Virus record (IMG/VR): IMGVR_UViG_3300020202_000055
Span: 1-37,799 of that record
Direction: 5' to 3' (one strand)
Origin: a virus
Length of the DNA: 37,799 nt
This document shows positions 1-37,799 of the stretch, piece by piece. How positions within the stretch are numbered: position 1 is the stretch's first letter; each line of letters starts with the position of its first letter. The notes beneath the pieces were generated by a model that saw only the letters and a program-made list of their open reading frames with translations, was not told where the DNA came from and did no database searches. Made by a program: the position numbers and the translations under genes.

Positions 1-127
1 CGATTGGAGATAGCACGTCTTGGGTTGCTGTTGCTCCGCCTACGGCTCCGAGCAACCTTATGTGGACAATCAGCTATGGCGGTCCAACGGCTCCGTATTC
101 AGACCTAAACTTTACTGGCGTCAACAC
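1..127. repeat. 127-bp terminal direct repeat (left copy)
   Basis: Identical to 37673-37799. The overlap preserves the reading frame of a tail gene, so the contig represents a circular or circularly permuted molecule of 37,672 bp. A 127-base overlap is also what a k=127 assembler leaves on a circular path, so it should not be read as the physical end repeat of the virion DNA. Confidence 0.95.
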
Positions 128-2051
128 CGCAACCAACGTCACCTACACAAACCCGGCGACGAGCGCTAACACGACCAACGGCGGAACGACTTGGACGCAG
201 GGACATGCGGCTAACGCTCATACGGTTAATGGCGGCAACGCAGCGTTTCAGATTGACCTAAGCGCTAGCAGCGGCGGAATCAGGAACTTTGTCAACAACG
301 ATATATTTGGCATTGACGTTACGCACGGAGCCGTCATGCAGATTGATTGGTCTACGTGCAATCTCCAGTTCATCAACAACGACGGCTCTCCAGTGACTAT
401 CACGGGCGCTGCTACTCGCTTTACGTCTATCGCTATGGGCAGCGTCAGACAGACTTGCGTGCGCTTTGATTTCTCGGCAGTTAAGGACAGAGCCGATTGG
501 GACAATATCCGCTATATCAAGCTCAGCTATCGCATTCTCGCCTCTAGCGCAACGGCAAGCTCTAACAACGTTTCGTTCCGAGTCACTATCGGCGGCATTT
601 GGGTAACAAACAACCTCTTTAACGACGTGTTTGCTGCCACGTACTACGACAGCACGACGCAAAGGGAGTCCGGGCAATCGCCTCACCTAGTCATTCCTAA
701 CACTCAGCTATACGGAATGATGATGCCGCTCAACACGGGACAACCAGCAGCGGACGGCTTGGGAGTGCATCTAGATATTGAGGTTCCGCAGACAAGCCAA
801 AGCGGAGTTGATTTTGTCCGCCTATACCGAGTCCACACGACCGGAGCCGTGACGAGATACTACAGAGTCAACGAGACGGCAGAGGTTACGGGCGTAGCAA
901 CAACCGTCCAACATCGGCAGACGTTTGCCGAGGACTTGCTAGAAACAACCTACACGCTAGGCGCTGGCGGCTTTACAAACGTTCAATGCGCTACCCCGTT
1001 CAAGGGTTGGGTTGTTTGGGGCTATAAGGGCGGAGTCACGAACGTCAAGCACTCCCGCATTGGAGAGCCGGAGCTACTTGCCAATCCCAACGACGACTTA
1101 GAGAACGACGACAACCGGGGTGCGACATTCACTCTCGCCGACGACGCAGACGAACCGCAGTCTATGCATGGTGCTGGCGACGTGCTGATTATCCTTGGCA
1201 AGCGTGGAGTGTATGCGCAGGTGGGGGATAGACCCTCCAATATGTCCCCGCCTAAGAAACTCCCAATGTCCAAGGGAGTAGCCAACCGCTTTGCATCGTG
1301 CCGATACCGAGACGAGAACGGCAACTATGGCGTTGCTTTCCTAGACGCCGCTGGGGAGGTGTACCTTGCTCTCGTTGACCACACGTTTAACGAGCAGGGA
1401 GGCTATAAAATTGTGGAGCTTTCCCAAGATATAAGAGGGACGCTCAAGAGTTTTCTTGCCGACGCTCAATCCTTAACCAGTTTCGCAACCGCACGAGTCT
1501 TTACGAACGAGGCGGACTCGTCGCTATGGGTTGTCATGGGCAGCAGAGCCGCTGTCCTCCGCAGGGCTAACCTGCTAGACGGCAAGCGCTATTGGGAGCT
1601 TTACAACTACACGACGGGCGGCACTATCAAGTATGTAGCCGCTAGCACTAAGTGGCGCATCCATTGGTTCCGTTCGGGCGGACAGATTGACGAGGTGGAA
1701 TACAACTCGTCTACAGCCGCCTACATTGAGGGGACTAGCAGAGACGGCGGCAGCGCAATGCCCGCTAGCTCTATCTATTGGACGAGCAAAGTATTTGCCA
1801 ACGACAACAGCCGCATTGACGTTGTGGACGTGGAGCGGGACACGCTCACGAATACGCCGATAGTAACGCTTGTCAGCACTCGGCAGACGAGCAGCAAGAC
1901 ACTCGCCAGCGGCAAGCGCCGGACACGCTTTGGACCTCTCCAGCAGGGCACGGAGCATAAGGTGAAAATCGCCATGACCGAGGGGGATGCTCCAATCCGG
2001 CGAATCGTTGTCGAGGGCGTTGGACCGCTCTCCAGGAGAGCCACGGCATGA
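1..2051 (+). CDS. Tail nozzle / stabilisation-like protein, 3' part (gene continues from 37237)
   Basis: The frame is open from base 3 and is the continuation of the gene that starts at 37237; joined over the repeat it encodes 828 aa. The joined N-terminus (about residues 1-50) has the pattern of podoviral tail nozzle or DNA-stabilisation proteins: short basic start, GLITSIDPRSIPA, then a DGALRVRYGYR segment. The rest is rich in Thr, Asn, Gly and beta-strand-like segments without membrane spans. It follows a connector-type gene by 3 nt and overlaps the next gene by 4 nt (ATGA at 2048), so the tail genes are translationally coupled. In podoviruses this protein closes the tail tube below the connector. 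Family assignment rests on N-terminal pattern, size and position. Confidence 0.7.
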   Translation, partial: IGDSTSWVAVAPPTAPSNLMWTISYGGPTAPYSDLNFTGVNTATNVTYTNPATSANTTNGGTTWTQGHAANAHTVNGGNAAFQIDLSASSGGIRNFVNNDIFGIDVTHGAVMQIDWSTCNLQFINNDGSPVTITGAATRFTSIAMGSVRQTCVRFDFSAVKDRADWDNIRYIKLSYRILASSATASSNNVSFRVTIGGIWVTNNLFNDVFAATYYDSTTQRESGQSPHLVIPNTQLYGMMMPLNTGQPAADGLGVHLDIEVPQTSQSGVDFVRLYRVHTTGAVTRYYRVNETAEVTGVATTVQHRQTFAEDLLETTYTLGAGGFTNVQCATPFKGWVVWGYKGGVTNVKHSRIGEPELLANPNDDLENDDNRGATFTLADDADEPQSMHGAGDVLIILGKRGVYAQVGDRPSNMSPPKKLPMSKGVANRFASCRYRDENGNYGVAFLDAAGEVYLALVDHTFNEQGGYKIVELSQDIRGTLKSFLADAQSLTSFATARVFTNEADSSLWVVMGSRAAVLRRANLLDGKRYWELYNYTTGGTIKYVAASTKWRIHWFRSGGQIDEVEYNSSTAAYIEGTSRDGGSAMPASSIYWTSKVFANDNSRIDVVDVERDTLTNTPIVTLVSTRQTSSKTLASGKRRTRFGPLQQGTEHKVKIAMTEGDAPIRRIVVEGVGPLSRRATA

Positions 2052-2665
2052 TGCAAGCTGGCGAAACAATCAAAATGCCGCCGCTCAACAGAGTGGAGCC
2101 GCACGTTCGGGATTGGCTTATGGGGCTTGTCAAGAACGTCCAAAAGCTCAACGAGCGCATTAACCAGCTAGAGCATGAGAACCGATTGCTCCAGGGACAA
2201 GTAGGGACTCGGCTTAACCCGGATTCCCCTGACTACCTCGTGCCTAACATTCAGATAAGCACAGGCTCCGCACTCACCTTGAACAGCACGGAGCTAAACA
2301 TGCTGTATCAAATCAATGCGACCGGCAATTTCACGCTGACGCTGCCGACGCCGATTGAGGGGCAATGGGTTGATATCTACAACAACGGCACTAGCACTAT
2401 CACGATTTCAGACGGAGCTAGCACGCTAGGAACGATTGAGAGCGGCAAAGGCTCTCGCATGAATGTAAGAACTAGCTCCGCTGGCAGTCCTCAATGGGAA
2501 AGCAAGCTTATTGGCTACAGCAGAGGCGGCATGGTTTGGGGCGAGAACGGCTTGTTTAACGACAGCATCTATCTCAAATCGCCGGACGGTAATTGGTGGG
2601 AGATAACTGTAACGAACGCCGGAGCCATATCAACGACTAGCTCAGGTGGAGCCGTACCCGCCTAA
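2048..2665 (+). CDS. Putative tail fibre/spike or fibre-attachment protein
   Basis: This 205-aa protein starts at ATG 2048, overlapping the previous stop. Residues about 20-50 form a probable coiled coil (LVKNVQKLNERINQLEHENR), typical of trimeric fibre stalks. The remainder is a Gly/Thr/Ser-rich beta region that includes GNFTLTLPTP, resembling short beta-helix or knob repeats of tail fibres. Its place between the tail nozzle and the ejection proteins fits a virion appendage. No enzymatic motif is visible. The receptor role is inferred. Confidence 0.55.
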   Translation: MMQAGETIKMPPLNRVEPHVRDWLMGLVKNVQKLNERINQLEHENRLLQGQVGTRLNPDSPDYLVPNIQISTGSALTLNSTELNMLYQINATGNFTLTLPTPIEGQWVDIYNNGTSTITISDGASTLGTIESGKGSRMNVRTSSAGSPQWESKLIGYSRGGMVWGENGLFNDSIYLKSPDGNWWEITVTNAGAISTTSSGGAVPA

Positions 2666-2982
2666 TGGTTAGAGACGCCAAGCCGGAGGAATATCCGACG
2701 CCAGCTAAATGGTGCGGATTGCTGGAGGACCAGGACGGGGAGCTACTAGGCTATGTCTGTGCCTCTATCATGTCCGGGATTCCGGTTATCCACGACCTAG
2801 AACATTGGGGCGACGACGCATACGGAGCGGCACGGCTACTCATTGCAGCTAGAAAACAGGTGAGAGCTTGGGGCTACGAGAAAGTGTATGTAAATATCCT
2901 CGCCGGGGCTACTGACATGCTGGAGCCGCTAATGAGGCATGGATTTAGGATTGTTCAGATTTTCCTAGAGGGAGAGATTTAA
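2665..2982 (+). CDS. Small GNAT-like protein (acetyltransferase fold?)
   Basis: 105 aa, coupled to the gene before by TAATG. The order of elements resembles a minimal GNAT fold: an acidic beta segment with GELLGYVCASI, a helix with AARLLIAARKQVRAWGY, and a late strand followed by a helix and RHGFRIVQIFLEG. Small GNAT-like proteins are often found among podoviral tail and ejection genes. The pyrophosphate loop (Q/RxxGxG/A) is not clear, so catalysis is uncertain and the fold may serve only a structural role. Confidence 0.45.
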   Translation: MVRDAKPEEYPTPAKWCGLLEDQDGELLGYVCASIMSGIPVIHDLEHWGDDAYGAARLLIAARKQVRAWGYEKVYVNILAGATDMLEPLMRHGFRIVQIFLEGEI

Positions 2983-2984
2983 GA

Positions 2985-3710
2985 ATGGGAGCAGCAGCAG
3001 TACCCCTAGCCGTAGCCGGAGCCGGACTCGTCGGCGGCATGATGCAGAACGACACGCAGCGCCGAGCGGCTAATCGTGCTGCCGGACAGCAGCAGGAATT
3101 GCTTAATCGGCAGCGAGAGATTTTTGACACTATCAACAATCTCCGTCGTCTCGCTGAGGGGCAGGGATTCTTTGACCCTAAGAAACGCATTGCGCAGATT
3201 GACAAGAATTCCGCAGAGTACGAGGCGAGAGACCTAGGCAATCTCGCTGGAGCTTTGCGAGTTGCCGGATATCGTCCGGGCGATTCGGAGCTTGGCGTCA
3301 GACTGGACGCCGTTAAGCGCAAGCACAAGGGCGACAGAGAGCGCCAGTATGCGGAGGCGGAGCGACAGTCTTTCTTTGACCATATCAACGCCGTAGCTGC
3401 TGCCAATGGCGGCATGCTCAATCCAGGCATTGAGGCGGCTCAACGACAGCAGGAAATTGCACTATCCCGTATTCAGAACCCCGCAGGATTTCTCGCCTCG
3501 CTGCTGCCTTATCTTGACCAGTTTGGACGAGGACGAGGCAACGGCAATGCGTATCAGCAAGGCGGCTCCGTTCTAGGACAGCCGAACAGCGGCGGCGGAT
3601 GGAGCTACGGCGGCGGTTGGGTAGGCGGCGGCAACGGTGGATTTGGAGGCTCCGGCTTTGGCGGTGGACGAGGCGGCTACGGCTACGGCAATGGCGGCTT
3701 TGGCGGCTAA
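2985..3710 (+). CDS. Glycine-rich internal virion (ejection) protein, gp14-like
   Basis: 241 aa. The N-terminus (residues 3-20) is an Ala/Gly/Val hydrophobic stretch able to insert in a membrane. The middle (about 25-165) is Gln/Arg/Glu-rich and helical. The last about 70 residues are a low-complexity Gly/Tyr/Phe tail. It is first of three consecutive genes of rising size (241, 680, 1963 aa), the arrangement of the T7 ejection proteins gp14-gp15-gp16. By analogy it would form the outer-membrane end of the DNA channel or an internal core component. The assignment is positional and compositional. Confidence 0.5.
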   Translation: MGAAAVPLAVAGAGLVGGMMQNDTQRRAANRAAGQQQELLNRQREIFDTINNLRRLAEGQGFFDPKKRIAQIDKNSAEYEARDLGNLAGALRVAGYRPGDSELGVRLDAVKRKHKGDRERQYAEAERQSFFDHINAVAAANGGMLNPGIEAAQRQQEIALSRIQNPAGFLASLLPYLDQFGRGRGNGNAYQQGGSVLGQPNSGGGWSYGGGWVGGGNGGFGGSGFGGGRGGYGYGNGGFGG

Positions 3711-3719
3711 GAGGCTTTA

Positions 3720-5762
3720 ATGCGCAAGAACAACAAAGGCAATCCCTACAGCTTTGACGTGAACAGCTATCTCTTTGGAGGCGACCTATTCAATCCAAAG
3801 AAAGCTGACCCGATGGGCATGTACGATTTCGGGCAGACGGACACTAACAACTTGCCAAAGCAAGAGGTGCCGGAGTCTGGCGCTCAAGACATGATGTATC
3901 GGATTGAGCCGCCTAGCTTTTGGGGCGGAGAGACAGGGCAGCATGACGACTATGGTTGGTCCCGTTTCGGGCGACAGCCTCAGCCTTTGTTCAGCGACAC
4001 TTACGCCAATCTCGCCAACAAGAATTTCAAGCTAGACCCGCCTAGCGTTCTAGACGTTGCTCCAGGACACTTGCTCTACGTCTGGCGTCAGCTTGGCGAT
4101 AACCTCAAGTTCAATTTCAAAATCAGCGACTATCACGAGCAGATTAAGAAAGGCAAGACGCTAGACGACATTCTCACCGACGAGGAACGGCAAAAGATGG
4201 AGCGGGACAACGCTCTCGCTACCGAGCTTGCCGCCAAAGTCGCTCACTTGCCGAGAGAGCAATACGACGCTTACATGGCGGAATTGCGGCAGACGATAGG
4301 GCAGCAAGTAGCCGCTCCACGACGACCAGACCTAGAGAACCCGAATCCTTGGGGCGCTGCCGCTGCTGGCATTGCAGCTATGCTCACTCCCGAGCATGCC
4401 TTTGACATTGCATCTACTCCGTTTCAGCATGGACCCAGAAAGCAAGAGCAAGGCTACCAGGCGGACAAAGAGCGCTTTACGATTGAGCAGCAAGCCAAGC
4501 AGGAACGACAACGCTTGCTTATGTCGCTGCTGGAATTGCAGGATAGGCGAGACAGAGCTACGCAAGACGCCGAGCAAAAGCAGATTGACAACGAGCTTAA
4601 GATTGTGCAGGACAGGCTAGACCGTGTGAATCAGCAGATTATTGCTGAGGGGCGGGTCCAAGGCGCTATAGAAAAGGAAAAGATTAAGAACGACGCCGAC
4701 GAGCGAGAAAAGAATATCCACGCTTACTACAACGCTAAGGGTTTGGAGAATCGGCACAACGCTTGGCTTGCGCTAGGTGGACCATACAGCGGACTTGAGG
4801 AGCCGAAAGAGCTTACTCCGGGCGAGAGCAAGGATATCTCGCACGGCGGATACTACGACGCCAAGGCGGAATCTACACGCCGTCTCGTGGACGACCAAGA
4901 AAAGTATTTGCAGAGCCGAGTGAACGTCAACAACTCAACGGCAAACCTCAACAGCGAGAGAGCTAAGAAAGTCGCTAAAGAGACTTGGTGGATGGACAAA
5001 GAGAAAGCCGTCAACATCGCAAAGGGTTGGGCGAGTATTGACAATATCAAGTCCATGATTTCCGACCGAACGATTCGGCAGGATTTCAAGCGGCAGGATA
5101 TTGCTATCAAGGCTTGGGGCGAATCTCAGAAAGATATCATCGCTACCAAGCGCTCTCTCTCGGCACAAGCTAACACTATCCGTCAAAAGATGGCGCAGCT
5201 TAACAGCCGCCTAGCCGATAAGAAAACCAAGGACAGCGAAAAGGCAGCTTTGCGGCAGAGCCTTACTAACTATCAGACGGACCTCAACTCCATTGCTAAG
5301 CAGTGGAACGAGCTAAACAGCGAGAGCCGAGCGGTTCGGGATGCTATCCGCACTTTGCCAGAGCGCCAGGGCGGAATCAGCAACGACCATGTTATGCTCC
5401 GTAAGCTCGTGGAGAGCCGGGGCTTTGTCGTCACTGACGGCTATGCGACTAAGGGACACAATCCGGGCAGCAAGCACTATGTAGGCAAAGCTGTAGACGT
5501 TCGCACTAAGGACCGCTCCGATGCTGAGATTGAGGCTTTCATTCAGGAAATGAAAGCGCTTGGCGTTAAGGTTGTTGACGAGCGCAAGGGACCGCCACGA
5601 CCGGGCATGACTTGGACCAACGAGCATTTGCATCTTGAGTTTGATACGAACATCGGCACGTCCAAGCCAAAGCAGGGACAGAGCAAGCCAAAGCAGAACA
5701 AGCCTAGAACGGGCAGCGTAAGCGTTCCGGGCGTCGGCACGGTTACGTACCGACGAGGCTAA
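3720..5762 (+). CDS. Internal virion protein with C-terminal M15-type peptidase
   Basis: 680 aa; GAGG lies upstream of the ATG. Residues about 1-540 are highly charged and alpha-helical with long Gln/Lys/Glu coiled-coil-like segments. The C-terminus carries a peptidase M15 (VanY / D-Ala-D-Ala carboxypeptidase-like) signature: SKHYVGKAVD with probable zinc ligands H586 and D593, and HLHLEF with H636/H638. Such domains cleave peptidoglycan peptides. No free-standing endolysin is recognisable in the window, so this may be the virion-associated lysin used at entry and perhaps also at lysis. It is the middle member of the ejection trio. Confidence 0.72.
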   Translation: MRKNNKGNPYSFDVNSYLFGGDLFNPKKADPMGMYDFGQTDTNNLPKQEVPESGAQDMMYRIEPPSFWGGETGQHDDYGWSRFGRQPQPLFSDTYANLANKNFKLDPPSVLDVAPGHLLYVWRQLGDNLKFNFKISDYHEQIKKGKTLDDILTDEERQKMERDNALATELAAKVAHLPREQYDAYMAELRQTIGQQVAAPRRPDLENPNPWGAAAAGIAAMLTPEHAFDIASTPFQHGPRKQEQGYQADKERFTIEQQAKQERQRLLMSLLELQDRRDRATQDAEQKQIDNELKIVQDRLDRVNQQIIAEGRVQGAIEKEKIKNDADEREKNIHAYYNAKGLENRHNAWLALGGPYSGLEEPKELTPGESKDISHGGYYDAKAESTRRLVDDQEKYLQSRVNVNNSTANLNSERAKKVAKETWWMDKEKAVNIAKGWASIDNIKSMISDRTIRQDFKRQDIAIKAWGESQKDIIATKRSLSAQANTIRQKMAQLNSRLADKKTKDSEKAALRQSLTNYQTDLNSIAKQWNELNSESRAVRDAIRTLPERQGGISNDHVMLRKLVESRGFVVTDGYATKGHNPGSKHYVGKAVDVRTKDRSDAEIEAFIQEMKALGVKVVDERKGPPRPGMTWTNEHLHLEFDTNIGTSKPKQGQSKPKQNKPRTGSVSVPGVGTVTYRRG

Positions 5763-5768
5763 AACTGC

Positions 5769-8700
5769 ATGGCTGATTCTCTTACGCTAACCATACGAGG
5801 ACGGGAATTCACGGTTGATTGGGGCTACGACCGAGACCCAACGCCAGCAGAGGTAGAGACAATCGCTAAGGCGATTGCTGCTAAGGAATTCGGTTCTAAG
5901 CCTCGCATGGCTAAGTTTCAAGAGCGAGAGCCGGAGTACGTTGACAAAAAGCCGACGAGCGCCGGACTCTTTGGCGCTGCTGGCGCAATGATGGACGAGG
6001 CGCAACGCATCGTCAAACAGCAAGCGCAGCAGCCGAGCAAGCCCAAGCCTCAGCGCCAGCTACCGAGCATTCTCAATCCCGAGCTAAACGCTCCGGGCAT
6101 TCCTGCTGACCCTCGCAAGAGAGCCGAGAGAATCCGACGAGAGGACGAGCAGTTTGCCGAGCTTGCTACCAAGCGTCTCTCTCCTATCGTGCCGCCGATG
6201 GCACGGACAAAGGACGAGGCTATCAAGCGGTTCCGCAACGAACGAGAGGCAACGGCAAGACGTTTGGAGCGAGAGGCTAGCGAGGCGACGATTGACGCCA
6301 AGGCTCCACGAGCGAGCTTGCAAAACGCAATGGCTCGTTTCAACCGAGATAACCCGGACGCTCCGGCAGAGCTACGAGAGAAATTTAAGTATCGGCTCCA
6401 GAGAGTAGCCGGAGAGTACGTCGTGCAAAGAGCCATGCGAGACGGCATGACGCTCTACGATGCTGGCATGGCTTACATGACGGGCAAGCTCAAAGAGGAC
6501 CCGCTAGACGAATTCAACAGAGCCGGAGATATCAAGGCTATGGCAGCCGAGCGCATGTACAGCCCAATGACGGGCGACTTGGGCAAAGACGTACTTGACA
6601 AGCTAGGCGCTTTCTACGATTTCAACACGGCGGACATGCAAGACGCCTCTCATACCCTAGGCACTATCCGCCGAAAGGTGATGCCGCACGGTTTGTTCCT
6701 CAACGAGAAAGCGGCTAAGGCTCTCAAGGAATCGCCAGACCAGGGTATCCGCTCTATCTATCACACGTTGCAGACTCTTGACCCGCTGCAAACGGTGGAT
6801 TTCGTGGAGATGCTGACAAGCCCTACGAATCCCAACCGAGTGCCAGAGAAAGACTTAAAGGGCTTTTGGCAGCGCATTGCAGAGGGCGACGTAGAGGCTC
6901 AGGACCAGCTTATCGGTACGGCTAATGCCTACATGGTTATGCTGGCGTCGGGACAGCTTAGGGGCGCTAAGCCGACTCTCCGCAACTCGGCAGTTAAGCC
7001 CGACGTGAAAGGCACGAGAGGCAATGTAGCGGCTAAGGCGATTCCGGGAGAGGCAGGACGTATTCAGCCCGGAAAGCTAGCCGACGCTCTTGACCAGTAT
7101 CTACAGCAAGGACATGCGGCAAGCAACAAAGCCGCTCGTAAGCTGCCGTCCACAACGAGCAAGCCGCCTGTCACTATCCGGGGCGATATCTCCAACCAGT
7201 ACGAGGAACCGATTGGTCCTCCAGCGCCGGAGCCTGTAGCTCCAGCAGCCAAGCCCAAGCGAACGCCAAAGGCAGCGGCTCCAAAGACGGAGCCGGAAAA
7301 GGCGGCAGAGCCGACAGAGACAGCGCCAGAGTCGCCAGCTAAGCCGACTCCAAAGGTAGGCGATAGGGTTTGGACTCAGAGCCAAGTATCGGGCGAGATT
7401 GTCTACGGGCGAGTCGTGCAAAAAAGCGACGGCAGCGCTCCATATGTCCTGCTGTCCAAGGGCAAAGCGGGCGCTCGTCGTTGGGCGCTTGACGGTAACG
7501 ATTGGAACATTGGAGAGCCGCCTAAGACGGCTAAAGCTCCAAAGGCTCCAGAGGCAGAACCGACGCCGCCGAGCGGAGGGACCGGAACGGGAGCGACGAC
7601 CAGGCGGACGCCGACTCCCAAGACGACGGAGCCGGAGCCTGTTGCCACGCCAGAGCCGGAGCCGGTTGCCAAGGTGGAGGACGACCCGAGCGCTCCGCAC
7701 AACAAGACTCGTCGGGAGCTTGCCGACGAATACGACGCTCAACACAAGGCAGAGGTTGAGAGAGCTAAGCAGGGCATTGCGACTCGTGATGCTCAGCGAA
7801 AGCGCATGCTATCCGAGGCTGTCAAAGCTGGCGACTTGGAGATAAAGGGCAAGCGCTTAGTCCCTGTCACTCCGAAAGGCAAGACGACTCTCAAGCTCGT
7901 GCAAGACAATGCCGATGCAGAACAGGCGATACAGCGCAACCAGCTAAAGCCAGCAGAGGAAATTTTGCGCCGAAAGAACGAGGCGCTATCCAATCACGCA
8001 AAGTCTGTTGACGACGCTATCAAGCAGGGCAAGCAAATTAGGGACGACGTGCTACGAGATTATCCCGAGCTAGCCGAGAGATACGGACGCAAGATTGAGC
8101 CGCCAAAGTCGGAGCCGACGCCAGCGCCGAAACAGCCCAAGCCAAAGGTTGAGCCGGAGGAAACACGACCGGCTGAGAGCCGAGAGGTTTGGGAGCGAAC
8201 GGTAGACGAGGAAAGCCGCATTGAGCATGCTAAGGCGCTCAAAGCTGCCTCTGACGAGCTTAAGAAAGCCAAGGCAGGACAGCTTGAGACGGGCGCTTTC
8301 AGCCGCTATAAGAGCAAGTCAGAGGCAATCCGAAAGCTCACTCAAGAGTTGCAGCATATTAAGGCTCAAACGCCAGAGACGTACAAGACGGGCGGAGACC
8401 ATTTCCAAGAGGTAAGCAGAGCTTTGCGAGAGGGCAAACCTGTTCCTCAGCGTGTCTTGGATTCGTTCCCCGACGAGCTTAGAAAGCAACTGGAGGACAG
8501 CGCCAATGAGGGCAAGAGAACGGGCAATGGTGGAGCCGCCAAGACGACCCGTGCGACGACCGCTCCGAAAGGAGAACGTCAGACGGTGGGCAGTGGAGCC
8601 AAGGGAGAACAGGGCAAGACGGCTACGGAGCTAGCTGCTCCGCAAACAACGTCCAAGGGGCGAATTCTGCCGAACCCGATTAAGGTTCCGAATCCTAAGA

Positions 8701-11660
8701 ACATTGACCGCATCATGCGGGACGTGCAGCGAAAGCTCAACAAAGCCGTCAAGGTTGGCAAGTCTTTTAGCCGAAAGGTGCTTGGCTCGTATCAGCCGAG
8801 CAACACTCGCCTCGTAATCAGAAACTTTGGCGACTTGGATACAGCCGTTCACGAGGTAGCGCACTGGATAGACGACCGATTTAACATCGTCGGCGATTGG
8901 GCTAAATCCCGTGTCCGCTCTCCCTTTGACAAGGAGCTTGCACACTTTTGGAAACACACGAGCAAGCCGGGATACAAGCTCGTTCAAAAGAGAGCCGAGG
9001 GCGTTGCGGAATTCATCCGTGCCTATGCCTTTGACCCCGACGCTGCTCGTCAGCTAGCGCCGACGTTTACCAAGCATTTCGAGTCAATGGTTCCGGCTGA
9101 CGTTCGGGCGATTCTTGACGAGTTTGGAGTTGACGTGCGAGGTTGGGCGGGTAGCTCCAATGCTCAGAAAATCGCCGGACGGATTCAGTTTGACAAGCCA
9201 AGCGTCCTCGCAAGAGTCCTGCATGTCCTCCAGCCGCACAACGGCAGCTATACGACTCCGTTTGTCAGCCGCTTTATCAAACGAGCTATGACTGACGACC
9301 TTGACCCGGTTGTCAAGAACATGGAGGAAAGCATGCGCCGAACGGGAGCCGACGTGCTACCCGAGCGCAATCCTCTCGTGCTGCTCCGTCAGTTGCCATA
9401 CGTCAAAGCCCGTTTCGAGGGAATGCTTGAGTACGGCATGACCAACGCTCGTAACCAGATTGTTGGCAAACCAATCATGCATATCTTGGAGCCGCTGAAT
9501 CACAGCAGCCGACGAGCGCTCAAGGCAGAGCTTGAGGATACGTTCAAGATGATGGTTGCCGAGCGAACGGTAGAGCTTGGCGATAGAGGCATTAAGGGCG
9601 GCATGTTGGGCGGCGGAATCTATGACGACGTTGCCATTGCTCAGGGATACCTAGACGACCTCAAGGCGGACCCAATCAAGCTCGTGCGGTTGCAAGAGGC
9701 AGCGGCACGTTACCGTCAGTGGATGGACGACGTGCTTGACTACGCCGTTGAAAAGGGGCTGTACAGCAAGGAACACGTCAAGGCAGTCAGAGACAGCAAC
9801 AACTATTACGTGCTGTTCCGCCGTGTCGTAGACGACCCGCTAGACCTCGTGATGGAATCGCCGCACAAGAGCGGCGGCAATCTCGGCACGACCAAGAAAA
9901 CGCTGTTCAATATCAAAGGCTCCAGCCGTCCGATTGAGAACCCGTTTACAGCAAGCATTGAGAATGCCTTTAACATCGTCAGAGAGGCTGACCGCAATGA
10001 GGTTATGTTGGCGTGGAGAGACGTTCTTAAGGGCAACAATCGCCGCTCCATGTATGCGCCGGACATGGTTGACACGGCAGACTTGGGCGCTCAAATTCCG
10101 TCTGCTGCCGATGGCTCTGTAAAGATTATTGTCAACGGCAAGGTTGAGCATTGGCTGTTTGAGGCAGGTACGACCGAGGCGCTTAAGGGTGTTGGACGGC
10201 TGTACACGATGAATTTCTTGGAGCGAATCCTAGCCGCTCCAGCTACAGCCGTCCGTGCGACCGTCACTCGCTCTCCAGGCTTTCTCGTCCGTAACCGAAT
10301 CAGAGATATCGGAGAAAGACTCGTCAAGTCAGAGACGGGCAGCAACATCGGTGACACTATCGGCAGAGTCACGGACGACGAGGCAAAGAACTACAAGCTC
10401 TATGGCGGCGGCATTCACAGCGGCAAGCTACTTGAGGGCAAAGTCAACTATGACAAGGTTCAAAAGCGGCTCATCGCACAAGCAATCCACGACCCTAAGA
10501 GCATCGTTCTAGCGCCGGTGCATTGGTATGACAACCTTGCGACAGGCAGCGAAAGAGCCGGACGTGTCGCTGAGGTTCGCTCCGCATTGCGAGAGGCAAA
10601 GGCTCTCGGATACGACGACTACAACGCTCAACTCTATGCGCACTTCAAAGCCCGTGAGTTGATTGACTTTGCTCGTGCCGGAATCTGGAGCCGACATATC
10701 TCTCGCTACGTGCCGTTCTTTAACGCTCGTACTCAGGGCTTGGCAAGAACGCTCACTGTCCTACGCAACCAACCGGGCAAGTTTATGACTCGTTGGGCAG
10801 GATACGTCTTGACGCCGACGCTGGCAAACTACGCTTGGAACGCCGCTCAGGGCGAGGACGTGTTGAACGAGTATCGCCAGCTACCCGCCTACGTTCGGCA
10901 GACTTTCTGGAATTTCAAGATTCCGGGCTATGGTTGGCTCCGCATTCCTAAGCCGTTTGAGTTGGGCATGCTGGCGACTGGAGTTGAGTATGCAGTTGAC
11001 CGGGCATACGGCAACGAGAATGCCTTTGACGGCTACGCCAAAGAGCTTGCTCTGTCTCTGCTGCCGATGGACGAAAGCTCCATCTTTGGCGGCGGTTGGA
11101 GGGGCGTAGCTGAGGTTGCCGTCAACCGGGACTTGTTCCGAGACAAGCCTATCGTTCCGAGCTACGAGGCGGACTTGAACCTTGACAGGCGAGAGGGAGC
11201 GAAACACGCAAGCCGACTTGGACAGCTAATCGGATTCAGCATTGGGCGAGACCCGAGAGACATTGACCACCTGATTCGTTACTTCGGCACGGACTTTGGC
11301 GACATGGTAATGACGCTCTCGGACGTGTGGAGAGACGACAAGACGATTCCGACGAGCAAGCCGCTCAACCTCGTGACAGGACTGTTCACGGACGTTCCGG
11401 CATACGGAGCCATTGACGTTCAAAAAGTCTTGGACGAGGCACGAGGCGTTGGAATCCGAGGACTGCTCAAGGACGAGCTTGAGACTTTCTTTGAGGCAAA
11501 GAGCAACCTTGAGCGAGACAAAGCGGCTCAAGCTCTGAGAGCCGCAGCGACCGAGATTCGGAAAGAGCTTGAGGCAGCGACCAAGGGCAAGAAAGGAAAA
11601 GCCTACAGTGACGCCGTGGAGGACGTTCTAAGCGGCTATGTCGGCAGTGGAGAGGACTAA
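5769..11660 (+). CDS. Giant internal virion / ejection protein with zincin motif (1963 aa)
   Basis: The longest gene in the window. Residues about 1-450 are charged and helical; about 450-1000 hold Pro/Ala/Lys/Glu-rich linkers; around 1020-1110 lies a zinc metallopeptidase motif, HEVAHWID with H1028, E1029 and H1032, followed by GVAEFIRAYAF that may supply the third ligand. The C-terminal 850 residues are long helical segments of the type found in large polyvalent phage proteins, with several hydrophobic stretches. Position and size match T7 gp16-like channel proteins, which enter the host with the DNA. The metallopeptidase could process host or phage proteins after injection. This is inferred from the motif. 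Confidence 0.65.
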   Translation: MADSLTLTIRGREFTVDWGYDRDPTPAEVETIAKAIAAKEFGSKPRMAKFQEREPEYVDKKPTSAGLFGAAGAMMDEAQRIVKQQAQQPSKPKPQRQLPSILNPELNAPGIPADPRKRAERIRREDEQFAELATKRLSPIVPPMARTKDEAIKRFRNEREATARRLEREASEATIDAKAPRASLQNAMARFNRDNPDAPAELREKFKYRLQRVAGEYVVQRAMRDGMTLYDAGMAYMTGKLKEDPLDEFNRAGDIKAMAAERMYSPMTGDLGKDVLDKLGAFYDFNTADMQDASHTLGTIRRKVMPHGLFLNEKAAKALKESPDQGIRSIYHTLQTLDPLQTVDFVEMLTSPTNPNRVPEKDLKGFWQRIAEGDVEAQDQLIGTANAYMVMLASGQLRGAKPTLRNSAVKPDVKGTRGNVAAKAIPGEAGRIQPGKLADALDQYLQQGHAASNKAARKLPSTTSKPPVTIRGDISNQYEEPIGPPAPEPVAPAAKPKRTPKAAAPKTEPEKAAEPTETAPESPAKPTPKVGDRVWTQSQVSGEIVYGRVVQKSDGSAPYVLLSKGKAGARRWALDGNDWNIGEPPKTAKAPKAPEAEPTPPSGGTGTGATTRRTPTPKTTEPEPVATPEPEPVAKVEDDPSAPHNKTRRELADEYDAQHKAEVERAKQGIATRDAQRKRMLSEAVKAGDLEIKGKRLVPVTPKGKTTLKLVQDNADAEQAIQRNQLKPAEEILRRKNEALSNHAKSVDDAIKQGKQIRDDVLRDYPELAERYGRKIEPPKSEPTPAPKQPKPKVEPEETRPAESREVWERTVDEESRIEHAKALKAASDELKKAKAGQLETGAFSRYKSKSEAIRKLTQELQHIKAQTPETYKTGGDHFQEVSRALREGKPVPQRVLDSFPDELRKQLEDSANEGKRTGNGGAAKTTRATTAPKGERQTVGSGAKGEQGKTATELAAPQTTSKGRILPNPIKVPNPKNIDRIMRDVQRKLNKAVKVGKSFSRKVLGSYQPSNTRLVIRNFGDLDTAVHEVAHWIDDRFNIVGDWAKSRVRSPFDKELAHFWKHTSKPGYKLVQKRAEGVAEFIRAYAFDPDAARQLAPTFTKHFESMVPADVRAILDEFGVDVRGWAGSSNAQKIAGRIQFDKPSVLARVLHVLQPHNGSYTTPFVSRFIKRAMTDDLDPVVKNMEESMRRTGADVLPERNPLVLLRQLPYVKARFEGMLEYGMTNARNQIVGKPIMHILEPLNHSSRRALKAELEDTFKMMVAERTVELGDRGIKGGMLGGGIYDDVAIAQGYLDDLKADPIKLVRLQEAAARYRQWMDDVLDYAVEKGLYSKEHVKAVRDSNNYYVLFRRVVDDPLDLVMESPHKSGGNLGTTKKTLFNIKGSSRPIENPFTASIENAFNIVREADRNEVMLAWRDVLKGNNRRSMYAPDMVDTADLGAQIPSAADGSVKIIVNGKVEHWLFEAGTTEALKGVGRLYTMNFLERILAAPATAVRATVTRSPGFLVRNRIRDIGERLVKSETGSNIGDTIGRVTDDEAKNYKLYGGGIHSGKLLEGKVNYDKVQKRLIAQAIHDPKSIVLAPVHWYDNLATGSERAGRVAEVRSALREAKALGYDDYNAQLYAHFKARELIDFARAGIWSRHISRYVPFFNARTQGLARTLTVLRNQPGKFMTRWAGYVLTPTLANYAWNAAQGEDVLNEYRQLPAYVRQTFWNFKIPGYGWLRIPKPFELGMLATGVEYAVDRAYGNENAFDGYAKELALSLLPMDESSIFGGGWRGVAEVAVNRDLFRDKPIVPSYEADLNLDRREGAKHASRLGQLIGFSIGRDPRDIDHLIRYFGTDFGDMVMTLSDVWRDDKTIPTSKPLNLVTGLFTDVPAYGAIDVQKVLDEARGVGIRGLLKDELETFFEAKSNLERDKAAQALRAAATEIRKELEAATKGKKGKAYSDAVEDVLSGYVGSGED

Positions 11661-12313
11661 GCCGGAGTCATGGGCTTGAGCGCTGGCTGTTCGCTTTCAT
11701 GTTCCTCTATCACGTCGTCAACGAGAGCTTGCATTTCGGGGCTGTACTCCGGCTCAGACTTTCGGCTGAACAGAGCAGCGAGTCCCCCGCCGACGAGCAT
11801 GACGGCGCTAATCACGAGCATGTAGACGCCGCCAAGGATTGCGATTCCCTGAAACAGCCAACCAATGTAGGGGAGCCGGAAAGCCCAATAAGCCACGTCT
11901 GCCGACCAGTCCGCAACCTTGGGGATTGCAAGCGTCGGCACTGCGTAGACGAGCCAAAAGATTGGCAGCGCCAGCATAGACACTCCCTGTGTCGCTTTCA
12001 GTGCCTCTCGTTCCTCGTCCGTGTCCTCGTTCTCCCATTTCGCCACGTTGAGCGCAGCAGCAGTGAAAACGAGCGTGGAGCTAATCAGAGCGTAAAGCCA
12101 AGGATAATCCGACTTGTCAGCAAACCAGCGAGTGACGGGCGCAAGGATGGATGCAAAGAGGTAAGCGTTCGCAAGCCCGATGATGATGGGCGGAATCTTT
12201 GTCCCCCTCAATCCCGGAATCAAGAACAGCGGCAGGAACACGAGGGCGAGGAAACGCCATGCAAAGTGCATGACCGTCGTGACTGCCGAGACGAGCGCAA
12301 GGTATGCAACCAT
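11657..12313 (-). CDS. Multi-span membrane protein, own leaderless promoter
   Basis: Read from ATG 12313 it gives about 218 aa; an upstream in-frame TTG at 12322 is less likely because a TAAATT box lies immediately upstream. About six hydrophobic segments are visible, for example LVFLPLFLIPGL, IIIGLANAYLFASILAPV, WLYALISSTLVFTAAAL and MLVISAVMLVGGGLAAL, and the C-terminus is acidic and cytoplasmic-looking. It is antisense to and overlaps the end of the giant gene by 4 bp, between the virion operon and attP. That is a typical site for a lysogenic-conversion (moron) gene, for example superinfection exclusion. The family is unknown; a holin is possible but it is large for one. Confidence 0.6.
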   Translation of the reverse strand: MVAYLALVSAVTTVMHFAWRFLALVFLPLFLIPGLRGTKIPPIIIGLANAYLFASILAPVTRWFADKSDYPWLYALISSTLVFTAAALNVAKWENEDTDEEREALKATQGVSMLALPIFWLVYAVPTLAIPKVADWSADVAYWAFRLPYIGWLFQGIAILGGVYMLVISAVMLVGGGLAALFSRKSEPEYSPEMQALVDDVIEEHESEQPALKPMTPA

Positions 12314-12320
12314 CAGCGCC

Positions 12321-12326
12321 AATTTA
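12321..12326 (-). promoter_or_regulatory. -10 box TAAATT of a leaderless promoter for the membrane gene
   Basis: On the minus strand TAAATT is preceded by TGTGA and followed after 7 nt by the ATG at 12313. The segment GCAAAGCTGTG just upstream is shared with the promoter at 16526-16554. No good -35 is visible, so an extended -10 is likely. Confidence 0.5.
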
Positions 12327-12449
12327 TCACAGCTTTGCGTCCGCTGAGGGGAAAACCGGATTTCCCCTAATTTCCCCTAAATTTCCCCTGTGTGAGTCTG
12401 GAGAGTGAAAATCTCTAGTTCAACGAGTCACAATCGGGCGGAGCGGTTT

Positions 12450-12463
12450 AGGTTCAAGAACCT
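12450..12463. repeat. Perfect palindrome AGGTTC-AA-GAACCT beside the att core
   Basis: A 14-bp palindrome lying 10 bp upstream of the tRNA-homologous segment. It may bind integrase, an excisionase or host factors. Position is the only evidence for a role. Confidence 0.4.
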
Positions 12464-12472
12464 ATGCAGAGG

Positions 12473-12531
12473 CGTCTTGAAAACAGGAGACCAGCAATGG
12501 TCCAGGGGTTCGAATCCCCTCCTCTCCTCCA
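12473..12531 (+). other. attP core: 3' fragment of a tRNA-Ser(UGA) gene
   Basis: The segment begins at the anticodon loop (CTTGAAA, anticodon TGA) and continues with the 3' half of the anticodon stem, a long variable arm (GACC...GGTC), a perfect T-arm (AGGGG TTCGAAT CCCCT), the acceptor 3' strand CCTCTCC and CCA. The 5' half of a tRNA is absent: the bases before the loop do not pair with ACAGG. This is the pattern of a phage attP that rebuilds the 3' end of the host tRNA gene on integration. The integrase gene is 116 bp away. Confidence 0.78.
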
Positions 12532-12625
12532 GAATTTCCCCTACATTTCCCCTAAATAGGGGCAAAAAACAGGAAAAGCTGTTGTATCCTCAATTCGCCT
12601 TTGCTGCAAGGCAGGGGCAAAACCA

Positions 12626-12640
12626 CCATAGCGGAGGAAC
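12626..12640 (+). promoter_or_regulatory. Conserved Shine-Dalgarno leader CCATAGCGGAGGAAC of the integrase
   Basis: The same leader, ATCCATAGCGGAGG, occurs on the minus strand before the genes starting at 24111, 24588, 25539 and 26201, and at 13918-13934. It contains GGAGG 8-10 nt before the start codon. Its repetition points to a mobile or duplicated translation-initiation cassette. Confidence 0.7.
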
Positions 12641-12646
12641 AACAGC

Positions 12647-13888
12647 ATGCGAGTCATTCGCCAGTTAACGAACGGACAGACAATCACAATCAGCGTCTCG
12701 CCCAAGACAGTGGCGGGAAAGAGCTACCAGAGAGCCGCAACGTATTGGGGCGGCGGCGGACGGAAAATCGAAAAGACGCATCCGACCGATGCAGCGCAAG
12801 CCGTGCAGCGAGTCGTTGACGAGGCAGAGCGCCGAGTCTTTAACAACCTCAACTTTAAGCAGTTGCTCAAGGACGAGCCGGAGCCGACGCCGGAGCCAAA
12901 GACGACGAGCCGGACTTTCGAGGATTGGGCGGAGCAGGTTGTCAGCGACCTTGAGAGAGCCGCCAAAGCCGAGCGCAAGTCGGAGAGCTACGCTGCTCTC
13001 TGCCGCTCGTTCTTGAACCTTTACGTCAAAGGCTCTTGGTTTGGCGAGACGCCAATCCACAGCCTCAATCATCCGTCCCTCGTCGTCCGGTTCGTGGACG
13101 AGGCGAAAGCCAAGCCGTACAAGCGAGGCAAAAAGACGTACACGGGGCATAGCTCTCAATGGGCAATGCTGCTCCGGCGCTTTCTCTCAAAGGTGTTCAA
13201 CGACGCCAGAGACGTTGACCCGACGATTCCCCAACCAGTCACCAAGCAAACGTATTTCCGAGTTGAACACAGCTACCGGGGCGACTTGTTCAGCACGGCG
13301 GAAATGGAGGCGCTGTTTCGAGTTGCCCGGACGATGCAAGAGCGCATCATCTTGGCGTTTGGATTTTGGGGGGTTCGTCCGGCTGAGATTTGCGCTGCTC
13401 GTTGGTCCAAGCTCTCGCCGGACGGCACGACCTACATGCTGGACAAGCAGATTAAATGGACCCGTGCCAGCGGCAAGACTCAGTACGTGGAGCGCAAGCC
13501 CAAGACTGACAGGACCGTCCGGCGAATCGCTCTCGCTCCGGGGCATTTCCTCTTTGAGACGCTCCAAGCGGCTAAGGCTGTCAGAGACGAGGCAGAGGAT
13601 TTCATGCTCACAGTGGAGGGCAGAGGCGGCAAGCCGAGGCGCTGCACGAGCGACGATATCAGCCGTCTCATTCCAGAGCTTTGCAAGCTGGCGGAGATTC
13701 CCGTCAGGAACGCCTACCAGATGAAATCATCCGCAATCACGCTCATGCTGCTCAGCGAGATTGACGTTAAGACAGTCTCAGCAATCACGGGAGTCAGCGA
13801 GGGGACAATCCTCAAGCACTACGACCGTGCCAAGAGTCTGGAGCGGCAGCAGCTTGCACTCCCCAAGGTGACGCTCAAAGTAGCGTAG
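12647..13888 (+). CDS. int: Tyrosine-family site-specific integrase
   Basis: 413 aa: an N-terminal arm-binding-type region (1-80), a core-binding domain (about 88-200) and a C-terminal catalytic domain (about 210-400). The box I arginine is clear (GVRPAEIC, R244), the beta-hairpin lysine is probably K286 (KTDRT), and the nucleophile is Y392 (HYDRAK). The middle of the catalytic set is unusual: where relatives have HxLRHT the sequence reads YQMKSS (Y357, K360), and the third histidine position is V383. The gene lies beside an attP containing a tRNA fragment, so it is very likely the phage integrase. Start chosen for the GCGGAGGA ribosome site. Confidence 0.88.
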   Translation: MRVIRQLTNGQTITISVSPKTVAGKSYQRAATYWGGGGRKIEKTHPTDAAQAVQRVVDEAERRVFNNLNFKQLLKDEPEPTPEPKTTSRTFEDWAEQVVSDLERAAKAERKSESYAALCRSFLNLYVKGSWFGETPIHSLNHPSLVVRFVDEAKAKPYKRGKKTYTGHSSQWAMLLRRFLSKVFNDARDVDPTIPQPVTKQTYFRVEHSYRGDLFSTAEMEALFRVARTMQERIILAFGFWGVRPAEICAARWSKLSPDGTTYMLDKQIKWTRASGKTQYVERKPKTDRTVRRIALAPGHFLFETLQAAKAVRDEAEDFMLTVEGRGGKPRRCTSDDISRLIPELCKLAEIPVRNAYQMKSSAITLMLLSEIDVKTVSAITGVSEGTILKHYDRAKSLERQQLALPKVTLKVA

Positions 13889-13898
13889 GGGCAGGTAT

Positions 13899-13928
13899 CA
13901 TAGCGGAGCCGGAAAATCCTCCGCTATG
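13899..13928. terminator. Hairpin between convergent genes (CATAGCGGAG / CTCCGCTATG)
   Basis: A perfect 10-bp inverted repeat with a 10-nt loop lies just after the integrase stop. One arm is part of another copy of the ATCCATAGCGGAGG leader. It has no U-tract of its own; the stronger terminator for the integrase is at 13940. It may stabilise mRNA ends or block antisense transcripts. Confidence 0.4.
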
Positions 13929-14484
13929 GATTCACGGCAGGGGCGGCGAAAGCTGCCCCATTTTCTTTTTGCAGTTGGGGAATGTTGGTCCATGCGACAG
14001 CCGGAGCCAACGTGTACCAGGGGACGGCATACCCTCTCGCTCCGCCGTGTAGCTCGTTCGTCACTCTTGACCCCGCCATATGCAAGCCGCCGAATTCTCT
14101 CGTGATAATGTCCACGGCTTGAGGCACGTTCAGCACTAGGTAGTAATCAATCCCTGTCTCGTCCTCGTCGGCATAGGCGACGACGTAGTAATGCGCTCCT
14201 AGGTGCTGCCATTCGCCAGCGGAGCCGTCACCGTTGCGGGACTCAAAGATTACGTCTTGATACTCCAGATACTTAGCTCGTCTGATTTTCTCTTGGACTG
14301 TTACAAAGCCGCCATTCTCCGGGCGGATAAGTATGTCAATCCCAAACTCTTTATCTAGGGGGTGTACGGAGCCGAGAGAGCTAAGAACTGTGACAGCGCA
14401 ACCTTTCCAGATTGTCTGATATAGCGCTCTCATAGGTTCCGCTAGCCTCTCGGCAAAGGCATAGTCACTATGGAAAACGGACAT
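13924..14484 (-). CDS. Putative PD-(D/E)XK-fold nuclease-like protein
   Basis: 186 aa from ATG 14484; an upstream in-frame start would overlap the divergent repressor gene. The central part has the restriction-endonuclease-like pattern: FGIDILIRP (D50), then FVTVQEKIRRA (Q64-E-K66), i.e. D...(Q/E)xK, followed by hydrophobic strands HYYVVAYAD and DYYLVLNVP. This resembles nucleases recognising or trimming DNA, but a clear proline before the first aspartate is lacking. It stands between integrase and repressor, where lysogeny-module cargo such as defence or exclusion genes is common. Function is inferred; it may be catalytically inert. Confidence 0.5.
   Translation of the reverse strand: MSVFHSDYAFAERLAEPMRALYQTIWKGCAVTVLSSLGSVHPLDKEFGIDILIRPENGGFVTVQEKIRRAKYLEYQDVIFESRNGDGSAGEWQHLGAHYYVVAYADEDETGIDYYLVLNVPQAVDIITREFGGLHMAGSRVTNELHGGARGYAVPWYTLAPAVAWTNIPQLQKENGAAFAAPAVNP
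13940..13970 (+). terminator. Rho-independent terminator of the integrase
   Basis: GGGGCGGC-gaaa-GCTGCCCC forms an 8-bp stem with a GAAA tetraloop, followed by ATTTTCTTTTT. It lies inside the 3' end of the opposing gene. Confidence 0.75.
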
Positions 14485-14495
14485 AGCAAAAACTT

Positions 14496-14529
14496 TCTGC
14501 AAAGCAGCAGGAATCACCTGCATTGCTGT
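14496..14529. promoter_or_regulatory. Candidate repressor operators
   Basis: The 50-bp gap between the nuclease-like gene and the repressor gene contains CTGCAAAGCAG (palindromic) and CCTGCATTGCTGT (14517-14529). The latter recurs exactly, inverted, at 19844-19856 upstream of the plus operon. Shared sites in front of a repressor and a second operon suggest repressor operators. Confidence 0.45.
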
Positions 14530-14533
14530 AGAA

Positions 14534-14812
14534 ATGAACTGCATGTACAGCCGACCAACAGAGGACGAGACCAAATGGAAATATCTCCGCCGAGCGACAG
14601 TCTTTGCGGACATGAACTACCGGGAGCTTGAAAAGGTAGCCAAGATATCTAACAGCGACTTGAGCAAATTCGCTCGTGGTCAAAAGATGCCAGGGCTTAA
14701 GGCATTTATCCGGCTGTCCCGTGCGCTAGACGTGCCGCTGCATACGCTGCTGTACAGCAATCCGCTCGTCATGGCTCTGCTCAAAGAGGGCGACAATGGC
14801 ACAGCGGATTAA
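14534..14812 (+). CDS. Cro/CI-type helix-turn-helix repressor
   Basis: 92 aa. Residues about 26-75 form an XRE-family HTH: MNYRELEKVAKISNSDLSKF followed by ARGQKMPGLKAFIRLSRAL and DVPLHTLL. A second possible start is the ATG at 14543. It diverges from the gene at 14484 and overlaps the following gene by 17 bp. Being the only clear HTH repressor near the integrase, it is the best candidate for the lysogeny regulator, probably acting on the sites at 14496-14529. It lacks a C-terminal dimerisation/cleavage domain. Confidence 0.75.
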   Translation: MNCMYSRPTEDETKWKYLRRATVFADMNYRELEKVAKISNSDLSKFARGQKMPGLKAFIRLSRALDVPLHTLLYSNPLVMALLKEGDNGTAD

Positions 14813-15002
14813 GAGCAGTGCAGAGATTCTGAAAAGCGAAAGACGCAAGGCGCATATCAATGCGTATTATCGCCAGAAAGCGAAAGAGGCGCTGCTAGAG
14901 CTACAGCAGCAGTGCGAACGGCTGACTAATGCGTTCTTAGACTATCAAGCGGCTATGGAGCGAGTGCGGGACACTGAGGACGAGCCGCCTACATGCGACT
15001 AG
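14796..15002 (+). CDS. Small hypothetical charged helical protein
   Basis: 68 aa, start ATG 14796 inside the end of the repressor gene, so the two are translationally coupled. The sequence is almost wholly helical and rich in Lys, Arg, Glu and Gln (SAEILKSERRKAHINAYYR, EALLELQQQCERLTN). It may act with the repressor. No family recognised. Confidence 0.5.
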   Translation: MAQRIKSSAEILKSERRKAHINAYYRQKAKEALLELQQQCERLTNAFLDYQAAMERVRDTEDEPPTCD

Positions 15003-15210
15003 CAATCTCTTGCGCTCGTTGGCGCTTGGCTTTCTCCCAAGCCTCGTCCGTCTTGTAGTAGCTCCGGGGAATCTCCCAAGTGTCGGGGTGTCCTCTGCCG
15101 CCGTAATCGTCCGTCTTTGCCGTCTCTCTGCCCGTTTCCGGCGCTCCAGAGCAGCCGACGACCAACGGAGCGGCAGCGACGACCAGGACGAGGGCGAGAG
15201 CAGAGCGCAT
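14989..15210 (-). CDS. Small lipoprotein (cargo/moron)
   Basis: 73 aa with an N-terminal signal of the lipoprotein type: MRSALALVLVVAAAPLVVGC. The lipobox LVVGC places the lipidated cysteine at residue 20. The mature part is short, polar and charged. It has its own promoter (TACAAT 6 nt from the ATG) placed directly behind the terminator of the next gene, and its end overlaps the convergent gene by 14 bp. Phage lipoproteins in such positions often block superinfection (for example Llp or Cor types); that role is inferred. Confidence 0.65.
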   Translation of the reverse strand: MRSALALVLVVAAAPLVVGCSGAPETGRETAKTDDYGGRGHPDTWEIPRSYYKTDEAWEKAKRQRAQEIASRM

Positions 15211-15216
15211 GGAGGG

Positions 15217-15222
15217 ATTGTA
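15217..15222 (-). promoter_or_regulatory. -10 box TACAAT, leaderless promoter of the lipoprotein
   Basis: TACAAT ends 6 nt before the ATG at 15210. The position expected for a -35 overlaps the terminator hairpin at 15225-15253 and is poor. Confidence 0.5.
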
Positions 15223-15224
15223 GC

Positions 15225-15253
15225 AAAAGAAAAAGCCCCGGACGAGCCGGGGC
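15225..15253 (-). terminator. Rho-independent terminator of the secreted-protein gene
   Basis: On the minus strand GCCCCGG-CTCGT-CCGGGGC is followed by TTTTTCTTTT. It directly abuts the -10 box of the next gene. Confidence 0.85.
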
Positions 15254-15274
15254 GTTTGAGGGGCGAGAGCCGCC

Positions 15275-15781
15275 TTAGTGTTGGTGGACTTTCAGGTTGT
15301 CCAAGAGCATCGGAGCCGAGCCGTCCCCGTTGCCCCAGATAATGACCATATGCGCTCGTGGAGCTTGGACCCTGATTTGCTGCCAGCCCGATTCCAGCGT
15401 GTAGGGCAGCGTCTCCAGGACGTTCCCGTTGGCGTCGTAGCACTTGACGGTTACAGTCGTTGCGCCAGGGACGTTGCCAGCGACGGGCAGGGGCGGCGGA
15501 GTCGCTACCCAAAAGCTCTTTAGGTCAACGCCGCTGCTGCCTGTCTTGTTGATTACCAGAGCGCCGGTGAGAGCCTGATACGAGCCGGACGGAGCTTCAA
15601 GCTCCGTGTACGGGGCAAGCTCCGTGTTGCTCACGAGCATCACGTCAGAGCCGAGTTGAGCGACCGTGACGGACTCCATTGGATTCTGAGTGAGAGCGTC
15701 AAGATTGACCAGGTGGGGATTGCCTTGCGCCAGGACCAGCGCCGACGAGACGACGAGTGCGAGAGTCAGTAACCTTTTCAC
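15275..15781 (-). CDS. Secreted protein of unknown function (moron)
   Basis: 168 aa with GTG start at 15781. A Sec signal peptide covers residues 1-19 (MKRLLTLALVVSSALVLAQ). The mature part is beta-rich and Pro/Val/Thr-rich, with SFWVATPPPLPVAG and TTVTVKCYDANG; one cysteine is present. It is a single-gene unit with a strong promoter 6 nt upstream and a terminator behind. This arrangement is typical of a gene expressed in the lysogen and acting at the cell envelope. No family recognised. Confidence 0.65.
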   Translation of the reverse strand: MKRLLTLALVVSSALVLAQGNPHLVNLDALTQNPMESVTVAQLGSDVMLVSNTELAPYTELEAPSGSYQALTGALVINKTGSSGVDLKSFWVATPPPLPVAGNVPGATTVTVKCYDANGNVLETLPYTLESGWQQIRVQAPRAHMVIIWGNGDGSAPMLLDNLKVHQH

Positions 15782-15787
15782 GGAGCC

Positions 15788-15816
15788 AATTTAGCTCAGA
15801 GCCGCAAACTTGACAA
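15788..15816 (-). promoter_or_regulatory. Sigma-70-type leaderless promoter (TTGTCA-17-TAAATT)
   Basis: On the minus strand TTGTCA (15816-15811), a 17-bp spacer and TAAATT (15793-15788) precede the GTG at 15781 by 6 nt. The expected transcription start coincides with the start codon. Confidence 0.7.
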
Positions 15817-15820
15817 CTGG

Positions 15821-15851
15821 CAAAAGAAAAGCCCCGGCAGATTGCCGGGGC
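15821..15851 (-). terminator. Rho-independent terminator of the 15874-16518 gene
   Basis: Minus strand GCCCCGGCA-atc-TGCCGGGGC followed by TTTTCTTTTG. Confidence 0.85.
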
Positions 15852-15873
15852 GCTTGAGTCTCAGAGTCTCAAG

Positions 15874-16518
15874 TTACTTGGACTTGCTCTTGGGCTTGTC
15901 CGTAAACTTGTTCCACTTGTTTGGCAGCGTGACTCTAACGCCGTTGTCCAAAACGGCAAAGCCGTTGTCCACGCTCTTGATTTCGTGAACCTCGTTTGTC
16001 GTCGCTACGAGAATGTACTTGCCTACGTCCTCCGGCTTGAACTTGCCCGACTTGGGAGAACCTTTCGGTGCCCTAGCAGCGTTCTTTCTCGTCGTGGTGC
16101 CAGTGGACGTAGCCGGGACGAGCTTGCTGCCGACGACGGTAAAGCCAGCAGCACGAGCCTTGTCCTCAATCTCTTTGCGCTTGCGCTCTGCCTCGTCAGC
16201 AAGGCGCTTAAGCTCTGCCTCAGCGTCCTCAATCCACGCTGGCGGCGGAGCTAGCTCACGAGAGACTTTCTCCAGCGACAGCCGACCAGGAATCGGTTGC
16301 AGCTTGCCGTCCTCCATCGTGAACACGTCCTCATAAGCTCCGTCCTCGTTGGTGCGAGGCTTGAGCCGGACATAGATGTAGTTCTCGCCGATGATGCCGC
16401 TAGCATTCATTGACGGGAGCGGCACGTATTCCGAGCCGACTTGGATATAGACAGGGAGCGCATTGTCAACACGCTCAGAACGTCGTAGGGATGGGAAAAG
16501 CTCCGCCTTGGTATTCAT
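15874..16518 (-). CDS. Hypothetical protein with central coiled coil
   Basis: 214 aa from ATG 16518; a TTG further upstream is rejected because the promoter lies between them. Residues about 1-85 are beta-rich. About 92-125 is a charged helix (AEAELKRLADEAERKRKEIE). The C-terminal part, about 160-205, looks like a small beta domain (VGKYILVATTNEVHEI, NGFAVLDNGVRVTLP) with a Lys-rich end. It is an autonomous promoter-terminator unit. Function unknown; single-gene cargo is likely. Confidence 0.55.
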   Translation of the reverse strand: MNTKAELFPSLRRSERVDNALPVYIQVGSEYVPLPSMNASGIIGENYIYVRLKPRTNEDGAYEDVFTMEDGKLQPIPGRLSLEKVSRELAPPPAWIEDAEAELKRLADEAERKRKEIEDKARAAGFTVVGSKLVPATSTGTTTRKNAARAPKGSPKSGKFKPEDVGKYILVATTNEVHEIKSVDNGFAVLDNGVRVTLPNKWNKFTDKPKSKSK

Positions 16519-16525
16519 CGGTTGC

Positions 16526-16554
16526 AATTTAGCACAGCTTTGCAGCGCTAGCAA
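16526..16554 (-). promoter_or_regulatory. Leaderless promoter (TTGCTA-17-TAAATT)
   Basis: Minus strand TTGCTA (16554-16549), 17-bp spacer, TAAATT (16531-16526), then 7 nt to the ATG at 16518. The spacer contains GCAAAGCTGTG, shared with the promoter at 12321. Confidence 0.65.
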
Positions 16555-16591
16555 CATCATCGGCACAAATTCTAGCAAAGCCTAGGCAGAG

Positions 16592-17464
16592 CTACAGCGA
16601 CCGGACCCGCTGTAGCTGCCTGAAATAGTCGGCTCTTGAGCGTCCCGTCTCGGCTGTGTACCGTTGCACTCGCTCTCTATCTGTCAGCGTCTTGTCATGC
16701 ACGAGCCGATGCACGGCAAGTATCTCGTCGGGAATATCCCAAGTCTCTTGCAGAGCCTCTTTCCAAGGCAGCCCCGCCGTCTTTAGCTCCAGAGCCGTAA
16801 CGTATTGGCGGAGAGACGGACTCTTGACCATAGGCAGCCATTGCTCCACGTAGTCAAGTATCTCTTGGTCCTTGAAAAACTCCTTAGCCTTGGCGTGAAT
16901 GTAGGCGGCTGTTGGCTTAAACCGAATGAGAGTGCCACGGTCTATGATGGCTCTCATGTTGGCGTCAAAGCTGCCTAAGTCGTTGGCGATAATGCACGTC
17001 CGGCTTGTCGTCGTGTAGCGGTTCGGAACCGTATCATCCGCATGCTCGTCGTCCTCTAAGCCGTCGTCCTCGTCCTCATAATCCTCGTCGTCAGAGGCTT
17101 TAACTTTCTTTCGCTTGGCAATGCCAACAGTGTTGGCTTTGCTCCATTCCATTTCCTTGATTGCGTCGGTTTGGCAAAGCGCTTTGAGAATTCGCCTACT
17201 CTCCCTCTCTCGCCAAATGTCGTCAACGTCGTCTATGACAATCAACTCGCCACGGTGCCAATAAAGCTCACGATACAGCATGTAGGCAGAGACGGAGCCC
17301 ACGAATTTGCGATAGGTAGCGTTTGCATCCTCAAGCGCTCGCCATACGGTTTGCGATTTGCTTAGCCCCGGCTCTCCAACAACGACAAGTAGATTTAGTT
17401 TGCCGTCAGCGAAAGCACGAGCATAAGCGTATAGCTGCTCAAATGTTTGTATGGTCCGCTGCAT
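16592..17464 (-). CDS. AAA+ ATPase, putative replication protein
   Basis: 290 aa. Walker A is G30-EPGLSKS, Walker B is ELIVIDD (73-79), sensor 1 is probably N161 in TCIIANDL and an arginine-finger candidate is R176 in IIDRGTLIRF. A highly acidic insertion (about 122-148, DDEDYEDEDDGLEDDE) sits between Walker B and sensor 1. The C-terminal 100 residues are helical and may bind DNA. Such single-domain AAA+ proteins in phages serve as initiators, helicase loaders or origin-melting ATPases. It lies with two DNA-binding-type genes near the candidate origin. The exact replication role is inferred. Confidence 0.65.
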   Translation of the reverse strand: MQRTIQTFEQLYAYARAFADGKLNLLVVVGEPGLSKSQTVWRALEDANATYRKFVGSVSAYMLYRELYWHRGELIVIDDVDDIWRERESRRILKALCQTDAIKEMEWSKANTVGIAKRKKVKASDDEDYEDEDDGLEDDEHADDTVPNRYTTTSRTCIIANDLGSFDANMRAIIDRGTLIRFKPTAAYIHAKAKEFFKDQEILDYVEQWLPMVKSPSLRQYVTALELKTAGLPWKEALQETWDIPDEILAVHRLVHDKTLTDRERVQRYTAETGRSRADYFRQLQRVRSL

Positions 17465-17509
17465 AGGTAAGCCTCGTAAGCTGAGACTGTGAGACTGGCA
17501 TAGGCAGAG

Positions 17510-17576
17510 CTAGCCCGCCTAGCCGAATGCAATTAACCATACACCTAGCCCGCCTAGTATGTTCCTAGCATTTATA
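17510..17576 (-). promoter_or_regulatory. Promoter with TATAAA -10 and two CTAGCCCGCCTAG repeats
   Basis: Minus-strand extended -10 TGGTATAAA (TATAAA at 17576-17571) stands 107 nt upstream of the AAA+ gene. Between them are two exact 13-bp repeats, CTAGCCCGCCTAG, at 17510-17522 and 17545-17557, each partly palindromic, likely an operator or leader element. Confidence 0.45.
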
Positions 17577-17633
17577 CCAGTTATGCTTTCTAGGTCTTGA
17601 CTTAGTAGACTAGAGTTTTTCCGAGCTAGCAGA

Positions 17634-18257
17634 CTAGCTTTTGCTCCCATTCCGCCAATTCAGCTTTCGTGCGCAACTCTTGCTACAGCACGGAGCCTTT
17701 ACCCTAACCGTGACAGCGTATCGTTGGAATGGCTTAGCGCAAAAAGCACACACATAGGAGCTAACTCCGATTGCATGCTTAGCAGCTTTGGGCGGCTTAC
17801 GCTTTGGGGCTACTTGGTTGTTGAACTTTGCTGCACAGGATTGGTTGCAGAATACACGCATACCCGCTCTTAACGTCTTGCGCATGACGGGAGCGCCACA
17901 GCTAGCGCATGGAACGTTGTGCATTGGCTTGCTCATCCACAAACCGGCACACTCGCCCGAGCAAAAGATTCTCGGCTGACCGGACTTTACATGCCGGTTC
18001 TTGACGTAGTGAACAGCACGGGAGAATACGTCTCCACACGTCGGGCAAATGAAATCTAAAGTCGAGAACGCACGACGGTTCTTTAGGTGCGGCTCAATCG
18101 TTGCCAAGTCGTAGACGAGGGGCGGTGGCTTGGGCGGCTCTATCTTTGCTTTAACTTGGCGCTTGCGCTGCTGTGTTGGTTTGGCGGCGGGAGCTAGTGT
18201 CGGCTCTTGCTTTTGCTGCTCCTCTCGTTTGCGGAATAACTGTCTAAGGAATTTCAT
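17634..18257 (-). CDS. Protein with three tandem treble-clef-like zinc fingers
   Basis: 207 aa. After a basic, Pro/Gln-rich N-terminus (about 1-65) come three repeats of the form CxxC...C(S/N)xxC: CPTCG...FCSGEC, CASCG...FCNQSC and CAFCA...CCSKSC. The fingers resemble those of HNH-associated or FCS-type zinc proteins, but no HNH catalytic motif is present. A role in nucleic-acid binding during replication or transcription is likely. AGAGG lies before the ATG. Confidence 0.6.
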   Translation of the reverse strand: MKFLRQLFRKREEQQKQEPTLAPAAKPTQQRKRQVKAKIEPPKPPPLVYDLATIEPHLKNRRAFSTLDFICPTCGDVFSRAVHYVKNRHVKSGQPRIFCSGECAGLWMSKPMHNVPCASCGAPVMRKTLRAGMRVFCNQSCAAKFNNQVAPKRKPPKAAKHAIGVSSYVCAFCAKPFQRYAVTVRVKAPCCSKSCARKLNWRNGSKS

Positions 18258-18292
18258 TTTCGATACCTCTTTCTAGGTCTTCTACAAAACGA

Positions 18293-18326
18293 CCTGCAAA
18301 ATGCACAGCCTTTCTTGCAAAGCAGG
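18293..18326. promoter_or_regulatory. Inverted CCTGC...GCAGG sites between divergent genes
   Basis: CCTGCAAAATGCA (18293) and TTGCAAAGCAGG (18315-18326) resemble the candidate operators at 14496-14529 and 19828-19856. They lie between the zinc-finger gene (minus) and the 18467 gene (plus). The rest of 18258-18466 shows nothing further that I can support. Confidence 0.35.
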
Positions 18327-18466
18327 AAAAAAACATTCGAGGGGCAGCGAATCGGTTAAAGTAAATGTTGTGGATATTCTCGCAAGACTCAGCGGCTTAG
18401 GTATACGGCAGTTTTCACCTAGCACAGTCAACATTGCGAGGCGGCACTTGTTGTAGGGTGTAGCTC

Positions 18467-18685
18467 GTGGACAGCATCTATCAATCAGACGACGCTCTAC
18501 CCCGAGAGCATGCTTATCTTATCGTTGACACTCTCAATGCACTCCAAGCGAAAGGCATTGAGGGCAAATTTATCTTAAGAGCCGTCCTCGTCTCTTTAGT
18601 GCAATCCTATGGAGAGGACGAGGCGAGAGAGCATGTCTTGCACGAGATTGAGGCAATCAGCAAGACGCCAGCGCTCTACGTCTAG
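18467..18685 (+). CDS. Small hypothetical protein
   Basis: 72 aa with a GTG start at 18467. It is a compact helical protein (AYLIVDTLNALQAKGIEG, FILRAVLVSLVQSYGEDEA) with no motif recognised. A TAGGGT element ends 7 nt before the GTG, fitting the leaderless pattern seen elsewhere, and a strong hairpin follows the stop. It stands alone on the plus strand in the replication region and could be a regulator. Confidence 0.5.
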   Translation: MDSIYQSDDALPREHAYLIVDTLNALQAKGIEGKFILRAVLVSLVQSYGEDEAREHVLHEIEAISKTPALYV

Positions 18686-18724
18686 AGCCGTCATATCTCA
18701 GCGGTTGAAAGGCGCTGACGGCTC
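18685..18724 (+). terminator. Strong hairpin after the 18467 gene
   Basis: GAGCCGTCA pairs with TGACGGCTC, with an inner CAGCG/CGCTG helix. It begins in the stop codon. There is no T-tract, so it may protect the mRNA end rather than terminate. Confidence 0.45.
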
Positions 18725-18817
18725 CATAGTCGCAAACCGTCTATAAATCGCTCACAGCGCATCAGACGGGGCAGCATCGGGCGATTTGAGGCGGTATCAG
18801 ACCGGGCGGCACGGGAA

Positions 18818-18863
18818 CCTATATAGGAGGGTGAGATTCACGACGGAGCTACGCTTAGCTCCG
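18818..18863. other. Non-coding stretch 18725-18990 with two palindromes
   Basis: CCTATATAGG lies at 18818-18827, followed by GGAGGGTGAG, and GGAGCTA-cgct-TAGCTCC at 18845-18862. I find no convincing gene here. The A/T-richer part (18915-18990) adjoins the repeat array and may be the melting region of an origin. Confidence 0.35.
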
Positions 18864-18997
18864 ATTGGCTCCGCAGCCCCCATGCTTGGACCAAAGGGAA
18901 AACAAGGGGCGCAGCCTCTTGGAATCTGATTTATCTCTTTCCTTTAAGAATAGACTTAAGAAAGGCATAATTAAGAACGACCCCGTTTTGAACCTGA

Positions 18998-19101
18998 TTC
19001 TATTAGTCAGCCGATTTCTATTAGTCGGTTCAAGCTGACTAATAGAAATGGCGTTTTGACTAATAGAATGACTAATAGAATTCGGGCGCATTCTGTTAGT
19101 C
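18998..19101. repeat. Six-copy iteron-like array, candidate replication origin
   Basis: The 11-mer TTCTATTAGTC or its complement GACTAATAGAA occurs at 18998, 19016, 19037, 19058 and 19070, with a one-base variant (TTCTGTTAGTC) at 19091. Copies 1, 2 and 6 are in one orientation and 3, 4 and 5 in the other. The array sits beside an A/T-rich segment and the end of a DNA-binding-type gene. Such arrays commonly bind a replication initiator; an operator array is the alternative. Confidence 0.6.
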
Positions 19102-19662
19102 AATCGGAGTGTAATCCTCGTCGTCGGATTTGCCTCTCGTCTTGCCGATAGCGAGAGCAGCGTCTATATCCCAACCAGCGACCAGGCGGCGGCGGAGAGC
19201 TTCAAAGGCAACAACCGATTTCTTGGACAGGAACCTTACCGAGCGCAACTCGCCTTTCCAATACCAACCGGAGCGCTGCTCACTGGTTGTAAACCGCTCC
19301 ACGAGTCCATGAGTCTTGGTGCTATGGATAACCCGCTTGCTTATGCCCCAAATTTCGTGCTTACGGTGGATGATTGCGATAGCTTGCTTTGCCGTCAGGG
19401 AGCCGCAGAACTTGAGGCGCTTGACGATTTCAGCCATGAGATACCAGCGTCCGTCTCCACGCCAGAGAATGTCCTTAACTGCTGCCTCTAGCTCCGTCTC
19501 AGACGCCACAGCGTTCCGCTGCCATAGATATGGCGTTGCCGTCTTTTCAACGACGCCAGCAGGACGACCCCGCTTGCGCTTTGGAGCGGCAATAGGTTGC
19601 TCTACCTTGACGGCATATTGCGGCACGTCACAGAGCCTTGGGGGTAATGGTGTTTCATACAT
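19096..19662 (-). CDS. AT-hook / winged-helix-like protein, putative initiator
   Basis: 188 aa. An AT-hook core (RKRGRPAG, about residues 29-36) is followed by a compact domain with ELEAAVKDILWRGDGRWY, LMAEIVKRLKF and AKQAIAIIHRKHEIWG that looks like one or two winged-helix units. The last six codons and stop lie in the sixth copy of the repeat array. A gene for an origin-binding protein next to its sites is usual in phages and plasmids, so this is proposed as the initiator. No enzymatic motif is present. Confidence 0.5.
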   Translation of the reverse strand: MYETPLPPRLCDVPQYAVKVEQPIAAPKRKRGRPAGVVEKTATPYLWQRNAVASETELEAAVKDILWRGDGRWYLMAEIVKRLKFCGSLTAKQAIAIIHRKHEIWGISKRVIHSTKTHGLVERFTTSEQRSGWYWKGELRSVRFLSKKSVVAFEALRRRLVAGWDIDAALAIGKTRGKSDDEDYTPID

Positions 19663-19663
19663 T

Positions 19664-19783
19664 GCGATACCTAACCAATAGCAAAGCGGCTAGCTGACAG
19701 TGAGGGTATCGCTGCTCACTCGCTACGCCGCTTGGCTATGTCCGTATGTAATTCTTTGCCGCTGCCGCTCCGCTTGCGATACC
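19664..19783. promoter_or_regulatory. Three GCGATACC sites upstream of the 19662 gene
   Basis: GCGATACC at 19664-19671 and 19776-19783 and its complement GGTATCGC at 19705-19712 lie in the divergent control region 19663-19888. The first overlaps the ribosome site of the 19662 gene. TTCGATACC also precedes the gene starting at 18257. Likely operator sites of a phage regulator. Confidence 0.4.
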
Positions 19784-19827
19784 GAGTGCATCAGCCAATC
19801 GTTGCTTTCTAGTTCTTTATCGAGTGT

Positions 19828-19856
19828 TCCTGCACGAAATTGAACAGCAATGCAGG
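19828..19856. promoter_or_regulatory. Candidate operator CCTGCA...ACAGCAATGCAGG
   Basis: ACAGCAATGCAGG at 19844-19856 is the exact complement of the site at 14517-14529 next to the repressor gene; CCTGCA lies 16 bp before its TGCAGG half. It precedes the plus operon beginning at 19889, suggesting repression of this operon in the lysogen. Confidence 0.45.
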
Positions 19857-19888
19857 ATTTTTCTTTTAGCCTGTAGAAAAGCTCTCCA

Positions 19889-20287
19889 ATGAGAGCGGAA
19901 AGATATCTAGATGCTTGGGCAAGCGTCGTCCATCACAGAGCCAAAGCTGGCGACATGTCTATCCCGAGAGCCGACGACGTGGACGGCAGAGGGACCACAG
20001 CGACGAGGACGAGGGGCGACTACATACCGTCTGTGCTCGCCCGATACTTGACCGTTGAAATTCTCCTAGCTCCGCAGCCGGACTCGCTCCGGGCGCTGCT
20101 GCTCCATATCTATCCCCGCTCCGGCTCTTACTATCGAGGCAAGAGCGTTTGGAGCTTTCGCAAGAGAATCCCCGAGCAGCCGAAAGCCTCTCGCCAGGAC
20201 AGAGCCGCCTACTGGAGAGCGGCAGCGGAGAATTTCCGAGAGCTTGTCGAGGACCAGCTCGCCGCCGAGGACAAGCATGCCGCTTGA
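19889..20287 (+). CDS. Hypothetical protein, first gene of the 19.9-23.2 kb operon
   Basis: 132 aa, basic and Arg-rich, with aromatic residues and a helical C-terminus (AAYWRAAAENFRELVEDQL). No known motif. Its 3' end overlaps the sigma-factor gene by 11 bp, so the two are coupled. Being directly behind the candidate operator it may be an early regulatory protein. Confidence 0.55.
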   Translation: MRAERYLDAWASVVHHRAKAGDMSIPRADDVDGRGTTATRTRGDYIPSVLARYLTVEILLAPQPDSLRALLLHIYPRSGSYYRGKSVWSFRKRIPEQPKASRQDRAAYWRAAAENFRELVEDQLAAEDKHAA

Positions 20288-20714
20288 CATTCCCCGTTGG
20301 AGAGCCTACGCCGGAGCATGCGCCGATAACCTCAAGCTCTCAGCCGACGACCGAGAGGACGCTATTGCAGAGGCGATACTTGCGATTCTCCAGGCTCCGA
20401 TACAAGCCGACGCATACATAGCCAAGGTGACAGCTAACGCAATCCGCCGTCACTACAAGAAATTATCCGAGCAAGCCAGTCTCACAGTCTCAGCCGACGT
20501 AGCTCACCTACCGACTGAGGGAATCTCGGTAGACGTTGTTCACGCCAAAGAAATATACGACCAGCTAAGCCCCGACGACCAAGACTTGCTCCGTATGGAT
20601 TTGCACGGCTACACAGAGAAAGAGATTGCTGCCGAGCTAGCTCTTACCGTCAAGCAGGTGGAGCATAGAAAGCGAAATTTGCGGCTCCGACTGCAAGAAA
20701 TGACACTAGCATAG
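20277..20714 (+). CDS. Small ECF-like sigma factor
   Basis: 145 aa from ATG 20277 with GAGG upstream. Residues about 22-65 (ADDREDAIAEAILAIL, ANAIRRHYKKL) match a shortened sigma region 2, and about 92-142 are a clear sigma region 4 (LSPDDQDLLRMDLHGYTEKE, then IAAELALTVKQVEHRKRNLR) with its helix-turn-helix. It could redirect host RNA polymerase to phage promoters, for instance those of the late genes, or be a related DNA-binding regulator. It is the only polymerase-related gene I see in the window. Confidence 0.65.
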   Translation: MPLDIPRWRAYAGACADNLKLSADDREDAIAEAILAILQAPIQADAYIAKVTANAIRRHYKKLSEQASLTVSADVAHLPTEGISVDVVHAKEIYDQLSPDDQDLLRMDLHGYTEKEIAAELALTVKQVEHRKRNLRLRLQEMTLA

Positions 20715-20764
20715 TTTCTAGGTACATGCAGGAAACATAGCCGTCCCGTGCGAAAAGAAAGAGC

Positions 20765-21076
20765 ATGTCGGGACTTGAACTTTGGGCAGTAGCGATAGGA
20801 ATTGCCACGTTCCTAGCTCCTATCGCCGTGTCAATCTCAAGGCTCTACGGGCGTGTAGGGCAGCTTGAGAAAGAGGCTATGCAGCATGACGTTGTAGAGG
20901 CACAGCTTAAATCAAATTCCTCGTCTCTGACAGGCTTGAGCTACCGAGTTGACCACCTAGAACGGGACGGACTGAAACTAGACGCCGAGCTTACGTCTAT
21001 CCGCACAGAGCTTATGGCAATCAAAGTTTCTCTAGTTGCCATTGAGACGACGCTAAAGAATCTCGGCAAGAACTAA
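20765..21076 (+). CDS. Membrane-anchored coiled-coil protein (possible holin/lysis protein)
   Basis: 103 aa with one N-terminal transmembrane segment (about 4-24, LELWAVAIGIATFLAPIAVS) followed by a long coiled coil with heptads (about 28-100). The shape resembles small phage lysis-module proteins (Rz-like or XhlA-like), but there is no neighbouring endolysin. Holin or spanin identity is a suggestion only. Confidence 0.5.
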   Translation: MSGLELWAVAIGIATFLAPIAVSISRLYGRVGQLEKEAMQHDVVEAQLKSNSSSLTGLSYRVDHLERDGLKLDAELTSIRTELMAIKVSLVAIETTLKNLGKN

Positions 21077-21149
21077 CAAAGCAGGACAGCACGAGCTAGC
21101 TCCAGAAACAACCAGACGAGGCGATATCCGCCACAGAGGTACACGATAA

Positions 21150-21491
21150 ATGTCTGGAGATTTTCGAGCTTTAGAGGGCGGCTACAAGGCTGTATATCAC
21201 GGGGCGCTACCGGCTCTCGGCAGCAGCACTGCACTCTTTAACACGGCTGTAACAACGGCTCTCACCAACAACCCCGGCAAGACGATTTGCAAAGTCGTAT
21301 TCACGCTCCGCACTGCTGGCATTACCATGACGTTTGACGGCACTACTGCCGCAACCGCTGGCAGCGTCGGCATTGACTATCCAACAGGGACATACGAGCT
21401 TTGGTTAAACGCCAACGAGCTTAAGAACTGCCGAGCGATTCAGAACGGAGGCGCTGCTACAGGCTACGTCGTCGTGTTTGCCGCTGCTTAA
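21150..21491 (+). CDS. Small beta-rich structural protein
   Basis: 113 aa, Thr/Ala/Gly-rich with alternating hydrophobic residues (VVFTLRTAGITMTFDGT, GYVVVFAAA). Composition is that of phage head or tail surface proteins. It precedes a lectin-like protein by 3 nt, so both may form one surface structure. Confidence 0.5.
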   Translation: MSGDFRALEGGYKAVYHGALPALGSSTALFNTAVTTALTNNPGKTICKVVFTLRTAGITMTFDGTTAATAGSVGIDYPTGTYELWLNANELKNCRAIQNGGAATGYVVVFAAA

Positions 21492-21494
21492 CCT

Positions 21495-22349
21495 ATGAGC
21501 ATCTTTAACCCCGTCCCGACCGTGCCTTATGGAGTTGCTAGCTCTGTAACGGCTACGCACACAGCCCAACCGAAGGCATCTACCGTGTCATTGGTTGCTA
21601 AGGCGTTTGACCCTCGCTCTATCAGCGGCTTAGTTGGTTGGTGGGATTTTAGCGACTACACAACTGTTTGCTCCGACAAGTCCGGTGCGAGTCCGATTGC
21701 TGGCACGGCTAACGCAACGTTTCAGAGTGTCAATGACAAGAGCGGCAATGCTAACCGGCTTTCTCAAGCTAGCGCAACCGTTGATTGGGTCTACAACATC
21801 CTGAACGGCAAAGGCATGGCTCAATGGGCTAGCGGCGGAACTAATATCCTCACGACCGGCACGTTATCAGGTTGGGGAACGCCAAGCGCTCTAACAATCT
21901 TTGTCGTCCTTGACTCCGACAACGCCGCCGACAACTTTAAGAAAATCGTCACAGGTGGAGTTGCCGCAGAGCCGTGGAATAATCCGCAGTGCTTTAACTT
22001 GCAGCAAGGCGCAGCTAGCGACTACGCAATTGAGCGAGACGTGTTTGGAGCTACGCCGACACAGACGAGCGTTGCCAATAGCGGTAGCCCCGGACTAATC
22101 ACGGCTGTATTCAACACGTCCACAAACGCAAGCTCTATCAACTTTCTCGGCAACACTGGCAGCGACTCTACTAACCTTGCTAGCGCTTTCAATGCGACCA
22201 GCACGGTTGGTATCGGTGGACGCCACGACGTTCTAGGGGACGGATTCCCCGGACGCATCGGAGAGGTATTGATTTACAACACGGCGCTTTCAACTGCCGA
22301 CCAGGACAAAGTAAAAACCTATCTCCGCTCTCGTTGGGCAGTTTCGTAA
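21495..22349 (+). CDS. Concanavalin/LamG-like surface protein, putative receptor-binding or capsid fibre
   Basis: 284 aa. After about 40 residues comes the opening typical of phage lectin-like (laminin-G/concanavalin) domains: FDPRSISGLVGWWDFSDY, with SVNDKSGNANRLSQ, and the closing segment GFPGRIGEVLIYNTALS. Such domains bind glycans and decorate tails or capsids. The protein likely helps the particle attach to cells or surfaces. Confidence 0.65.
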   Translation: MSIFNPVPTVPYGVASSVTATHTAQPKASTVSLVAKAFDPRSISGLVGWWDFSDYTTVCSDKSGASPIAGTANATFQSVNDKSGNANRLSQASATVDWVYNILNGKGMAQWASGGTNILTTGTLSGWGTPSALTIFVVLDSDNAADNFKKIVTGGVAAEPWNNPQCFNLQQGAASDYAIERDVFGATPTQTSVANSGSPGLITAVFNTSTNASSINFLGNTGSDSTNLASAFNATSTVGIGGRHDVLGDGFPGRIGEVLIYNTALSTADQDKVKTYLRSRWAVS

Positions 22350-22397
22350 AAAGATAAAGGGACGGCTAGCTCTGTCCTAGAAAGAGTCCTCCATCGG

Positions 22398-22420
22398 CTC
22401 TAAGCGATAGGCGCTTAGAG
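22398..22420 (+). promoter_or_regulatory. Hairpin CTCTAAGCG-atagg-CGCTTAGAG before a strong ribosome site
   Basis: A perfect 9-bp inverted repeat in the 92-nt gap before the 22442 gene, followed 9 bp later by GAGGAGGATTCACT and ATG. It may stabilise the 5' end of the mRNA, or be a cleavage or repressor site. Confidence 0.45.
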
Positions 22421-22441
22421 GAAATCCGAGGAGGATTCACT

Positions 22442-23221
22442 ATGGCTACAGACCTTAATCAATACGTCCCTACAAAGCCCGGACTAGAACAGCAGGGCAA
22501 TGTAACTCACCGGCTCCGAGTTGCACCCGAGGAAACAGAATTTGCGCATGCAGCAGCTAACGTGCTTGCCGCTATGGAGGGCAAGGTTACTCTGCTTGCT
22601 CATGGCGGAGTGCTTAGCTACAACACCGCTCGTGTAACCGAGGTAAAGGATAACTCCAGCACCATTGCTTATGCTGCTGGCGGACTCCGGCTCCAGACAC
22701 AAGCAACGCCGACCGATAACGACGACGTTTCTTACGAGTCCGTTGAGACCATCACCCTTGCTCAAGATAAGGTGTATAGCCTTAACGTCCGAGTGCAGGT
22801 GTCTAGCGCTGCTAACCTTGGCTTAGCAGTTGGCTTTGTAACTGCTGGCTCTCAGCCGCTCAACGCCAATAGCACGGACGGTGTATGGCTTCATAAGGCA
22901 AAGAACGCCGCAACCGCTGTCCTCCGTGTCGTAGAGAACGGCAACGCCGCTGTAGATTCCAGCACTGTTGCTACTCTTGCCGACGCAACCGACGTGCGAA
23001 TTGGTATTCGGTTCAAAGCCGGTTCTAGTGCTGCAAACTCTTGGGGATACGTCACGATTAACGGCACTCGCACGGCAATGTCTAGCGCTCAACTTACGGC
23101 GCTCCGCACAATGCTTGCGACGACGGCTCCGACTCTCAGCGCTTACCTTGGCGTCCGTGTCAACGGCACGACTCAGAGAAACGCTCTTGTTGCCTATCAC
23201 TTGGCACAGGTGGACCGCTAA
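22442..23221 (+). CDS. Abundant-looking structural protein of unknown family
   Basis: 259 aa with the best ribosome site in the window (GAGGAGG) and a stable leader hairpin, suggesting high expression. The sequence has a helical segment about 30-45 and then beta-rich stretches (VYSLNVRVQVSSAANLGLAV, DVRIGIRFKAGSSAANSW, TLSAYLGVRVNGT), like a jelly-roll or Ig-like fold. It ends the plus operon at two terminators. A head decoration or fibre protein is likely; not recognised. Confidence 0.5.
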   Translation: MATDLNQYVPTKPGLEQQGNVTHRLRVAPEETEFAHAAANVLAAMEGKVTLLAHGGVLSYNTARVTEVKDNSSTIAYAAGGLRLQTQATPTDNDDVSYESVETITLAQDKVYSLNVRVQVSSAANLGLAVGFVTAGSQPLNANSTDGVWLHKAKNAATAVLRVVENGNAAVDSSTVATLADATDVRIGIRFKAGSSAANSWGYVTINGTRTAMSSAQLTALRTMLATTAPTLSAYLGVRVNGTTQRNALVAYHLAQVDR

Positions 23222-23236
23222 GCCGTCCCTAATGGC

Positions 23237-23258
23237 TAAAGCCCCGCCAGCGGCTTTA
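23237..23258 (+). terminator. Hairpin TAAAGCC...GGCTTTA after the 22442 gene
   Basis: A 7-bp stem 16 nt behind the stop codon; no clear T-tract, acting probably together with the following terminator. Confidence 0.45.
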
Positions 23259-23271
23259 TAGCTGGCAAAGA

Positions 23272-23297
23272 AAAGCCCCTCTGTCACGAGGGGCTTT
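23272..23297. terminator. Bidirectional terminator between convergent operons
   Basis: AAAGCCCCTC-tgtcac-GAGGGGCTTT with T-rich tails on both strands. It separates the plus operon ending at 23221 from the minus operon ending at 23320. Confidence 0.85.
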
Positions 23298-23319
23298 CTT
23301 GTTTGCGAGCGTCAGCGAG

Positions 23320-23511
23320 CTACTGTAGGATTCTCTCCCGTAGCTCTTTCGGCATCTTGTCCCCTGTCAGCCGCTCAAAGATACGTGCTGCTGCATCCTC
23401 CATGCGCTTTATCCTTGTCTTGGATTCTCTCTTGTCAAAGGCATAGTCAACGACGGCGCTAGCGTAATCGTTGAGCAGTTGCCACGCTTGTTCATGCTCC
23501 ATCTTTTCCAT
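23320..23511 (-). CDS. Small helical hypothetical protein, last gene of the ribozyme operon
   Basis: 63 aa from ATG 23511, with AAGGA just upstream. Wholly helical and charged (EHEQAWQLLNDYASAVVDYA, RIKRMEDAAARIFERL). No family recognised. It lies 10 nt behind the DUF2958 gene, before the terminator. Confidence 0.55.
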   Translation of the reverse strand: MEKMEHEQAWQLLNDYASAVVDYAFDKRESKTRIKRMEDAAARIFERLTGDKMPKELRERILQ

Positions 23512-23521
23512 GTTCCTTATC

Positions 23522-23917
23522 CTACCAGCGGACAAACTCCATCCGCTCACACTTGGACAGTAGCCGAGGCTTAAAGCGTCCGTCCCGAATAATAAACGGG
23601 CGGCAGCGTGTCTGATTCGCTCGTTGGAATTCAGATAGCGCAAAGTACCCTAGCTCTGATTCAAAGCCATGCACCAAGCCAAAGAACAGCACGTCAACAA
23701 CGGCGCTCCAATCCGTCACGTTGCGCAGCGGAATTTTCGTGCCGTCCTCGTCGTCCAACACGGCGCTAGCCTCTAGCGCATACCAAGTCCAACCGTTGTC
23801 AACGCAATACCAGCGCACGAACGCTCTAGCTTGCTGCCCCTCGTTTTCTTGGCTGTAAAGCTCCGGCAACGTCTCGCAATCCTTGGGCGAGAGTAGCTGA
23901 GAGTAAAAGGGATTCAC
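23522..23917 (-). CDS. DUF2958-like protein
   Basis: 131 aa with GTG start at 23917, overlapping the previous stop as GTGA. The family pattern is clear: NGWTWYALEASAV, then the conserved FFGLVHGFESELGYFALSEF. Proteins of this family are typical of plasmids, ICEs and phages and often neighbour ArdC antirestriction genes, as here. The biochemical role is unknown; counter-defence is a guess from context. Confidence 0.75.
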   Translation of the reverse strand: MNPFYSQLLSPKDCETLPELYSQENEGQQARAFVRWYCVDNGWTWYALEASAVLDDEDGTKIPLRNVTDWSAVVDVLFFGLVHGFESELGYFALSEFQRANQTRCRPFIIRDGRFKPRLLSKCERMEFVRW

Positions 23918-24111
23918 GCTCTCACCTCGTTCAATGCCTTGCGCACGATTTGCGACGGGACAAAGTACACGTACCCGCACTCGTCCGCAATGCCGACATA
24001 GCCGCTCGTATCCGGCTCCGTAAGCTGCTCAAAGATGCTGCCCGCCTTTAACCTCGTGCGGCTTATGTTGTCGGCTGTAAAGTCCGCCAACAGTTCTACT
24101 AATCGTCTCAT
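23914..24111 (-). CDS. Small hypothetical protein downstream of ribozyme A
   Basis: 65 aa. Start ATG 24111 is preceded by the CCATAGCGGAGGAAC leader. The C-terminal half (SGYVGIADECGYVYFVPS) looks like a small beta barrel and the N-terminus is helical. Function unknown. It is the first gene of the RNA released by cleavage of ribozyme A. Confidence 0.6.
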   Translation of the reverse strand: MRRLVELLADFTADNISRTRLKAGSIFEQLTEPDTSGYVGIADECGYVYFVPSQIVRKALNEVRA

Positions 24112-24137
24112 ATGTTCCTCCGCTATGGATTCCGCCT

Positions 24138-24202
24138 GACTCGTCAGCTAGGGGCGGCACTCCCTAGGACAGCAGCGGCTATTACTCCGCTGCTGTTTCG
24201 TC
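24138..24202 (-). ncRNA. Type II hammerhead ribozyme A
   Basis: On the minus strand, in order: stem II strand GAC (24202-24200, its first G is the last base of the upstream TAG stop); GAAA (24199-24196); stem III ACAGCAGCGG/CCGCTGCTGT with an 8-nt loop; cleavage triplet GTC with the cut after C24168; stem I CTAGGG (24167-24162)/CCCTAG (24153-24148) with loop AGTGCCGC; core CTGACGA (24147-24141); stem II GTC (24140-24138). Every invariant nucleotide of the hammerhead core is present, including the A15.1-U16.1 and G10.1-C11.1 pairs. Stem II beyond 3 bp is weak. Stem III differs from copies B and C but keeps full pairing. Confidence 0.87.
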
Positions 24203-24588
24203 TATCTCGCTCGTTTGACTCGCCTTAGTAACTCGTCTAACCGAGCTTGCCAGCAGCCGTCGTGATAGCTGCCGACGTGATACCGATGCACGGAACCTCT
24301 GTCCCGTCTCTCGCCATGTCCGCAATAGCAGCAGCGAGAGCCGTCCTCGTCCGCCATACGACGGGCTAGCTCTATGCGGCAAAGCTCCGCAACCTCGCAT
24401 ATATAGGCTACGCATTGCGGCTCCGTGTCCAATAGCTGCCCCTCGCTCAAAGCCTCTGCATAGGCTTTGTAGTTACCGGCTACTCCGTCGTATTGTCCGA
24501 TTTGCTTACCGTCATGTAGCACGGCATACCAAGTGCCGAACGCTCCGGCTCTCGGCTCTACCGTCACAGTGTCACGAGTGATATTCAT
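24202..24588 (-). CDS. Hypothetical protein with Cys/His metal-binding cluster
   Basis: 128 aa from ATG 24588, behind the CCATAGCGGAGGA leader. The C-terminal part has CCYCGHGERRD, then H, H and HDGC in GSVHRYHVGSYHDGCWQ, probably one zinc site. The N-terminal half (TVEPRAGAFGTWYAVLHDGK) is a beta structure resembling small plasmid/phage accessory proteins. Flanked by ribozyme B upstream and A downstream, so it would be released as a single-gene RNA. Confidence 0.6.
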   Translation of the reverse strand: MNITRDTVTVEPRAGAFGTWYAVLHDGKQIGQYDGVAGNYKAYAEALSEGQLLDTEPQCVAYICEVAELCRIELARRMADEDGSRCCYCGHGERRDRGSVHRYHVGSYHDGCWQARLDELLRRVKRAR

Positions 24589-24608
24589 ACGTCCTCCGCT
24601 ATGGATTG

Positions 24609-24673
24609 CCTGACTCATCAGCTAGGGGCGGCAAAGTCCCTAGGACGGCGGAAAGCTCCGCCGTTTCGTCTAG
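24609..24673 (-). ncRNA. Type II hammerhead ribozyme B
   Basis: Minus strand: stem II strand CTAGAC (24673-24668, covering the TAG stop of ardC), GAAA (24667-24664), stem III ACGGCGG/CCGCCGT with loop AGCTTT, cleavage triplet GTC with the cut after C24644, stem I CTAGGG (24643-24638)/CCCTAG (24627-24622), core CTGATGA (24621-24615), stem II GTCAGG (24614-24609). The core carries T at the free N7 position where A and C have C, exactly where hammerheads tolerate variation. Stem II can form 5 of 6 pairs with an A-A mismatch. Confidence 0.9.
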
Positions 24674-25539
24674 TCCTCGTGCGACTCGTCCCAATTCACG
24701 CCAAGGATAAAATCGGCGGCTTTTTGGGCTTGGGCGGCAGCGATAACGGCAATTTTCTTGTCGCTCTTGAGCTTGGATAGCCAACCGTCTATGTAGCTTG
24801 CACTCTGCTCCATGCTAACGTCATTGGCAATGCCAGCGACGTTACAGAGAAAGCTAGCGCCAAACTCGGCTACCAATTCCTCTCTCGCATAGCTAGCCGT
24901 CCCGAATCCCTCTATCTCGGCAATGCCCGGACGGTTTAGGCGGCTCTCGTGTCCCGTGCTATGCGCTAGCTCATGAAACAGAGTCGAATAGTAGCGCTCC
25001 GTGCTTTCAAACCGCTCTACCTTGGGCATATGGACCGAATCCGTAGCCGGACGGTAAAAGGCTCTATCTCCGCCGTTATCGTAAACGGACGGAGCTTGAG
25101 GCATGCCGGAAACGATGGACTCGCAATGCTCTAGCCGCTCCGCTAGTCCTCGCTCGTCGTCAGAGACTAACGGCGGCAGCTTTAGCCCGCACTGCTCCAC
25201 GTTGAAAACTCTGTAGTAACGGAGCAAGGGAATTCGCTCCGTCCGTCCCGTGTCCTCGTCCTCTATCTCTAGCTGTTTCCAGAAAACAACTACCGTGCTA
25301 GCCTCTCCCTGTCTCACATGTCCGCCTAGCTCTTTGGCTTGCTTGTAAGTTAGCCATCGGTTATCGGAATACGGAGCAAGTCCAAGCATAAAGGCATTGA
25401 TTCCCCTGTAGCGCTTTTTGCTAACCGCATTGACAGGGACGCCGGAACAGCGCCACGGTTTGCGCCAAGGGATAACGCCACGCTCTAGCATGCTAATCAG
25501 TTGCGACGTAACCATTTCGTAAACGACGATATTTGACAT
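24670..25539 (-). CDS. ardC: ArdC-family antirestriction protein
   Basis: 289 aa, the usual length. The N-terminal domain (about 1-130) has the ArdC single-strand-DNA-binding pattern: RGVIPWRKPW, RYRGINAFMLGL, RWLTYKQAKELGG and VVFWKQL. The C-terminal domain is a zincin with HELAHSTGH (H189, E190, H193) and a third-ligand candidate glutamate in YAREELVAEFGASF. ArdC proteins protect incoming DNA from restriction. The gene is preceded by ribozyme C and followed by ribozyme B, so its RNA would be cut on both sides. This suits the extreme restriction-site avoidance of the genome. Confidence 0.9.
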   Translation of the reverse strand: MSNIVVYEMVTSQLISMLERGVIPWRKPWRCSGVPVNAVSKKRYRGINAFMLGLAPYSDNRWLTYKQAKELGGHVRQGEASTVVVFWKQLEIEDEDTGRTERIPLLRYYRVFNVEQCGLKLPPLVSDDERGLAERLEHCESIVSGMPQAPSVYDNGGDRAFYRPATDSVHMPKVERFESTERYYSTLFHELAHSTGHESRLNRPGIAEIEGFGTASYAREELVAEFGASFLCNVAGIANDVSMEQSASYIDGWLSKLKSDKKIAVIAAAQAQKAADFILGVNWDESHED

Positions 25540-25564
25540 TTCTAGAATCCTCCGCTATGGATTG

Positions 25565-25629
25565 CCTGACTCGTCAGCTAGGGACGGCAAAACCCCTAGG
25601 ACGGCGGAAAGCTCCGCCGTTTCGTCAAG
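25565..25629 (-). ncRNA. Type II hammerhead ribozyme C
   Basis: Minus strand: stem II strand CTTGAC (25629-25624, overlapping the TGA stop of the upstream gene), GAAA (25623-25620), stem III ACGGCGG/CCGCCGT with loop AGCTTT, triplet GTC with the cut after C25600, stem I CTAGGG (25599-25594)/CCCTAG (25583-25578) with loop GTTTTGCCGT, core CTGACGA (25577-25571), stem II GTCAGG (25570-25565). Here stem II forms six consecutive pairs (one G-T), the best of the three. The loop of stem I keeps TGCCG in all copies. Confidence 0.9.
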
Positions 25630-25843
25630 AGCCGATAAGCTGCCGTAAGGTAGCCGCTGCATCGTCTATGCACGTCGTGTAATAAGCTCCGTCCTCTATC
25701 ATCGTCCGTAGCTCGTCCCGTGTAGCGTTCGGATGATAGGCGGAAAACCTCGTAAGGCTAGCCGCTATCCGATACTCTCCGTCCGTCTTTGTCACGTTGT
25801 AACCCGAACCTCTCGCCAATGTCTGTAGCTGCTTAAGTGTCAT
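25625..25843 (-). CDS. Small hypothetical protein
   Basis: 72 aa from ATG 25843, overlapping the previous stop as TAATG. N-terminal LKQLQTLARGSGYNV followed by TDGEYRIA resembles small phage accessory proteins with a helix-hairpin-strand fold; the C-terminus is helical. Its TGA stop lies inside stem II of ribozyme C. Function unknown. Confidence 0.55.
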   Translation of the reverse strand: MTLKQLQTLARGSGYNVTKTDGEYRIAASLTRFSAYHPNATRDELRTMIEDGAYYTTCIDDAAATLRQLIGS

Positions 25844-25992
25844 TACTCGCTGTCCTCCGTCTTGAGAATGTCCGCACATTCCAAGAGCCTTACTAGCTCT
25901 CTCGCCCATTGCTCCGCCTCTGAGTCTTTGCCGCATTGCTTGTATGCAATCGCCTTAGCCATCGCTCTAGCCGCCTCTGTCCTGTCTATCAT
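25843..25992 (-). CDS. Very small helical protein
   Basis: 49 aa from ATG 25992, overlapping the upstream stop as ATGA. The sequence is one or two helices (TEAARAMAKAIAYKQ, SEAEQWARELVRLLE). Coupling with both neighbours supports it as real. Function unknown. Confidence 0.5.
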   Translation of the reverse strand: MIDRTEAARAMAKAIAYKQCGKDSEAEQWARELVRLLECADILKTEDSE

Positions 25993-26201
25993 CGCTGTAC
26001 CCTCGCACGGGATACAAAGCCCATAAGCTCCGTTAACTTGCGTCGCTCCGCTAGCTCCGCCTCTGTTAAGCAATCGGCAATTTCCGCCTTTAGCTTTCGC
26101 CGATGCTCCGCACTCCATACCCGTCCCGTGCTAGCAAACGAATACAAAGCGCTGCACTGTCCGCCGTGCCAATCGCTAGCCGTCAGTTGATACCGTGTCA
26201 T
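25989..26201 (-). CDS. Small hypothetical protein, first gene of the ribozyme operon
   Basis: 70 aa from ATG 26201, preceded by ATCCATAGCGGAGGAAC. N-terminal TRYQLTASDWHGGQ and a basic helical C-terminus. No family recognised. It carries the same leader as the ribozyme-controlled genes, but no ribozyme core lies before it. Confidence 0.55.
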   Translation of the reverse strand: MTRYQLTASDWHGGQCSALYSFASTGRVWSAEHRRKLKAEIADCLTEAELAERRKLTELMGFVSRARVQR

Positions 26202-26239
26202 GTCTAAGGTTCCTCCGCTATGGATTCCGGCAACGTCCA

Positions 26240-26600
26240 AGCGCTGCCGCCAAGAAAGATATATATTCAGACCGTCCCGAACGCTAGCCCAGGACAGCCG
26301 AACTGACACAATTACCGGGACGGAGAGAGCTAGCGGCAACGGAGAGAAAAGCCTAGCGGAGCGTATCCGTTGCCGCTACAGAGAGCTATAGACGGAAATC
26401 AAGTGAGAGCCTATAGGGAATCACGCCAAGAGAGACAGAGGGAGCTAGCAAAGAGAGAGCGAGAGAGAAACGCCAAGAGCTAGGCCAAACGACACAAACG
26501 AACCTAAAGCAAACGGAACAAAGCAACCTAGAACAGAGAGAAAGAGAGCCGAGAAAGATTGATTTACGCCAAGGGAGAAAGAAAGAGCCGAAACGCCAAA
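26240..26600. other. Purine-rich non-coding leader of the minus operon
   Basis: The plus strand is strongly A/G-rich with many GAGAGA and AACGCCAAG-like segments (around 26249, 26423, 26468, 26566 and 26592). No credible gene on either strand. A TATATAT element at about 26261 could be the -10 of the minus operon. One of only two GGCC sites of the genome is at 26483. Confidence 0.5.
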
Positions 26601-26646
26601 CCTAGCCGCTAGAACAGCCAAACCTAACCGCTAAACCTAACCGCTA
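26598..26646 (+). repeat. Three 14-bp direct repeats AAACCTAACCGCTA
   Basis: Copies at 26598-26611 (one base different), 26620-26633 and 26633-26646. Iteron-like; could bind a regulator or initiator in the intergenic control region. Confidence 0.6.
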
Positions 26647-26719
26647 AAAACGTCGGCTGTCTGTCTCTGTCTCTGATTCCGCTATCCGTTTGCGTTCGTC
26701 TCTCGGCTCTCGCCCGTGC

Positions 26720-26751
26720 TTTTCCCCTGTTTCCCCTATCCGTTTCCCCTG
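26720..26751 (+). repeat. Second cluster of TTTCCCCT repeats
   Basis: TTTCCCCT followed by G or A at 26721, 26730 and 26743, the same motif as the integrase-arm repeats around attP 14 kb away. May bind integrase, an accessory factor or a common regulator. Confidence 0.55.
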
Positions 26752-26777
26752 TCTTGGCTCTGTTTTGAACCTATACG

Positions 26778-26798
26778 CTGCTGTTTACGGAACAGCAG
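26778..26798. repeat. Inverted repeat CTGCTGTT-tacgg-AACAGCAG
   Basis: Perfect 8-bp arms around 5 bp, in the non-coding control region. Operator-like; not followed by a T-tract, so unlikely to be a terminator. Confidence 0.45.
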
Positions 26799-27020
26799 AC
26801 TAGTCGCCTAGCCTCTCGCCCATATGTAGCGGCTAGCCAATCCAAGGTAGCGGAGAGCCTAGAACGTGCGGTTTTCACTTATGCGGACCTCTCTTACCCC
26901 TCTACCCGACCCTGCCCCCGCCGCCGCAGGAATTCCCCATCAGCCTCTCCAATTTCTCTCTGAAAAAATTACAAAAACACCTATCGACTCCGGTTGCAGG
27001 ATGACTTAGCTCCGACTCCG

Positions 27021-27026
27021 TATAAG
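27021..27026 (+). promoter_or_regulatory. -10 box TATAAG, leaderless promoter of the rightward operon
   Basis: TATAAG ends 7 nt before the ATG at 27034. No well-placed -35 is visible (TTGCAG lies 21 bp upstream). It fits the leaderless pattern of the other promoters. Confidence 0.45.
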
Positions 27027-27033
27027 GCTAGAC

Positions 27034-27186
27034 ATGGACTGTGACCCCAACAAGGCAGACAAGGCGGACGAGGCAGCGGAGATAACGGAGTCGGCGGAGC
27101 CTGACTACTGCGACGAGTGCGGACAGGAGAACATAGAGGGTTTTGGTCATTGGTGCCCGTTGGACGCTGGCGCTTGGTGGTTGTAA
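27034..27186 (+). CDS. 50-aa acidic zinc-ribbon-like protein
   Basis: A small gene (50 codons) with an acidic N-terminal half and a probable zinc knuckle: YCDECG...GHWC. Its start stands 7 nt behind TATAAG. As first gene of the rightward operon it is probably an early protein. Family unknown. Confidence 0.5.
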   Translation: MDCDPNKADKADEAAEITESAEPDYCDECGQENIEGFGHWCPLDAGAWWL

Positions 27187-27205
27187 GAGGGGAGAAAGCG
27201 CAGAC

Positions 27206-27418
27206 ATGCCGATGTGGGAAAGTTCAAGGCTATCACCTGCTGTCTGTGCGAGCGTCTTTGGTTCTTTGCAGCGGGGTTATGTGACAGTGCCGGTCCATCC
27301 CGAGGTTAGCGAGATAGAGACCATGTTTCGGCAGCTTGCGCATGCTATCGACAGCTATTACGAGGCTATAGGCTCTGACTCGGAATTGTTCTTGGAGAGA
27401 GCAAATCCGCTCCGCTAG
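27206..27418 (+). CDS. Small hypothetical protein
   Basis: 70 aa from ATG 27206, behind GAGGGGAGAAAG. Contains a central helix (EIETMFRQLAHAIDSYYEAI). No family recognised; likely early or packaging-associated by position. Confidence 0.5.
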   Translation: MPMWESSRLSPAVCASVFGSLQRGYVTVPVHPEVSEIETMFRQLAHAIDSYYEAIGSDSELFLERANPLR

Positions 27419-27487
27419 GCTTTTCTCTCTCTAGCTCTTGGGGAATCTCTGTCTCTCTAGCCTTTATGTTAGAGAGAGGCGGAGAGA

Positions 27488-27676
27488 ATGATTCACTACT
27501 ACACAGCTAAGCGCAAGCGTCGGGGCTATGTCCTATCGCTCGTGGAGAGGGATAGCGAGGGCAAGATTGTTCATAAGCGCTTTGTAGTTGCTAAGAGACG
27601 TGCGCAGATTCCGAATGCTTACAGAGAGCTAGTCGAGATTTGGGAGCTAAGCAAGGACTCAACGCTATGGGGCTGA
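27488..27676 (+). CDS. Small basic hypothetical protein
   Basis: 62 aa, behind GGCGGAGAGA. N-terminal beta hairpin pattern with basic residues (YYTAKRKRRGYVLSLVERD, HKRFVVAKRR), possibly nucleic-acid binding. Before it, arms CTCTCTCTA (27425) and TAGAGAGAG (27470) form a possible leader hairpin. Confidence 0.5.
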   Translation: MIHYYTAKRKRRGYVLSLVERDSEGKIVHKRFVVAKRRAQIPNAYRELVEIWELSKDSTLWG

Positions 27677-27688
27677 GAAAGAGTAGTC

Positions 27689-28105
27689 ATGGCTAAGAGT
27701 AACTACGGTGGATTTCGGGCGGGGGCAGGGCGTCCTAAGAAAACTGCTGCTCCGCTAGCTCAAGGCGCTGTAGACGAGCGCACAAGGGTTATGAAAGCCG
27801 ACGAGCGGCAAGTCCTCAAAGTGCTTGCTGACGAGGCAAAGAAAGGCACTCGTTGGGCAGTTGAGCTTTGGATGGCTTACATGTACGGCAAGCCGACAGA
27901 GCGCCAGGAGATTGCGGACGCCAGAGCCAAGACGAAAGAGACGCTTACAGAGCAAGAGATTCTTGACAGAGTTGAGGCGCTAGCCAGAGCCGCCGAGAGC
28001 GCAAAGACGAAAGCAGCGGCAGCCGGACATATCGAGCCGAGCGAGGACGAGGACGACGCCGGCGATTCAGTCGGCTTGATTCTCTTGGACGGGACGGACG
28101 GATGA
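27689..28105 (+). CDS. terS: Putative terminase small subunit
   Basis: 138 aa. The N-terminal motif GGFRAGAGRPKK is typical of many phage small terminases and related DNA-binding proteins. A helical body follows (AVELWMAYMYGKPTERQE) and an acidic C-terminus. It would recognise phage DNA and regulate the large subunit encoded 2.4 kb downstream. Overlaps the next gene by 4 bp. Confidence 0.7.
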   Translation: MAKSNYGGFRAGAGRPKKTAAPLAQGAVDERTRVMKADERQVLKVLADEAKKGTRWAVELWMAYMYGKPTERQEIADARAKTKETLTEQEILDRVEALARAAESAKTKAAAAGHIEPSEDEDDAGDSVGLILLDGTDG

Positions 28106-28311
28106 TGAACATACCTTTTGCGTCGGTAACAATACCTCTAACACCTTTCACCTACAAGGGCAAGCCATTTATAGCTTGGGAACGGTTATCACCGGGCGAG
28201 GAACGGTTGCTACGGCTCAACTACCAAGCGTGGCAAGCCCTTTACGGATTCCGACCAGAGGATGTATATGCGAACTGGCGAGAGGAACAAACGCATATAG
28301 AGGACAGCTAA
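28102..28311 (+). CDS. Small hypothetical protein
   Basis: 69 aa, coupled to neighbours by ATGA and TAATG. Contains KPFIAWERLSPGEERLLRL and a second helix WQALYGF; similar short proteins sit next to terminase genes in many phages. Function unknown. Confidence 0.5.
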   Translation: MMNIPFASVTIPLTPFTYKGKPFIAWERLSPGEERLLRLNYQAWQALYGFRPEDVYANWREEQTHIEDS

Positions 28312-28718
28312 TGCCTGTTGCACCCGGAACCATCTTAACGACGGTGATGGAGGGGGACTCCAGGCTTACTGACTCCCGCACTCCGACAAGTCATGCCGCA
28401 TCGCATAAGAGCGGTGGCAGTGATGCAATCAAGCTAGACGAGCTAGCAGCGCCGACCGACAACACGACTCTTGACGCAACAGTAACGGCTCATGGCTTGC
28501 TGCCGAAACTAGGCGGCGGGACCGTGAATTTCCTACGGGCGGACGGGACTTGGGCAGCGCCGACAGCCTCAACGCCGGATTTGCTGATTACTAAGCGTTC
28601 GGCGACAGCTAACCAGACAGTGAGTGCTGGATATTCGGCTGTTGTAGCGGCTGATTACGAGATTGCTAGCGGCTTTGTTTTGGAGCTTAGCGCAGACGGC
28701 TTATTGGAGATTTTATGA
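28311..28718 (+). CDS. Tail-fibre-like protein
   Basis: 135 aa. The motif DSRTPTSHAASHKSGGSDAI followed by LDELAAPTDNTTLDAT and LRADGTWAAP is very common in phage tail-fibre and tail-needle proteins. It probably forms a shaft or spacer. It lies oddly between the two terminase genes instead of with the tail genes. Confidence 0.65.
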   Translation: MPVAPGTILTTVMEGDSRLTDSRTPTSHAASHKSGGSDAIKLDELAAPTDNTTLDATVTAHGLLPKLGGGTVNFLRADGTWAAPTASTPDLLITKRSATANQTVSAGYSAVVAADYEIASGFVLELSADGLLEIL

Positions 28719-29359
28719 GCAGATTACGATTGAACGCAGTGGCTACGCCGAGCGCTCCAGCTACGGACAAGTCGGAGCTATTCCTAGATAGCAGCGACGA
28801 GATTCTTACATGGATTGACGACCAAGGCTCTGTAAGGAAAGTGGCGCAAGGCGCTCTTGACTCAGAGATTGCGAACAGTGCCGCTATCAACACGACTGAG
28901 ACTATCATCGTCGGCGGATTGAACGGGGCTAGGATTAAGGCGAATCAGCTAAAGGTGGGAACGACGATTCGGGCGACTCTCCAGGGCACTTGTACGTCTA
29001 CAGCGGCTAACGCATCTACTTGGCGTATTCGGTTTGGCACGAACGGCACGACGGCTGACACGGCTATTGCTACAGCGGCTAACTCTGTTGCTGCTACGTC
29101 CGGCACGAACATTCCCTTTGAGGCGCAGCTTGTCATGACTGTGCGCACTGTTGGCGCATCGGGCAGCATCAGCGGCTATCTCAAGCTGATTAACACGGGC
29201 GTCACGGGCATCAGCGCCGTCACTGCTCAAGTCGTGCAATTCACGGTGGCAGCAATCAACACGACCGTTGACAGTTGGCTCTCTGTGACTTATCAGGCAG
29301 CAGCGACGACGACGACAAGCACGTTTCAGAACGCCTTTATCGAGGTTGTGAAAATCTAA
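28715..29359 (+). CDS. Beta-rich structural protein (fibre/surface)
   Basis: 214 aa, overlapping the previous gene by 4 bp. The N-terminus has the fibre-like ATDKSELFLDSSDEILTWID. The rest is a Thr/Ala-rich beta sandwich (TTIRATLQGTCTSTAANAST, VVQFTVAAINTTVDSWLSV) as in phage surface proteins. Likely works with the 28311 gene product. Confidence 0.55.
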   Translation: MSRLRLNAVATPSAPATDKSELFLDSSDEILTWIDDQGSVRKVAQGALDSEIANSAAINTTETIIVGGLNGARIKANQLKVGTTIRATLQGTCTSTAANASTWRIRFGTNGTTADTAIATAANSVAATSGTNIPFEAQLVMTVRTVGASGSISGYLKLINTGVTGISAVTAQVVQFTVAAINTTVDSWLSVTYQAAATTTTSTFQNAFIEVVKI

Positions 29360-29590
29360 ATGAGAGCCTTACTAGACAGATTCATTAACTGGCGTCGGGA
29401 GCGCCGAGCCGAGCGGATAGCAAACGTGATTCTCCTGAACATGGACGAGCGGGAGCAGGAGCTTAACGACGACGCTAAGGTGAAATGCCACGTATGCAGC
29501 GAGGTTGCCTCTACAACGCTGGCGATTGACCGGGAGACGGGCTTTGCCGTCCACGTATGCCCCAAGTGCGGGGAGGCAGAGGCTGATTAA
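29360..29590 (+). CDS. Small zinc-ribbon protein
   Basis: 76 aa. A basic helical N-terminus is followed by a zinc ribbon: CHVC near residue 43 and HVCPKCG near residue 68. Starts directly behind the previous stop. Possibly DNA- or RNA-binding; family unknown. Confidence 0.55.
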   Translation: MRALLDRFINWRRERRAERIANVILLNMDEREQELNDDAKVKCHVCSEVASTTLAIDRETGFAVHVCPKCGEAEAD

Positions 29591-29593
29591 GGA

Positions 29594-29788
29594 TTGACGG
29601 ACCTCTCCAGGATTCGGAGCCTCATCGTGGGCGAGCTGGAGCGCCGCCAGGACGGAGAGACGAGCGAGACCCCGTTGTACTCGGCTCTGTCCACGCCGGA
29701 GCTTAGACGGCTCTTGCGAGTGCTGAGAGAGGCGGAGATTGACGAGTTGTATAAGAGAGCATTACAGGCTTGGCGACTAGAGCCGTAG
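29594..29788 (+). CDS. Small helical hypothetical protein
   Basis: 64 aa with TTG start at 29594. Helical throughout (IRSLIVGELERRQDGE, ELRRLLRVLREAEIDELYKR). Start is uncertain as AAGGA lies too close. No family recognised. Confidence 0.45.
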   Translation: MTDLSRIRSLIVGELERRQDGETSETPLYSALSTPELRRLLRVLREAEIDELYKRALQAWRLEP

Positions 29789-29854
29789 GAGAGCTACGGA
29801 CAGGGAGTTTTCTGTCATTTCTTTCTCCCGCTCCGCTTAACACGCCAAGAAAAA

Positions 29855-29893
29855 GGGGACGCAGCTTGAAAGGCATAGCTAGCTAGCGTCCCC
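29855..29893 (+). terminator. Long hairpin in the 29789-30110 gap
   Basis: GGGGACGC-AGCT pairs with AGCT-a-GCGTCCCC (one bulge). No T-tract follows. It closes the small-gene operon, perhaps as mRNA-protecting structure. Elsewhere in this gap only the terminator at 30076 is clear. Confidence 0.45.
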
Positions 29894-30075
29894 AATGTCA
29901 GTTTTCCATCTACTTTATCAACGGATTTGATAGAGAACGAGCAGGGACGCTCAAAGATTTCGAGGAAAGTTACGGCAGCAATCAGGCGCAGCTAGCGAAT
30001 GATATCTAGGGAGAGCCTAGATTACCGACGAGCTTTTGCGGACATGAAACAAAGCTAGCTTAACACCTCTCACGA

Positions 30076-30098
30076 AAGCCCCTCAGCACGAGGGGCTT
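30076..30098 (+). terminator. Rho-independent terminator before the large terminase
   Basis: AAGCCCCTC-agcac-GAGGGGCTT followed by TTTCTATTT, ending 12 bp before the ATG of the large terminase. It separates early/small genes from the late operon, so an antitermination step or a late promoter is needed. Confidence 0.85.
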
Positions 30099-30110
30099 TT
30101 TCTATTTGCA

Positions 30111-31727
30111 ATGTCAGACGAACCGACAGAGCTAGAGCGCAAGTTACGAGAGCTTGTGCGGAATTGGAAATTTCTAAAGACCGACGAACGGCAAGAGGCG
30201 CTTGAGCTATTTAGCCTTGTTGCTCCGACGTTTGCCGGATTCTGTCAAGCAACGCTCAAATTTCCGCTAGACCCTTGGCAGATATGGCTCTGTAACAGGC
30301 TAGAAAAGCTCCGATTCCAGACAGGGCAGCGAATATTGCTACACGCTCCGCCACAAGTCGGAAAGTCAATCATCGTAGCTCAGCGATTGCCAGCCTATAT
30401 CATGGGCTGTAAGCCGACGAGCCGCAATGCCGTTGGCTCCTACAACCAGCAAAAGGCTATCGACTTTAGCAAAGTCTGCCAGACGGTTATGCGCAGTGGC
30501 GAGTACATGCGCATGTTTCCTAATCCCGAGTGCAGGATTGCGCCGGATGCTAAGCAGGACAGTTTCAGCACGATAGCTAGACAGAATTTCGGAGACGGAC
30601 AGGCTAGCCTAGTCGCTCTCGGCATGCAGACGGGCTACGTCGGTAAGGGTTTTGACGGCTTGCTCGTCATTGACGACCCTTACCCCTCTAGCACTATGGC
30701 TATGAGTCCGCAGATTAACACTCTGATTCGCTCATGGTGGGAGCAGACGGTTATGACCCGTGTGCCGGACGAGACAAACATCATCGTCTGTTTCCATCGC
30801 TACCATAGCGAGGACTTTGCCCAATATCTGATTGACCAAGGGGATTGGGAATTTATCCGGCTAGCAGCTATAGCCGACGACTCGGAGGAATTCCCGGACC
30901 CGCTCAGCCGAAAGCCCGGAGAGCTACTGACGCCTAGGCTTTCAAAGGAAAAGCTAGCCGAGCGAGAGGAACGGGATTCCATGTCCTATCACGGGCAGTT
31001 TCAGGGCTTGCCTAGACCTCTCAAGGGCGGAGCTTTCGAGGCGGAATGGTTCGAGGAAACGGACGATTACTCGCCATACATTGAGGAGATTCCCCGGCTT
31101 GACCATTACGTAAGAGCTTGGGATTTGGCGACGACGACCAACCAGCGCTCTGACTACACCGTTGGGGCGCTTATGGGCGTGATGGATAACGGAACCCTCG
31201 TGCTGCTAGATATCGTGCGCAAGAAAGCGGAATGGCACGAGGTACAGCAGCTAATCAAAGACACGGCAGCAAAGGATAAGGAGCTTATCCAAAGCATCAA
31301 TCCGTTCGGCAGATATTCCGTTGGCGTTGAGCATAAGGCTATCGGTATCGTCGCATACCAAGCGTTCCAGGCGGAGAGCTATTGGCTAGCCAATCAGATT
31401 CCGCTAGAAAAGATTGAGATTAACGGAGCTTACGAGGACAAGAAAACCCGGAGCAACTATTGGCGCTCACAGTTTGCCAACGGATATTTCAAGATGCTCC
31501 GTTTCGGCACTTGGCATCAGGTGTTTAAGAGCGAGTGCCTAGCGTTCACAGGGCGCAAAGGCGGCAAAGACGACCAGGTAGACGCCGTTAGCAACGCCGT
31601 TCAAATGCTCAGCAAGCTAAAAGGCGGAGCTACGCCAGAGGTTAAGCCGCTAGACCCTAACTCCCTCGCCTATTTCCAATGGCTACGGGACCAGCACGAA
31701 CTGAGAGAACAGGAACCATACCTATGA
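30111..31727 (+). CDS. terL: Terminase large subunit
   Basis: 538 aa. ATPase: Walker A HAPPQVGKS (78-86) and Walker B LLVIDD (184-189). Nuclease (RNase H-like): first aspartate D338 in RAWDLATT, a middle acidic site in VGVEHKAIG, and the last in KDDQVDAVSNAV near residue 490. It cuts and pumps DNA into the procapsid via the portal. Length and motif order are normal. The start has no strong ribosome site. Confidence 0.92.
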   Translation: MSDEPTELERKLRELVRNWKFLKTDERQEALELFSLVAPTFAGFCQATLKFPLDPWQIWLCNRLEKLRFQTGQRILLHAPPQVGKSIIVAQRLPAYIMGCKPTSRNAVGSYNQQKAIDFSKVCQTVMRSGEYMRMFPNPECRIAPDAKQDSFSTIARQNFGDGQASLVALGMQTGYVGKGFDGLLVIDDPYPSSTMAMSPQINTLIRSWWEQTVMTRVPDETNIIVCFHRYHSEDFAQYLIDQGDWEFIRLAAIADDSEEFPDPLSRKPGELLTPRLSKEKLAEREERDSMSYHGQFQGLPRPLKGGAFEAEWFEETDDYSPYIEEIPRLDHYVRAWDLATTTNQRSDYTVGALMGVMDNGTLVLLDIVRKKAEWHEVQQLIKDTAAKDKELIQSINPFGRYSVGVEHKAIGIVAYQAFQAESYWLANQIPLEKIEINGAYEDKKTRSNYWRSQFANGYFKMLRFGTWHQVFKSECLAFTGRKGGKDDQVDAVSNAVQMLSKLKGGATPEVKPLDPNSLAYFQWLRDQHELREQEPYL

Positions 31728-32248
31728 GTAAGACTAAGGACAAACAGGACGAGCCATTGACGCTCGTACAATTCCCGCCGTGCGCTGTAAGGCTCTTGCT
31801 AGCCGAGTACGCCAGAGGCTTGAACAAGCTAGGCTATTTCCGCCTAGCCAACAGCGAGGACGAGGAGGGGACTAACAACACTTGGACAGTCACTCGCACG
31901 GACCCGACAGCTAGCAACGGCAAGATTGACACTCCGGGCTTTATCCGCCTTACGGTGGAGCGAGACAGATTCGCCCGTATGAAAGCGCACTCCGACTTGC
32001 GAAAGCTGAACGGAGAGCTTGCCTTGACGATTGCTAAGGCTAGGGGATTGGAGCGGATGCATACCAGCGACCCGGACGAGGCGCAAGATAACGCCGACAC
32101 GATTAAGCGCTTAAAGGCTAGCGAGCTTGATTTGCGGCAGCGGATTAACGAGGCGCAGAGAGTCATAGACAACCCGGACGTGGAGGATTTCTATTTCCCT
32201 CTTGACTGTCCTTTCAAGGAGTTTGGACTTGCCCCTCTACCAGTATGA
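31724..32248 (+). CDS. Hypothetical protein between terminase and portal
   Basis: 174 aa from ATG 31724, overlapping the terminase stop by 4 bp. N-terminal half mixed alpha/beta with NTWTVTRTDP and FIRLTVERDRFARM; from about 100 to 155 a helical coiled coil (TIKRLKASELDLRQRINEAQ). Position suggests a packaging or head-assembly accessory. Not recognised. Confidence 0.5.
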   Translation: MSKTKDKQDEPLTLVQFPPCAVRLLLAEYARGLNKLGYFRLANSEDEEGTNNTWTVTRTDPTASNGKIDTPGFIRLTVERDRFARMKAHSDLRKLNGELALTIAKARGLERMHTSDPDEAQDNADTIKRLKASELDLRQRINEAQRVIDNPDVEDFYFPLDCPFKEFGLAPLPV

Positions 32249-32543
32249 TTGCCCCTCGTGCGGGAGCATGGAGCTTTTCCATAGCTGGCAAGAGGCAGGA
32301 CAGCCGAGAGCTTGTCCCGATTGTGCTAGTCCGCTGACGAGGGTGTACACGGTTCCGGCTACTCAGCAGGGTATTGATTGGGATTCGCTAGACCCCAAGG
32401 AAAAGGAATTTCACCTAGCTCACAAGAAAGCTATTGAGAAACGAGCTAAGGACGTTGTTGACGGCACGCTTGAGATTAAGGTGCCTAAGAAATGTCCCGA
32501 GCAAGCAAAGCCTCATATCCCTGTTGAGCGAAAGCATTTCTAG
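32229..32543 (+). CDS. FmdB-type zinc-ribbon protein
   Basis: 104 aa using TTG 32229 as start, which gives the family's usual N-terminus (MPLYQYDCPSCG) and places AAGGAG 7 nt upstream. The zinc ribbon is CPSC...CPDC with FHSWQEAGQPRACPDCASPL. The remaining half is basic and helical. Such proteins often occur beside phage portal genes; the function is unknown. It overlaps the previous gene by 20 bp. Confidence 0.65.
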   Translation: MPLYQYDCPSCGSMELFHSWQEAGQPRACPDCASPLTRVYTVPATQQGIDWDSLDPKEKEFHLAHKKAIEKRAKDVVDGTLEIKVPKKCPEQAKPHIPVERKHF

Positions 32544-32565
32544 GGACGGGCGGGATTTCTAGCTA

Positions 32566-34218
32566 ATGGCAACCTTACCCTCTAACACTGTTCTAGGCGA
32601 GCGCATCAGGGGCGGCATAGACGTTGAGTACATGGACTCGCTCTATAAGCAGCACAGCTATGTTGTAGGCGAGCCGTGGAACCGTGCTGCTACGGCTCCG
32701 CATAACAACAATGACGGACAGTGGCCGGACTATCCCGATATCGTTAACCGCACGTTGGAGATTGGAGCTAGCCGAGTCATTCTCAACAATCAGTTCATCG
32801 GCTTTACAAAGCAGACGTTTGCAACGCCTAAGCCGACATTCCCCGAGCTCGACGAGGTGACAGCTACAGTAAGGCAGCAGTTCTTCCTCAAGCGCTGGAG
32901 AGGGACAGGACGTGTAGCCGCTCAATGGTCTAGCCATACAGAGCCTACAATTTGGGATGGACGAGGACTAGGCATTGGCTTTACAAAGGTATGCGCCGTT
33001 ACGAATCCCGAGACAGGCAAGCAGTTTGTTACGCTCCAGCACTATCCCGTCTGGCATGTCGTCTATGACCCGCACGTTAGGAATCCTTACGAGGCACGTT
33101 GGATTTGTTTCCTCACTTACCTAGACCCGGACGAGGCAGCGGAAAAGTTTGGAGAGAAAGCTAGGGACAAAAAGGTAAGGCTCCAGGACGACTATAGCGG
33201 CTTGAGCTTTGACGTTGTTAAGGTCTACGAATACTACGACGTAGGCATTGGCGGCAAAAAGCCTTGCATGGCTGTCTATCTAGGCGACCTCAATTCGGAG
33301 CCGGAGTTTAAGAAAGAGAATCCCTACAACGGTTGCTTGCCAGTGGCGCTGTACACGCACTTGCTCATTCCCCAAGTCCGCCGTCCGGTTGGGCGCATCG
33401 TGCAGCAAATTGCATTGCAAGAGGCACGAAACCAGGCGGAGCGCCAGCTACGGGAATATCTCAAGCAGTTTCCGGCTGAGGTGATTGACCCGTCCAAGGT
33501 GGACCCCGACGACCTCAGAGAGTACATTGCGGGACGCAAGACAAAGCTCAAGCTGACGGGCGTTCCCGAGGGTCCGGTGATTACGAGAACGGCAGCGCCG
33601 GAGATTCCGCAGACGCTACTCCAGCAAATCAACATCTTGGACAGAGAGCTTACGGCAAGCTCCGGTATCACGGACGCCGAGCGGGGCAACCTGAATCCGA
33701 CTCAGCGAACGGCTACGGAAAACCAGCTTATCGACAGCCGCTCTCAAGTCGGAGCCGGACGAGACAGACAGCAGACCTTGCTCTACTACACGCATCTAGT
33801 GGAGAAAGTTCTAGAGGTTGCTAGGCTCTTTGACCGAGACCCCGTGCTGCTGGATATCGAGGGACAGAACATCGTCTTTAACGACCCGGCAGAGCCAGCG
33901 TCGTTTATCAAGCATTTCCTTGAGGAGCCTAGCGTTGTCCTGATTGACACAACGGAAATGGACGCTGACATTGCTAAGGCTGAGAAAGCTCAGGAAATGG
34001 CTTTGCTCAATCAGCTATTCCCGTTCGTCGGCACAGTTATTAAGCCCGAGTTTGTAGCCGAGAGAGCGCTAAAGGCTCTTGGCGTTCAGAACGTGGACGA
34101 GGCTTTGATTCGCAAGGATATGACTCCGGCTATGCCCGGAGCGGAGGGGCAGCAACTCCCTCCAGAAATAATGTCAATGATTCAGCAGGGAGGACAGCCG
34201 CCGTTACCGAACGGATAA
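32566..34218 (+). CDS. Portal protein
   Basis: 550 aa. Size, place between terminase and scaffold genes, and sequence style (RQQFFLKRWRGTGRVAAQW, AEPASF..., long C-terminal helical segment with QEARNQAERQLREYLKQF and SSGITDAERGNLNPTQRTAT) match podoviral portal proteins. The conserved SGITDAxRG segment is the crown/tunnel-side motif of many portals. It forms the dodecameric DNA gate at one capsid vertex. A terminator follows. Confidence 0.85.
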   Translation: MATLPSNTVLGERIRGGIDVEYMDSLYKQHSYVVGEPWNRAATAPHNNNDGQWPDYPDIVNRTLEIGASRVILNNQFIGFTKQTFATPKPTFPELDEVTATVRQQFFLKRWRGTGRVAAQWSSHTEPTIWDGRGLGIGFTKVCAVTNPETGKQFVTLQHYPVWHVVYDPHVRNPYEARWICFLTYLDPDEAAEKFGEKARDKKVRLQDDYSGLSFDVVKVYEYYDVGIGGKKPCMAVYLGDLNSEPEFKKENPYNGCLPVALYTHLLIPQVRRPVGRIVQQIALQEARNQAERQLREYLKQFPAEVIDPSKVDPDDLREYIAGRKTKLKLTGVPEGPVITRTAAPEIPQTLLQQINILDRELTASSGITDAERGNLNPTQRTATENQLIDSRSQVGAGRDRQQTLLYYTHLVEKVLEVARLFDRDPVLLDIEGQNIVFNDPAEPASFIKHFLEEPSVVLIDTTEMDADIAKAEKAQEMALLNQLFPFVGTVIKPEFVAERALKALGVQNVDEALIRKDMTPAMPGAEGQQLPPEIMSMIQQGGQPPLPNG

Positions 34219-34255
34219 CACGGCATTAACTCTCTTTTTCGCTGAGTTTCAATTC

Positions 34256-34278
34256 GGGCTAGGCACTCCGCCTAGCCC
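34256..34278 (+). terminator. Terminator after the portal gene
   Basis: GGGCTAGGC-actcc-GCCTAGCCC followed by TTTCTTTTT. Probably partial, tuning portal against scaffold and capsid levels. Confidence 0.8.
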
Positions 34279-34304
34279 TTTCTTTTTGCCCGGAGAGCAA
34301 GACT

Positions 34305-35351
34305 ATGAGTGATTACGAATACACAGAGAACACGGACGAGCTAGAGACTAGCACTGAGACTGATACGGAGCTTGGCGAGGACGATTTTGGACCGGAGTAC
34401 GAGCCGGATTACGACGTTCACTCGGCACTAGCTGAGATTCATTCCGAGCAGGAACCAGAAAAAAGTGAAAATTCTAGCGAGGACAAGCAGGACGACCAGG
34501 ACGAGGCTGAGAATGAGGCGGATACTGACGACGACGAGGGAGAGGAATCAGAGGACCAAACAGCCGAGTCCGACGACGACGATTCCGACTTTGAGTTAGA
34601 TGCTGAACTAGCCAAGGTTCCGGGCGCTACAAAGCGCTGGCAGGAACAGCTAGCAGGTTTGGAAAAGGTAAAGAGCCGCTACCAAGAGCTATCGGAGAAA
34701 GCTACTCCAGTCTTGGAATGGGCAGAACGCTTTGACAACAAAGAGACTGCCGTTAGCGAATACAAGCAGCTTGCTCGTCTGCTATCCGACCTACACGGCA
34801 TACCAGTAGAACAGTTTATAGGCGACAGTGCCGCCAGCCACGTTGACAACAACGATGATGCTGACCTAGAGCCTTGGGAAAAAGAGGGGTTCGTCTACCA
34901 AGACGAATACGACGTTTACACGAAAGCCAAGCAAGACGCTAAGGCGGAATTGCTTAAAGAGCTTGACCCTTACCTCCAAGAGCTAAAAGCGACCAAGCAG
35001 CAGAGAGAGCAAGAGCGTATCCGAGCAGAACGAGAATCGTATCTGGACAAGGTAACGCCAAGGACTCAAAAGCTGCTAGCCAAGACCGAGAACGGTTGGA
35101 CCGTCACTCGTGAAATGGTGGAAAAGGCGCTAGACGCATTCCCGCAGTTAGCGGACGAACCGGCTAGAGCGGTTAAGGCTTACTATGCTGACGAGCTAAA
35201 GGCTCACACAGCTAAGGTAGTCACCGAGCTAGCATCGCCCAAAGCGCCAGAGATTCTGCCTAAGAGCAGTCCGGCAGGGCGAAAGAAAGCTAACGAGGAT
35301 TGGGATGCATACGATATCCGCACGGCTCTTACAGAGCTACAGCAGGATTAA
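34305..35351 (+). CDS. Capsid scaffold protein
   Basis: 348 aa. N-terminal 100 residues are extremely acidic with D/E runs; the centre and C-terminus are helical and coiled-coil-like (LEKVKSRYQELSEKATP, YLQELKATKQQREQERIRAE). This composition and the position directly before the major capsid gene are diagnostic of podoviral scaffolds. It guides capsid assembly and is then released or degraded. Confidence 0.82.
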   Translation: MSDYEYTENTDELETSTETDTELGEDDFGPEYEPDYDVHSALAEIHSEQEPEKSENSSEDKQDDQDEAENEADTDDDEGEESEDQTAESDDDDSDFELDAELAKVPGATKRWQEQLAGLEKVKSRYQELSEKATPVLEWAERFDNKETAVSEYKQLARLLSDLHGIPVEQFIGDSAASHVDNNDDADLEPWEKEGFVYQDEYDVYTKAKQDAKAELLKELDPYLQELKATKQQREQERIRAERESYLDKVTPRTQKLLAKTENGWTVTREMVEKALDAFPQLADEPARAVKAYYADELKAHTAKVVTELASPKAPEILPKSSPAGRKKANEDWDAYDIRTALTELQQD

Positions 35352-35398
35352 CAACAACATCGGCTGAATAGCAACAACAACAAGGGGAGACATTATCA

Positions 35399-36424
35399 AT
35401 GGCTATTTGGGCAGGTGGTACTACCATCAACACAACTGAGATGGCTATGGTTGTAAACAAGGTTTACAACAAGAAAGCTATCAACATCGCAAAGCGCAAG
35501 AACGGCTTGCTCTACGCTATCTATGGCAAGGACGAGAGCGGTTCTATTCCGCTGGACCAGGCAGACAAGTTTGTCCGCATGGGACAGGTTAACGGACACA
35601 ACTTTGAGGTTCGACTTGTCGGCGCTCTGCCGTCGCCTGCTGGCGTTACGGACGGTGCTAACGAGCTTGCAACCGTTAACCTTTCTAGCAACTACGATTC
35701 CGCTGCTTTCGGTGGTTCGGAATTCGCAATCGCTCACTACACTTGGACGGAGCCGCTGCCTCATCACCAGCTTTACCGCTATGTAGGCGACGAGGCTAAG
35801 ACTGCTGGCTATCTCCAGGAGGTTTTTGACCGAGTGATGTCCGGCTACGAGAACGTAATCGGCAACGCTATCAACGGCTCCAGCGCTCCGGCACGAGACC
35901 AGATTGGCGGTTGGGCTTACGCAGTTGCGACCGACAACACCTACGGCGGCATTGACCGAACGGACTCTGCTAACGCATCGTTCCGAGGCAACGTCCGTGC
36001 GGCTAGCGGCGGCACTCTGACTCTGCCCCTCGTGCGCAGCGCTCAGAACGACTGCATCATCGGCGGCGGCAATCCCGAGATTGGACTGGGCGACCAGACG
36101 GTCTACGAGCTGCTCCAGCAAAAGATTGAGCCGTACAGCCAAATCACCTACGACAAGAGCGGTTGGACTCGCTTTGGCGGAGTGTTCTTTGAATACGCCG
36201 GAACCAAGTGGATTCTTGACCAGCGAGCGCCGAGCAACACTCTTGGCATTCTTGACCCGAGCACGTTCGTGTTCATCTACAAGAACATGGGGCTGACCAA
36301 TGCGGCAGCTATCATGCCGGACCCAAGCCGTGCGGCGGCTCACGTCATGCCGACCGAGATTTGGTGCCAGCTTGTCTGTGTCAAGCCGAACAGCAACGCC
36401 AAGATTACGGGCGTCACGTCCTAA
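35399..36424 (+). CDS. Major capsid protein
   Basis: 341 aa with AAGGGGAGA before the ATG. The position behind scaffold, strong ribosome site and a terminator behind the stop support high expression. Sequence features of an HK97-fold podoviral capsid protein are visible: a spine-helix-like segment with HHQLYRYVGDEAKTAGYLQE and a C-terminal beta region. Its codons are strongly phased, explaining a long open frame on the opposite strand. Confidence 0.88.
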   Translation: MAIWAGGTTINTTEMAMVVNKVYNKKAINIAKRKNGLLYAIYGKDESGSIPLDQADKFVRMGQVNGHNFEVRLVGALPSPAGVTDGANELATVNLSSNYDSAAFGGSEFAIAHYTWTEPLPHHQLYRYVGDEAKTAGYLQEVFDRVMSGYENVIGNAINGSSAPARDQIGGWAYAVATDNTYGGIDRTDSANASFRGNVRAASGGTLTLPLVRSAQNDCIIGGGNPEIGLGDQTVYELLQQKIEPYSQITYDKSGWTRFGGVFFEYAGTKWILDQRAPSNTLGILDPSTFVFIYKNMGLTNAAAIMPDPSRAAAHVMPTEIWCQLVCVKPNSNAKITGVTS

Positions 36425-36443
36425 TCTAGCTAGCTAATCGTTT

Positions 36444-36474
36444 GAGGCACGAGTCTAATAAAGGCTCGTGCCTC
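36444..36474 (+). terminator. Terminator after the capsid gene
   Basis: GAGGCACGAG pairs with CTCGTGCCTC (10 bp), followed by TTTCTTT. Confidence 0.85.
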
Positions 36475-36513
36475 TTTCTTTGCGAATAAGAGCTTTAGCA
36501 GAGGCATTGGCGC

Positions 36514-37233
36514 ATGGCAACACTCCAAACGATTCTAGACAACATTGACCGCTTTTTGCAGTTTGACCTAGACAATATGTACGGGGAATCCCCGACTACA
36601 CAGCAAAAGGTGGACGGCTTTAATTGGGCGCAGCGCACGGTTAGCAAGCTAATCTTTCAATACGACCCTAAGATAACGCTGACGCTCACTGCCGACCAAG
36701 CTAGCTACGACCTCCGCAACACTAGCGTTGTCTCTCGCAAAGTCATTCGCCCGTATGCCGTGATTATCAACGGCAACATGCTTTGGAACGCTGCCTATAC
36801 AGAGCGTGGGCTATGGACCCTGCAAGAGCTTGAGAGGATGATTCCCTCGTGGAGAACCGACAGCAGCGGAACGCCGACTAAGGGCGTTTACTACGGTAAC
36901 CAAAAGCTCTTGCTGCATCCGGCTCCGACAACTGCCGTTGTGAACGCTGGCGACAACTATATTTCCGGGCAATACCTAGCCGCTGACATGACGACTGCTC
37001 AGCTAGCTAGCACTCCAGATATTCCAGAGGAACTGCACGAGGCGATTGCTTTCTGTGCAGCGGCTCGTCTAGCTCTCCCCAATCTATCCGAGGCAGAGGC
37101 TTGGCAGCGCATCACAGCCTTTAATGCCGAGTGGCGCTCTATGGCTGACGACATGCGCCGAGAGAACATGAGAGCTATTCAGTCTTGGGGCAGCACGACC
37201 GGCAATATCACTCCCGATTTCATGGTGATGTAA
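36514..37233 (+). CDS. Head-tail connector / adaptor protein
   Basis: 239 aa with two helical parts around a beta middle: TLQTILDNIDRFLQF at the N-terminus and EELHEAIAFCAAARLALPNL near the C-terminus, a pattern of podoviral head-tail connectors (gp4- or gp11-like). It is placed between the capsid and tail nozzle genes, 3 nt before the latter, and would fit below the portal. Confidence 0.7.
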   Translation: MATLQTILDNIDRFLQFDLDNMYGESPTTQQKVDGFNWAQRTVSKLIFQYDPKITLTLTADQASYDLRNTSVVSRKVIRPYAVIINGNMLWNAAYTERGLWTLQELERMIPSWRTDSSGTPTKGVYYGNQKLLLHPAPTTAVVNAGDNYISGQYLAADMTTAQLASTPDIPEELHEAIAFCAAARLALPNLSEAEAWQRITAFNAEWRSMADDMRRENMRAIQSWGSTTGNITPDFMVM

Positions 37234-37236
37234 CGA

Positions 37237-37799
37237 ATGCGTAGACGCAAATTCCAGATAGCTCCGTTTCTCGGATTGATTACGAGCATTGACCCTCGCT
37301 CAATCCCGGCAAGCAATGCTAGCGACCTCTCTAACGTCCGTGTTGAGGACGGTGCTTTGCGTGTCCGCTATGGCTATCGGAACCGTGTAGCTGCTCACGC
37401 CAACTATCAGGGCAACGTCTATGGCTTTGAGTATCTACAGGGATACAACACGACGACGGGAGCCGAGGTTGAGGAGTTTGTATCCTACGAGCAAATCCTT
37501 GGCGTCGTTCGTCCAATGTCCATTAACCCGACCACAGGGGTTAAGACAGAGATTCTTGACGATGGCGGAGCCGTCGTCTCGCTCAATGCTAACGAGTGGA
37601 AAGCTATTCCTTGGCAAGACGTTTCCTACCATATCAATCCGAACGCCTCTACAACCGCCGTCTACCGGCATGCGATTGGAGATAGCACGTCTTGGGTTGC
37701 TGTTGCTCCGCCTACGGCTCCGAGCAACCTTATGTGGACAATCAGCTATGGCGGTCCAACGGCTCCGTATTCAGACCTAAACTTTACTGGCGTCAACAC
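37237..37799 (+). CDS. Tail nozzle / stabilisation-like protein, 5' part (continues at base 1)
   Basis: Starts at ATG 37237 with MRRRKFQIAPFLGLITSIDP, the pattern of the start of podoviral tail stabilisation/nozzle proteins. The frame is open to the window end and joins the frame at base 1 exactly (position 37732 corresponds to base 60, 495 bases or 165 codons downstream). The full product is 828 aa. Confidence 0.75.
   Translation, partial: MRRRKFQIAPFLGLITSIDPRSIPASNASDLSNVRVEDGALRVRYGYRNRVAAHANYQGNVYGFEYLQGYNTTTGAEVEEFVSYEQILGVVRPMSINPTTGVKTEILDDGGAVVSLNANEWKAIPWQDVSYHINPNASTTAVYRHAIGDSTSWVAVAPPTAPSNLMWTISYGGPTAPYSDLNFTGVN
37673..37799. repeat. 127-bp terminal direct repeat (right copy)
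   Basis: Exact copy of 1-127; see the left copy. Counting it once gives a 37,672-bp circular map. Confidence 0.95.

Follow-up and report, generated by a model that had tools for sequence, protein, structure and literature searches.

Natural type II hammerhead ribozymes were described by Perreault et al. 2011 (PMC3088659), who found them clustered around single genes or short blocks of genes in prophages and proposed that they cut long phage transcripts to operon- or gene-length mRNAs. In the same work, three hammerheads arrayed around the ardA gene of Agrobacterium tumefaciens cleaved both in vitro and in E. coli, and ardA was located immediately 3' of a hammerhead in three Legionella strains. 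An earlier note on the DNA analyzed here had presented serial ribozyme processing of a counter-defence operon as undescribed; this claim of novelty falls, since such processing is already contained in the 2011 paper. The locus reported here shares with those clusters several same-strand hammerheads between the genes of a phage operon and a flanked antirestriction gene, with three copies placed around ardC and the gene that follows it (gene 5). It differs in that the antirestriction gene encodes ArdC (ArdcN plus zincin) rather than the unrelated ArdA, in that all three ribozymes are type II, and in that they form near-identical ribozyme-plus-leader cassettes. As judged from sequence, the locus is a further case of clustered phage hammerheads in which ArdC replaces ArdA.

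The window, that is, the whole stretch of DNA analyzed (37,799 bases), is a viral record carrying terminase, portal, capsid and integrase genes. Whereas the 2011 clusters lie in prophages, the window comes from an uncultured tailed phage that is probably temperate. The operon of interest runs on the minus strand from about position 26201 to a terminator hairpin near 23272-23297 and contains the following genes:

25625 to 26201, minus strand: genes 1-3 (70, 49 and 72 aa, products unassigned), with overlapping starts and stops (AUGA, UAAUG)
24670 to 25539, minus strand: ardC-like antirestriction gene (289 aa) with a HELAH zincin motif
24202 to 24588, minus strand: gene 5 (128 aa, product unassigned)
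23320 to 24111, minus strand: genes 6-8 (65, 131 and 63 aa, products unassigned)
23272 to 23297, minus strand: palindromic hairpin, probably the terminator of the operon (given by the scanner as a plus-strand feature)

A sigma-70 consensus search recognized no promoter for the operon, and we therefore infer co-transcription from the gene order and the single terminator. The 289-aa product matches Pfam ArdcN (1.3e-32) and MPTase-PolyVal (4.9e-37) as well as the anti-restriction family PHROG 7245 (3.9e-74), and its HExxH residues are invariant across alignments. By this domain make-up (ArdcN plus zincin metallopeptidase) it is an ArdC antirestriction protein, in keeping with the ArdC operon named in the earlier note. 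The ArdC of plasmid R388, which acts in conjugation, has a homologous domain make-up (PMC7213743). In the ArdC tree the window protein stands beside Armatimonadota sequences (support 93), which may be taken as a weak hint to the host; viral scans using the window's ArdC alone or its terminase found no close relatives of this phage. The gene 5 product had no family match in Pfam or PHROGs. An HNH endonuclease-like gene lies mid-record at 17634-18257 (minus strand).

Each of three minus-strand gaps in the operon (25624-25540, 24669-24589 and 24201-24112) holds one element, in which GAC, GAAA, stem III, GUC, stem I, CUGA(C/U)GA and GUC follow one another in this order:

25568 to 25626, minus strand: hammerhead A (type II), between gene 3 and ardC, predicted cut after C25600
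25626-25624 paired with 25570-25568, minus strand: stem II of A (GAC/GUC)
25599-25594 paired with 25583-25578, minus strand: stem I of A
25577-25571, minus strand: core CUGACGA of A
24612 to 24670, minus strand: hammerhead B (type II), between ardC and gene 5, predicted cut after C24644
24138 to 24202, minus strand: hammerhead C (type II), between gene 5 and genes 6-8, predicted cut after C24168

The invariant core (CUGANGA, GAAA and the cleavage triplet NUH, here GUC) is complete in all three copies, and both the sequence and a descriptor scan give the type II order in each, with stems I and III closed and stem II open. The earlier note had already placed three type II hammerheads here on the minus strand; all were recovered by sequence inspection and descriptor scan with perfect cores, and its predicted cut positions agree with ours. 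Stem III comprises 8, 8 and 10 bp in A, B and C, and in C its sequence is unlike that of A and B yet fully paired. Stem I comprises 6 bp, being longer in A with a G-U extension, and stem II comprises 3 bp, or up to 6 in A if extended. The minimum free energy fold of A is the hammerhead secondary structure with all three stems. For B and C with their tails, it contains the stem I and stem III hairpins together with a competing CUGA...UCAG hairpin that beats the 3-bp stem II; the folding program cannot model a pseudoknot, which should offset this competing hairpin.

Such a pseudoknot, which the earlier note did not mention, connects loop I and the 3' tail in all three copies:

25562 to 25566 (3' tail GGCAA) with 25590-25586 (loop I UUGCC), minus strand: pseudoknot of A, from sequence
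24606-24610, minus strand: equivalent tail in B
24132-24136, minus strand: equivalent tail in C (GGCGG)

It has 5 bp in A and B (UUGCC/GGCAA) and 4 bp in C (UGCC/GGCG or CCGC/GCGG); in A, the extended stem II and the pseudoknot would compete with each other. Three other viral hammerheads that adjoin an ArdC gene carry the pairings UGAAC/GUUCA (L028), UGACCU/AGGUCA (L073) and UGGUC/GACCA (L104), and one away from ArdC carries UGGCA/UGCCA (L004), so that a helix of 5-6 bp is kept among these four and A with different bases. The pairing is reduced to 3 Watson-Crick pairs in L111 (5 with G-U) and is practically missing in L067. Summed over eight cases, the observed pairing was reached in 0 of 5000 tail permutations. 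We rejected the pseudoknot as a universal feature, as at least 4 bp were found in 8% of a wider set of phage hammerheads (the GAC/GUC pattern set described below) versus 5% after permutation. The sequences thus suggest that the pseudoknot is a mark of the window's subclass, common but not universal in type II hammerheads. It matches the type II pseudoknot that Perreault et al. 2011 (PMC3088659) reported as needed for speed. In the related viral contigs L004 (7409-8318) and L005 (8630-9539), a single 253-aa gene lies between two type II hammerheads whose stems III are identical, and one copy in these arrays is without most of the pseudoknot.

The descriptor scan of both strands of the window returned exactly three type II hammerheads, namely A, B and C, and its extension to all three permutations found nothing else in the window. 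Strict stem requirements (5/5/2) gave 0 matches when the window was shuffled 100 times with dinucleotides preserved, and lax requirements gave 0.11 matches per shuffled window. The earlier note had proposed a covariance search, and its outcome depended on the model. Rfam 15 at gathering thresholds had no match to the window elements; at a permissive threshold, Hammerhead_II (RF02276, clan CL00010) found only B, with 34.4 bits (E 1.8e-4) against a gathering score of 37, which is a threshold of the model and not a defining feature of a type II hammerhead. The window copies share with this family the circular permutation, the core, the minimal stem II and the pseudoknot between loop I and the 3' tail, and they differ in scoring below its threshold. 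An independent model, in contrast, recovered all three. We collected phage hammerheads from viral contigs with the pattern GACGAAAC-N-GTC-N-CTGANGAGTC (the pattern set, at least 120 matches) and built a covariance model, R1, from 18 that share the same geometry and come from eleven other phage loci, leaving the window out. Over the window and phage ArdC loci (702 kb), R1 scored A, B and C at 41.8, 37.9 and 34.3 bits, with E-values of 3.5e-10, 6.7e-9 and 1e-7 that are rough because the calibration was short.

It could be argued that the elements are chance resemblances or dead remnants of hammerheads, given that they do not reach the Rfam gathering threshold and that a relative in contig L110, with G5 of its core replaced by C, is probably inactive. 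Set against three perfect cores, strict shuffles at zero and the R1 E-values, we regard this as extremely unlikely. The failure of Rfam to report the window copies looks like a shortcoming of the Rfam model; perfect-core arrays of up to six copies in other phages are also missed. At the gathering threshold, Rfam recovered L073 alone of nine loci holding hammerheads and had no match in L115, L123 or L128; for L115, with six copies, it gives one sub-threshold match. R1 found 33 hammerheads in seven multi-copy loci, 11 of which went into the model and are therefore bound to match. The Rfam type II model therefore seems to miss many phage members, and counts based on it are probably low. The phage contigs L115, L122, L123, L127, L128, L144 and L164 each carry four to six type II hammerheads in series, mostly between single small genes.

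We then examined the association with ArdC in the whole records of 80 viral contigs that matched an ArdC alignment, among the matches listed (2.41 Mb, many of them fragments), using as controls these whole records, 12 other viral records and cellular ArdC loci, with no matched phage gene. R1 is a type II model, and the association thus concerns type II hammerheads. Five further hammerheads were found in the viral set at E <= 0.01, and all five lie on the ArdC strand, and the ArdC stretch that was matched is 56, 21, 92, 891 and 38 nt away; under random placement within their own records, the chance of all five falling within 1 kb of ArdC is ~6e-6. One of the five (L110:2797-2860) is the hammerhead-like element with the G5-to-C change, having CUCAGGA for CUGANGA, and its sequence suggests that it is probably dead. 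R1 found no type II hammerhead in 80 cellular ArdC loci, among the matches listed (610 kb), and none in ten of the 12 other viral records, an unrelated pattern sample from which the pattern matches L004 and L005 were excluded. By itself, 5 of 80 viral versus 0 of 80 cellular is a modest difference, and the weight of the finding lies in where the hammerheads sit within their records. In addition, the circular phage MW202801.1, whose ArdC is 50% identical, has one hammerhead in 40 kb, located one gene after ArdC and scoring above the Rfam threshold. On the tree, the seven ArdC proteins linked to a hammerhead occupy scattered positions, with seven changes needed for seven rows and well-supported branches forcing at least three of these changes. 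Type II hammerheads therefore repeatedly adjoin ArdC-class anti-defence genes in viral contigs and are not restricted to one ArdC lineage. About 1.2 kb from the ArdC-linked hammerhead in L111, at 2679-2798, lies a Betaproteobacteria-1 RNA of Rfam (94 bits).

The idea that one gene family accompanies the hammerheads was rejected, as their neighbors are diverse small phage genes. Among the matches listed, DUF932 is the commonest recognizable downstream neighbor (4 of 63), genes for AAA ATPases, helicases and HNH proteins also recur, and ArdA is found upstream in 1 of 95. Because of this diversity, the link between hammerheads and antirestriction is not exclusive.

Each ribozyme of the window is followed by a 5' leader box, which is also present before gene 1 without a ribozyme:

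25548 to 25562, minus strand: leader box AUCCAUAGCGGAGGA with Shine-Dalgarno sequence, 3' of A
24592-24606, 24116-24130, 26211-26225 and 13917-13931, minus strand: further copies of AUCCAUAGCGGAGGA

Ribozyme and leader box might accordingly be read as a passive or selfish repeat, spread by duplication or gene conversion and with no role in the operon. The recurrence of the leader box elsewhere without a ribozyme would fit this reading, as would the small distance between A and B, which differ at 4 of 76 positions with the leader box included. However, three of these differences fall in loop I and one at N7, all of them positions that are free to vary, so that the constrained positions are kept while the unconstrained ones vary. 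Moreover, the ribozymes at other ArdC genes are unrelated in stem sequence, mostly keep the pseudoknot and belong to scattered ArdC lineages, and thus were not spread simply by copying. On this evidence we find a purely passive cassette very improbable.

The first bases of GAC in every window copy are part of the stop codon of the preceding gene: stem II of A shares bases with the UGA of gene 3, and the UAG codons of ardC and gene 5 likewise run into stem II of B and C, respectively, an overlap that the earlier note did not mention. The stop codons end 1, 2 and 2 nt before GAAA. Among the matches listed in the pattern set (116 hammerheads), the upstream stop lies a median of 5 nt from GAAA and falls at 0-7 nt in 77 cases, compared with background rates of 3.9% at random positions and 8.5% at GAAA sites elsewhere. 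A second set, from 39 loci not previously used, had the stop at 0-7 nt in 37 of 62 hammerheads, with a median of 4 nt, so that 114 of the 178 phage type II hammerheads among the matches listed in both sets have a stop 0-7 nt before the core. The commonest arrangement is UAG|GAC|GAAA. Past stem II, the start of the next gene follows at a median of 23 nt, and 77% of these starts are accompanied by a Shine-Dalgarno-like motif. Neighboring hammerheads, among the matches listed, lie on the same strand in 75 of 75 pairs (median spacing 544 nt). A literature search found no paper noting the stop-codon position of these hammerheads, an absence that is weak evidence. The placement of phage type II hammerheads right behind a stop codon, in pairs that are always co-stranded, appears to be new; so too, relative to the 2011 work, is the placement at ArdC loci on scattered lineages.

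This placement bears on a translation-coupled switch, in which the ribosome finishing the upstream gene would cover stem II and GAAA, and cutting would occur only if translation does not reach the end; the ribozyme would then report translation or tie the decay of a unit to the loss of ribosomes. The overlap of the window stops with stem II and the excess of nearby stops over both backgrounds speak for such a switch. However, phage genomes are compact, and tight packing between a stop codon and a ribosome-binding site may merely save space; furthermore, about one third of cases show larger distances. We hold this switch to be possible, if on the unlikely side.

Within the operon, ribozymes fill every non-overlapping internal junction except the gap of about 10 nt between genes 7 and 8; the overlapping (coupled) genes 1-3 and 6-7, the latter joined by GUGA, are also without a ribozyme. 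Observed structure, conservation, position and pseudoknot make it likely that the three elements are catalytically competent type II hammerheads which cut the operon RNA in cis into gene-sized units, cleavage being known for their relatives; for the window copies we infer the activity, the order of events and the benefit to the phage. The hammerhead identity and the processing idea of the earlier note are well supported by the sequence, the covariance model, the pseudoknot covariation and many relatives. Cutting would take place co-transcriptionally or soon after, and the transcript from ~26.2 to 23.27 kb (minus strand) would yield four units: genes 1-3, ardC (956 nt), gene 5 (476 nt) and genes 6-8. 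Because a type II cut would fall between two closed hairpins, which no other permutation does, both new ends would be hairpins, the upstream piece having stem III and a 2',3'-cyclic phosphate at its 3' end and the downstream piece having stem I and a 5'-OH at its 5' end. The calculated folding energies for A, B and C are -14.5, -14.5 and -19.1 kcal/mol for stem III at the new 3' ends and -8.2, -7.6 and -8.2 kcal/mol for stem I at the new 5' ends. The main helix joining the halves would be stem II, and since it has only 3 bp the products can separate.

In bacterial mRNA decay, 3' exonucleases and 5'-end-dependent degradation are expected to act more slowly on RNAs that have terminal hairpins and a 5'-OH, and from this general behavior such ends would stabilize the pieces. 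The likely use would be to make ardC and gene 5 independent of their neighbors in stability and translation, and to provide every unit with a common standard leader. RiboJ, an engineered ribozyme insulator derived from a viral satellite hammerhead, similarly gives a gene a defined mRNA 5' end and hairpin from an upstream hammerhead; it is placed after a promoter by design, whereas the window ribozymes lie between genes. As hairpin ends would form and the products can part, mRNA segmentation is the most likely role. Its main alternative, segmentation gated by the ribosome, is compatible with it.

The same ends could lead to RNA circles. The ardC unit would carry a 5'-OH and a 2',3'-cyclic phosphate, the halves of A and B left on it could come together across stem II as a restored hammerhead, and ligation by reversal or by host RtcB ligase would give a stable circular ardC mRNA. 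Hammerhead circularization is established for viroids and retrozymes, and the near-identity of A and B makes the ends of the ardC unit compatible. However, only the 3 bp of stem II would join these ends, and Perreault et al. 2011 (PMC3088659) sought spliced or circular products and found none, which leaves circles very improbable.

The purpose of clustered phage hammerheads has been open since 2011, and two regularities make it testable: the same-strand placement between stop codons and start signals, and the location at the ArdC locus of every type II hammerhead detected in the ArdC-bearing viral contigs examined, as against none at cellular ArdC loci. We suggest, speculatively and with rather low expectation, that type II hammerheads might be a general operon-cutting device of phages, flush on the upstream stop and ribosome-gated, which was recruited repeatedly to ardA and, independently several times, to ardC. 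If this is true, antirestriction genes are perhaps targeted since proteins of first need require amounts or timing unlike those of their operon neighbors.

The fifth copy of AUCCAUAGCGGAGGA, at 13917-13931 (minus strand), has no ribozyme and no obvious gene behind it; it spans the stop codon of the ORF at 13924-14613 and faces the end of the integrase gene. Other viral contigs also contain matches to the 16-base leader box; these are apparently due to chance, and most fall within ORFs. Repeated leader cassettes of 26-40 nt were observed in contigs L067 (185-222, 847-884 and 1456-1495) and L110 (325-352, 1050-1077 and 2940-2971), and these resemble the leader box of the window in principle.
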